A stretch of 64,000 nt of DNA from Crambe crambe (taxonomy: Eukaryota; Porifera; Demospongiae; Poecilosclerida; Crambeidae), in contig OZ004595.1 in the NCBI GenBank assembly GCA_963924555.1, positions 6,256,599 through 6,320,598 of the forward strand, written 5' to 3'. The notes beneath the pieces were generated by a model. That model saw nothing but the letters and a program-made list of their open reading frames with translations, was not told the DNA's origin and made no database searches. Of this stretch, positions 1 through 64,000 are shown piece by piece (the stretch's first letter is position 1; each line of letters starts with the position of its first letter). A program made the translations under genes and the position numbers.

Positions 1-545
1 ACAAAGGTATAGTGCCGATAAACAGAGGATAGATGTGTTCTCCATGTGTGATGGTGTGCTTTATTTAGGAATATTCTACAGCCATAGATATGTGGTCTGT
101 AGGCTGTATTTTTGCTGAGTTCCTACAGAAGAAACCTCTTTTTAGAGGCAGATCAGAAATAGACCAAATTAACCTCATTTTCAAGGTAAGCAATCCCCAC
201 AATGTTACATGGTTGTAATAATAATATAAACAGTGTCACATGGCAACCTATAATATATTCCCATCTAATCTATAGGAACTAGGAACACCCAATGAGCGGA
301 TATGGCCCGGATACAATAAACTCCCCACAGTGGAAAAGGTAAACAACAACAACAACAACAATATTGATGATGATAATAGCTAACAACACAGGTCACCTTC
401 ACACATCATCCGTACAATAACTTGAGGAAGAAGTTTCCCTCTTCCTTCTTGACGGAGAATGGGTTTAATTTGTTGAACAGATTCCTGACCTATGATCCAA
501 AGAAGAGGATCGTTGCATCAGAGTCTCTTGACCATCAGTTCTTCA

Positions 546-611
<66 letters not shown>

Positions 612-901
612 TGTTAGCTTGCTTTGTTTGTACTACAGGAGCCACCAATGCCTGTCCCCCCGTCAATGTTCCCCACATGGCCAGCCAAGAGCGAGATGAC
701 TAGAGGCAAGAGAAGAGAGAAAAGCCCCAAACCTCCAGAGGGTGCAATCAACCTGCTTGTTGTGAGTGAAGTGTATACTGCAGCACTAATAATAATATCA
801 AGTGGTGATTTCGTTGTTTTTTTTAGGGCGATGATGATAAAGTTGGACCAGTTGGTCCCTCTGCTGCCCCAGCTGGACCTGGATTTAGTTTAAAATTTTG
901 A
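1..901 (+). CDS. CDK11: Cyclin-dependent kinase 11 (PITSLRE), 3' part
   Basis: C-terminal part of a CDK11-type Ser/Thr kinase, which acts in transcription and splicing control in the nucleus. Exons read by phase: 1-6, 69-185, 276-338, 392-547, about 639-762 and about 827-901. The visible protein starts in kinase subdomain IX ([16 protein letters not shown]) and runs through [15 protein letters not shown] and [14 protein letters not shown]. It ends in the CDK11-specific tail AGPGFSLKF followed by TGA at 899-901, the same terminal motif known from vertebrate CDK11. The start, ATP-binding lobe and activation loop lie left of the window. One intron (548-638) is mostly a TC microsatellite. Family assignment is firm because of the tail; small coordinate errors are possible at the last two exon borders. 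Confidence 0.93.
548..608. repeat. (TC)n microsatellite in CDK11 intron
   Basis: About 30 uninterrupted TC dinucleotides directly after the donor site of the CDK11 exon that ends at 547. They act as an extended polypyrimidine stretch within an intron of about 90 bases. Confidence 0.95.
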
Positions 902-1261
902 TTATTCCTATTACTTTTTTAATTCCAATTGTACAAAATGTGCACATGAAATGAAAAAGGGAGCTACACTGTACATGCTGACCACCACGTCAGCCAAACT
1001 GAACACCTGCAAAATTATAACCATGAGCTAGAGGTTATGTGCACACCTGTATGGATTCCAAGAGGGGGAGGTCACAATCACGCATCCTTAAGAACAATTC
1101 CCATAATGGTAATTGTGCCATTCCAATTACGCGTGGGTGGAATCAATCAATCAATCAAGCAATGTAAAGCCCAAAGGGCATATGCAAAATAAACGGGGAA
1201 AAAAGAATGTCAAGTGACTGAGGGAGGCTACTCAGGCGCTTGCAGTTTAATTAGCTAGAAG
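902..1261. other. Intergenic, CDK11 3' to TPP1 5'
   Basis: No coding potential seen. It should hold the CDK11 3' UTR and the promoter and 5' UTR of TPP1. A short run of atcaatcaatcaatcaa occurs near 1142. I see no other clear element. Confidence 0.6.
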
Positions 1262-2866
1262 ATGGAGTCGTCTTTTGTGCTTGTAGCCTTTGTTCTCGTG
1301 CTTTCTGGATCTTGTGAGCCTGAACTTATTAAAGAGCGAAATAACTGGCTTGATGTGGGACTGCCTGATGAAGACCACGAACTACGAGTCACATTCGCCA
1401 TCAAGCAAACCAACCCTGAATGGCTGGAACAGAAGATCAGAGCTGTCTCTTACCCTGACTCTCCCGACTATGGCGAGTACATGAACTTTGATGAAATAGC
1501 CCAATATGTCCACGGGAGACCTGAATCTGTAGAGGCTGTTCTCAATACACTCCAGACTGCCCAGGTTCCAACTTCTATGGTGGATTTCACACTGGGCAGA
1601 GATTTTGCTGTTGCCAGGATGTCTGTGAAGAGTGCTGAAAGGTTATTCTCTGCAGTTTTCCGTGAATATGAGAACACTGACTGCGAGAGTAAGATTGTCA
1701 TATCAGAATCTATAACGCTGCCGTCATCTCTTGAAGGACATGTAGATTTTATATCTGGCATCACTGGATTTCCCATGTGCAAGAAGAAACAGATTAAGAA
1801 GGACCCATCACGAATATTAAATGCAACATTCCTTTCTATCAGTCCACCAACTATAGCAGTCGACTACAACACATCATCATACACTTCCACCAACCCAAGT
1901 AACTCACAGGCAGTTGCTGCTTTCCTGAAACAGTACTTCGACCCTACAGATCTAGCAAAATTTCAAGAGAGATATGATATTCCCAAAAAACCCATTTCAA
2001 AAGTCGTCGGTAAGAATCTTCCTGACGATCCCGGTGCAGAAGCCAACCTGGATGTCCAGTACATCAGTGCTACAGGACGTGGGGTGGATACTTGGTTTGT
2101 CTCCATTTCGACATACTCCAATGGTAAACAAGAGGACTTTCTGTCATGGATTCTCTCTCAAGTGAATGCCACTGATTCTCCTTGGGTGCACTCTGCAAGT
2201 TATGGTGACATTGAGCACACAATCGAGGATGACTACATACAACGAATGGACAGCGAGTTTATGAAGTTTGGAATCTCTGGACGGACAGTTCTCTTTGCAT
2301 CGGGTGATAGTGGAGTCACCTGTAGGATGAAAGGAAGAAAGCGAGTTTACACTCCAAACTGGCCAGCCAGCAGTCCATATGTCACTGCTGTGGGTGGAAC
2401 CTCCGGCACAAAGACTGTTTGGTCCTCGGGAGGTAGCGGATTTTCCGATGTTTTCCCAATGCCCTCTTATCAGGAAGCTGTAGTGAAGGCATATATTGCC
2501 AAGCTCTCAGATACATCCATGTTCAATACATCTGGCAGGGCTTATCCAGATGTAAGTGCATTTGCTACTGACTTTCTCATTATTGATGATGGAGCAGCAG
2601 TCCCAGTTGATGGTACCAGCTGCTCTGCACCAACTTTTGCTGGGGTTGTCTCGATTCTGAATGACGTGAGGTTGAACAGCGGCAAAAAGACCCTTGGCTT
2701 CATGAATCCTCTCCTCTATCAGACATTGATGGGAAATGGTTTCAATGACATCACCGAAGGAGAGAATGGTGATTTCCTCTGCAAGGGATTCAAAGCTGGC
2801 CCTGGATGGGATGCTGCTTCTGGATGGGGAAGTCCCAACTTTGGCCTCTTGAAGAATTTGGTCTGA
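1262..2866 (+). CDS. TPP1: Tripeptidyl-peptidase 1 (sedolisin, S53), intronless
   Basis: A 534-residue lysosomal serine-carboxyl peptidase precursor that removes tripeptides from protein N-termini. Residues 1-18 form a signal peptide (MESSFVLVAFVLVLSGSC). A Pro-kumamolisin activation domain covers about residues 25-180 and the sedolisin catalytic domain about 200-530. The catalytic set is visible: Glu260 and Asp264 in EANLD, the oxyanion Asp349 in ASGDSG, and nucleophile Ser453 in DGTSCSAP. The calcium-site region near the C-terminus (ITEGENG ... AGPGWDAASGWGSPNF) is intact. Length matches the family (human about 563). The whole frame is one exon, unlike most neighbours, so an old retrocopy or intron loss is possible. 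The start is the first ATG ahead of the signal peptide. Confidence 0.95.
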   Translation: MESSFVLVAFVLVLSGSCEPELIKERNNWLDVGLPDEDHELRVTFAIKQTNPEWLEQKIRAVSYPDSPDYGEYMNFDEIAQYVHGRPESVEAVLNTLQTAQVPTSMVDFTLGRDFAVARMSVKSAERLFSAVFREYENTDCESKIVISESITLPSSLEGHVDFISGITGFPMCKKKQIKKDPSRILNATFLSISPPTIAVDYNTSSYTSTNPSNSQAVAAFLKQYFDPTDLAKFQERYDIPKKPISKVVGKNLPDDPGAEANLDVQYISATGRGVDTWFVSISTYSNGKQEDFLSWILSQVNATDSPWVHSASYGDIEHTIEDDYIQRMDSEFMKFGISGRTVLFASGDSGVTCRMKGRKRVYTPNWPASSPYVTAVGGTSGTKTVWSSGGSGFSDVFPMPSYQEAVVKAYIAKLSDTSMFNTSGRAYPDVSAFATDFLIIDDGAAVPVDGTSCSAPTFAGVVSILNDVRLNSGKKTLGFMNPLLYQTLMGNGFNDITEGENGDFLCKGFKAGPGWDAASGWGSPNFGLLKNLV

Positions 2867-3162
2867 ATTTTGCCCTATAAGAGCCAAAAAATCACTATCT
2901 TGTAGAACTTTAGTAATCATAAAATATCTTGTAAACTTAATAATCATTTTATCTGTTATAGTTATAATGTTCTTGTAATAATACACAAAAATTAATGACA
3001 GATGAAATGAGGAGGGGAACAGAATTAATGATGTAATGAATGATGTTGCTGGTTTCCAGTTCTGACTTGTATATACTGAAGATGTGAAGATAACACAACA
3101 GTAAATGATAATGAATGGGCCCATGAACAGGCTTACTTGTGAGTTGCATGCTGATGATGATG

Positions 3163-6100
3163 TCATTTGTAAGAGAGCATCTCTTTAGATAGACGCCTGG
3201 AGCACTCATACTCTGGGACTTCAACATTACTCAAAGGAATGAATCTAACCAAGCTATTCTGTGCCATACAGTTCACTTCAACTTCATTCGAAACCTCAGG
3301 ACAGTCACTAGCCCCACAAGACCTTGTATGCAATTCCAGAATGCTCTCTCTGTCAAGAATGTTTAATGTCTTTTGATAACTGAGTACAGTTTGCAAGAGA
3401 GCCCCCACACACCTGTCTACATCTTCATCAGTACATCTATTCTCAGGAGACACAGAATGTACCACCTCTTCACACCCATACTCCATTACAGGAATCATCT
3501 CTTTTGAATCATTTAGCTCACATTTTTCATTGTTGATCTCCTCAATGATCTCACTTCCTTTAGCTATTCTCTCTTTCTTGGGCTGAATGAAACCAATCTC
3601 CATCATCTCCAATTCATCCTCCTCCTTGGTCAGATCAATGAGGTTTTTTGAGGGTGATTGCACCCCTTTGCCTACTACTGTCTTGGGAGGAACGAAAATT
3701 CCTCTATCTGTCATGATCTTAATCTCACCATTCCGGCAAACTGTCTGGAAGGTCACCACCAACTCATCCACTTCATCATCTCTATCCTCCTCTACAGGAA
3801 AAAATGTCATGGGCATTAATTTTGTCTGAGTGAGTCTCATACTTTAGTACATTGAGTTAGTGCTAAAACTATACTCCTGCTTCCCTGCCTAACACCACTG
3901 ATGTGTAGTTCATACACAATAAAAAACACAGAAAAACAAAAAACTGAAACCAACCTGTAGTTATAACAACAGAAGTGACAAAATTGGTGTTGACACTCTG
4001 GGGGGGCTGGATTATTAAAAAATTTGTTAAAAATCTGTCTGGGCACTTGTATTTTGTAATGCAATACCTGTTGTTGTAGGTTGTAATCACTACGCTGCTG
4101 CTGCTGCAGTGCATCATCATCCATGGGTTCTGGAGAAACTGATGTCACATCGATCAAATCAAGCTCTGACTCTTTAGAGTCAATTGGAGTTGATCCTTCC
4201 ATGGTGACATCTGACGAATCTGACTTGAAATCCTTGGAATCGAATAATATCGTCTCCATCAGCTCTAAGCTTTCTATTTCCTTCAGAGTGGTGACATCAG
4301 TATCAATTGATAGAGGTGACACTGGAGAGTGGTTAGCCATGCTATCCCTGGTAATGGGTACATCAGAGCAAGGGGAGGAGACATTGAAAAAGTCAGCAAA
4401 AGGCAATTTCCTGCTGAAGTCTTCAGGGAAGGTGGTTTTAGCAGCATCATGACGAGATATCTGACTTGAATCTGAATCATCACCATCATCAGGTGTCTCA
4501 GCTGTTGGTGTTTTGGGTGGTGTTAATGGTGATGGCACTGATGCATCCTGGCTTGATGATGAACATGTAAACTTCAGTTGATGGTTCTCAGGAAATTCTT
4601 TATCAACTATAGCAAATTCGTCTATGCACAGGGCATTATCACCATCACTTTCTGGACTTAAACACAAACTGATTCCCTCTTCAAGATAAATTTGATCATC
4701 ACAAACATTGGTCTCAGCAGTTGATTCATTGTCAGGTACTGAATCAACGACTGTTTGCTGGGACTGGTGTTGCTTACTGATCACTGGTGAACCAATGGGA
4801 CTTAAAATAGGCTCAGTAGCAACTGTTAGTGCTGAACTGGTAGGGAGATTTGACACCACATGCCCGGCAGTTTCAACATCTGTCGATGGACTGACTGGTG
4901 TTGCATCCCTATCGCAACAATACGAAAAATTAACGGATACTTCACCAACACTGGAGGGTTGACTTTGAGTGGGATAGACGGGTGATATTTGATCAGGTGG
5001 AAGGTTCTGTATTGCAGCTGCTTGTGGGTTGCCACCAACACTGCAGTGTTGACTTTGAGTGGGACAGATGGGTGTAACTGGAGGGCTCTGTATTGTAGCC
5101 ACTTGTGAGTTAACAGAATTGGATAAAAATTCACCAACGTTAGAGGGTTGACTTTGAACATGGCTAGGTAGAGGGGTCTGTATTGTGGCTGCTTGGGTGT
5201 TGACAGGCCTACCGGAGGGTTGACTTTGAGTGGGAGAGATGACCGGTATAACTTGGTTAGGTGGAGGGCCCTGTATTCCAGCCGCTTGTAGGTTGACGGG
5301 CTGTGATGGTAAACGAACTCGAGAATTGGACGAAACTGGTTGGCTTTGAATGGGTGGGGTCCGTATTGCAGCTGCTGGTGGATTGATAAATACTGCATTT
5401 CCACTAGTAGTACACCACTGTATATTATGATGAGAATTCATAACTCCATTACAAGAAGGAGGTTGTAATGGAGACAATATTTGACTACGAGTGGGATGAA
5501 TACTCGCTCTCACAGGTGGAGGAGCTTGCATTACTGCATGCCCAGGTGCCTCACCAGAACTAAGAGATGTTCCATTCACACCATTACACAAAGGAAAACT
5601 AACGGGAGAGTTGGATAAACCTTCAGAATGGGGTCCACCAGTAATATGTCTATGTCTGGACAACAATTGTACTTGTACAGATTTATTGTGGGGGAGGTGA
5701 TTAGCTCTTACAGAGGGCTGGTTGTTTATTATCAAACTTGTGTCAAGGAGAGGCGGAGGATGTCGTCTTCCTGTGTTTGTGGCAGGTTGTTTATTGTTCA
5801 GAGACACCAGTTGGGGTCTTTGCACTGTGGAGGCTGGGAAAGGAGACACGGGATGCTGAGTAAACACTTCAGATAATGTCAGATCGCTAGACCTTCTGGC
5901 AGCCATTTCAAACTGCATCACAAGTTGGTCCTGTTGAGTATACTGTGCGTTGATGCTTCTTCTGTTGTACTGCTGATGATTTAATGATGGGATTTGATCA
6001 GAAGGGACAGGCCAAGGAGCTGAAGGAGTCGGATAAGGTGAGTGGGCATAAATATGATGATGAGGAGGAGGAGGAGCTTGCCGAGGTATCCAGTTTATCT

Positions 6101-6928
6101 GCTGCTGCCGTGTCTGCACGATCATGGGATTGTGTTTGTCTCCAAATGGGCTCTTGGGCTCATAGTGAAGTGTCCTTCTAAGTCTGTCCTGATCATCATG
6201 CTTCTTCCCAAGATAAGTACTTCCTGCTCAAAGGATGGTTAAAAATATTTTTGCCACTAACACAATTTACACCTCCAATAGAGTACCACCTAATCTGCTT
6301 GTATTTACATTTCTAATTTTATCTGGTTGCTATAAATAGCATCTTAGTCTTGCCCTTATCGAAACAACAGAGACACCTTAATTGGTGACACCACTGAATA
6401 ATTATTGTGCACCACTGAATAATTATTGTGCACCACTGAATAATTATTACAGATCAGTCATTAATTTTACAAGTCTGAGGTCAGTTGCATGGCTCTAGTT
6501 CATACATTGAATGGAATGTCATATTTAAGTTGTTAATAGCTAAATTAAATTTTGCAAATGCAATAATTATGGCATTGCTTCCATATTGTTCTACTGCTGG
6601 GCAGGATTTTGCAAGTTGTATAATTATTATTGCAACTCTTATTAAACTATGTTACTATGTTCTTACCTTCGACAATGGTGCTATCATTAATATGCTTGGA
6701 AAAGGCAGCAGCGGTTTCTGGCAGGATCACTGACAGTGGTGTCTGAGGTTTCAGTACACTGAAATAATCTTCATCAAAAATAATCGTCCCGTCTTCCAAA
6801 GCAATTAGTGCAGCTGCTATTCTAAACTTCTCCTTCAATATCGCACGCAGATGCTCTAAGCTCTGTGCCACCACTCCAATTTTCACGTTCATACGGGGAA
6901 TGCAGAGTTTCAACGGTATTCCAGCCAT
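3163..6928 (-). CDS. CIDE-N domain protein with long disordered Pro/Gln/Ser-rich tail
   Basis: Three-exon reading: 6928-6667, 6223 to about 4100, and about 3796-3163. Exon 1 begins MAGIPLKLCIPRMNVKIGVV and contains a CIDE-N fold with the hallmark ALEDGTIIFDEDYF (residues about 1-72). This is the protein-interaction domain of the DFF40/DFF45 (CAD/ICAD) and CIDE families. The exon 1 donor (phase 1) joins exactly in phase to TYLGKKHDDQDRLRRT at 6223. The following roughly 800 residues are low complexity: Pro-, Gln- and Ser-rich, with repeated SQPSSVGE/AAAIQ-type units at about 4950-5350. The C-terminal exon contains IDLTKEEDE, which resembles a SUMO-interacting motif, and ends ...SKEMLSYK. The second intron border (donor near 4098, acceptor near 3797) is uncertain. 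No DFF40 nuclease or DFF45 chaperone segment is visible. Function unknown. Total about 1000 residues. Confidence 0.7.
6224..6666. other. Intron 1 of the CIDE-N gene, with 21-bp tandem repeat
   Basis: Non-coding by phase logic. It contains about three head-to-tail copies of a 21-base unit (caccactgaataattattgt plus g) at about 6389-6451, in AT-rich sequence. Nothing else recognised. Confidence 0.6.
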
Positions 6929-7064
6929 GGCAGCTGAGCTGAGCTTTGCAGCTGGCTTGTTCTAGTATAAACTATAGTACCACAATTTTAAGGCTGTCAC
7001 GTGGTGAGCGTTTACTGCGCGCGCATTGTTTAAAAAAAAAAAGGTTTAAAATAATAACACACTG

Positions 7065-10000
7065 TTATGCATCTTTCCAGTCCGCTCCATCATCATCCAG
7101 CTCCACTTTTTCAAGTTCTGGTATCAAAGAATACAGAAGAATTTCCAGTAGAGCATAAAAGAGCTGCTTATTCCCCCGTGAATCTTGAAGCAATTCAAAT
7201 GTCTTTTGCATACCTATCTGACAATTTCTCTGGCCTAATATGGTCTGCAAAGCTTGCGGCCCACTTTTCATAAGTTTAGCCTTTGCCGCTTCTTTAGTTG
7301 TAGCCTTGTCCTCGTCACTTCGAGTGGGACCCAGCGGTGCAGGCTGGCCGTTGGGCCACATTGCTTCTTTGAAAGTTTCAAGGTAGAATACAAGCATCGG
7401 TTCTGAAAATACCCAATTCATTGTGTCCTGAACTTCACGATCTATGCTCTTTCCATAAGTCAGTTGCACTATCTCCACAAGCTGTTTGCGCAAAACCCTG
7501 CTGAAGTGGTCCAGTTCGAATATCTCACTTACTAGCAAGTACATATATTCTGCAGTAGAATCCGTTTCTTTACTGGCTTCTTCGGGTTGGGCCTCCTTAC
7601 CGCTGAATCTCTGCATGCCTGGAATAGACTGAATCACTGGAACATTTGAAAGTGAAAATCGCTTCTTCTCAGGGTGAGCAATGGGTTTCGTTCTTAGGTT
7701 ATCCGATGCAGGACTTATGAAGTTGAAAACTTCTTCACATTCTTTCAGTTGTTCGTCCTTGAGGACACAGCAAAGATACGTCTGCAATGCCTTGCGGTAC
7801 TTTTGCCAGTAAGCAGAATTAGCATCAGGACGCTGGAAAGGATTCAGCCACTTTGGAAGAGGAGGAAATTGGAGATTTGGGCAAATTTCAATGACTTTTT
7901 CATGTAGTTTCTCAAATTCAGAAAGATGTCTTCCCAAGGCCCATCCTGATCGACTCTGAAGATCAGTGAGATCAGAATTGTCGCTGCTTTCAGAGATTTC
8001 AGACCAGGTGTCATCGGAATCGACTGTACTGGCAACATCAATCTGAAACTGCTGGTGCTGTTTATGATGCTGCCAGGCCAGACTTTGACCAGAATCCCGA
8101 AAGGTCTCCAAAGACCCAGGATTGCTGCTGTGCAGTTCTTCCCTGCTTTTAGAGCTCTCAGGGTGATGGACGATGATGATGAACAACGGATCTCGATCAT
8201 GGTGTTCATCCTTTGAGAGGTCCACGGAATGAATGTCGACACTCCACTCCCCCACTGCATTGAACCACTTCTCAGTGTGCTCGATATAGTGCTCCAGTTT
8301 CTTGATTTCCTCCCTGAGATGGGAACGGTCCTTCTGCAATGCCTTCTTCCGCTGAGTCAGCGAATGACACACCTGTGTTTGTTCTGGCATCAAAGAAAGT
8401 TCACTGTCCTTGTTTTCTAGCTCCATCTTCAGCACTTTGAGCTTCTTCTTGTGGTGATTTTCGTCCATTTGAGAGGAGGAACTGGTGAAAAGGTTATCCA
8501 ATGGAGTAAAACCTGTGTCGCTACTACTCATGAGTTCACTGTAGTGATCACTCCATACAAAATCCTGATAAAATTGCTTCTCGATCTCGTCATAAACTGA
8601 CTCTTGCAGTTCAGTGATGCAAGACAGGCATGTTTCACTATTTGCATTCTCTTCAGACAAGAAATCCTCAATGGGCTTGATCCTGTCAGGCTCGAATGGA
8701 ACCAACTGCTCAGAGAGAGGATTAAGATGATTTTCGTATAACTTTCTGATCTCTGGGGCAAGTGAAGCCCCAGTCTCATCCTTCAAGCTCTCGGCAGCTG
8801 CCCAGAAGACTAGGAGATGACTGTACCCACATTCTTCTAGGAAATGAAGCAGGTATATCCTAATAATCTGATTCTTCATGACAGTTTCAAAGGGAATTCC
8901 AATAGGCTTTTCAACCTGAGTCAGTTCTCCTGCATGTGCACTCAGAACTGGTGTGGCTTCTTCTTCATACTCATCTCCACCTCCTTGCTTCCTCAACTGC
9001 CGATCACAACTCGCTTTTGCCGTTTCCAGCTGTCGAATATACAATTCCAAATCGCGTCCCATCAAGACCTTCAACTTCTCCGCTGGAATGGGAATGGGGA
9101 ATTGCTTGCCGTGGAGACCAGTGGTGTGTGAATGTTTCATCTTATTCACCGCCTTTGCCTGGATGATGTCCGTGATAACTTGCTGACGTAGTGTTTGCAG
9201 TTCCTCCACACCTTCGCATTTCACGATCTGATTCATGAAATCTTCAAAGTCTTTGTACTTGTACGTCATGTGTTTCTTGCCACGTTCCATAGCTTCTTCT
9301 TGCTTCGTCAAGTGAACCAGCATTTTCTGGTTGATATAATCCGGCTCACATATCATACTGATGGTGGGTTGGAAGATTTGACAAGCTAGATACTCCCTGA
9401 TCAGCACTCGGACAGGAGTACATGCCAAGACCTCCTTCGGGAGACAAATACACATCAGAACCTCGCACACCTGCCGCAGGAAATTCAACTCGTGCTCAGG
9501 ACTCTCCAAATAAGGAAACTGCACCAGGTCTGGGAATCTATTTGTTGGGATATGATCACGGTAATGGATGCCTCGGAAATTTTGAAAATGGTTGATTAAG
9601 AGTTGGACGATGTCTTGTGAGACTAGTTTCATGGTGTCAACTCTGCCTATACGCTGGAGGAAGGTGAACAGGGCATTCCAGACCTGAGGAATCACGCTCT
9701 TGAAAAAAGCTTCATGGTCTCGACCTACCAGCCTGTACGTAGGGATCACATGATGCTCAAGTGTGAGGTTAATAACGTCCTGGAGACAAGCATCGATTCG
9801 AGGAGAGAGAAGCTTTGGTTTCAAGGTGGGAGGTGGGTAGGGCTTGATTCGTGAAAGAGGGACATCGACTGTTGGTATGGATGGAGTGGGGAATGAGTCT
9901 TTGTCTCTTCTCTTGTAGGCACCTGGTTGGTACACCACAGCTAAGACCACGCCCCCAATGGCTGCCAGAAGCAAGAATATCAAGTAGATGAGCACTGGAA

Positions 10001-10118
10001 GGACGTGGTAGATAAACACGATACAAAGTAAAACTAGAAGTGTGTGTACTTTCCAGTTTTGAAGTAGTTCGTTGAAACTCATCTTTAGCTTTTCAACTGC
10101 TGCTTTTGGCGAAGTCAC
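7065..10118 (-). CDS. SNX25: SNX-RGS family sorting nexin, SNX25-like, intronless
   Basis: A 1017-residue single-exon protein. Order of parts: two hydrophobic segments at about 24-62 (endomembrane anchor); a PXA domain at about 95-275 (DACLQDVINLTLEHHVIPTY); an RGS domain at about 385-510 (IGIPFETVMKNQIIRIYLLHF ... YQDFVWSD); a coiled coil at about 540-600; a PX domain at about 605-780 (LFIIIVHHP ... LSEFEKLHEKV) with a Ser/Asp-rich insertion; and a C-terminal nexin domain. This is the architecture of SNX13/14/19/25. The HTEKWFNAVGEW linker before PX points to SNX25, which traffics receptors at endosomes. The PX phosphoinositide motif reads RHLSEF rather than the usual RRYSEF-like form. A 3-kb frame without introns is unusual here. 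It diverges from the claudin-like gene with 45 bases between start codons. Confidence 0.87.
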   Translation of the reverse strand: MTSPKAAVEKLKMSFNELLQNWKVHTLLVLLCIVFIYHVLPVLIYLIFLLLAAIGGVVLAVVYQPGAYKRRDKDSFPTPSIPTVDVPLSRIKPYPPPTLKPKLLSPRIDACLQDVINLTLEHHVIPTYRLVGRDHEAFFKSVIPQVWNALFTFLQRIGRVDTMKLVSQDIVQLLINHFQNFRGIHYRDHIPTNRFPDLVQFPYLESPEHELNFLRQVCEVLMCICLPKEVLACTPVRVLIREYLACQIFQPTISMICEPDYINQKMLVHLTKQEEAMERGKKHMTYKYKDFEDFMNQIVKCEGVEELQTLRQQVITDIIQAKAVNKMKHSHTTGLHGKQFPIPIPAEKLKVLMGRDLELYIRQLETAKASCDRQLRKQGGGDEYEEEATPVLSAHAGELTQVEKPIGIPFETVMKNQIIRIYLLHFLEECGYSHLLVFWAAAESLKDETGASLAPEIRKLYENHLNPLSEQLVPFEPDRIKPIEDFLSEENANSETCLSCITELQESVYDEIEKQFYQDFVWSDHYSELMSSSDTGFTPLDNLFTSSSSQMDENHHKKKLKVLKMELENKDSELSLMPEQTQVCHSLTQRKKALQKDRSHLREEIKKLEHYIEHTEKWFNAVGEWSVDIHSVDLSKDEHHDRDPLFIIIVHHPESSKSREELHSSNPGSLETFRDSGQSLAWQHHKQHQQFQIDVASTVDSDDTWSEISESSDNSDLTDLQSRSGWALGRHLSEFEKLHEKVIEICPNLQFPPLPKWLNPFQRPDANSAYWQKYRKALQTYLCCVLKDEQLKECEEVFNFISPASDNLRTKPIAHPEKKRFSLSNVPVIQSIPGMQRFSGKEAQPEEASKETDSTAEYMYLLVSEIFELDHFSRVLRKQLVEIVQLTYGKSIDREVQDTMNWVFSEPMLVFYLETFKEAMWPNGQPAPLGPTRSDEDKATTKEAAKAKLMKSGPQALQTILGQRNCQIGMQKTFELLQDSRGNKQLFYALLEILLYSLIPELEKVELDDDGADWKDA

Positions 10119-10163
10119 ATGGGTAACCTTTGACCTTCTTTTTTTTTTGTTTACTAGGCAGAA
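10119..10163. promoter_or_regulatory. Bidirectional promoter, SNX25-like / claudin-like
   Basis: Only 45 bases separate the two divergent start codons, including a T-rich run at about 10139-10149. Both genes must use this space, or transcription starts inside each other's 5' region. Inferred from layout; no specific factor site is claimed. Confidence 0.5.
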
Positions 10164-11282
10164 ATGGCTGTTAGAACGGAGGCCAGAAGATGCCTGGATA
10201 AGTTCAAATTAGAATACGCAGACACCCTCTGTAGGGTAGGAGAAGTACTGCTCTCCTTTTCCAGCGGGATTCTAACAGTGGTGACCTTTGGCACTGCATT
10301 CTGGCTCCAAGCCACTGTCAATAAAAGCGACCCGGAAATGGTTGGATACCATCAAGGCCTGTGGCAAAATTGTACAGATCCTATTGGTCCTAATGGTTGT
10401 GAAACAATATCTTTGAACGCCCCAGGTACTTTACCCCGACTGATTTTTATTTATAAAAAGCTTATATCCGCCCCTTTTTTCTCCTCCCTCCTATCTCCTT
10501 CCTTCCCTCCTTCCCAGCCTACTTGATAGCAGCTCGGTTATTCATGTGCCTGGCTCTGGTAGCTGGAATGTGTGCATGGGTTGTGAGCATCATTGGGCTT
10601 CTACAGCACAGACCAGCATGGCTACTTTCAGCTGCTATAACGTATTTGATCCAAGGTATTCACATATCATAATGACCCCTATAAAATTATAGTCCCCTAG
10701 TAGTGCTCACAATATGGTCAATCAGTGATATAACCACAAACTTCACTAGTCTTGCATGCGCAGCCCCTGCGAGACTAAAACTTCGCACCAAAAAAAGGGT
10801 GGGGCAACACTAAAGGTGTAATGTTCTGTGGTTGTATCAGAGTCAACTTGTATGTTTACTATAAACTTCAAGGTAAGCGAAGCACAGGTGTCTGCTACTT
10901 TCCACTTTCATAATGGTCAAAGAAGGTTTTTCTTCTCTTGACACTGTTACTCTTGTCAACACTGTTACTCTTTCACTCTCTTTGCACTGTTACTGCAGGT
11001 GTATGCATGATCCTAGGACTTGGCTCTTTTGGAAAAGCGTTCAGCTACAGCACTAAGGAAAAAACCCTGACATCAGGATGGTCCTACAGTGTTGGCTGGC
11101 TGGCAATGGTCCTGGCTCTCATGTGCACTCTGTACTTCCTCTCAGTTGCTGTATATCGCTATAGGAACCAATCTCCCATAAATAACCCCTCAGCGACGAG
11201 ATCATATGCCCCCTTGGCACAGTTTGAGTCCACCGAAACAGGTTCTGATGATGACGATGATGACGACGTGGATAATTTATGA
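10164..11282 (+). CDS. Four-TM claudin/PMP22-superfamily protein
   Basis: Three exons in matching phases: 10164-10425, 10518-10655 and 10999-11282. Four membrane segments are visible: about VLLSFSSGILTVVTFGTAFWL, then LIAARLFMCLALVAGMCAWVV, then YLIQGVCMILGLGSF, then YSVGWLAMVLALMCTLYFLSV. The first extracellular loop holds the superfamily signature GLWQNC followed by a second Cys (GCETISL). The tail is short and ends in an acidic stretch (DDDDDDDVDNL). Related families (claudins, TMEM47, stargazin-like proteins) act at cell junctions or as channel partners. I cannot place it in one subfamily. The intron at 10656-10998 is the longest and holds no gene. Confidence 0.82.
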
Positions 11283-11606
11283 TGTACATTTATCTCATCT
11301 AAAGCTTCATAATAATTATGTTCTTCATGACTGCACCAAAGTTGTTATTACTTACACCATTAAAAATTGAGTCTTATTTCAAGTTCCACGAATGTGTTTA
11401 TGATGCAATATAATGTAATAAAACTAAATCCTGACTCCAGTATTCATGGTTATGTCTGTGTTTGCCATGACTTCTTTTACATGTTTATAGCTGAGGCTTT
11501 TATTTATGATTTTCCCAGGTTCATGGATTGATAAAGTATCATGTGTTTGCCATGACAGCTAGAAGTGTGCTGAGCATTAATAGGAACTAGAGGGGCTAAT
11601 GATAGT

Positions 11607-12680
11607 TTAATCGTAGGGGTTAAATGAGTCTGAAGAGTCATTGTCGGAATCATTGGCAGAGTATTGAGCTGCTGTTGTTGATGGGTGTGGTCTTGATGGG
11701 TGCAGGTCAACTTTGTGTTCAGACTTGTGAACACTTGGCTGGATGTCATCTGAAAAAAAACAAAAACAATAATAGCTAGAAAAGGCACAATCAGTACCTA
11801 GCCTTTACCGTGCGGGTGCTCCAGAAGTAAAAGGTTAATGGCTCCAATGGGACTTCTTGGGGAATCACTATCAAAGTCAGTTTCTTCTGTTTCCCCTTCA
11901 TCCATTGTGATGTCAATTCCTGACAACTTCAATTGCCACTCCTATAAAATGCAGTTTAACTCTAGAGCCTGGGTGTGAGGTTAAGGATCTATTAGCGTCC
12001 GTGCATGTATTAGCTTGACTTCTCATCAGTGTATTAGTTAATGGCTTGACCTGAAGCCCAAATGGATTGGCTGTCCTGACTCGAGCATTCTGTCCAAGCT
12101 GTGTCATCATGGATGGCCTGGAATCGGTGGTGCCTGAGCTTCGTCTCCTGGACACAAACCTGTGAGATCTTGCAACTGTCTTCTGTCTCCTCCTCTGTTC
12201 TTCCAGGGATAACCCTTGGAACCTTCTTCTCATGTACGTAGCTTCCACTTCATCATCTCTACACGATAAACAACAACAAATTAATTTATGGTTTGCGAAG
12301 ATTAATAGTGAATTCTTCCAATAGTATTATGAAACAGTGAGGCTTTATGGAACACTTTCTTGGAATCCATAGCCCAAAATAATGAAAAGTGCTCCACTGT
12401 TTCATAATACCCTTATCTATCTACTTCTGTAAAATCCTTTGTCTGCATGTCTATGCTAGGAGTAGACTATGTCACTGTGTATACCTGGATTTGCACGTAG
12501 CCAGGAAGATCATTACACATATGAGCACCACAAGTACTAGAATAATAATGCCACAAGGAATGCCCACAGCCAGGCCTATTACAAGGTAATCCGGTTGTCC
12601 TGTGGTCACTCCTGTTGCTAAATCAGAGAATAAAAATCATCACATTGTGTTTGGTATCGTGCAAACAGCTCACCTTCCAT
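11607..12680 (-). CDS. Small single-pass membrane protein, unrecognised
   Basis: Five exons, all with matching phases and summing to 624 bases (207 residues): 12680-12674, 12617-12485, 12258-12051, 11941-11809 and 11749-11607. The first coding exon is only 7 bases (ATG GAA G). The protein has a very short N-terminal segment, one strongly hydrophobic helix (YLVIGLAVGIPCGIIILVLV...) at about 13-40, then a basic stop-transfer CKSR. The cytosolic tail is first Arg-rich (EEQRRRQKTVARSHRFVSRR) and then acidic and Ser-rich, ending NDSSDSFNPYD. No signal peptide, so a type III or tail-in orientation is likely. No family recognised. The micro-exon start rests on phase agreement and needs transcript support. 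Confidence 0.62.
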
Positions 12681-12780
12681 CCCAATTATTCAGCCAAACA
12701 CTCACGAGCCCCACCCCCCTGATTGCTGCACCTGCTAATGTGGTAATGATCGTTACACTCATGGATCCACGTGTACTGTC
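12681..12780. promoter_or_regulatory. Bidirectional promoter, small membrane protein / PUS3
   Basis: 100 bases between the inferred start codons of two divergent genes. Inferred from layout only. Confidence 0.4.
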
Positions 12781-14743
12781 ATGATGCAGCAGAGGCTATT
12801 AACTCTTAGCAGAAGTTTTCTTTGTAGGATGGCGTGCGGACAAGCAAATATAGAACCAACTCTGGAACCAGAACAAGCAACTTTAGAACTAGGGCAGAAA
12901 AATTCACAGAAAATCCCAGAAGAACCAAAAGCCTCCAAAATTTTTGATCATAGCAAGTATTAGCATGTGCATCAGTCTGTCCCCTACATTATCTGCCGTC
13001 TATCCACCAGGTACAACCGTCGACATGTAGCTTTGCGGTTAGCCTACCTTGGTGCTGATTACAGTGGATTTGCAATACAAGAAGAACCTCAAGTCACCAT
13101 AGAGGTATTGAACTTTATCCTTCATGAATCAACTCCACTTTTTTTTTCTTTTTTTTTTTTTTTTTTTTTCATCATGCAGAAATGTCTTTTTGATGTCCTC
13201 AAGCGGACAAAGTTGATAGAAGATAGTCGCTCATGCAATTACTTCAGATGTGGCAGGACAGATACTGGTGTCAGTGCTTTTGCTCAAGTAAGGGTCAGAT
13301 TTATAATTTGCTCATTCGGCCATTTCAACAGCATTCCATTGAGGCCTAAAGATAATCCTTAACAAATTAAACATGGTACTCCTTGGAGCCAGTGATACAC
13401 TGTTTACAAGACTGCTCAGTGGTATCCATCTTGACTTATCCTCCACCCATGCATCTACAAACATAGAAGTGATATCTTGATGTGTGTTCCATCCTCCATC
13501 CATGTATCTCTACACACACATGATAATAGGTGGTATCTTTATATATGCGCTCCAATCTTCTTGAAGGCCCTGGAGTGATAGTGCCTGAAGGGAGCAAAGC
13601 TCACACCCGTCAAGGAGAGACAACGAAGGAACTGCCGTATATGATAATGCTGAACAGAAACCTCCCACCTGATATCCGAGTGCTGGACTGGGCTGCTGTG
13701 GATCCAGACTTCAATGCCCGCTTCAGCTGCATCAGCAGAACCTACAAGTACTTTTTTCCTCGTGGAAATATGAATTTAGATGTAAGCTACTGTATGTCAA
13801 GTTGTACATCTTTACTCTGGTTATCCATGGCCATGCAGGTGATGAGGCAAGCTGCACAGGCTTTCATAGGACAACATGACTTCAGAAACTTTTGCAAGGT
13901 GAGTATAGCCAGATAGCCCAGCCCAGGGCCCACTAGCTATTAATTGCCACATACATACTGCCCCCCACTCATGCCCTGGCACAGATGGATATCAATGGAG
14001 GAGTAACACGTTTTGAGAGAACTATCTACTCACTAGACATCAGCCCTCTAGATGAAGGGTAAGTCCCCAGTGACCCTATCAATATATGACTAATTATTAT
14101 TACTCTATTTGCAGTGCACCTTCCCCCTATCAATTGTGTGTTGCCACCATCAATGCAAAGGCATTTCTGATGCACCAGATTCGTTGCATGATGGCCATTC
14201 TCTTCCTAATTGGTAACGGCCTGGAAGACCCTTCTATTATTGGCCACATGTTGGATCTGGAACGCTGTCCACGAAAACCACAGTATGGCATGGCTGACCC
14301 CGAGCCTCTGGTGCTCTTCGATACTCAATTTGAGGGCGTGAATTGGGAGGGAGAAGAAAGAGAGAGAGAGAATCTTGTTGCTCATTTTCAGAAGCAATGG
14401 ACTCGTCATGCAATCAAGTGAGAGCCTTAAAACAGAGGAGAGAGTGACATTGTAATATGATTCCAGAACAGCAATGATTCAGCAACTGTTGGAGACATCA
14501 CTACTCACCACTCCCTCCTCCTCTTCCTCACACATGGCTCCACTTATGCATAGTGACCACAAACTCGGCAGCAAAACCTACAAACCATTGCTAAAACGAC
14601 CAACCTCAGGTAATTGAGTAGCAAATACTCCTAGGAACCACCATTTTGTTCATTTTTTAGATGGATTTGAGGAACGCTATGAGCACTATCTGGCAAAGAA
14701 AAGAAAACTAGCAGAAAGTACTCCAGTTGAGACGGACGAATAA
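12781..14743 (+). CDS. PUS3: tRNA pseudouridine synthase 3 (positions 38/39)
   Basis: TruA-family enzyme converting uridine 38/39 of tRNA anticodon stems to pseudouridine. Exons by phase: 12781-12956, 13011-13104, 13180-13287, 13530-13781, 13839-13898, 13985-14058, 14115-14417, 14467-14609 and 14661-14743. The catalytic Asp sits in CGRTDTGVSAFAQ (GRTDKGVSA in most homologues). Other family blocks are NRRHVALRLAYLGADYSGFA, RFSCISRTYKYFFPRG, HDFRNFCK and HQIRCMMAILFLIGNGLEDP. The N-terminal extension before NRRHVALR is short and not conserved. The acceptor of exon 3 follows a run of about 27 T with one C interruption. TAA stop at 14741-14743, which also shows that TAA is a stop codon in this genome. 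Confidence 0.93.
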
Positions 14744-14831
14744 TAATTCCAATCATGACCACTATCAAATTGTAGACTCAAAATAAACTTTGATTTCATG
14801 AGGGGCATAAAGTAGACTGATTTTGTCTCTG

Positions 14832-17800
14832 CTATCTGAAGAGCTGTTTGGAGAACGAATCAGCAAGTTTGAATACAGCCTGCTCGCTGGTATCACTGAA
14901 TACCAGTGAATTGGCTTTCCCTGAGAAGCTGTCTTGCAGAGTAGACGATTGGTGGAGAGTGTGGCTCTTGGAGGGAGGAGTAACCTTGATCCCACCAGGA
15001 GAGGGTGCTCCTCGCCGAGTGAAATTACGCAAGAGATCTGTAGAAAAGTTTCCCTACAAAGGAAGCAAAAAAATAATTTAAAAATTAATCATTTTGGGAG
15101 TGCTATAAACAATCACATGATTATCACATGATTATTACACACCAGTTCATTGGCTAGTTCCGTTTTGAGTTTGAGTTTGTCGTGGGTGAGGACTGCAGGA
15201 TCAATCAAGTAACGAGTGGCCTGAGAGAGGAGAAGGATCACTGCCTGCTCCAGAAAGAAGAGGTATTCTGCTCTCTTTTGGATGCTGGCTGAAGACCGGA
15301 CAAAGGGTGGACTCTTGATGGGGGATCGGGAAGGGGTCCCACTACGAGGTTCCAGCTATATGATGGGTAAACAACTTATGACAACATTGAATGAAATCAT
15401 TTTGATTACTTTGTTCATTAAATTCACTCCCGTTGACAAGCATGTTATCAAGGTAGCCAGAGAAGGGTGTGTGGTCATCTGTACAGTGGGTGGGGCAAGT
15501 GATAGGGAAAAAATGGGAGCATATTCTACAAGATCCACTCCCTATGAAATGGACAATAAGAATGAAGCTGATCGGTTGCACGTATACATTGCTTACCCCT
15601 TCCATGATCATGGGTCCAAGAGGAGGGACATAATGCCTGAGTGCAGCCAAGCTGCTGGTCAGAATTGAGACCAACCTTCATTAAAGACAAGAATAAATAG
15701 TTCATTTTATGCTTGCACAGATTGACACATACGCACCCATCCTGCAATCGAGCAAAAGCCGAACTTGCCATCACCCAAGAATCATCCTGCTCCATTTTAC
15801 TATGAAAGAAAATACGAAGTACTAAAAAGTAATAATAAAACCATAAAAGTAAAACCATGACAGACTGAGAGCCACATATAAACACTTACCCATCACGAAA
15901 CCAAGTAACACTTGAACTGGGGAGGGACCCTTCCTTATTGCCTGACAATGTCCGCACATGTGTTCCTCGCTTCCCCTTGCCCTTCAGAGCTCCCAAGGGC
16001 CCGTCCTCTGGAGCCAAAAACCCTGCCGCATTCATTGTCTTGACGATCTGTTTGAGAGTACCTGTCTTGCTGACCACTGCAACTGCTGAGGCAGCAAGGA
16101 AAATAAGACGCTCCATGAGGTCAGAGTGCAGGAGAGGCATGGAGAACCTCCACTGGTGCTTGAAGAGCGAAAGGGAGAAGAGAAATTGGCAGACATACTT
16201 TGTCTCATCCAAATTGGTCAAATCTTTAATCACATGATATATGTCCAGTGCCTATATCATTAGGATAGAGTACCAATAAGCTTTCATGTTACCATTGGTG
16301 TGCTTTATTTGGAGTCTCACTAGTATAAGTTTCTCTTGGTACACGCCCACAAAATCAAGGGCATGAGTGAGGAATTGGTGGGAAAGAGAGTGAAGGAGAG
16401 TAGACATCAGCTGGAGTCCCTGTTGCCATATCACTGTCCACTAAAATTCAAAAGCATTTGATATCATGTGATAAGCATGTGATGAGCACATGACTTGCCT
16501 CTTTGCTGAGTGCCAGGTTATTTGCTAAAGAAATATTGACATGATGGTTAACTCTGTTCATTAGTAAAGCTTCTGCTCCCTGTAGGTAGGAGAATGTGGG
16601 TATGGGGACAAAATGGTTCCATTATAAGGGTATCTCTATGGTTTTGACAATAGGTAATGCCACATCATTAGGGACGGACACAGGTGTATTTTGAGATACC
16701 CATTTGCTTACACTTTTGAAGCTGGCTATGGAGATGAAGAAGCTGAAGATGGCGGCCACTAAGACCGAGTCAGTGGCAGAATTGAGGTGCTCTCCCAACA
16801 AGTTTCCCAAAATTCCCAGGATGGAGTGCTGATTCAGCACTTCCAGGAGGTCAGAGGTCAAAGAACCAACCATCTCATTGAGGAGGTAAACAGCAATAAT
16901 GTCTGGCTGAATAAACAAGATATAAATGATGTAATTGTATTGATAAAATCACAACTCCAACTTACACGATGCTTTGATTTCATTCTCACATAAGTGGAGT
17001 GATTCTTGAAAGTCTCTTCCAAGATAGGAATCAAATCCAGAACAAATTTTGATTCCAGCTTCTCTGAGGGAGAGAGAGAAAATAATTTCAGTACCAGCCA
17101 GTTAGCCACCAATTATATACTCTTACTGTTGCTGGTTCGTAGGACAGAGAAGATTTGGATGAGACAGGTATACAAGTGGGTGATAATCTCTAGGGAACTG
17201 TTTGGCTCAAGAAGAGCACACCGAGACAAAATATCAATGAAGATTCTTGAAATAACACCATCAAACTTCATGCATTCATCCTTCCATTTCCTCAACAACA
17301 CTGTATAGAGAATACTCAGTTCTGTTGCCATGGAGATCCTTGGGGAGGTGGGGTCTAGCTGAGAGTGAATGATGTAGAGGATCTCTTGCAAGAGACACTC
17401 ATGAAGTTTTGTCTCTGAGAGATGGAAGAGTCTTTCATTGGTTGATCCCACGCACAGGAAAGTGGACCATGCCTGTGCCAGCTGCAACTGGGCTTCAACT
17501 GCTGACTCAGCAGCATTCTGAGGAAGAGCCTTAAACCACTGCATTAAAGGATGTTCAATAATTAGAACTCTGAGTCAATAGCAATGGCTACCATCAAACA
17601 TTCCAAGTAGCGTCCTTTGGATGTGAAGTCTTTGAGGACCTGCACTAACTCAGCATCCATCATGTTTCTATTTCAGTGAAGAGATATATGATGTTTATAA
17701 TGGGGGGGGGGGGGGGGGAGGGAGGATGGAAAGGGAGGAAAAGACGGGAGAAGGGGAGGGGGAAGGCACTCACTTCATGACATAGTAAGTCTCCAGGGAA

Positions 17801-20800
17801 ACAATATAAATCACATGACAAGGAATGAGGTAATCCACATCTGACCACTGGAAATTAATAGGGGCAAGGCTACAATTACTACTAGACTGATATGCGATAT
17901 TATAGTATACTGATATGCGATATTATAGTATACTGATACGTGATATTATAGTATACTGACATTGTTTTCTGATTGTTGGAGGTCTTGAAAAAGAGGGTGT
18001 GTCAGGTGTTTCCAGAAATCCTTCTGTGCACGTAGAGCAATGAGGGCAGCATCATGACGCCCCACCCACAGGTTACGCAGGAGAAGTAATGCTGACTGCA
18101 TCAAGGGGGGAGGAGTCTGAGAAAGGGAACAGGGAAATACACAATTTAATATTTTTTGAGTGAAATAGTTCCTGTCATACTGGTTTTTCAGGTTTGATGA
18201 AATCCATGACAATATGAAGACAACTCTCTTGGCCCAAAATATACTCAGCCTATGATTAAAACAAACAGCAAATAGACTCCACCCACAATCCTTGGTACCC
18301 ATGGCAATGCAACAAACCTTATTCTTGGTGGGTTTTTTGGCAGAATCAGGAGGTGCTGGTTGGATGCTGAGAAAGAGTTCCATCATGCCTGGCTGTGACG
18401 ACACGCATTCTGTCACCAACTTCAAAATTGCCACCTTCAATTCTGTGTCCTGAGAAGATGAAAGTTATCAATATCAGTAAAAAAAATTTTTTTTTCATTT
18501 TTCCATACCTCAACATGAGATTTGAGTCTGTGAATGTAAGCATCTCGTATAGTAGTGGACTCTGACCCCAGACAGGCAAAGACGGACATGGGTGCCACTT
18601 GGGAGAGCCTCATTAGCAACTTAGTGGCACCAGCAGGAACGTGGGCGTCGTCATGGTGGTGGATGTAGGAGGCTATGACAGCTACTAAGTGGACTGGACT
18701 GGGGAGGGAGTGGTGGTCAGTCTTGCACTTCACTGATTGAGTGGCTAGAGCCTGTTCCAGTGGTGTGGGGGTCTACAGGTGAAGACGTGATATTTCAATG
18801 AAGTGATGAAGCACAGTGGAACCTCCGAATAATGGACACACTTGGGACCCAACCTTTTATCCTTTGTAGAGAGGTCGTCCTCTTTTGGAGGTCATTTGTA
18901 TAGATTAAAGTACTTTTTTAAGATGGTTTGTCCTCTTTTTATCGGACCACACTCACTTGGTTAGCCTTGGTGAGGAGGAGGAGGTCGATAACTTTGAATG
19001 CAAGTTTGAGGGACTCCACTTGGAGCACTGGAGTAGACACACTGCAATAGAAAGAGGTGTGGTTTGTTACCAAGGGGATAAGCCACACCCTTTGATGGGC
19101 TGACTGACTCACCTTAGCCTGGAGGAATAGAGTGCATTAACGGTATCCAGGGAAAGGGAAAGAGTACTTAGCAGAGAATGACTCCCCACAGAATGCAGCA
19201 GAAAATGTTGAACAAATTCAACCACTGAATATCTTAGGGTGAGTAAAAAGAATCGGTCAGTGGGCAGGGGACAAATCTAAATAATGCTCACCCTTCGTTA
19301 TTTCTCCCTCTTGGTTGTATCAGAATCACATGACACAGCTGAAGCAATTTGTATCCTAAAAGGGGATATGACTCATAATACACCCATGGCCACACCCACA
19401 TACCTATCTGATCCCTGTTGGAGGAGTGGCGATACCTCCAGCTATGACTGCCAGCAAACATCTCCCGCATGATGAGAATAACGCAGGCCAGCACATCATG
19501 ACCACCTCCCCCCTCATGAGCACTTCCTGCCACACCCCCATTGGGAGGAAAACTGCACAATAGCAAGTCCAGCATCGCCATGGAGATGGGATAGATACCA
19601 CGAGGACGCTCCCACGAGTTCATTAGTTGTCCATAATGACCAAGGGCAACACCAATACTGAAGGGAAGTCACGGAAATCATATCATTCATCAGTAATGGG
19701 GAAATTCTCACGTTTCAATACTGGAACCAGCAGAAATGATGTGGGGTAGGAAACCAGTACGACCCAGTTGCTGCCACACCTACAATGATGGGAGGGGGAA
19801 GGGGAGAGGAGGGGGTGGGATGGGAGGGGGTGGGATGGGAGGGGATGGGGAGAGGAGGGGATGGGGAGAGGAGGGAGTGGGAGGGGAGGGGATGGGGAGA
19901 GGAGGGAAGGATGAATGGTAAAACATGGAGGGATAAGGGAGATTTTGTTAATACCAGTTGAGGGTTATTTGCAGCCATGACTGAAATACACTTGAGACAC
20001 TCTGCCAGCAGGAGAGAAGGTGGGTGGGGCAATGGGGAAAACCTTCCGGCAGTACATAGCATAAAAAAAATAAACACACTTACAAAAATCATACACTAAG
20101 TAACAGACTTTTGTAGCAGAATGTAATACTGTGAAGTGATTGATCGAAGATGTGCTTCAGCCGACCAATCATGTTTCAGGACTTGAGTTACCAGCTTGGC
20201 AATTGCAGCCACATCATCAATCAGAGGAGAAGGAGAAGGATCTACAAATGAATGGTCAGGTCAAGCACTTTATCTCTCCCTCTGCCTCACCGATCCCAAT
20301 GCCAGGAGAGTGGAAGAGAGAGCAGGTGATGAGGGCAAAGAGGTCCCACGCTGAATAGCAGACTCTCCAGCTGATGATCTGCCTTTGATCCAGGTCATTC
20401 TCTGGCTCGGACACAACCCCTTCCGTATCAATCGGTAAAACAAACTCTGGAAGTCCCAGTTGCCGGGATTCTGATGTTACCGGGACAAGTGGGTATTAAT
20501 TAATTGGATGTGTTTGTTAGTCTCACCTTGGAGATAGAAGGGAATTTGTCGGGTGACCACCCAGGACCCCGCCCTTCTCCCCACGTTTACATAGTCAGAG
20601 GATATGTGGGCAAAGTCATCAGTATAATACTCCATCTGACAGAGCTGACAGAAGACACTCTGAGCTGAACTCTCGTCCATTGCCAGTGGCTCCAGGAACT
20701 GTAGAACAGATGTCAGGTCCAGAGGGAATCTCAAGGAAGAAAGGAGATGGGGAGGAAGAGGGACGGAAGGAAGGAGAACAGAGAAGGGGGAACAGGAAGA

Positions 20801-23101
20801 GTAAGGTTAGATGAGGAGGGCAAGCTTGTCTGTCTGCACAATACCTTTTGAGAGCAGAGGACAATAAGAGACCAGCTCCAGAGTCCAATCCCTGTACACA
20901 TTTCATTCACTTATTTATTATCTATTTCCCACTCACTCGCCTTTGTCCAAAATTCCAAACAGAGTCGTGGATGGTTGAGAGACTTGGTTGCAACAGAAAT
21001 AAGTATCTGCGAAACAAGAGTGTAGATGCAACATATTTAAACTGCTGCCACTTGGAGTAGAGGTGAACATTACTTACCATTGGGTCTCCGAGAGAGTTCT
21101 CACTGAAAGCAGTGACACAGGTCGATAGCAAGACATGAACTATACTCCTGCAAATGTTACTAACAGGCTAATAACAACAATAATAACACAATAATAACAA
21201 CACAACAACAATAATGGTAGTGGTTTACCCTGTCGCCAGCAAAGAAAGGAGAGTCCAACATTTCATTCAAGTAACCAAATACATTAACTTGAAGAGCTTT
21301 GTTACCAAGCAACTGTGTTTGCTAAAAATATTTCATTAAAATTGAAGTTTGGGGAAATAAAGGCAATTACCTCCAAGTCAGTACCAAAATGAGTCATGAA
21401 CTTAAAGACGGTCCATGCAAGCAGGATAGGTGCATGATAGCTCATCTCCCCCCATTCCGATACCAGCGAGTCCAATTCCTGTTCCAGCATAAACTTAATA
21501 TCACTGCAACATTCAGCATTTCAAGTTACAATTACTTTGAATTGACTCTTCAGATTTGGATTCAACATATGGTGGTCAGCCAAGCTGTGAAATCAGTGTC
21601 AAATAAAATCATCAAATCATCTTTATTATATTACTCACTTATACTTATGTGGGTTGTCCTGGTGACCATATATCAAATCCAGATCCATACCTTCCACCAA
21701 AATTAGTCCACATAAATGACTAAAATGTGTTCAAACAAGATTTTCAAATATAGAGTTCTGCCACCCTTTACCTACCTGATATGTGTCATCAGAACCTTTG
21801 CCGCTGGGAGCTGTCCTAGTTGGCTACGGAAACGCACACCAAAACCAAGACTCTGTTCAAATCAAAGAAAAAATCTTATCACGTTCCACCTCTGAAGGAT
21901 TGAACAGACCTGGAAGAGCTTGGCAGTGTCCAGGAGGTTAGGCAATGGATACTGATAGTCCTTGTGGTAGAGAAGAACAATCTCCAACAGCTCACATTGC
22001 TCATGGAGATTAGCTAGCAGCCACATGTTCTGCTCCTCTTTATCCTGCACCACAGTTTAGTGAAAAGTGATAGAGATAACTGGTTGTACTAGCAAAAACA
22101 TACTTTGACTGAGGTGGGAATTTCGGAATTTGCACACTTTTCATATTGCTTCAAGACCTACGTGCATTGTTGAAAGATAAATGAAATGCTTACCTATAGA
22201 GTACTTACCCCTTCTATGTACTTATGCTGTCCAGCTTCCAAAAGGTGAATACATTTCTCATACGTCTCCTGAAAATCAGCATTACATCACTAATTAGAAC
22301 ACTAGGGGGCAGAGTCAGGGCTTGAGGTGAGAGTTCATCTCTTCTCACCCTATAAGGATGGCTTGAATCCTGCCAGTATCCAAAGAGATGCTTGACACAG
22401 CGCAACAAGTGCCTCCTCTCTGAAATGTAGTACTTCAGAATCTGGGCCACTAACTTATGTCTCTCCTTTTCCTTTGTCAGTTTTTTGCTGAGCTCAGCAA
22501 AAGAGCTCTGGTGGGTGTCACCAAGGGAGGCTTGAAATAGCTCTACACTAAGCATCTGGTTCAAGTGCTGAAAGGAAGAAAACAATTCCATAATTGACAA
22601 AATTGTTATTGTAATTCTTACTAAATGCTTGCTTATTTCCAAAATGAATCGTAGCTTGTCTCCTTTGACCTTTGATTTCTGCAGCTCGTTTTCTGATGCT
22701 GAACTGTGATTGTAAGAATTGTCTGTAAAAGTAACTCTCATAATGCTTGAAAATCCTTACTTTGGCTCTTTGTAATATGCTAGCCCTTCCTTCAGACGCT
22801 GGGAGCATGTTGAGACTTCATCAAATATCAGGTCCTACACACAAACATGATATTCAATGCAAACTTGTGAGATTCAGAGAGAGCTTACTGGGTCTCTAAG
22901 GGATGAGTGACCTATTAAAATCTTCCACAAGTTCTGGTTGGAACTGCATCGATAGAGTTCGACTTAGAAAGCTGCTGAATTAGTCACCTTAAATATACTT
23001 AACTTACCAAGTAGCCATTTCGTTCCCCTTCACCTTACCAGCCACATGGTTTAGTGCGCTTCAATTAGAATACCAATTTGAATCTTGGCCGCTCGCGCCA
23101 T
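14832..23101 (-). CDS. NUP188: Nucleoporin NUP188
   Basis: Large scaffold nucleoporin of the inner ring of the nuclear pore, here split into roughly 30 short exons over 8 kb. Start ATG at 23101 (alternative in-frame ATG at 23107). Exon 1 (23101-23074) joins in phase to 22962-22889 (NQNLWKILIGHSSLRDP) and 22834-22761 (RLKEGLAYYKEPK). Landmarks that align to vertebrate NUP188 in order: HAPILLAWTVFKFMTHFGTD (about 21450), the HSSNR..IG block (about 19410), MRLSQVAPMSVFACLGSEST (about 18590), VTECVSSQPGMMELFLSI (about 18400), ALDFVGVYQEKL (about 16340), and a C-terminal TRRGAPSPGG..VTPPS segment near 15010-14950. The stop follows FSKQLFR at 14832. Introns carry a poly-G run (about 17702), a 24-base repeat, a G-rich minisatellite and a palindromic repeat. 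Individual internal exon borders are not all resolved. Confidence 0.9.
17886..17960. repeat. Three copies of a 24-bp tandem repeat
   Basis: Unit tgatatgcgatattatagta plus tac, repeated about three times with one variant (tgatacgtg) in a NUP188 intron. Confidence 0.85.
18813..18955. repeat. Short palindromic interspersed repeat (GTGGAACCTC family)
   Basis: Sequence starting cagtggaacctccgaataat with internal cctttgtagag and ggaggtcatttgt motifs. Related copies occur at about 42577, 46322 and 51190 in this window. The ends are partly inverted, as expected of a non-autonomous DNA transposon (MITE). Family membership is inferred from the shared ends. Confidence 0.6.
19793..19911. repeat. G/A-rich minisatellite in NUP188 intron
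   Basis: Irregular repeats of gggatggggagaggagg-like units. The purine strand is plus, so the NUP188 transcript carries a pyrimidine tract here. Confidence 0.85.
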
Positions 23102-23132
23102 TTTCATGCGCAGAAATATAAAAAATTTGTAC

Positions 23133-24121
23133 CTATTGATGTTTAAAATAATTCTTCAATCTGTTCCACATGGTCACATGTTCTGTCCCATGCCATATGC
23201 CACTTCCCTTTTCTTTAGCTTCTTTCTCACTCTGTATCAAGCGAGATACAAATTGTGCATAGTCAGCATTATTCTTGAATCCAGTGACATCACCAAGTGA
23301 CCCCACCCCTGAAGTCAATAACTCCTCATTCACACATGCCCTCTGCTGCCACCAAAATATACCCTGGAAAGAAAAGAGTCTAGTTATCTCTACTGCTAAC
23401 GAACCAAATATGTACCTTTTTCCCATAGCGCACAATACACTGAACTGCCTCCTGGTCCTTAGACAAGGAACGATTCAACAATGTCAGCCACACCCTTCTC
23501 CCTAGCAGTCTCTTTCTCAGCCATCCAGTTGCATGATAAGGATTGCCAATAATAACACCAGAAAATTCCACATCCAGTAATTCCTTATGTGAACACTTCT
23601 CTGGAAAAAGAGGAGTTAAGTTTTTAGAGTAAAAGCTCTGACCTCGTACAAACTCCCTACTCTAACTGACCAGGCAGTTGCGTTCCCCATCGTAGTGCCC
23701 ACCTCCACATGGGAATATGCCACACCTCCACTGTATTCCAATTGGCACCCTTTACCACTCCAGAGATGCATCTGTTCTTTGTGATGAAATCTGCTGGGAT
23801 ATCGGAAACCTGCCGAAACCTCCTCAAGGGGATGTGTGAGTAACGCAAGAAGAGGGCAATACCAACTGACCCCACAATCCATGGGATCATCCGATATACT
23901 CGTATGTGATCATTGATGAACTCTGTAAGAATGTCCAGCTGACCAGTCACATGATTAGAGACCAATTCCTTTGAATTCTCAGCCCCTTCTGCTGTTGGAC
24001 TGCTTGTCCCCTCTTTTGTTCTCCGATTGCTATCAGTAAATTTCACCTCATCATTATCATCACTTTCATCAGACATTCTTTTGCCACGTGACATATTATT
24101 ATTATGGAGGCGTGTTCGCAT
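23133..24121 (-). CDS. C3orf33: C3orf33-like membrane protein with SNase-like fold
   Basis: Three exons: 24121-23672, 23600-23416 and 23363-23133, phases agreeing. Start may be 24121 or the in-frame ATG near 24094 (MSRGKRM). After an acidic N-terminus there is one hydrophobic helix (MIPWIVGSVGIALFLRYSHI), then a staphylococcal-nuclease-like beta barrel: CISGVVKGANWNTVEVWHIP ... ELLDVEFSGVIIGN ... GRRVWLTLLNR ... CIVRYGKK. The C-terminal helical part contains NNADYAQFVSRLIQSEKEAK and ends NRLKNYFKHQ. This matches vertebrate C3orf33, whose cellular role is poorly known. Catalytic SNase residues are not obvious, so activity is doubtful. The stop is about 25 bases upstream of the NUP188 start on the same strand, and it diverges from PLEKHM2. 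Confidence 0.8.
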
Positions 24122-24164
24122 ATTACTCTATATAGAGCACATGCACACAGAACAAGTGTGACTT
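24122..24164. promoter_or_regulatory. Bidirectional promoter, C3orf33-like / PLEKHM2
   Basis: 43 bases between divergent starts (about 70 if the inner C3orf33 ATG is used). A CACGTGAC core lies just inside the C3orf33 frame near 24086. It resembles the E-box/CLEAR element of lysosomal genes. The resemblance is seen; function is inference. Confidence 0.4.
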
Positions 24165-27100
24165 ATGGCGTCCACTCTGAGTTTCGAGCGTTTGAAGGAT
24201 GTTCTATTGGAGCATATACTCAGGGACATTAAAGGAGTGAGTACCTTGGAGCATAGACCACTAGATAGTTAGCCAGCTAAGCAAGGTCATGAATTCATGA
24301 TGGTTACTACGTATTTGCAGTTGCAAAACGACCAAAGCGATGAGAAACAAATGGAAGATGCGGTCACTTTAACAAACAGACATTGTCGAGCTCTGTGTGA
24401 GCACTTTGACCGGATATTGCTGCACGGGTGAGCCTAGCTAAGTAGCTAGCTCCACCTGGGATTTCGGGTTAGCATTGTGGTGGGGTTTAACAGGTTTCAA
24501 TTATTTTTTTCCTGTAGATTAAAGTCTGCTGAAAATGGGTACTGGTCTTTCATCAGTTACTTTACACGCTCCGAGGCCATTCAGATTATCAACCAACTCC
24601 ACACTGTCAAGACTGGCATTGGACGAGGTATGTGACCTCTGCATATACTTCCTACAAGTTACATTAATTAGTAATGTAATGAGCTGGAAATAATATAGAT
24701 AAATGTTGGATAATATATTACTCTATTTCTGTACTCTTTTGTATTTGGGAAGTGTATGTGTTTTAGTGAAGCTTGTATTTGGACAAGGTGTGCTAGTGCA
24801 CATTGCTTTGTGTGGCATATAAGTCGGTCATACCTTCTGTAGGTAGAGCATGGTTATACCTCGCTCTCAATGAGCAATCTTTGGAGAGTTATGTCAGAAT
24901 GTTTATGGACAATCAAGATTATATCCAGAACTACTACTTAAGGTGAACGTAATTTTTAAATCTAAATTTCCTTTCCCCTCCCCATAATGTCCTCCCCTTA
25001 ATTCTTCCCTCCCCTCTCTTATCTCTCTTCCGTCACACTTGACTCTGTTCCTTTTTCTCTCTTAGAGAATCATTTCTACGTGATTTGGAGGTAAGTCAGC
25101 ACTGTCTGGGATATGAACATAGTACAGCTGTGATGTGTTTTCCTTGTGTTCCTATGTTTAGAGGTTAGTAGTGCTGCAGACTTTGGTGTCAGGACTGGAC
25201 TACATAGCCTTCGACTTGCCCATAGTGAGTAGGAGAAGTAGTATCTACTATCGATTACCATGTGACCAGAAATATGATGCATGCTCAATTCAAAATGTAG
25301 TTTAGAGGGAATATCAGTATTTCAGGCCATGGTATAGTATTAGGTCTGTATGATAAAAGACTACATGTCTGTTTCATGTATAGAGAGTATTGTACTACTG
25401 GTGTTACTCTATCACTTCTACTGCCATATGTAGGAGAGTTTCTACCTTGACTATGGAGCCACTAAAGACACTTCCACTGTTGGCTCACTCAAATCTGGAA
25501 ACATCACACCAGGTCAGTGACTCAGTGTCCAGACCTGATCAACTCCAATTCCCCTGTAACACTGCAGGGCTTCTTTAGATTTAGAGGGGGAGCAAAATAG
25601 CTGCTTTGGTATTTCAGGAAGCTAACAATTTGTGCCTCTTTGTATGGGCTCTTTGTTCAGCCATAGTCTCAAAGGGAGGGGGTGGGGCAAATGCTCCCCA
25701 CCCTCCCAAAATGCACCTCTGTACAGATCAAAATTCTGATATAATAATTTGGTGTGACTGTTCTCAGATGTGGATCCCAGCTTTATCAGTTCTGTGAGCC
25801 CTGAAAGAGAGGTCAAAGTGCAGCAGACTCCCTCAGACTCACCATCCGATGAGAAGCCCTCTAAGGAGCCCTTCTTCTTGACTGGAATCATCAGCAGCGT
25901 GTTTGGAAAGGACAAGAAGGAGTCACTAACAGCATCCAGTCCTGGAAAGACGGAGGAGAAGAAGCTAAGAGAACCATCACCCCTTGGAGCTGGACAGCAG
26001 GGAGTAGAAGGGGGTGTGGTTAGTGATATGACTTTTGAAAAGGAAGGGGAACTACGTGACAGTCTCAGTCCCCACAGATTGCTGAGTCAGACTGGAGATC
26101 AGGCGTCTTCACAGGTGGAGTCTCATTCTGGATCCTTTTCTTCCTATTCTGGATCCAATGTTCTGGGAAAAGACGAGCAGCTGGAGAAGGAAAAAAAGGT
26201 GGAAGAAGAGGAGGATCTGGTGGTGAGAAAACCCAAGAAAAACAAGGGGAAGAAAAAGAAGAAAAAGAAAAAGAAAGAAAATGACGATCCTGTTCAGTCT
26301 CAGAGAGTGTCAAGTGATATTAGTGTTAATGTTGATCAAAATCAAGTGGACACAGTTGTGGTAGAAGGGCATGGGAACCAAAGAGTTGATCCCCTACTCC
26401 ACTCCGGTAGATTGGAAGAAGAGATTCCAGTGGTTGATAATGCTGAGGCTACGTTGGAGAGGAGCATGGACCAGCAGACCACCAGTGAGGGCACTGGGAG
26501 TAAGGAAGAGATTCGCCCAATCCCCACTAATCCCTTTGATCCAACTGACTCGCTATCAGAATACGTAGAAGAGTGTGATACAGCTTTTGGCCGCTCTGTG
26601 GAGCCCCTGCCACTCACACAAAGCAGTAAGAGATTATCACTGGCAGATGAGCTGGAACAGGCCATGGACCAGTTGTCGACCAACGAGGGGGAGGAGGAAG
26701 GGAGTGGAGAGGGGGACAAATCTTGGGAAGCGATGGGAGAAATCTTACTTCCATCAATAAATCTTAATTTAACTTCGTCATCCAATGAGAGCAATGCTCG
26801 AGATATCGTAGCCTCTTATCATGACGAGACCGATGCTCCTTATTCCTCTCAAGCTAAAACCACACCCATCACACATGATGCAGACACACCTCCTGTTGAC
26901 TCCGCCCCCAGCAGCAGTGCTGAACATAGCAGTACAAGTCTGATAGAGAAAGCAAGCGAAAAAGGAAGTGACTCTCCAACAGGTAACACAATATTTGTAA
27001 AAAAAATTTCCATGAAAATTTTCTTCCCAATCCAGACTTGATGACACATAGCAATTCTCCAAACCGACCCCATGAAATCTCCCAGAAAGACCGAGAGGCC

Positions 27101-28915
27101 AATGACGTCCTGATCGATGACAACACTAAAGTGGTCATTTCACTGGATGTGCTGCATCAGGAAGAAGAGGAGATCCTACGACTTATCCAAGTATCCACGC
27201 CCACAGGGGTGGGGCAACAGCAAAATTGTTATGTACTCATCACCTCTCAATCTGCATACATCATGAAAAAAGGTTAGTATTCAAAGGTAGGGTATGGTTT
27301 TTCACATGATGTGACTTTTTAAAAAAAATTTTTAGATGGAATTCAAGGTCACTATTCATGTGAGATTGGTATTAAGTTTCCTCTCTTTGAACACATAGTG
27401 GTGAGTAAATCTTACCTAAATTTGTGTATTGAAATTTTGATCTTTTTCTCGCTCTTCTCAGATTGGTCTAGGTTGGCAGTCTTTGGTCTTCGTATATCAG
27501 AGCAGTTTAGAGGGACCCTCAATGTTAAAGAAGTATATTATTCTAACGGGGAGTGAGGCAGTTTCACGAAGCATAGTTGACTCCATCAGAAAAGCAGCTG
27601 CTTCTTGTCCAGGATTCAATAGGTCCATCCCCCTCAACAAGGATGATGAACCACGAATTGATGCCATTGAAAAGGAGCTGATCAAACTTGGGAGTGAGGT
27701 GAGATGTGTGTAAAAAATGAATGGATTTTTTTTATAGATTGCCTATTTGCCTCCATCCCCCAGACCAGCATGGAGATAGTCCAGTATTTGCTGGTGGACT
27801 GGGAGCAATTGAGTGGAGATCCACCATTGATCACTGAAGGTGTGGTCCGCTCAGGTACACTTTTGGTCAAAACGACCAACCTCCTTGGCATCCAATCATG
27901 GAGACAGGCTTTTTTTGTTTTCAAGTGAGATATAAAACCTGTAAAGTATCAGAATTATGATTTTATTATCCATTCAACTGATAGTACAATAATTATGAAT
28001 GCAGGAAAGGCAGTATGTTTCAGTTTTCAAATGAAGAAGAAGATATTCCAAAGAATGTCTTCCACATGAAGGAATGTGGAGGGTGTACACGAGCCATGGG
28101 AGAAGGAAAACAATTTGCTTTCTCTGTGAGTCCACTGTAGGCACTTATCGTACAGGAATCTTCTTCAATAATGCTGGCATTGATGTGTCTAGATTCTTGG
28201 TAAGGATGGCACTGTGATGGCTGTGCTAGCGGCTAGTAACGAGGAGGAACTTACCCAGTGGATGCAAACACTAATTGAGGCAGCAGTGTTAGAGAAGGAG
28301 GTGAGTGAGTGAGTGACTACTTGATGCTTGTTAAGACTGCATCTCAATCATATAGCCCACTTCACCTAGTCTTCGTAAAACCTGCTTCTCTTGTGCCCTT
28401 CTCTTGACTCAAAACAAGGTAAATATTCCAGGCAACCATATTTTTGTTGCATCACTATTAATCCTGTTGCAGATTCACATCTTACAGGAGGACTGGACTA
28501 ACCAGTCTGTCCAGTTGGTAGCGAGTTGTGGTGTGTTGGATGTGAATGATGTTAGAGTGGACAGCTCCCTCCCTCTCTACTGCACCATAGTGAGTACCAA
28601 TAGGGTCAAAGTTCACTAAATAATTTTCATCTGCCTCTCTTGTAGTCTTATGACCAAAAGTCTTATGACCAAAGAAACAACCAGGGGGTGTGGCTGATTT
28701 GCTTCAACAAAGAGTTTGAGTTGGGAAAGTTTGAGACGGCTCTGTCAGGCATGTGGAAAGAGGAGTTCCAAGTGGACCTACAGTTCAGCGAAGTCACAGA
28801 TGTGCTGACTCAGCAGAGAGCCCACAAGGCAGTGGAGCTGATGCAGGGGAGCAAGTTTAGGAGTGACAGCATGACCAGGGGCAGGACAGAGTTCACCTAT
28901 TCCAATCAGTATTAG
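24165..28915 (+). CDS. PLEKHM2: PLEKHM2 (SKIP), RUN and PH domain lysosome adaptor
   Basis: Seventeen exons with agreeing phases (24165-24236, 24321-24427, 24518-24627, 24843-24942, 25066-25090, 25162-25224, 25434-25512, 25768-26982, then nine more to 28915). An N-terminal RUN domain covers about residues 1-180: RALCEHFDRILLHG, GYWSFISYFTRSEAI, RAWLYLALNEQSLESYVR. This block is closest to PLEKHM2, the Arl8 effector that couples lysosomes to kinesin-1. A long disordered exon includes a poly-Lys tract (about 26235-26280). Then comes the PLEKHM2-type conserved region (ILRLIQVSTP ... YVLITSQSAYIMKKG), a PH domain (SGTLLVKTTNLLGIQSWRQAFFVF ... EEELTQWMQTLIEAA) and a C-terminal domain ending EFTYSNQY. 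The tryptophan-acidic motifs that bind kinesin light chain in vertebrates are not evident; KSWEAMGE is the nearest match. Confidence 0.92.
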
Positions 28916-29337
28916 GAGGTGGAGTCAGTTGTTATGACAATCCTATTGTGTTGTACTGACCATTATAGAAGCACGGGTAACAATGTATTTTTTCTACCAG
29001 CTAGTTCAAAAGATAATGGCGTTATATAGCTAGCTAGCTGTTAATGAGCTTAGGAACAGCAAAGACAGTAATTGACTAGCACTGCTGCAGCAGAACATGT
29101 GACCGAAAAAATTGTCCCAGGTTCAGAGTTAAAGATGGTGACGTTTAATCAGAAGTGGCTAGCACTATTCAGTGGTTGCCATAAATTGTCCGGTACTATA
29201 TATTATTCATTATTAGCTATAGCAAACGGTAAAATTAATAAATTCATTGGTCAGATAAGTTTTGAAAGAAGAGAGAAGATAACAAAAGTAACGCTATGAA
29301 ATTGATGTTATCAAAAGCAAAGCAAAATATATCTAAT
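28916..29337. other. Intergenic, PLEKHM2 3' to membrane-protein cluster 3'
   Basis: Convergent tail-to-tail region. Short open frames here look like chance. No element recognised. Confidence 0.6.
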
Positions 29338-31259
29338 TTAATACAGCAAGCAAGGTACATGTTCTACAATTGTGGTGATGATCAACCAAAGAAATATGAG
29401 AAGATAAAGTAATGTGATAGATATCATTACAGGTATAATCACATAAATCCACCACATAGCCACAGCAAAGACATAGAAATTAGCTGAGACACCAAGTATG
29501 ACCACGAGGATATAGTAGAAAATGTATCCAATTGCATAGTTGTCAATTCCAATGATAGCAAGCACTATAAATGCAACTTGAGAAGCAAAGTATCCTAGAC
29601 AGAAAATAACCAGTCCCGGATGTACAAGTGGAAGAGAGAGCTTGGCAGTTAGACTTTTATCAATCAACACTTTGTACTCATAAGGCAGTAGACAAATTAT
29701 GTTGTTCATTGTAGGCTCAGTGCAAAGATTTCTGGTTATATCTTCAGCTCTGTTCTCAGCTTCCTGAATTGCTCTTTCAGGAAGAATAACGGGAGTGATT
29801 CCTGGGGCTTTAAGCAAGCTTAGTAGGTTGATGCAAATTCCAATGGGGTACTCATAGACCCAGTAATAAGTGATGACAAAGGAACTGAGAATTCCTGTGA
29901 CAGGTGTGATGTAGCCAGCAACAATCATAAACCAGAGAAAACCACTGATATGAATTGGGTCTGAATCCTGTCTATTTTCATTATCTCTGACCAGTTGATT
30001 CCAATGGTAACGATCATTAAGATCTGGACTACCATTTGACCAAGAACATGAAAGAAAAATACCATATGGAAGATGAATCCTCGTTTAGCAGCTCTTTCAT
30101 CCTGTTTTACATTTCCTGGAGACCTGTGTTGTATAGTTCTTTCCTGTACATGTTTTCTTTTTTTTAAACGAATGGCAAGTGTGAATAAAACTGCCAGACG
30201 GACAATATAGACATAGAAGAATAACGATGCAAAAGATATTACACTGAGGATGAAACTTAGTCCACCAACTGCATCATTAAATTGATATGATTTTTCCACC
30301 AGCAATCCAATCAGATTGCTTATAGTGAGAGGATAAAGAATAAGTTCAGCAATCACTATACGAGATATATCCCAAGTTTTGGTGACAAAGGATCCCTCTC
30401 CATGGTTTTCATCATTTTGTCTTCTGTTCGCTGTCTCTTCACTTGGTCTTCTGCAAGCTTCTTTCACAGTTTATATTAGAGATGCGAAAAGATCTATCAA
30501 ACTGAGGATTATGGAAATTGTGGCCAATACAACATTGAAGATATTATTGAATGCTACATTTTCCCCTATAAGGCCAAGTGAGACAGCTGAGAGTGAAAAG
30601 CTGATGATTGCGAGAATAATCTCAGTGAGGGCAATGATATTTCGTATTATAGGCCGTATGTTTGGAACTGTTTCCATCCTATCTGATTGGCACTTCATTT
30701 CTTTCAAGGGGAGGTGCTTGGGGTTCGCTTTGTTGTCCACAACAATTCCAAACTGCTGGATTGCAAGTATAAGTGATACAATGCTTATTGCAGCAGAGCC
30801 TTTTGCAAACACTGCAGCAGTTACGATCTTCACTTGCAAAATCATGAAAGCCTCTTCAGCATAGTACTCCACCTCTAGCTCATTTGTTGATGCCTGCACT
30901 TCCCCTTGACTCTCCTCTTCTCTTGTCCATCCTTCTAATAATTCCACCGCTGGTTCATATATAGTCTGATCTTCAACTCCGATAATTATTGATGCCTGCA
31001 CCTCCTCTTGATTCTCCTCCTCTTCTCTTGTTTGTCCTTCTGCTGATTCCACCAGCTCATTTGTCGATGACACTTAAGTTGTAGTCTGATGATCTTCTAT
31101 TCTAATCAACACTTCCACTTCCTCTTGATTCTCTTCCCTTGTTTGTCCTAGCCTGCTTTGTTCTCGTAGGGGCATAAGAATATCATAGGCTTCATCAGAA
31201 CAGGCTTGCTGAGGAGCAGGTTCTGAAATTGGATCGTTATCAATATGTGAACCGCTCAT
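29338..31259 (-). pseudogene. Tandem polytopic membrane-protein family, copy A (broken)
   Basis: Paralogue of copies B and C. Reading from 31259: an acidic N-terminus with DILMPLR, a TAA at 31076-31074, continuation in the same frame with VSSTNELVE, membrane segments, a second in-frame TAA at 30473-30471 followed directly by KEACRR (as in copy C), then KTWDISRIVIAELILYPLT. Near 29975-29995 one base is missing relative to copy C (GINW.. versus GMKIIKDNENK). After it the frame resumes as HISGFLWFMIVAGYITPV and runs to 29338. So there are two nonsense codons and one frameshift, with strong similarity on both sides of each. It lacks the Cys cluster of B and C and has instead an extra hydrophobic segment. 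Most simply a pseudogene; assembly error or unseen splicing could explain single breaks but hardly all three. Confidence 0.75.
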
Positions 31260-31852
31260 TCTGCAATGGCTATAGCTTTCCTGGTGATACGGTTATGACT
31301 ACCTGATACATGACTTTTCTATATTATATAGTTAGTGCATGTTTTTAACATTATGAATAAACAGAGATTATAACTTCAGTTGATGATAGATAGAGATAAT
31401 TTTGGATACAATTAATTCAGTAGTTCATGTGTTATGTAATTAGCTATAGTTGGTGTTTAGCTAATCATGTGGTTAAGTATAGGGGGAGAATTACTTAGTG
31501 CCTGGTTTATAGTTTTAACATGCGTATTGAGATGGCTATAGCTAGCTATAATCCAAACAATAGAATGTTTCAACATGTGTGTTGAAATGTTTTACCAAAA
31601 AGTAGATGCTTTGACATTGAGACAAAAGACTGTTTTTCCACTGTGTACATGTGTGTGGATGCATGGTGTCCAGGTAACAAAGGGATTGAGGTTATCCCTG
31701 CAGTAATTTCATAGTGGCCGTCTATCGACTGTATATGGTGGCAGGCTGCCAATGAATGATAGCATTATGCATGGATTTGGCTGTATTAGACTTTTTAATA
31801 ATTTCAGTATTAATGTGTGCATGCATGTAAATTAATTCTATTCTATTAATAG
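31260..31852. other. Intergenic between copies A and B
   Basis: AT-rich, no coding signal. Should contain the promoter of copy A and the 3' end of copy B. Confidence 0.6.
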
Positions 31853-34132
31853 TTAATAGTAAGTCCGACGGTGATACCTGTTGCTTGATGTATCTGATGC
31901 TAAGCATACACAGAAGCAGTAAAGAGCGAACAATGTTAACACCACTCCTATCAAGAGAAGGATGCCTATAAACACGGCTATCCACAAACCAGCCACAGCA
32001 AAGACGTACATGTTAGCTATGCAACCAAGCACAATCGAGAGTATGTAGTAGAAGACAACACCGCCTCCTGCGGAATTGATTCCAACAATGGTCGTCACTA
32101 CGAATGCGAACTGGATGGTGAAGTAGCTAAGAGAGATGATAACCAGACCGGGATGTTGAAATGGAAACATCAGCTTATTGCTAAGAGTTGTGGCAATGAG
32201 TTTTTTGAAATCGTTACGTAGCTGTGGCTTCAGTTTATTGTTTATGCCTCGTTTCAATCTCTGGAATCTACCCTCTGCTTCTTGCTTATCGGAAAAATCT
32301 TGAAGATTTTTGGATAATTTTACTGCCGTTTTATCATATTCTTCAATCTTCTCCTGAGGATTAAGGATATCCTTGATTCCAGGGCATTCGAGTAGGCTTA
32401 GCACGTTGATACAGATACCGATGGGGTACTCGTAGACCCAGTAGTAAGTGACAATGAAGAAACTGAGAATGCCTATTATGGGCATTATATAACCGGCAAC
32501 CATCATAAACCAGAGTTCAGCGCTGATGAAATATGGACCCGAGTCAAATCTGTTTGCATTATCATCAACCAATTTGATCCCAATAGCAACAAGCATTAAG
32601 ATTTGAACGACCATTTGACCAAGAACATGGAAGAAGAAGAATATCTGAAATCTAAAACCCGTGGTAGCTGCTCTTTCATCAAGATCACCATCAGGTTCTG
32701 TTCTCTCCTTATTTTTTTGCGGCCTTCTTCTTCTGTTTAGACGGATGGCTACTGTTAGCAACAGTATCAGGCGAACAATGTAGACATATACGATCAGTAA
32801 TGCAGTGGAAAGAATGAAAAGAGCATAACTCAATCCACCAATTGCATCGTTGACTATGTACGATCTTCCAACCAGCAAGTCAATCATATCGCAGATTGTC
32901 AGCGGATAGAGGACAAGTTCAGCTACTATAATACGAGATATGTCCCATGTCTTCTTAGTGAACTGTAAACATTTATTTCTTTTGGTCCCATTCTGGCCGT
33001 TATCAGATTCTTGTCTTCCTCCATTTCTTCTTTCTCTTATCTTGTTTCTGCATGCTTGAAAGAATTCAATAGAAACAAAGACATCAATGGCAGCGAGAAT
33101 GGTTGCTATTATTGCCAGCACTAGGTGAAGGATGGCATAGGCTGCATTGTTCCCCAGGCTAAATGATGCTATAGACAGAATGAGACTCAGAAATGAGAAA
33201 AAGAATTCAGTTCCAGCAATGATATCGCGACATATCGGCTTCCAAAGGGATTTGGATGAGGTGTTAGATGTGGGTCTGTTGATGGTAGGTGGATCAGGTG
33301 ATGTTTCATCAGACATCAATTCCCCAGGTGGTTGATTGGATGTAGGTCGTGTGACATGCTGAGATGAGCTAGGTGTGAACATGGACAAAGTCAAAAACTG
33401 CTCCCACCCCATCTTGAACCCACTGTCGAGGGTTTCTGTTGTTTTGAGGATGCTCTCCTCCTTTACGATACTCTTAGTACCTGGTCTCGTAACACAAGGA
33501 AGCAGATGTTGTGGACTACAAGAATATGTTGAGCAGCAACACTTAAAGTTGTGTTTGAAGCGACTGCAACAAGTTTCTTTAGTTGTATGCTCTTCTCTTT
33601 TAGCTTCATTCTCTTCTTCAATTATGTGCCTTTCAAAAAACTCAAACATTTGTCGTAGTGGTTCTCGGTCTTCGTCATTAATCTGAAGGGTTTCTTCTTC
33701 TTTGTTGATAACATCAGATTCTGTGTTATTTTCAGCTGAAGTTATTACTATGATTTGCACTTTTTCCTCTTCCTTCTTTATTTCATAGTCGACAGCTTCT
33801 TCACTTTCTGGTATATCAATCACTGTGATCTGCAATTCTTCTTCCTCTTCCTCTACTTCCTTCTCTTCAAGTGGACGGAAATAATACATCATGCGTTGTA
33901 TCCGTGAAACTTGCGGTGGTGTGTTTGGTGGTGGTGCTGTCAGGCTTTGCTCCACTTTTTGCTCTCTTTTTCTTTTCAATTTCCCACCAAATTTCAGAAG
34001 CTGGCCTTTTTTACCACTGGGTGGAATTTTTTTAGTTTCCTTCTTGAAATCTGGAGCTTTTTCAACTTCAGAAACTGGTGGAATTGATGAACTTGAAGGA
34101 GTTGTTTTGCTTTTCTCTGCAGTCAAATCCAT
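31853..34132 (-). CDS. Tandem polytopic membrane-protein family, copy B
   Basis: About 760 residues in one exon; first in-frame ATG at 34132 (MDLTAEKS). The N-terminal third is charged, with a Glu-rich run (EVEEEEEELQ), then a Cys-rich segment (CCSRF..NFKCCCSTYSC). The membrane core begins at about residue 295 with roughly eight to ten hydrophobic helices. Blocks shared with A and C include TWDISRIIVAELVLYPLTIC, FYYILSIVLG, FFFFHVLGQMVVQILM and IGILSFFIVTYYWVYEYP. A charged soluble loop (about 590-650) separates the last helices; the C-terminus is short and polar (SNRYHRRTYY). I do not recognise a named family. The frame stays open upstream without an ATG and encodes HDSLKPLRDSL, matching the N-terminal motif of A and C, so the true start is probably in the ORF at 34180-34437. 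Confidence 0.8.
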   Translation of the reverse strand: MDLTAEKSKTTPSSSSIPPVSEVEKAPDFKKETKKIPPSGKKGQLLKFGGKLKRKREQKVEQSLTAPPPNTPPQVSRIQRMMYYFRPLEEKEVEEEEEELQITVIDIPESEEAVDYEIKKEEEKVQIIVITSAENNTESDVINKEEETLQINDEDREPLRQMFEFFERHIIEEENEAKREEHTTKETCCSRFKHNFKCCCSTYSCSPQHLLPCVTRPGTKSIVKEESILKTTETLDSGFKMGWEQFLTLSMFTPSSSQHVTRPTSNQPPGELMSDETSPDPPTINRPTSNTSSKSLWKPICRDIIAGTEFFFSFLSLILSIASFSLGNNAAYAILHLVLAIIATILAAIDVFVSIEFFQACRNKIRERRNGGRQESDNGQNGTKRNKCLQFTKKTWDISRIIVAELVLYPLTICDMIDLLVGRSYIVNDAIGGLSYALFILSTALLIVYVYIVRLILLLTVAIRLNRRRRPQKNKERTEPDGDLDERAATTGFRFQIFFFFHVLGQMVVQILMLVAIGIKLVDDNANRFDSGPYFISAELWFMMVAGYIMPIIGILSFFIVTYYWVYEYPIGICINVLSLLECPGIKDILNPQEKIEEYDKTAVKLSKNLQDFSDKQEAEGRFQRLKRGINNKLKPQLRNDFKKLIATTLSNKLMFPFQHPGLVIISLSYFTIQFAFVVTTIVGINSAGGGVVFYYILSIVLGCIANMYVFAVAGLWIAVFIGILLLIGVVLTLFALYCFCVCLASDTSSNRYHRRTYY

Positions 34133-34179
34133 CCCCACTTGTTCAACTCCTTTTAAAAATAGACTGTCACGAAGAGGTT

Positions 34180-34437
34180 TTAAACTATCGTGAAATCTTC
34201 CTTTTGCATGGAATCTTCCTCCACTGCTTGTACTCCTTCTCCTAATAATGAATCATGCATAGGCTTTATACTGTCGTGACACTCTTCCTTAATATCAGAC
34301 TCCACAGCTGGATCATTTTGAGGATCTTGCTTATCAATAAGGAACTTTTTATCGTCAGCAAGTTCGTCATCATCTATGTGAGTGACGTATTCTCCTTCAA
34401 GTGATGAATCATCATCACTCATCTTTGAGCTTGTCAA
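34180..34437 (-). CDS. Likely 5' part of copy B in a shifted frame
   Basis: 85 codons, acidic (MSDDDSSLEGEYVTHIDDDE), containing DSIKPMHDSLLGEGVQAVE. The next stretch, in the frame of copy B, repeats this as DSLKPLRDSLFLKGVEQV, about 20 residues later. The two frames differ by one base with no convincing GT-AG intron between them. Either an indel has split the gene, a non-obvious intron joins them, or this is a separate short upstream frame. Confidence 0.5.
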   Translation of the reverse strand: MTSSKMSDDDSSLEGEYVTHIDDDELADDKKFLIDKQDPQNDPAVESDIKEECHDSIKPMHDSLLGEGVQAVEEDSMQKEDFTIV

Positions 34438-35223
34438 GAAGAAGGAAATTGGCTATAGATAAGCTTATGGAGAACTGCTGTACACCAAATACTAAGATTT
34501 TAGCTCACAGTAGCTAGTTCAAAAAATAGCAACTACCAAGTGTTTATAAATCTGGTAGATATATTATATCTTGTAGTTATTGGGAGAAGTGTAGCAGCAG
34601 TGATTCTGATTGGTTGCAACTGAGGGAGACATAATTATCTATTCACATCAAGTGAGTACATTTGAAAGAGAGAACCACCCTCAAGTTAAAACTCTTATCA
34701 CTTCAACTGGATTCATAAAATACTTTGGAGAATAGCTAGCTTTGATTGACCAGATAGTAGCTAACCACTTTTTACACCCACTCACTGTCATTATGTAATC
34801 CACCCCTCATAATGTGGTCGTAACATCCAGTCATAACAAAGTTTGCATGCATGACCAGAAAAATTACTGTATACTGAACATGAAGAATCAAACCTGTATA
34901 CATTGCTGTTACATGCACAACATGCCTGTCACATGCATGGCATGCCATACATGCAGACCCTCCCCCCAATTGATTAGTTAGAGAAAGGGAAGACAAGGGG
35001 ATTAGCTAAGACTCCCCTTCAGCAATTAAGGTTGCTTAACTATGTATAGCCCCACCCACCCTGCCTGATATTGGGTGGAAAATTAACGCTGGTGTACGTG
35101 CACCCTTCATTGTAATTACAACAGGTTCATAGTTGTCATGGTAATAGTGTATATCAAGACATACATTAGGAAAAAAGAGCTATTATTGGGGGGGGGGGGG
35201 GGATTCTAAATCATAGTGACTGT
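34438..35223. other. Intergenic between copies B and C
   Basis: No coding signal. A poly-G run of about 14 bases lies near 35188-35201, just downstream of the copy C stop. Several catgcatg-type palindromes occur at 34850-34955. Confidence 0.6.
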
Positions 35224-37395
35224 TTACTGTTTGCCAAGTAGAGAACGCACGAGCCAACGAAAAGCCAATGCTAGCACTACTAAGAATGACATGAGGAGAG
35301 CTGCACAGATAGGATACCATATTGCAGCAATAATAAAGACATAGATGTTAACAATAATGCCAAGAATAATCGATATGATATAGTAGATTATATATCCCAA
35401 CTCAGCACTCTGGATTCCAATGATAGCAGTTATTACAAACGCAAATTGTGAAGCAGAATATACCAAACAGACAAGCACTGTTATAGGGTGGAAACATGGA
35501 TATGTGAGCTTCTTGCAAAAGCCTTTATCGATGAGTTTTTTGAAGTCATTCCGTAAGTTTTCTGCTTCTTTGAGATATTTAGTAACTTCTTGACTTTTTT
35601 TCTCAGCTTCTTTTAGAGCTTTTTCCGGGAAGATAATGTGGCTAGTTCCAGGAGCTTCAAGTAAGCTTAGTAGATTGACACAAATCCCAACGGGGTACTC
35701 ATATACCCAGTAGTAGGTGACGATGAAGAAACTGAGAATGCCTATGACAGGTGTGATGTAGCCAGCAGCCAACATAAACCAGAGAAGACCGCTGATGTGA
35801 ATCGGGTCTGAATCCAGTTTATTTTCATTGTCTTTGATTATTTTCATTCCAATGGCAGCAATCATTAATAGTTGAGCTATCATCTGACCAAGAACATGAA
35901 AGAAGAAAAACAAATGAAAACAGAAACCTCTTTTGGCTGCCCGTTTATCCAGCTGGTCAGATTGCGGGGACGTCTCTTTACAATTTTCCTTCATCTTTTT
36001 TCTCCTTCTGTTAAGACGAATAGAAAGTGCCAATAAGACGGCAAGACGGACGATATAGACATAGAAGAATAGTGATGCAAAGGAAATTACAAATAGAGCA
36101 AAGCTTATCCCACCTGCTGCATCACTGAACATATAAGACTTTCCAACCAGCAGTTCAATCATATCACATATAGTAAGGGGATAGAGGATAAGCTCGGCAA
36201 CCACAATACGAGATGTATCCCACGTCTTTGTTACATAAAGTTTACATTTCTTCTTTAACCTTCCCCTTCTGTCGTCATCATTACGCTCAGCATCTTTTTC
36301 TTTTTCGTTGATGGTATAATTTGTTCCACCATTCCTTCTCTCTTTGTATTTTTTGCAAGCTTCTTTTATACCTTCAGGGGATTCCAGAGATACAACGAGA
36401 TCTATAAGTGCGAGAATTGTTGCAGTTACAGCCAAAGCAAGATGGAGGATATTGTAGACTGCATCATTTCCCAAGCTGAAGGAGGCAGCCGAGAGAGAAA
36501 GACTGATGATTGAAAGAATGAACTCAGTAATGGCTATGAAGTCTCGCAATATCGGTCGTATGAGAGGATTGGCTAAACTTCCAAACTGTTTCCATCCAAT
36601 TTCATTTCCATCATCCAGGACTTCGTTTGTTTCAAGGATAGAAGCAGGTTGATCCCCTCCACTTCGTTGTTTGCAAAGATTTGGGAGTGTTGAATGGCAA
36701 GTACATCGGACCAAAGCTGTGCAGCATTTCCTTCTGCGTCTGTCATTGCAGCAGCTGCAGCAAGTTTTCTTTTCTTGTTTACTTGCAAATACTTTTAGTG
36801 CTTCCCCTATTGCTTTTTGATCCTTTAATTCTTGTCCACTTACTGTCGTATCGCTGTTATCGGAATTATTTTTTTCGGGTTCATTATCAGCACTACTTGA
36901 TAATAATTTCACATCTTCATTATTCACCACAGAATCTTCTTTCGTGTCTTCAATTTTTTCCTCTTCCATTACTTCTACTACTTCTTCCTCTTCCATTTCT
37001 TCTTCTTCCATTGTCTTTTCTTCTTTTTCCATTACTTCTACTACTTCTTCCTCTTCCATTGTCTTTTCTTCTTGTTCCATTACTTCTACTACTTCTTCCT
37101 CTTCCATTACTTGAAGATGTTCTATTGTCTTTTCTTCTTCCTCCTCTTGAAAGTTTTCTATCACATCTTCTTCATCTTTATCTTCTTCACTATTCAGTAG
37201 CATGTTTTCTTGATTCTCAAAGTCAGCATTATCGATTTCTTCACCTTCAGGAGGTGGTTTGTTCATCATTTCAACCCGCAATGGCATCAAACTATCACAT
37301 TCATCCTGCTGATCTTGTTCTTGCTCTGAGCTCTTTATAACGACCTCTTCAAGTACATTTGCATTACCTATCACCATTGAGGAGTCATCAGTCAT
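35224..37395 (-). CDS. Tandem polytopic membrane-protein family, copy C (intact)
   Basis: 723 residues, single exon, start MTDDSSMV. Residues about 1-190 are very acidic with a DECDSLMPLR motif and imperfect repeats of EEEEVVEVME/KEEKTM. Then comes a Cys cluster (KKTCCSCCNDRRRRKCC) that could be palmitoylated or bind metal. The membrane core (about 285-723) contains hydrophobic stretches such as ITEFILSIISLSLSAASFSL, ILHLALAVTATILALIDLVV, VAELILYPLTICDMIELLVG, FVISFASLFFYVYIVRLAVL, FFFFHVLGQMIAQLLMIAAI and YIIYYIISIILGIIVNIYVF, about eight to ten helices. Basic loops (RRRKKMKENCK) lie between. The only fully intact copy in the window. No enzyme or transporter signature seen; function unknown. 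Confidence 0.85.
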   Translation of the reverse strand: MTDDSSMVIGNANVLEEVVIKSSEQEQDQQDECDSLMPLRVEMMNKPPPEGEEIDNADFENQENMLLNSEEDKDEEDVIENFQEEEEEKTIEHLQVMEEEEVVEVMEQEEKTMEEEEVVEVMEKEEKTMEEEEMEEEEVVEVMEEEKIEDTKEDSVVNNEDVKLLSSSADNEPEKNNSDNSDTTVSGQELKDQKAIGEALKVFASKQEKKTCCSCCNDRRRRKCCTALVRCTCHSTLPNLCKQRSGGDQPASILETNEVLDDGNEIGWKQFGSLANPLIRPILRDFIAITEFILSIISLSLSAASFSLGNDAVYNILHLALAVTATILALIDLVVSLESPEGIKEACKKYKERRNGGTNYTINEKEKDAERNDDDRRGRLKKKCKLYVTKTWDTSRIVVAELILYPLTICDMIELLVGKSYMFSDAAGGISFALFVISFASLFFYVYIVRLAVLLALSIRLNRRRKKMKENCKETSPQSDQLDKRAAKRGFCFHLFFFFHVLGQMIAQLLMIAAIGMKIIKDNENKLDSDPIHISGLLWFMLAAGYITPVIGILSFFIVTYYWVYEYPVGICVNLLSLLEAPGTSHIIFPEKALKEAEKKSQEVTKYLKEAENLRNDFKKLIDKGFCKKLTYPCFHPITVLVCLVYSASQFAFVITAIIGIQSAELGYIIYYIISIILGIIVNIYVFIIAAIWYPICAALLMSFLVVLALAFRWLVRSLLGKQ
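36950..37140. repeat. In-frame Glu-rich repeats in copy C
   Basis: Repeated cttcttcctcttccattact-type units on the plus strand, encoding the acidic VVEVME..EEKTMEEEE repeats on the minus strand. The antisense frame is Leu-rich and is only a shadow. Confidence 0.85.
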
Positions 37396-37953
37396 CTTGA
37401 AAACTTTTTTAGGACCTGCTAGCTAGTTATCTGCTATACACACAATTCCAAGCAGAGAACTATATAATTTTTTGCCTGAGAAATACTATTGGTCACACTG
37501 AAATAGGTATCAGAATTTTATTCATAGCTGGAGCTAGCTCTTTCCAAGAAGCTAATCTGATAAGCTAATCTTATCGGTTACCTATGGCTACTTAACCAAC
37601 CTAATTTTGTGGGGCTAAAAAATCAAAGCTCTGGGTACCTTGCACCTACACTCCACAGTAAATATACATCAGAACTTAACTACAGGCATTCTATGCATAC
37701 AACAGAACCTATGACACTCCAAAAGACCACAATCCAAGAACACCATTGCATATACTGATCTCCAAAAGACCTCAAAGCATAACTATTGGGGGATTTCACT
37801 TGAGAAATAGAATATCTAACATTTTTAAAAATGAGATTGAACAAAAAAATCTGAACAAACTAAGTGACTTGGATGGTCGCCTGTTAGTTAATTAGTGATG
37901 TAGTGATGGTAACCTGATGGTATGGTATATTAGATTGGTTATGATGCTCCTAA
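37396..37953. other. Intergenic, copy C promoter to PDE6D 3' end
   Basis: AT-rich, no coding signal recognised. Confidence 0.6.
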
Positions 37954-38690
<737 letters not shown>

Positions 38691-38818
38691 TAGAAGCCTT
38701 CTCCTTCTTGTCTCGTCTCCTTATCTCGGGAAAAACCATAAAAACAGACAGAAGATACAAAGAGGCGTGGTCTTGATATGTGGGCGGGACCTACGAATAT
38801 CACATGCAGGCAGTTAAG
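38691..38818. promoter_or_regulatory. Bidirectional promoter, PDE6D / PEX5
   Basis: 128 bases between divergent start codons. Inferred from layout. Confidence 0.5.
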
Positions 38819-41800
38819 ATGGCTCTACGTGAATTGGTACAGGGAGAGTGTGGGGCTGCTAACCCCTTGGTCCAATGGACATCACACTTCTCTCAGGAAA
38901 AATCAATGCTAAAGGTATTTTGGTGAATTACCTAGAGCCTAGATAGCTGAGCTGTCAATTCTGTCTCTCCATGCTGTAGGGTGGACTTAACCATGACAGA
39001 CTTGCAGACATCACTGTAAGTAGTTTGAATTGTACGATTTTTGAGATGTTTCATTTACTTTGTCATCCTCTCCCTCATTTAGTCACATGACAGACTCACA
39101 GAAGATCAGGTGAGCGAGTGAAGAGCTAATACTGCTCATCAAGTTTGCCCTGGCCTCATCAACTTTACCCTCCACTTGCAGCTGGTCAATGAGTTTCTTG
39201 GATCTAGTCACCAACCAGCTGTTCCACAGACTTACAATATGACAGCACTCCTAGACCAACTCCAGATGACCCAACAAGCCCCGCCCCCCACTCAGCTCCA
39301 CCCCTCCACCCACCAGGGGGGTGAGTTAAGCATTAGTGATCAGGGGAGTGGCCCTGTAATCACATCTTGATATTCTATCACTTTAGATGTCAGAGTTAAG
39401 GAATGGGTGGAAGAGTTTGCCTCTCCTCAAGCCCCTCCCATAGCCCCTCCCATTACTGCCGCTAACGATTGGGCTCGTGAGTTCCAAGAAGAGCAGCAAG
39501 CTTCCACAGAGGCCAGTAATTGGTAAGTTAAGTAGTGTGTGTGGCTACATATGTTAATATCAAGACTATCAGTGTGGTCACCTTGTTGTAGATGAGTTAT
39601 CCCTTAAGTGGAATGGTACTAGCTGTACGAGGGGGGGGGGGGGAGAGTACCCTGTGATTATGGTTTCATTTGTTGGAGGGCAGGGTTAGGGAGTTTGCAC
39701 CTACGGAGGAGGAAAGATGGGTTGAAGAATTTGAGAGTCAGCGACAATCAGATGAGAGAGATCTAGCAGCTGTGGCCAAGGAAATGACGGACACGGTAAC
39801 TGACCCGGCAATCAAAGCCACTGAGGTGAGGGAAGGGAATCAGACCATCTAGAGATTTTATAGTTCATTTGTGACTGTAAATTTCAGTTCATGGATTTCA
39901 TCAAGAAGTTATCAACAGGGGAAGCAGTGTTTGATAATCAGGGAGAGGTGAGTTCTCAAAAGAGTAGCATGTATACTATGATTGTCCTATCTGTGCACAG
40001 GTTGCACTTGGAGGTGGCACCAATGAGTGGGTGGGGGAATTTTTGGAAGGGACGGAGCAGAAAAAAGGTCCCAATGGAGAATATTGGAATCGGTTGGAGA
40101 AAGAGTGGCAAGATTTATCCAAGTAAGAGAATTCATGCCCAAGTGAAAGGTGAAAGTTTAATCACCACCTTCTTCTTCTTCTCTATCTCTCACTCACTCA
40201 CTCACTCACTCACTTACTCACTCATAGACAAGAAGACCATCCCTGGTTGTCAGAATTTGAATCAACTCCAAAGTACAAGTTCCAAGAGAATAACCCTTTA
40301 CAAGGTATAGAACAGCCTCTGGAGGAAGGGTTAAGACGACTGGCAGAGGGTGACCTGCCCAGTGCTGTGCTGTTGTTTGAGGCAGAAGTGCAGGCTCGTC
40401 CGGAGAGTGTGCAAGGCTGGCAACTGCTGGGTAGCACACAAGCTGACAATGAGCAGGATGTAGCAGCCATTGCTGCTCTCCACAAGTGAGCTGAACTTAT
40501 GAACTTTCATATTATCAAAGACTTACTGATTAACTCCTTTCTCTTCTCCAGATGCCTAGAGCTGGATCCGAGCAATTTGCCAGCATATATGAGCCTGGCA
40601 GTTTGCTACACCAACGAGTCTCAGCAGACCAAGGTACAACGCCTGCCCGTCTACAGGCTGCCTGCCCTCCAGGCAGACCTCAACTGCTACACCACTTACC
40701 CAGCTAGCCGGGGGAAGGTATACACCATCCCTCCACCCCCATACATGTGCCCGTGTAGCAATGGAACCCCCTCTAATTATCCCCAATGAAATTGAAATGA
40801 GGAAGTCCCTGTAAAGATAATACATTAGTGATTCCATAGGCTAGAGCCTAATAATGGCTAATTATGTCGAGTTTGTTTACTTATATGTGTAGGCTCTTGA
40901 TTCTCTACGAAATTGGCTTCTTAATAATCCGAAGTGAGTCGATTTACTAATGATTTACTTTGAGCCCCTGATGTTAATTAGATGATGTTGTTATGCTCAG
41001 GTACTCGTCCCTAGTACCCAGTGGAGCTGCGGCTAAAACCACACCTCCTTTCACCCCTTCCTTCATGACCAAGTGAGAATCTAGTTTTCTGAGATTAATC
41101 TCATTAGACCACATCAAAGGGATTAAGGCAGTGAGTGGGTTGGGTTCTCCCTCTTTCCTGCTGTCTTGAAGGCCTTGGGAAGAACACTTGAATATGACTG
41201 ATTTCAATTTGTTGATTTCCATTAGAGAGGATCATGCTGAGGTTAGAGACCTTTACTTGGCAGCTGCTCAGAGGTCTCCAGAGAGAGTTGATTGTGACGT
41301 CCAAGTTGGCCTTGGGGTCCTGTTCAACCTGTCAAACGAGTATGATAAGGCTGTGGACTGCTTCACTGCAGCTCTGCAGGTCAAACCTGATGTGAGTAAA
41401 CGGGTTATAATAGTCGATGAATGAGAATAATGGTTTTGTGATGACTCCATCCAGGATGCAATGTTATGGAATAAACTGGGGGCTACTCTTGCGAACAGCA
41501 GTATGAGCGAAAAGGCAGTGGAGGCTTATCGGAAAGCACTGGAGCTCCTGCCTGGATTCACACGTTCTCGCTACAACCTAGGTGTCAGCTGCATCAATCT
41601 TGGGGCTTACAAGTTAGTACGCATGTCATTCATTAACTAGAAATTACTGTCGTGTGATAATCATGTGACCAATAACGTAATCACATTGTGACAGGGAAGC
41701 TGTGGAACATTTCCTGACTGCCCTGAACCTTCAACGTCAAGCCAAGGGTCCCCAAGCTGAGGGTTTAAATCAGAGTCAAATGTCCGAGAGCATATGGTCT

Positions 41801-41902
41801 ACACTTCGTCTTGCCGTATCCCTCAGTGGCAGACCAGAACTCCAATCAGCCGTGCATGAACAAAACATTGACTCCCTAATGAGAGAATTTGGCATAGAAT
41901 GA
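38819..41902 (+). CDS. PEX5: Peroxisomal targeting signal 1 receptor PEX5
   Basis: Multi-exon gene for the cycling cytosolic receptor that imports PTS1 proteins into peroxisomes. The N-terminus [20 protein letters not shown] keeps the conserved Cys at position 10 used for export ubiquitination. Several WxxxF/Y docking motifs for PEX14/PEX13 are visible: WTSHF, WVEEF (twice), WAREF and WVGEF. The C-terminal TPR array spans roughly 40250-41890, including [43 protein letters not shown] and [20 protein letters not shown]. It ends with LMREFGIE. The last exon is about 41697-41902. Short exons around 38977-39120 encode [12 protein letters not shown] and SHDRLTEDQ. Convergent with the SAND-SAM gene. 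Confidence 0.93.
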
Positions 41903-42205
41903 TAACTGCTTGAGTGAAAGTAAAGTTATCATGACAAAATTATTTATTAAATCTTTTTTCAATTGCACCGAAGAATAATAGATAATTGTATGAGGTTGGG
42001 CAGTAGTATAGTGAACAATACAGATACATACCAACAAGAGATTAATAACAGCTGCATTCTACACACATACGATAAGAAGCAGATATCAGAAGAACAATCA
42101 AGCAAAACAACAGTATAACATGAGTTAGGGGAGTTCAGAGTCACAAAACGAAAAGCATTTCACAGGAGGGGAGAAGTGGCAACAGCTAGATATGAAGGTC
42201 AAAGG
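41903..42205. other. Convergent intergenic, PEX5 / SAND-SAM
   Basis: Shared 3' region, AT-rich, polyadenylation-type sequence likely. Nothing else seen. Confidence 0.6.
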
Positions 42206-43918
42206 TTAGGTGAGTGGCGGGTGCCTTAGTCTGTTGATGGTGTCCAGGAGTCGGAGGGTAGGACCTAACTTCATGCTGAATCTTTCCAGCAGATGGTGCT
42301 CTCTTAATAGGAACAGGCTCTTGCCATTGATGTCGCATTCTTGAAACGAGTTTGCATAATCACTAAAACCCTGGAGTCTCAAGAACTCTGCAACTTCTTC
42401 TGCATCCCAGTCGACAGGTTTTTCCGCATATGTGCCCAGCTCTGTTCTGTAACCAGTTGGTTTGCGATGCGAGGAGCGCCTAGACCTTCGTGGCAAGAAA
42501 TCTGAAGCATCTACAAAAAAAAAAAAAAAAAAGAAAAAAAAATCCAAGGTTTTAAGGGGGCAGTTCTGACTCTAAAATCATTATGGTGGAACCTCAAAGA
42601 GGACAAACCCCTCAACTTTTATGCATAGACTTATGCAAAACAGCCTCCAACCACTCTACAAAGGACAAAAGGCCGGGTCCCAAGTGTGCCCATTATTCGG
42701 TGCTTACATCATAGTGTATCAATGCCTTTTCCCTGGAGGAAATATCATTCAGAGGGTATTTTTTGGGAGAGGATATGGACGTACAGTCTGAATTGAAGGG
42801 TTAATCGTATGCACATACCTATCACTCCATCTCCAGACTCATTATCTGGGGTCTTGTTTGGTCTATATTCATCTTCATTAGAACTTACTTCTTGAGCTAA
42901 TTCTACAGATTATATAGACGAGCAAAAAAGTAACAAGTTATAAAAATTGATTTCGCTTACCACCACTAGGGGACCACACTCGCTGATTTTTAGGAGGCCG
43001 GCCTCTTTTTTTCCTCTTGATTCCAGAACCTGAACCTGCCAGTTTTTGTTCTGTCATTGCGTCCACTAAGGCTTCCGACTCCTCTGACATCTCTAAAGCC
43101 CCACCCATTGTCCCATGTTCCATCTCATCGGGGGCTTGTGATGAGATATGACCCGGACCACCACTGCCATGGGAACCATCTGCACCGGCCTGACTGAGTC
43201 TCCTTCTCTTAGCAGCTAACGCCATGACCCCCTCCTGTCTTCGAAGGTCCTCATCTTCACCTTGACAGATACTACACGAACATGTCTTCAAATGTTCTCT
43301 AAATAAACCGTCACTAATATGCTCTTTGAGACATCGACCATCTAGTCTGATACTTCTCTTCCAATCTTTAGAGCTCTGTCGGCCTGAAATCGCCTGAAAC
43401 TCATTAGGTGTGATCCAGCGACCTTTGAAACACACACACTTTCCTATAGAGCCTCTAGCAAACCTGTGTTTGTAGAACTTTGCCTCATTGCCTGCACACG
43501 TGACTACTATGTAAGGTCCTATGTCGTCCTCCTTCCATACACCGGAAGGCTGAGACGTGCTCTCCGCCGAGCTGGAGCTACTGGACTCCTCCCCACTGCT
43601 GCTGCTTCCAGAATCACTCGACCCACTGCTTGAACTTTCCCTGTCATCATCTACAACCAGCAGCTCCTCCCCGTTCATCTCTTCTGGATCTGGGTGGGGT
43701 TCTTTCCGTCCGTTGGTGTGCCTTTTGGCAGCGTGTCCAGATGTACCAGCTGAGGGGGTGGAGTAAGGCTTTAGTCCGACAGTTGCCAGCTTCTCTGCTT
43801 GCTTGCTGTCCATATAACACAAGTCTGGTGCTATAAAGGATTCTCCCACACGCTCTCCTAGGTTCAAAAGGCTATGGTAGCCTCTCCTTGGACTGTTTAA
43901 GCTTCCTTCAGAAGCCAC
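42206..43918 (-). CDS. SAND-domain DNA-binding protein with C-terminal SAM domain
   Basis: Three exons in phase (43918-42961, 42902-42819, 42510-42206), 448 residues. After a Ser/Glu-rich region, a SAND domain lies at about residues 135-225: YIVVTCAGNEAKFYKHRF, then GKCVCFKGRWITPNEFQAI. The family's DNA-contact segment KDWKRSIRLDG follows, then a Cys/His group (CLKEH ... HLKTCSCSICQ) as in GMEB-type zinc modules. An AT-hook-like KRKKRGRPPK follows at about 310. The last exon is a SAM domain (DWDAEEVAEFLRLQGFSDYA ... FSMKLGPTLRLLDTINRL) of the Polycomb type (KLGP motif) that often polymerises. Likely a chromatin or transcription regulator. I know of no standard family with exactly SAND plus SAM. 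Confidence 0.85.
42577..42706. repeat. Short palindromic interspersed repeat (GTGGAACCTC family)
   Basis: Begins ggtggaacctcaaagaggac and ends caagtgtgcccattattcgg, the inverse of the start of the copy at 18813 (ccgaataatggacacacttg). Lies in an intron of the SAND-SAM gene. Confidence 0.7.
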
Positions 43919-44068
43919 TTGTTGCAGCTCTGGACCCGCCAGCTTATGCTCTGTATCCCTTGATCGCGCGTGCTATTGTTTTATCATTACGTAATACGAT
44001 AATATTTGATTATATATATAGCATGATCGATCTAGTCAGATTGGGCCTTAAGTGTTCTTTTCTTTCTT

Positions 44069-44116
44069 TGTTTTTTTTTTGTTTTTTTTTGTTTTTTTTT
44101 GTTTTTTTTTGTTTTT
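44069..44116. repeat. GTTTTTTTTT tandem repeat at GMPS copy 1 3' end
   Basis: About five units of g followed by eight to nine t, reaching the stop codon of GMPS copy 1. Absent at the same place in copy 2 (49017), so it arose after the duplication. On the coding strand it reads as A-rich, immediately after the stop. Confidence 0.85.
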
Positions 44117-47100
44117 CACTCCCATTCAGTGGTTCCAGGAGGCTTGGACGTAAGATCATAAAGGATTCTGGAGATCCCTGATACCCTCTTCAGAGCATGC
44201 ACCATCTCTTCTAAAACCTGGTATTACATGCACAACAAAACACACAGATATGAAGACACTTCACAGAGAAACTATGGAATCCCAATCAATTCATCAGTTA
44301 TACAAGTTTGTATAACATTACTCAGTGTATAATTCACTCCAACAATATGTATATAACTCACTTCTAAGGGTAAGTCAATCCCAGGAATGGCAGGAACTCC
44401 AGTCATGAAGTCGGTGGTGATGAAAGTTCTGATGGCGACGGATCTCTGGCAAGAAGGAATAGGAGGTCTCAGGTTTGGGTCCCGGTCAAAGTGGAGTGGG
44501 AGGAGAATCACTGGCATTTGACTGACACAGTCCATGGCATCTGGAGGTGAGCGAATGAGTGGAATCAATCAACATGGATCTTATTATTTATTGACATACC
44601 GTGTTCTGTTAAAATTCTGTTGACTAGGTGATCACAGATGCGTAGAGTCTCGAGGACACCTCTTGTCAGATAGGTGGGTGTGATATCCTCTATAGGACCC
44701 ATAATCGCTGGTCCAAACACCCATGCAACTCTGAAATAATCAGTATCTCCATTTATTGCACACCCTGATAATCTGACCTAACCTGTTGATGTTGTGGCAG
44801 ATGCGTGGTATGATTTTAGCCACTGTAATGAGGTCCTTCCAGCGGACTTCAGAATGACTGGACGAGAGAGCAGCCACATAACTATAAGTCCTACCATCCC
44901 CCTAAAAATACAGTAGAGAAGAGAAAAAATTTAAGGATTATGCTTAGCTCTGTATATCAAGATTGGCTTAAACAAATCGATTTACAAGCTTACCTGTACA
45001 CCTACAGTATGAATAGGTAGGAGGGTGGCAGAGAAAGGGTGACTCTCACTGAGTTGGAAGAGGATCTCTTGCTCCTCCTTTGCCAGTAGCTGCACGAGGT
45101 CATTTATGCCTGGTGCAGAGGCTTTGTAGGACTGGCTGAAGTTGGCAAAGAGATTCAAGTTGTGATTTGTGGTAGCAAAGTCAGTACGCATGAAGGGCTC
45201 AGCCTGGCAAATGACACGAATAGCCAACCCTGGACCTATGATGTGATAGAGATCACTTAATTAACAAGCAATAAACACCAGGCCTGTTGATGGTTATATA
45301 TTCTACAGTACCTGGAAAGGGATGTCGATTTACGAGTGATTTTGGTAGTCCCAGAGATTCTCCAAGTGCTTTAACTTCATCCTTATGAAACTCAGCCAGA
45401 GGCTCCACTACCCTGCCCTAAGATATACCACAAAACACTACTGAAATGGGATAATAATGATAAAGTAAGGGAGCTCACCAATTCTCTGAGCTCACGGACC
45501 AACTGAGTATCATTATGATGAGTCTTAATGACGCGTGCATTGCCACTGGCCATGTTAGAGGCACTCTCTATCAAGTCAGGACGGAGTGTCCCTGAAAAAA
45601 AAAGGAAAATTTGAAACTTCCCAAGATAATTAGCAATTTACCTTGTGCCAAGAAGACTTTATCAGCTTGTAAGTCCAGATCCAACATAGCTTCATTGGCT
45701 ATCTTGATAAAGGTGTCTCCTATGATCCTTCTCTTTTCTTCAGGATTAGTGACGGCATGCAGGGGAGCTGTCACATGCTGCTGCATAAGTCCATCCTCAT
45801 CGAAGCCGGAGATTACGGTACCACTCGTGTAGAACCTCAAGGAAGCATCCACAGCTAGTGAAGAATAAAAGAGGATTATCTTCTATAGATGCAGTGGGTG
45901 GGGCTGTGTAATTACAATGGAGATGAAGGCCCAAAGCTTCCAGAGATTCCTTGACTGCCTTGCTCTCATCCTTACGCATGAAGCCATTGTCAATGTGTAG
46001 AGCTATCACGTTTTCTGGGCCCAGGGCAGCATTGAGGAGGGCAGTGCACACCGCACTATCAACACCTCCACTCACCAGTGACTAGGGAAGAAAAGAACAA
46101 ACCCACTTGGATCAGACTCACCGACTTGGACCAGACCCACTTGGGGACTGGATCCATTTGACTGAAACTACTTGGCACACTTACCAACACTTTAGAATGT
46201 CCCACTTTTCTTCGGATGTATTTGATACATGAAGTCTCACGGCTTTGCAGAGTGAAGTTACCACTACACCCTGCAACCTACAACAGAAGATAAACACATG
46301 TAATATCACTCCTTGGTTCCATTACAGTGGAGCCTCCCAATAATGGATACGCTCTTTTCTCCTTTGTAGAGAAGTTGGAGGTTATTTTGTATACAAAGGA
46401 TTGTCTTTGTTGAAAGGTTCCAAGTGTCCTTTATTGGAAGTTCCGCTGTTAAACTGACTAACAGTGTACACAAAGTTCTTCAAGATGTCTCTGCCGTTCA
46501 CTGTCAAGTCCACTTCAGGATGGAACTGGACCCCATATATGGGCAAGGTCTTGTGTTGTATAGCTGCCACTAGGTTTCCAGACATACCCACCACCTCCAG
46601 GCAGCTGGCTAGGTTGGCTATGGAGTCTCCATGTGTCAGGAGTACATCTTGCTTGGACTCCAGTCCAGTGAAAAGAGGACAACCTTATACAAAGGAGGGA
46701 GGGAGGAGAAGGCCAAATCATAAGATGCAAACTACCAAGAGAAAGGTGTGTATAAGCTTATCCACTGTATAGATATTGTGCTTTTAAATGGAAGGTTATC
46801 TGTGCCCTTATTTGGAGGTTCATTAAAAGACCTGTACTTGTCTTGATTTCCACAGTGAACTGTCCATCTTCACGTGCTTTCTTCTTCCCAATAGTCCCTC
46901 CAAAGTGTTTATTGATGAGGTGGAAGCCATAACAAATCCCCAAAATTGGCAAGCCACAGGAAAAGATGGAGGGGTCATAGGGAAGCATGTTCTTGTCGTT
47001 CACACCATTAGGGCTCCCACTGATAATGATAGCTCTAAAGTGTCAGTAAAATTATTAACACATGGATGATGCCACTTAAGTCTGGTGGTGCCGACCCTTT

Positions 47101-47527
47101 ACCCACCCCAAGAAAAAGGTCGCCGCCACCAGACTAACCTGAAGGCCTTTTCTTTAAAAGTTGAAGCTGGTGTATCCAATGGAAATAGCACACACTCCAC
47201 CTTTAATTCACAAATTCTCCTGTCTATGACCTGACAACCGATATTAGCTATTAATTTTTACATGAACATTCTACATATCACCTTTCCATACTGTGCCCCT
47301 GCATCCAGCAAAGCCACCCTGTCAGGTTCTAACCCAGTGCTTGTGATACTAATGCTGGACAATCCATCCATGTCTGATATGGATTTCTTCTTAAAAACAT
47401 GGTGCTCCACCAATACATTCGAAGACTCATCCTTTTCTGTTATATCTGACCTAACACGCTTCCTAGTGACTGCTAATTTATTACTAACGTCGCTGGAGTC
47501 ACGAGAAGAATCCGCATCTTCATCCAT
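44116..47527 (-). CDS. GMPS: GMP synthetase (glutamine-hydrolysing), copy 1
   Basis: Multi-exon gene converting XMP to GMP in purine synthesis, cytosolic/nuclear. Start [12 protein letters not shown] at 47527; end PPGTTEWE with TGA at 44116-44118, the canonical GMPS C-terminus. Class I glutaminase domain: [18 protein letters not shown], nucleophile Cys in [20 protein letters not shown], and His/Glu in [13 protein letters not shown]-pyrophosphatase: P-loop [16 protein letters not shown]. Dimerisation domain: [44 protein letters not shown] and [20 protein letters not shown]. It looks intact. Almost the same exon series is repeated at 49017-52372. Introns carry copy-specific repeats at 46322 and 47079. 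Confidence 0.93.
46322..46450. repeat. GTGGAACCTC-family repeat in GMPS copy 1 intron
   Basis: Starts cagtggagcctcccaataat and ends ttggaagttccgctg, so the ends are inverted. The same intron in GMPS copy 2 (51190-51250) keeps both ends but lacks most of the middle. Confidence 0.7.
47079..47137. repeat. Small inverted-repeat insertion (MITE-like) in GMPS copy 1
   Basis: About 20-base inverted ends: gtctggtggtgccgaccctt and aaaggtcgccgccaccagac, with a few mismatches and a short spacer. GMPS copy 2 has no counterpart in the equivalent intron (about 51925), so it looks like an insertion after duplication. Confidence 0.75.
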
Positions 47528-47639
47528 ATCAGGTGCTATCGGAGTGTACAGGCGCTAGGCCCCCCACAAATTAACCGCATGCAGTGACCACACATCATAC
47601 ATGTATACAAGAACAGTTTTTTTAAAGAAGCTCACGTAC

Positions 47640-47787
47640 AAGACTGGTCTTGCCCGTACAGCTCCACCATGGCCTGGCTGAGATGCTCGCTGAGCTTTGC
47701 CCTTCTACGATCGTCCATCCAGTGTATCAGAGGGGCCCGCTCAGCTGCTGGACGGGCAGCCAGAGATCCGGAAGCAGGATATACAGA
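47640..47787 (-). other. Orphan coding-like exon upstream of GMPS copy 1
   Basis: One frame is fully open between a good acceptor (gtgttcag at 47788) and a strong donor (gtacgtgag ending at 47631). It reads SVYPASGSLAARPAAERAP then LIHWMDDRRRAKLSEHLSQA. The phase-1 donor would join in frame to an acceptor just before the GMPS copy 1 start (gatag, about 47537), giving a GMPS with an N-terminal extension. GMPS copy 2 has no such exon. I do not recognise the peptide. It could be a real alternative 5' exon, part of a broken gene, or chance. Confidence 0.35.
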
Positions 47788-47984
47788 CTGAACACATGAA
47801 TTGTTGACCCTTTCACTTTTGTTTTTTAATCCTCTACACTGTTTTATCCATCTTCTACACTATTTTATCTCCTACACTGTATTGTCCTACATGAGAATTT
47901 CATTACACACAAAAAATATATGTATAAAATAATATCTCTAGGTGCCTTGGTTTGGTAATGGATGAAGCCCATAGGAAAGATGTA

Positions 47985-48345
47985 ACAGATCAGTATAGTT
48001 GGCAATGCTATAACTGTAAGACCAGAAGGAGCATTAGTAGACATGGGAGCTTTTTTTCCATCCCATTACAAAAGTGGCTCCTGATGTTGTATTTATGAGC
48101 GAGGGAATACCCTGTTACAGATACTGCTGAAGAATCTGAAATCAGTGCCTGTGTAGCTGTTGATATTTATCAATGGTTGTGTGAAGTATGTATCACCAAA
48201 CTCCTTCAGACCCCCAGAATTAGGAGGCCCTGGAGTTATTGTGCAAATCAATGAATCTCTTTTCAGGCACAAGCCAAAGGTGAACATAATATGCTCCATC
48301 CTACAGCTTACTTGTTTCCCCCTACAGAACCACAGAGGCAGAGCT
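47985..48345 (+). mobile_element. Decayed Merlin/ISXO2-type DDE transposase fragment
   Basis: Plus-strand translation shows the Merlin order of motifs: a Cys pair (WQCYNCKTRRSISRHGSFFS), then PLQKWLLMLYL, then AREYPVT, then ACVAVDIYQWLCEV. In another frame it continues GGPGVIVQINESLFRHKPK and NHRGR. Expected features are broken: a TGA at 48096-48098 where Trp is usual, a frameshift near 48190-48205, Asn in place of the catalytic Asp of the usual EIDES, and a gap of about 48 bases before NHRGR. It ends at an ATT microsatellite, with the rest of the catalytic domain missing. Inactive remnant between the two GMPS copies. Confidence 0.75.
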
Positions 48346-48348
48346 ACA

Positions 48349-48349
48349 A

Positions 48350-48388
<39 letters not shown>
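48349..48388. repeat. (ATT)n microsatellite
   Basis: About 13 ATT units adjoining the truncated transposase. Confidence 0.95.
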
Positions 48389-48389
<1 letters not shown>

Positions 48390-48870
48390 ACAACTCATGT
48401 ATTAGTACAAGCAAGATGCGTAAACTGCATTTCTCATGGATGAATTTTGCATTTATTACCTCCTAAAGCTTACTACTAGATCTCCAACTTTGGTAAGGGC
48501 AAAAAGAAAACTTTATGAGAAAGCTACCTATAAAAGTTAGAATAGCAACTTACCAGGGGTGAGAAAAAATCCTTTCTGTATATTTACTCGCTAAATAAAG
48601 ACAAGCACAAGCATACAATGACTCTTCAATGACTCTTTAGTAACTTCAATACCATGGCACTCCTTGTCTACTCACAACTCCATCAAGCTAAAACATCTTT
48701 GAGCTCGGTACGAGTCACGTGCACAAAAATAGGAAACCGGAAGTTGATGCACAACTGTAAAAGGAGGGCCTGGGAACAAGGCTAAGTCAAACTCACTAAC
48801 TGAATAATAATAAAACTAATCCAACAGCCTAAAGGCACCATGACAGTAGGTACATAATAAATTGATCATT
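48389..48870. other. Non-coding stretch between transposase remnant and MITE
   Basis: No gene recognised. At 48710-48745 there are promoter-like motifs: an E-box in gagtcacgtgcac and an ETS-like aaaccggaagttg. They could belong to an upstream start for the orphan exon at 47640-47787. That link is inference. Confidence 0.4.
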
Positions 48871-48975
48871 ACATAGATGCCGTGAAATATCACTTGTCTG
48901 ATCTGATTGGCTGGTATTCACATTCTTGCCTGTGGTACTCTGTGTGATATTTCATGGTATCAATGTAATTTAATG
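48871..48975. mobile_element. MITE-like element with about 25-bp terminal inverted repeats
   Basis: The left end ttacatagatgccgtgaaat plus atcac and the right end gtgatatttcatggtatcaa plus tgtaa are inverted copies with about four mismatches, separated by about 55 bases. No coding capacity. It lies just 3' of GMPS copy 2 and has no counterpart after copy 1. Confidence 0.75.
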
Positions 48976-49016
48976 CATGATAAGTAAGAGATTAATATGG
49001 CCCTAAGTGTTTCTGT

Positions 49017-52000
49017 TCACTCCCATTCAGTGGCTCCAGGAGGCTTGGACGTAAGATCATAAAGGATTCTGGAGATCCCTGATACCCTCTTCAGAGCATG
49101 CACCATCTCTTCTAAAACCTGGTATTACATGCACAACAAAAACACACAGATTACGAAGATACTTCACATAGAAACTATGGAAATATGGAATCAGTTATAC
49201 AAGTCTCAGTGCATAATTCACTCCAACTATAGCTCACTTCTAAGGGTAAGTCAATCCCAGGAATGGCAGGAACTCCAGTCATGAAGTCAGTGGTGATGAA
49301 AGTTCTGATGGCGACAGATCTCTGGCAAGAAGGAATGGGAGGTCTCAGGTTTGGGTCCCGGTCAAAGTGCAGTGGGAGGAGAATCACTGGCATTTGACTG
49401 ACACAGTCCATGGCATCTAGAGGTGAGTGAATGAGTGGAATTAAATTGGATCTCATTATGGATCTTATTCATTGACATACTGTGTTCTGTTAAAATTCTG
49501 TTGACTAGGTGATCACAGATGCGTAGAGTCTCGAGGACACCTCTTGTCAGATAGGTGGGTGTGACATCCTCTATAGGACCCATAATCGCTGGTCCAAACA
49601 CCCATGCAACTCTGAAATAATCAGTATCTCCATTTATTGCACACCCTGATAATCTGACCTAACCTGTTGATGTTGTGGCAAATGCGTGGTATGATTTTAG
49701 CCACTGTAATGAGGTCCTTCCAGCGGACTTCAGAATGACTGGACGAGAGAGCAGCCACATAACTATAAGTCCTACCATCCCCCTAAAGTAGAGAAGAAAA
49801 AAAAAATCCTGAGGATTAGAATGCCTAGGCCCTGTATACTGGGATTGGCTTGAACATTGTACACCTACAGTATGAATAGGTAGGAGGGTGGCAGAGAAAG
49901 GGTGACTCTCACTGAGTTGGAAGAGGATCTCTTGCTCCTCCTTTGCCAGTAGCTGCACGAGGTCATTTATGCCTGGTGCAGAGGCTTTGTAGGACTGGCT
50001 GAAGTTGGCAAAGAGATTCAAGATGTGATTTGTGGTGGCAAAGTCGGTCTGCATGAAGGGCTCAGCCTGGCAAATGACACGAATAGCCAACCCTGGACCT
50101 ATGATGCGATAGAGATCACTTAATTAACAAACAATAAACACCAGGCCTGTTGATGGCTATATATTCTACAGTACCTGGAAAGGGATGTCGATTTACGAGT
50201 GATTTTGGTAGTCCCAGAGATTCTCCAAGTGCTTTAACTTCATCCTTATGAAACTCAGCCAGAGGCTCCACTACCCTGCCCTGAGATATACCACAAAACA
50301 CTACTGGAATGGGATAATGATAAAGTAAGGGAGCTCACCAATTCTCTGAGCTCACGGACCAACTGAGTATCATTATGGTGAGTCTTAATGACATGTGCAT
50401 TTCCACTGGCCATGTTAGAGGCACTCTCTAACAAGTCAGGACGGAGTGTCCCTGAAGAAATCAAGAAAAAAATTGAAACTTTCCATGATAATTAGCAATT
50501 CACCTTGTGCCAAGAAGACTTTATCAGCTTGTAAGTCCAGATCCAACATAGCTTCATTGGCTATCTTGATAAAGGTGTCTCCTATGATCCTTCTCTTTTC
50601 TTCAGGATTAGTGACGGCATGCAGGGGAGCTGTCACATGCTGCTGCATAAGTCCATCCTCATCGAAGCCGGAGATTACGGTACCACTCGTGTAGAACCTC
50701 AAGGAAGCATCCACAGCTAGTGAAGAATAAAAGAGGATTATCTTCTATAGATGCAGTGGGTGGGGCTGTGTAATTACAATGGAGATGAAGGCCCAAAGCT
50801 TCCAGAGATTCCTTGACTGCCTTGCTCTCATCCTTACGCATGAAGCCATTGTCAATGTGTAGAGCTATCACGTTTTCTGGGCCCAGGGCAGCATTGAGGA
50901 GGGCAGTGCACACCGCACTATCAACACCTCCACTCACCAGTGACTAGGGAAGAAAAGAACAAACCCACTTATGGATCCACTTGGATCAGACTCACTGACT
51001 TGGACCAGACCCACTTAGGGACTGGATCCCGAACCTACTTGGCACACTTACTAACACTTTAGAATGTCCCACTTTTCTTCGGATGTATTTGATACATGAA
51101 GTCTCACGGCTTTGCAGAGTGAAGTTACCACTGCACCCTGCAACCTACAACAGAAGATAAACACATGTAATATCACTCCTTGGTTCCATTACAGTGGAGC
51201 CTCCTAATTATGGACACGTATCCTTTGTCCTTTATTGGAGGTTCCACCGTTAAACTGACTAACAGAGTACACAAAGTTCTTCAAGATGTCTCTGCCGTTC
51301 ACTGTCAAGTCCACTTCAGGATGGAACTGGACCCCATATATGGGCAAGGTCTTGTGTTGTATAACTGCCACTTGGTTTCCAGACATACCCACCACCTCCA
51401 GGCAGCTGGCTAGGTTGTCTATGGAGTCTCCATGTGTCAGGAGTACATCTTGCTTGGACTCTAGTCCAGTGAAAAGAGGACAACCTTATACAAAGGAGGG
51501 AGGGCGGGAGGGAGGGAGGGAGGAGAGGAAGGAAGAAGGAAAAGAGGAGAGAAGAGGGAGGGGGAAAGGAGAAGGCCAAATCATAAGATGCAAACTACCA
51601 AGGGAAAGGTATGTATAAGCTTATCCACTGTATAGATATTGTCAAATGGTGCTTTCAATGAAGGTTATCTGTGCCCTTATTTGGAGGTTCATTAAAAGAC
51701 CCGTACTTGTCTTGATTTCTACAGTGAACTGTCCATCTTCACGTGCTTTCTTCTTCCCAATAGTCCCTCCAAAGTGTTTATTGATGAGGTGGAAGCCATA
51801 ACAAATCCCCAGAATTGGCAAGCCACAGGAAAAGATGGAGGGGTCATAGGGAAGCATGTTCGTGTCGGTGTCGTTCACACCATTAGGGCTCCCAGTGATA
51901 ATGATAGCTCTAGTAACACGTGGATGATGATGGCACTTAGATAATTCTGTACTTCTCACCTGAAGCTTTTTTCTTTAAGAGTTGAAGCTGGTGTATCTAA

Positions 52001-52372
52001 TGGAAATAGCACACACTCCACCTTTAAGTCACGAATTCTCCTGTCTATGGCTATGACCTGACAACCAATATTAGCTATTAATTTTTACATGAACCTTCTA
52101 CACATTACCTTTCCATACTGTGCCCCTGCATCCAGCAAAGCCACCCTGTCAGGTTCTAGCCCAGTGCTTGTGATACTAATGCTGGATAATCCCTCCATGT
52201 CTGATATGGATTTCTTCTTAAAAACATGGTGCTCCACCATTGATACACCCGAAGACTCATCCTTTTCTGTTATATCTGACCTAACACGCTTCCTAGTGAC
52301 TGCTAATTTATTACTACCATCCCTTGCAATAACGTTGCTGGAGTCACGAGAAGAATCCGCATCTTCATCCAT
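49017..52372 (-). CDS. GMPS: GMP synthetase (glutamine-hydrolysing), copy 2
   Basis: Second complete GMPS in the same orientation, with the same exon order and near-identical exon sequence to copy 1. Start [20 protein letters not shown] at 52372; end PPGTTEWE with the stop at 49017. All catalytic motifs are kept: [28 protein letters not shown] and [15 protein letters not shown]. Differences from copy 1 include in-frame additions in variable sites (NVIARDG in the N-terminus, VIAIDRR after exon 1, [10 protein letters not shown]). Both copies appear functional. Copy 2 keeps the likely ancestral promoter, shared with POLR2D. Confidence 0.93.
51188..51250. repeat. Shortened GTGGAACCTC-family repeat in GMPS copy 2 intron
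   Basis: Same position as the copy 1 repeat at 46322 but with about 65 bases of the interior missing. Both ends remain (cagtggagcctcc ... ggaggttccaccg). Confidence 0.7.
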
Positions 52373-52426
52373 TTCTTGATGCAGCAGGTGCTCTGGTGCG
52401 CTTCTTTTAGAATAAGCATTGAATAG
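52373..52426. promoter_or_regulatory. Bidirectional promoter, GMPS copy 2 / POLR2D
   Basis: 54 bases between divergent start codons. Inferred from layout. Confidence 0.5.
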
Positions 52427-52957
52427 ATGGCTGCTAAACCAGATGAAGATCCAGCTGAAGAGGATGCGTCAGCACTCCATTTCGGAAAAGGTAAATAGTT
52501 TAAATAACTTGGAAGTTAAAAAAAACTCAATTGCTTGCTTAGATTTCGATACAGCTGATGCTTTGCTAATATCTGAAGTGAAGATGCTGCTGGAACATAG
52601 AAAAGCTCAATATGAGAGCCAAGACGATGATCACGAGCTCTCAGAGGTGTTCACCAAGACACTAGAGTACTGCCAAACATTCAGCAAGTATAACAGCAAA
52701 GAAACTATTAAGGTAAGCTTGTAATAGCGAGTGGTAATTTCAAATCAGCTTATTACTTCATGTTTGGGCAGGCCATCAGGGAGACACTACAGAAGCAGAA
52801 ATTACACAAGTTTGAGATAGCATGTTTAGCTAACCTGGCACCTTCTACAGCAGAAGAAGCCAAGGCCCTCCTCCCAAGTCTGGAGGGAAGATTTGACGAC
52901 TTGGAACTGAACGAACTGCTAGATGACATACAAACACACATCAACTATCAGTACTGA
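52427..52957 (+). CDS. POLR2D: RNA polymerase II subunit RPB4
   Basis: Three exons in phase: 52427-52490, 52543-52712 and 52772-52957; 139 residues, the normal length. It reads [20 protein letters not shown], then [20 protein letters not shown], then [20 protein letters not shown] and [23 protein letters not shown]4 pairs with RPB7 to form the Pol II stalk. Confidence 0.97.
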
Positions 52958-53060
52958 TCATGCTGCACACATGACAATCTTCATTCCAATAACAAAAATA
53001 ACAATCATAGTATTATACACAGCAGCTACTGAATGATGAACATTATTGCACACTTATTAT

Positions 53061-54685
53061 TTAGTGGCAAGTTTCCTTTTCTGTGATTTGAAGGACTTTG
53101 TTTTTGACTGGATGGACTTTACTAATGAGTTGAGGCTAAAAAATGGAGAAGAGATGCTGAGGAAGATAAGCCACACCAAGTTCCTTTCTCACCTTGTGTC
53201 TGTTACAGGTTGATCGATGGAAGGTTCTTTATGGTGCACCTTCTTCATTCGCTGCTGTCTTTCCTTCATGATTTGCTCCATTCCTGAACTGGCCCTATGA
53301 TTGCCAAATAGTCACACCCATCAACCACACCCACCAACCTAAACTCACTTGTACTGGGGAGCAGAAGGATCGGGAGCAAAGAGATGAGACTCATAGAGAG
53401 CTTGAAAGCGAGGATCAGAGACATCCACTTTGAAGTCGTCCACTGGCTTCACAATTTTCTTCTTTTTTCTCCGTTTCATCTCCTTCTCCGAGCGAAGAAT
53501 TGATGAGAAATTGAAGTGTTGTTTTTCTTCATTGCCTTCTCCATCACTCATCATCAACAACTCCAACTCATCCTAACAATTTACAAAAGTTCACACAAGA
53601 CATCTCCAACAGAAAATCTCACCTTCTCCTTTGAGTCGGCTTCCTTCAGCTCGTCCTTTTTCTTTCTCTTTTTGGATTTTGTCCTTCCCTTTTTTTAAGA
53701 AGATAACATTTTACTTCTCCCCTGCCTTAGCCAGATCTGCTGAGCCACTTACTGCAGTTGCTGTGGTAACACTATGCTGGAAGAAAGGATCATCAAATCC
53801 ACTGTCAACACTTTCTTTATTGGCAATTTCTTTCTTGTCCGTTCCTTCCATCCCTCTCTTCAGTTTAGCTTCCTTTCTCTGCTCCTTTTTCTGCTGCAGA
53901 TACAACTCCCATGGACTCTGAACATCAGACTCTGAAATAGGGAAGACCTCTTTAATTAAAAGCATCTTTATCCCTCCAGTCAACCTTTCTTTTTCTTCTT
54001 GACAAGTCCCTCCATGTTCTCCCTCAAACCTAGTAAGATAATCAGCTCTTTTTATGCAGACATTCCGAAGTCTTTCTCTCCGACATCATACCTGGCTCCC
54101 ATACGATTTCCATTTCCTCCGTTGGGGATTCCCCTTCTTCTTTGTCCCGATCCTCCAGCAATGCCTGCGGGCAACATTACAAGCGGGATTCATGACAAAA
54201 ATTAAGGGGTGGGGACCAGGCAGCAGTCATGCGGCACTTAGGAGAGATTTCCCATAAATCACCAATTTTGGGAAAATTTCTGAAAATGGCCAAATTTTTT
54301 GAGACCAATAACACTCGAATAATTATGAATCGTATGATGCCTAGACTCATTTTTGAGTGTTAAAACTTAAGCCGTTTTCCAAAAATGGCCAAAATTTTTT
54401 TACACAACCGTAACAGTCAAAACTCTCACCTTGTAGTGAAGAATCTTGTCCTCTTTAGTCCTTTCTTCCTCTCCTTCACTCTCAGAGGAGGAAGCAAGGT
54501 ATGCTCTGAAGTTCATGCTCTGGACATCGTCCTTTGTGAAGCTGTAGGAGAGTGTGGTTAATTAAGGGTGCAGTTAAGGGCATGGCTCTCTCCTTACTTT
54601 CTCTGGGTGATTTTCATCCGTTTAGGGTCAGTTTCATCCCATGTCAATTTGATCTTTGACTGCTGTAATGCTGAACTCACATAAC

Positions 54686-54738
<53 letters not shown>

Positions 54739-54751
54739 AGAGAGAGAGAGA

Positions 54752-54842
<91 letters not shown>

Positions 54843-56291
54843 ATGACATTATCTGGTCTCCCTCCATCCTTTCACTCACTCCACTGGAGTGAAATCCACT
54901 GGCATCATTTCTTCCCTGGCTACAGACCTTGCCTCCCGGTCATCAAAGGACATATTGTCAGGGATAAATCTACGAGATTGAATAATCACTGCTACTTTTA
55001 CATCACTGCACAACAGTCTAAGCAAGAGACCACCCTTACCTGAGGTCAATTTGCCCCCCGCTGTGTTCGTACTCCAGCCCATTGCACTGCTCATAGATAC
55101 GTTCAGCAGTTTCCCGTGAGTCACATTCCACCACTCCATAGTAGTACCTAATCACATGCACAGAGGTCAAAGGCCAGTGACCATCTCATCCGATCCAACT
55201 AAGACTTGGACTCACTTGAAACGACTCAGTTGATACTTTCTAAGTTTCTCCCTGGAATACTCTGTTCCCTCACTGCGCCTCTTCTCCTGGTCACATGACT
55301 CATTGGCCACATCCACTAGTTCAACAGGTCCCTGTATCTCCTCCTGAGCCAATCGTTCCAGCCCAAAGTCGCTGGGATACACAGTCACAGAGAGAACGGA
55401 CGAACCAGCAGGTTTGAAGGAGTTTAAAAGAACTATGCATTAATTAGAGTCCTGCTGATGTGACCATCTTTTCCAGCCCTCAGAACTAACCAAAAATGTC
55501 CTTAGCATCAACACGATCCCAGTCCATGTCACACACAGCCAGCCGGTATGCTGTATCGTTAGTCAGAGGAACACCTTCTGTCCTCTCATGCCACACATCC
55601 ATCACCTATGAACACACACACACACACACTTTCATTAATATGCTACACAATAACTGACATCAGGTTGGTTCTCCTGGTCTCCATCAGTCAAACTTTCATC
55701 ACTTGACGACTCACTCTCCGACTCGTCTTCCTCCTCAGCATTGCTTATTTCTGCTGACTCAGCATCAGAGCTTGACTCAGAATCACTCGTTGACTCAATA
55801 AGACCTGAGATCTTTTCATCAATAGCATGTTTCTTTTTCTTCTCTTTCCCTCTGTCACTACTTTCATGTTTGGAATTGTCTAATCATAAATATATACAAT
55901 CAGTGAAGGTGAAGTGTCTGTCTGACTTCCATTAACCCTAACCTTGTAACTCGTAAAACCTTCTAAGGTCTTCACTAGACGATTGTTTGACCTTACGACC
56001 TCTCTTATCCACCTTATCTGAAGGGAGTGAGGGGGAGTGTTATCACATGACATGACTGAATCCATGTACTATAACATACACTTGACTTTGAAACGGTTGC
56101 CGGTGAACATGGACTGAAAACGAGAGTCAATAGCAACCTTTCTATACTTCTTTGGAATAGCCTGCAGTGTGTTGTCTCAATCATAATGCATATATCAAGT
56201 GGCCATGGCAAATGACGACCCTTTACCCAATTGGAAAGCTCACCTTGAATCTGGGATCAGAGGCAACATGTTTGAATCTTGGGTCGTCCAT
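53061..56291 (-). CDS. ESF1: ESF1 homologue, pre-rRNA processing factor
   Basis: Nucleolar protein for 18S rRNA maturation, in about ten exons. It starts MDDPRFKHVASDPRFK at 56291, followed by IPKKYRKVAIDSRFQSMF and VDKRGRKVKQSSSEDLRRFY. Then come a long acidic region, the ESF1 RNA-binding-like core (RLAVCDMDWDRVDAKDIFVL, YYYGVVECDSRETAERIYEQ) and DPRFQALYESHLFAPDPSAP. The Lys-rich C-terminus ends LATK at 53061. It resembles yeast Esf1 and human ESF1 throughout. Introns hold a long GA microsatellite (54688-54838) and an AT-rich stretch of about 260 bases (54166-54429). Its ATG is only about 18 bases downstream of the SMCO4 stop on the same strand. Confidence 0.9.
54688..54838. repeat. (GA)n microsatellite in ESF1 intron
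   Basis: About 150 bases of GA repeats with a few AGAAGA interruptions. Frames read from it (Arg-Glu or Leu-Ser repeats) are artefacts. Confidence 0.97.
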
Positions 56292-56309
56292 GGGGGATCC
56301 ACACAGCCC

Positions 56310-56483
56310 TCAGCGTTTTCTGGTAACCGAGTAGATATAGAGCGCGATGAAAAGGCCTATGACGGCCAGGACCGGAAGTGCTACAGTCCACACTCTTTTT
56401 TTAGCAGCGGCGTTCTGGGATCGTCTCTCCCTCTTCTCAGATTTGGTCTCTTTCTTTACTGCGCCTCGCAGCTGTCGTACCAT
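56310..56483 (-). CDS. SMCO4: SMCO4-like single-pass membrane protein
   Basis: 57 residues in one exon, missed by simple size cut-offs. It starts MVRQLRGAVKKETKSEKRER and then has one membrane helix, VALPVLAVIGLFIALYIYSV, ending TRKR. Human SMCO4 (59 residues) has the same layout: MRQLKG-KPKKET start, charged helix, then VVLPTLAVV-type membrane segment. Role unknown. The stop at 56310 lies about 18 bases before the ESF1 start on the same strand. Confidence 0.85.
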   Translation of the reverse strand: MVRQLRGAVKKETKSEKRERRSQNAAAKKRVWTVALPVLAVIGLFIALYIYSVTRKR

Positions 56484-56648
56484 ACCGTGGAATCAGATTC
56501 AGAGCCACTAGAAATCCAAAAAGATCTTTCACACGTGGCTTTATTTATGCAAGCCACACCCACCCAATACCTACTTTCATAATGGCACTAAGATTATAAA
56601 TGGTGATTATTAAGTAAAAATAAAAATGATGACATTGTGTAAAATAAG

Positions 56649-59600
56649 TCACACTGTTGTGCTGCTGAGAACAGTGGGTGTGGCAGTTCTGTTACAAGGT
56701 GCCATGACAACCTGCTCCTCCTTCATTGAACGAAGAGCTGATTCCTATGATTAAAAATACAATAAAAATTAATATTAAATTCTCCATCAACATGTGACAT
56801 GGCATACCCTGAGACTCCGTCGAGCACGCTCAGCGATGTCCATCTGGGAAGATGCAACTCCTTTTGGTACTATGGGGGAGGTGTCAGCTCGCTGGAACCC
56901 GATTGAAGAGGCACTTGAGGGACGTGATTGGCTGTTGATATTTGTGGGCAGCTGAAAGGACTTCTTTAGACTGTTCCTGCGACTGGGATGGAGATCTGAC
57001 GACGACCCCACTGCTGAGGGGGTTGGGGGTTTCATGGGGGAGTTGCTGCGAGTGAAACGAGAGGGAGATTGGGAACCAGACCCGTGATTGCTTGGACTCA
57101 GATTGAGTGGAGAGTACGAAGGCATCGAGAGATTGTTTATGGACCTGAAAGGAAGAGAAGTTCTCCTACTTTAATATCTCAAGCAACTTATATTTTTGAC
57201 AAGAAACTGTTGAGATAGAATTATAACGACTGAGAAAGGAGCTTTAATGCTTATTTTAATATCATAATGAGAAAGCACAATACTTACCCACTTATATCCT
57301 CTCCAAAGAGAGACGCTATCTTTCCAGCGAGGTGCCTGCGAAGCTGACTCTTACTATGTGGGATCTGTATGGTCTGAGCCAAATCGTTGGCCGTGAAACG
57401 TCCTCTCTCAAGGAAGAGCAGACCTCCGTGAACTCCAGTCCCTATGACGTTGCTAGCATAGTCCTGCCAGACACAAAACACAAAACAATCACTAACAGAG
57501 GAAAACTAGTTTGCAGAAAACCTTTACTTAATTGGGGAGATGTTTAGAGTCATGTTTCTAGTCAGCACTACCAAACCACAAACACTAAAGCTCATTAGGC
57601 GTTCTACAACACAGCAAATTGAGAAAACTGGACTTTTAGGCATTGATTTGTACCTCGTTATTAACACACACAAGATGTGCTTAAGGTCAGTCAGTCTATG
57701 TCAACACTACTCTCCTCCACATGCTGCTATGTGTTGAGGAGTCAAGGGGTCAAGAAGGGGTCAAGAAGGAGGAAGAGCTCTCGGACGCAGATATACCTAC
57801 CTGCAAGTCAATATCTTGGAGCCAGTCTGCGACGTCTCTATTGGTCCAGTAGAGAGGGTTGTTACTGTTTCTTCGGTGTTCTTGTATAGTCTGGAGACGA
57901 AGGGAAGGGGAGGGGGAGTGGTCATAATGGAGGAGTGGTCATAATGGAAGGGGAGGGGAGTGGTCATAATGGAGATGAGTTTGCATTTACCTCTCTGTTG
58001 AATTCATGCATGCGAAGGAGCTCCACTCCTGACAAGAAGCTGAGCAGGTCCACCTTCTTAGTGATCTTCAGGTAGCGTTTGAGGTCATCCTTAGTGAGGG
58101 AGTCTAGGACACGCCCATCCACCAACTGGGCAGTGAGGATCTCTGTCAGGTGGGCCAGTCCACAATCGTGTGCCCATTCAAATGCCACCCAGCTGTGATC
58201 GATGGTACTGGCATGTGGGTACGGGAACCTAGAAGAGGGGGAGGTAGGAGGGGGGGGTTGAACCGGAATGAAGCCATTGTTATTGTGAAGTACGTTGGCA
58301 TGAATGAGCACTAATCCAATCAGAGGTGCTAACTTTCTAGCAACAACAATGCTTTGGTGAAAACATTCTCTCATAGAGTAAATGATCTGGCATAGATATC
58401 CATCACGGTCACCTGATCCACCACACCCCTTGAGATCAGGTGGAATCTTGTAACATGATAATTCTAATTAGCATAGCAGTGTGTTATTGTGTTATTATAG
58501 TGGGTGTCCTGATTAGAGAGGTGTCCTGATTAGAGAGGTGTCCTGATTAGAGGGGTATCCTGATTAGAGAGGTGTCCTGATTAGAGGGGTGTCCTGATTA
58601 GAGAGGTGTCCTGATTAGAAGGGTGTCCTGATTAGAGGGGTGTCCTGATTAGAGGGGTGTCCTGATTAGAGGGGTGTCCTGATTAGAGAGGTGTCCTCAT
58701 TTCGGGGAGAACAATAGTGTATTATTGTATTACATGGAGTCCTCATATGAGGAGGTCCCGTTGCACACAAACACAACACAGCTATTAGGTAACTATAAGA
58801 TTTCAGTTCCATGAAGTACAACTTGGACATTGGCCAACAAACAGGCATGAGAAGGATTCTCTGGAAGAAGCCATGGACCCTCTCACAAATTTTGTGAATA
58901 GTTGCTATGCCTTTAAATGGGTAAGCCACTAAGCCCTACAAGAGAGGGTAGTGAATGCAAATCAAACAGAGAGGAACTAGGACTGATGCTTGTTTAGATT
59001 CTACAGAGAAAACCTTGTTATGCTCTACTACTACGTCATACTGGGAATACAGATCATATCCTGATAAAATACAAGCTAGCTACTGGGAATACAGACCGAA
59101 ATACAAGCTAGCTAGAATACTGTGGGATTTCCTTGGTAAATATTTTTTGTGGGTTTTAATGGATCATCATTAAACCTCTTCCAAGATTCAGAGGCAGGCC
59201 TCGGCCTCCCCCAGGCTGCTCACTATGATGCTATGGTTACTGAGATACAGTTGGCATGAATTTTTATGCACTAACTGCTGGCATGTATGACATAAGAATT
59301 AATGAATTAATGCCACTAAGTTTCAATGTTTGCTTTTAAGGATCGCTAGGTCTTTACTTAACGACAGAGTCCTAGAGTAACTACTTTCAAGAGCCATGCT
59401 TACTTACAACATGTTGCTAAGGAGAAAACGATTACACACAAAATACTTACATGTGAGGAGATTTCTTTTCCTGGAGAGCCAGAAAAAGTTTCCTTCTGTG
59501 GAGAGGGTTGGAGATGCCCAGCTTCTTCTCAATTTCTGCCTGAGTCAAGGAGAGGAGAGCAGTCCCATTGGGATACTTCTCGGCCACCACTCTCGAGTAC

Positions 59601-62600
59601 TGTCCCATTCCTACAGGAAAAGTAAAGAATGCTCTGAAGTAGTAGAGTAAAAGTCTTTTTATAGATTGAGTTTCTCCAGTTGTGAATGTGTAGAGAGGGA
59701 ATCAAGTGATGCATGTACGTGGTGTCCTGCATGCAATGACTGATGAATTTAGTTCCATGACGTATGAATATCTATCTGTGTGGTCCAGTGAATACGACAA
59801 TACAACCAAGGGCAATGGAGCAGTGGCAAGTGTTTTCACGGGCTAAATTAGGAACTGACCGTCCCACACTATGAATATACTAACATGAATATGAATATCT
59901 CAATCACTTGTTAAATGGCACGAATGAAGTTTGGCAGGATCAATGAATAAAGAAATAAAGAGGGGACACACCTTAATTATTTCTGATCCTACACTCACTA
60001 AACACACAAAAGGCAAAAGGACTTACCAATGCCAGCTTCCAGCCATGCCACTATGGTGTTCACCTCCCACTTGCTGAACGAGAGACCTCTAGCTTCTTCC
60101 AAGATCCGCCACTGCTCCTTGAGGTCGGGACCCACTGACTGATAGGGGGACCCCACGTTGGCAGAGGAGTGACCAGACCCCTGGATCAAGCTACTCTGAC
60201 TGAGATTAAGACCATCTGGAGAAGGAGGAGGGGATGAAGAAGAAGAAACAGTTTCCATCATTATTCTTTACAACGCAATAACAGACTGACAAGATTTACT
60301 GTCTAAATTGTTTATTTAAAGCGAGCATCTGCTTTTATAGCTCAACAAAATCCAACACATGGGCAGAAAAATGGCCTCTACCTGACTGTTCCTGCCAGCT
60401 CTTTCATTGTTCATCCTCCTTAAGGAGGCCATTTACGGCTAATGAGGGTCACTCCAGCCAGGTTCCCGGGAAATTGAAAATGATTACATAGCAATACATG
60501 TGGCTTACAGACAGTAATATCAGTACTTCTTGTGATACTAGTTCCCTATTGGTTAATGCTACAAAGGTATCGGCATTCCAACAGACTATCACCACAACAG
60601 ATCAAGTTTAGAGTTTAAAGTTCACGGTAACCTTAGAAAGAGCCTGCAGCAATCTTTACCTCATGTAATATCTGGCTAGGAATTTGATAAAAATCCTCCT
60701 GTCAACAGTGAGTCACTAACTGTTTACATAGGGCACATAGGGCAGGGCACATAGGGCACATAGGGTGGACTGGCTATGGATTTCCACTAACAGACCACTC
60801 TCGATCTTGTTTAAACACTAACTCCCCTTTACAGGATTTCTTCAAATCCCTGGCCAGTCCGCCCTATGTAGGTTATGTATAGGTGTAAGTGACTCCTAGT
60901 GGCCGCTAATTCACTTTACAAGAGAGCTGGGCTCCTGGAATCCAGCTCTGTACTGCTAGAGATATCAGGGGAGGCAACCAAGCGTACAGCTATAGGAGAA
61001 GTGTGTGCAGTATATAATGGAGTCAAGTCTTTAATAAACATACTCATGACTCTAACTCTAATTACATTAGGATCCATACTTGGACAGGATACGAGGGAAT
61101 ACTCTGGAGATTCTGATGTGAAAACTGCTCTAAGAGTCATTGTTTGTGGTGTGAGGAAGAGGGACCACCTGTGTGTTAGTACTGAGTCCAGCAATATACA
61201 CACACGTCTGTCTGATAGGCGTGGAGGAGAGCTCATGGAATGTAATGTAATTAAAATCATGAATGTCTTTAATACTATAATGATCTGAGCTCATGGCCAC
61301 GTGGGCCATATGGCGGATGTGGCCATGAGCTTGCCAGGTCACAGTCAGGGATGATCAGACTTGGGAAAACTTATACTGTCTGAAGCCACTCACTTGAAAC
61401 GATTTAGTCTATACTTTGTTAGCTACAATGTATTTTGCTTAGTTTCTCAGTATCAGAACAATTTAACCTGTCACCATGCAGAAGCGGAAGTTGTACAGCC
61501 TAGCAGGCTATGGATACTTCCATACTTAGAATCCATTAACTATACACTCCACATAGTACACTACACATTGCCATGTATACCCTGTCTCTCCTCGGGCTAT
61601 TGGTATCCTGAAAGTATCCTGAGGATATTTTAATACTCTACATTAATTGCCACCCTCAGGCTATTGGTATCCTGAGAGTATCCTGAGGAATACTGCCACC
61701 TAATACTATACACTACTCGATCCACATAGTACACTAATACCTTGCCACCCTGTCTCCTCAGGCTATTGGTATCCTGAGAGTATCCTGAGGAATACTGCCA
61801 CCTAATACTATATACTACTCGATCCACATAGTACACTCCTCAGGCTATTGGTATCCTGAAAGTATCCTACAGAGTGGGTCTGGTAATTATGTTTTGGCAT
61901 GATGGTATAATAATGTTGAAGCTTACTAACCACATATTTCTGGAAGGACTTGGTAGCTATATGATCTAATAGGAGTTTTAGGTCTTCATGATGTTGTGCA
62001 TAACAACTGTGGGGGGGAGTGGCCATGGGGGAGTGGCCATGGGGGAGTGGCATAAAAAAGCTATGAGGGAGTGACATAGTGTACTAATAATTTATTTAGG
62101 ACTCACCCATACTGGTCAGACTGGCTATGCTGGTTTTACTTCCCCCTCTGCCGCTGCTTCTCCTCATTTTGGTGAGAAAGGCACTTTTCTTTTTCGTTGA
62201 CTTGTGAGACTCTCTGCTTCCTAGAGGCTGGGAGGAGTATCTCCTGCCAAAGACGGGAGTCATCTCCCGACCGTCATCATTCAGACTTGCTGATTCGACA
62301 CTCATCTCCCTCTCCCAGTTCAGTCCGAGAGAAGAGGAGGAGATTCGATACTTGGAAGTCCTCTCAAAGTTACTTTCTGGTTCCTGGCTCATCCCCCCTT
62401 GAGTAAAGGCCAGTTCAATGCTTGGATTCCGACGCAGGGAGAGGTTCACTTGCACACTTGCATCTGTCGTATCAACATTAGGACGAGATGACTTGAGGTT
62501 ACGTAACAGGTCCCTTAGAGAGGAATTGGAAGACTTGACAGACATAAGCTCATCGCGTGTACGATCCAACTCCCCTTGGATACTCAGCAGGGATCCTTCT

Positions 62601-64000
62601 TTGATATCCAGTTGAGTGCGAAGGTGGAGTGATCTCTCGGCAGCATCACGAGCTCGTTTCAGCAACTCCCACTTCTCTCTCTCAACCTTCTTTACCTCTT
62701 TGGTGAGCTTCTTGATCTGTTCGTCTCTCTCCTTTGCCTCCCTCTCCTGCTGTCGCTGGAGACGAGCAACATCTTCCTCCTTGTCCCGCAACTTGATCTG
62801 AAGTTCCTTCACCATCAGCGCAACTGATTCACTCATCCCTTCCGCTTTCAAATCCTCAAAAGAGAGTTGTGATTTCCTCACTTGCTGAGGAGGGGGAGAA
62901 ATGACAGCTCTACTTTGGATGTGAATAGTCCTTCTGGTTGGCGACACAGGGACTTCATTGCTCTCTGACTGAGATGTAACTGTAACAGTATCTCGGGAAT
63001 TCATGCTTCCTTTCTGGGGCCTGTGTCTGTTGCCTGCTGTGCGTGACTGCACAGGAATGGATTTGATTTCAAGTTCTGAAGGCTCATTAGTTCCAGCGGG
63101 CTGTGTTTCCACCTGCACATTTGCTGGTGGCAGTGTGACTGTTTCCCTCACCTCTGAACTTAGGATCTTCTTGTTGGGTGTCAGCGAATCCGTTTCACCT
63201 TTCTGTTCTTCTTTGATTTGCTGTGTTGATTTGTCACTCTGAAAAGATAAGTCTCCTTTGACCTCGACCTCATCTTGAAGACGACCATTTTCTCCTTCTA
63301 TAGGTGGTCCCGGTTCAGAAGTAACACTGGATGGGCTGAGGAACTCATTATTCTCTGACACTTGCTCCATTGACTCTTCAATTTTCAGCTCTATTTTCAT
63401 TTCTTCACTCTTCTTTCCGATTCCTTGTGATTTCTTTTTCTCCTTTTCTCCATCTTCCAAAGACTGCCAAGTCCCCTCATGAAATTCAGCTTCCTCAGTG
63501 GCCATGTTTCTCATCTTCTTTGTCTTGTCCAGATGGTTGCCTGCAGTGATGGTGGGTTGATTATCACTGTCAGTTTTGACACCGTCATTGGTTGCAACTT
63601 TGCTCAACGCAGTGGACTCACTTGCATTCATCTTGCTTTCTTGCCATTTGATGTTTTGGAGTGTAGTCTCACCTTCCACAGCATCAACTGATGATTCATG
63701 ACTCACTGGAAGGAACACATTTTCTTTGGGCCCCCTGTTCACTCGAGGTGAGGAATTTTTTGGTCTTGTCAGTGAATAGCGTGTTTCTGACGGTGGAGCA
63801 GATACCGCTGAAGAATTATGTGTAGAAGGAATAGGTGATGAGGCTGAGCCAGCAGTAGGCAGAGCTGGTTTGTCCCCCATGGGTATGGGGGAATCATCCT
63901 TGTCCACAGAACTCTCTATCCCCCGACCAGCAACCACTGTGCTACTCAAATTCTCTATGCCCTGACCAGCAACAACTGTGCTATTCGAATTCTCTATGCC
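56649..64000 (-). CDS. KAZN: Kazrin/liprin-like coiled-coil and triple-SAM protein (5' end cut)
   Basis: Exons read by phase: 64000(+)-62107, 60215-60027, 59610-59451, 58228-57991, 57890-57801, 57463-57288, 57144-56808 and 56744-56649. The large first exon starts outside the window, is disordered, and ends in a coiled coil (about 62880-62500: LSFEDLKAEG ... ELQIKLRDKEEDVARLQRQQ ...). Three SAM domains follow: SFSKWEVNTIVAWLEAGIGM..NPLHRRKLFLAL, HSWVAFEWAHDCGLAHLTEI..DLKRYLKITKK, and NPLYWTNRDVADWLQDIDLQ..SQLRRHLAGKIASLF. The third SAM and its LRRHLA ending fit kazrin better than liprin-alpha or liprin-beta, but all three are related. The protein ends LSSTTV, a class I PDZ-binding motif. Probably a cytoskeletal or adhesion-linked scaffold. 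Confidence 0.82.
58499..58694. repeat. Minisatellite, unit about 15-16 bp, in kazrin intron
   Basis: About 12-13 head-to-tail copies of ggtgtcctgattagag with small variants. No spacers between units, so it is not a CRISPR array. Confidence 0.93.
60216..62106. other. Large kazrin intron (about 1.9 kb)
   Basis: Longest intron in the window. It contains overlapping open frames of 129 codons (plus, 60899-61288) and 114 codons (minus, 60916-61260) with no recognised homology, a hairpin-forming inverted repeat at about 61287-61334, and tandem repeats at 61590-61870. A short exon-like frame near 61915-62010 (minus) reads CYAQHHEDLKLLLDHIATKS; it could be an alternative exon. Confidence 0.5.
61590..61870. 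repeat. Complex tandem repeat, unit about 60-110 bp
   Basis: Four copies of ctattggtatcctgagagta plus tcctgagg, spaced by sequence such as actactcgatccacatagta that is itself repeated. Confidence 0.85.
63907..64000. repeat. 39-bp in-frame repeat at kazrin N-terminal region
   Basis: At least two and a half copies of a 39-base unit encoding 13-residue repeats of the form GIENxxSTVVAGx. It continues past the right edge of the window. Confidence 0.85.

Follow-up and report, generated by a model that had tools for sequence, protein, structure and literature searches.

We identified what we regard as a real, previously undescribed family of multi-pass membrane proteins in the genome of the sponge Crambe crambe, one that, judged from its sequences, is under selection, occupies multiple loci, and has no described counterpart in the searched libraries. 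The family was recognized in the window, the 64,000-nucleotide stretch analyzed here (C18:6256599-6320598 of a 143-Mb, 119-contig assembly), in which three copies, termed A, B, and C, form an array on the minus strand. The best explanation of this array is that B and C are working members of the membrane protein family and that A is a decayed one. The evidence for the family is strong; the mechanism that we propose for it below is a weak claim.

The array and its relatives elsewhere in the genome

The sequence-only reading of this DNA had described three single-exon paralogs. Copies B and C are indeed long single frames, whereas copy A carries two in-frame TAA codons (31074-31076 and 30471-30473) and a change of frame. 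An in-frame stop lies 9 codons upstream of the ATG of copy C, and the first ATG of copy B, at 34132, would give a protein of 759 aa. By BLASTP, B and C are 44% identical (289 of 663 columns; E, 9e-155), with 57% identity over the 425 aligned codons of the core. The match of copy A to C shifts frame at about 29997, and its pieces, in two different frames, are 53% and 52% identical to C. Copy A is most likely a pseudogene, a decayed family member, and decay is the simplest reading because eight intact relatives keep the whole core in one frame; an assembly error is a possible alternative account of the damage. The three blocks previously described as strict across the array are exact in B and C and were found in A by relaxed patterns only (Table 1).

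Table 1. Positions of the three copies, their conserved blocks, and their tail features within the window
Feature	Positions	Strand	Basis or remark
Copy C	35224..37395	-	intact 723-aa frame
Copy C, membrane core	~36540 down to 35224	-	hydropathy, alignment
Copy B	31853..34138	-	intact frame, 761 aa from GTG
Copy B, membrane core	~33223 down to 31853	-	hydropathy, alignment
Copy A	29338..31259	-	broken; family-like start at ~31259
TM3 block KTWD.SRI.VAEL.LYPLTI	C 36169..36228; B 32894-32953	-	pattern match
TM3 block, relaxed form	A 30321-30380	-	pattern match
TM5 block FFFFHVLGQM..Q.LM	C 35863..35910; B 32594-32641	-	pattern match
TM5 block, shorter form	A 30015-30059	-	pattern match
TM6 block ILSFFIVTYYWVYEYP	C 35692..35739; B 32423-32470	-	pattern match
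TM6 block, varied form	A 29845-29892	-	pattern match
Glu-rich repeat tract, C tail	36939..37127	-	repeat family D3; periods 15 to 63
Cys cluster with basic residues, C	36673..36762	-	residues 212-241, upstream of TM1
Cys cluster, B	33494..33571	-	7 Cys within 40 residues

Family members were found at 10 or more loci in this genome, spread over five contigs: C18 carries three (A, B, and C), C8 another three, C5 two, and C12 and C15 one each. Searches with four queries (C, a C8 member, the C12 member, and B) all returned the same ten loci, and these counts are lower bounds. Eight of the ten loci hold a full-length intact frame. A lineage-specific expansion had been suggested from the array; the ten loci demonstrate duplication inside this genome, which substantiates the expansion part of that suggestion only.

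A phylogenetic tree of nine members, from which A was left out, separated into three clusters, none with support below 99/99: subfamily I (B and C), subfamily II (the C8 members), and subfamily III (those on C5, C12, and C15). One fork within III was not resolved, and the tree program warned that II and III join by their long branches, which leaves the order of the clusters unsettled. Subfamily profiles matched each other with E values of 1.8e-40 (I versus III) and 1.1e-30 (I versus II), at between-subfamily identities of only 20 to 28%. All three subfamilies have the same layout, namely, an N-terminal tail with a Cys cluster, about eight membrane segments, and a long C-terminal hydrophobic stretch. 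The sequences make a strong case that the array forms a single branch within a wider family of three subfamilies.

The C15 member (L011:1392-2796) is probably decaying. Its frame stops at 378 aa, and the C-terminal part resumes in another frame (L011:2512-2796, 66% identical to a relative). Compared with a C5 relative, the frame has a dN of 0.27 and a dS of 0.35, and the dN/dS ratio, near 0.75, is consistent with relaxed constraint.

Two C8 paralogs are 97 to 100% identical over ~1.1 kb (L012, ~1580-2660, and the matching part of L013:4511-6211), and both flanks of the tract are clearly less identical. By codons, dS is 0.03 in the tract versus 0.37 and 1.02 outside it, which points to recent gene conversion over the membrane core.

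A conserved core with fast-changing tails had been proposed for the array, and substitution rates agree. Between B and C, the core has a dN of 0.33 (pS, 0.72, with synonymous sites near saturation; 425 codons), versus a dN of 0.77 at 29% identity in the tail, where synonymous sites are saturated (first 278 residues of C; 238 aligned codons). From these rates we conclude that the core is held by purifying selection and that the tails diverge faster.

The tails had also been called acidic. This is true of C, with a net charge of -54 before TM1, and weakly so of B (net, -12); it fails outside the array, where subfamily II tails carry a net charge of +4 to +6. Composition and repeats were the sole basis for calling the tails disordered. 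Internal repeats occur both in the C tail, as the Glu-rich tract, and as a repeated block in the translation of one C5 member. A Cys cluster precedes TM1 in all nine members, with 3 to 11 Cys in the best 40 residues (counted with no significance test); C has 9 Cys within 40 residues, and the weakest cluster, 3 in 40, belongs to a subfamily II member. These cysteines are probably S-palmitoylated.

Predicted membrane layout and a proposed mode of action

Hydropathy analysis gave nine segments in B, in C, and in the full-length members of subfamily III (n = 3), ten in subfamily II (n = 3), and six in the truncated C15 frame; the nine segments each in B and C fall within the 8 to 10 hydrophobic helices first estimated for the shared core. 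The last two or three segments merge without a charged loop in the hydropathy profile, and for this reason these proteins may in fact have eight spans followed by a long or reentrant end. A self comparison of the core detected no internal repeat (next-best self match, E of 0.36).

Loop charges and sequons lead us to predict that the family has its N terminus inside. Under this model, the inner loops hold 219 Lys and Arg in 1,314 residues versus 51 in 766 for the outer loops, and the density of these residues is higher in the predicted inner loops in all nine members. Inner loops exceed outer loops in total length in eight of the nine (the ninth being the truncated C15 frame). N-glycosylation sequons number 13 in the predicted outer loops versus 7 in the inner loops, which are longer. 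The charge rule is weak in subfamily II because acidic residues outnumber basic ones in the inner loops of two of its three members (24 Lys and Arg versus 28 Asp and Glu in one; 18 versus 19 in the other). B and C each have a single inner sequon and lack outer ones, and a further five inner sequons are distributed over three other members; these inner sequons do not fit a simple glycosylation logic.

The positions that vary in at most one of the members extending to them include (C numbering) E291, R396, E401, P406, R450, H500, Q504, P549, G552, W563, E566, and N683. H500 is replaced by Tyr in one member and E566 by Pro in one, and N683 is conserved in all eight members that extend to that position.

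We tentatively postulate, while rating the idea at somewhat worse than even odds, that these proteins constitute an undescribed family of N-in gated channels or transporters with an anchored, variable cytosolic tail. The N terminus would be cytosolic, and the Cys cluster ahead of the membrane would be S-palmitoylated. Eight membrane segments with short outer and long inner loops would follow, ending in the long C-terminal hydrophobic stretch. The proteins would act as a gated channel or transporter, in which conserved polar residues from TM1, TM3, TM4, TM5, and the last segment would form the lining of the path. Trafficking, partners, or gating would be determined by the rapidly diverging tail in the cytosol. 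We infer the orientation, the palmitoylation, and the transport activity from sequence, with the Cys cluster and the conserved residues suggesting the palmitoylation and the polar membrane path. Several points count against the channel or transporter reading, among them that conserved polar residues in helices are also found in receptors, scramblases, and enzymes and that internal repeats of the kind common in transporters were not detected here. A bolder version, in which a new N-in channel or transporter family with a fold of its own is confined to this animal lineage and combines a fixed core with exchangeable tails that tune each copy, strikes us as unlikely.

Described families and rival identities

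The sequence-only reading could match the core to no family and proposed a profile search as a check; the Pfam search returned no confident match to a described membrane family, which supports the description of the family as unrecognized. Pfam-A was searched with B, C, and three pieces of A, with all nine members at E values of ≤1, and with eight of the nine at E values of ≤10. Among the nine members and the three A pieces, no row reached its cutoff. The NCBIfam search gave a single row, for one member, with an E value of 0.85. Three family profiles found no chain in the PDB at an E value of ≤10, and a phmmer search of the PDB with C listed seven rows with E values of 0.37 or worse.

The Pfam rows below threshold were treated as noise. 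The best of them, DUF3671 (Fam-L/Fam-M like; PF12420), matched C alone of the nine members (E, 0.00069), far under its cutoff at 19.6 versus 34 bits, and we attribute the match to membrane composition. The other such rows each occurred in one of the nine members, and the best of the rows for single A pieces, DUF2157 (E, 0.0079) and RAMP4 (E, 0.013), were also under their cutoffs.

Pattern searches yielded 129 and 361 matches in viral contigs and 503 in prokaryote genomes, none of which were confirmed at an E value of ≤1e-3; such collections are unlikely to hold an animal family. No family of this kind was described in the titles and abstract openings surveyed in the literature. The peptide blocks were not found in the paper texts searched either, a result of little weight because papers seldom print sequences.

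Two further families were considered. TMEM26, searched for on account of a vague likeness, had no match in the genome, but that search carries no information because its controls were silent too. Anoctamin (PF04547) gave no Pfam row in the nine members and the A pieces, and no link was found; the genome does contain anoctamin matches, split into several pieces on C11 and C13. Together with its matches to SAND and to XK-related proteins, they give the genome an animal-like content.

The family could instead belong to a described membrane family from which it has diverged so far that only the fold would reveal it, and we think this quite possible, at a little short of an even chance, with no particular family favored. 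Sequence similarity is often lost among membrane proteins, and our family profiles are shallow, with a Neff of about 2.6 to 2.8. Distant membership of this kind must be reconciled with the Pfam-A results, in which no family matched more than one of the nine members at an E value of ≤1, and with the absence of any PDB match to the three profiles at an E value of ≤10.

A more specific proposal, kinship with the seven-transmembrane ion channels (insect OR/GR, GRL, DUF3537, and PHTF), which are ligand-gated cation channels, we judge improbable. What recommends it is the predicted N-in orientation together with inner loops that are longer in total in eight of the nine members, two features that serve among the screening criteria for these channels (PMC7746228). 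The eight full-length members differ from them in having nine or ten hydrophobic segments rather than seven, by hydropathy count, and no Pfam row for such a family was obtained. The genome also lacked a 7tm_7 match in a search whose controls were silent too, and the TYhhhhhQF motif was not seen by eye in the conserved end segment. The missing TM7 motif is no strong argument because the canonical motif is only partly or not conserved outside insects (PMC9998090).

An XK-related-like phospholipid scramblase was considered for a likeness, judged by eye, in TM1 and in a Q..xQ pattern of TM5. Both groups are multi-pass proteins with charged residues in membrane helices, the latter as in Xkr8 (PMC8500837). 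Profile similarity was not found: hhalign against the genome's own XK-related proteins, using one- and two-sequence XK profiles only, gave matches of 13 and 20 columns with probabilities of 0.6% and 0.1%, and none of the nine members or three A pieces had a PF09815 row. The genome has separate XK-related genes above the Pfam cutoff. We rejected this identity on the negative profile comparison and hold it to be very improbable. A G-protein-coupled receptor is the least credible identity of all, since a multi-pass layout and a nonsignificant phmmer hit between C and a chain of the dopamine D2 receptor (E, 0.37) stand against a predicted N-in orientation, nine or ten segments in the full-length members, a family profile without a PDB match, and no 7tm Pfam row.

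Significance and other features of the window

Should the family prove restricted to this lineage, its eight intact genes would allow testing of a membrane function that other animals are not known to have, with the invariant residues as direct mutants and the three subfamilies as natural contrasts. If it instead proves to be a divergent family of channels or receptors, it would be relevant to how such animals sense or transport in the absence of the families that other animals are known to use. Sponges commonly have unmatched proteins, which makes the finding less surprising; in a study of Spongilla, 3,875 unannotated proteins had confident models, and 316 of these lacked a Foldseek hit (PMC10176882).

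Elsewhere in the window, positions 1262-2866 (plus strand) hold a single-frame sedolisin-like peptidase (pro-kumamolisin activation domain, E of 1.8e-26; subtilase, E of 8.3e-05). At 7065-10118 (minus strand), one uninterrupted 1,017-aa frame encodes a sorting nexin whose domains are PXA, RGS, PX, and Nexin_C. Animal genes of that kind usually have many introns, and for this reason this one may have arisen as a retrocopy or by loss of introns. Tandem arrays occur at 58502-58701 (17-bp unit, 11.8 copies) and at 61654-61837 (102-bp unit, 1.8 copies, 98% match).
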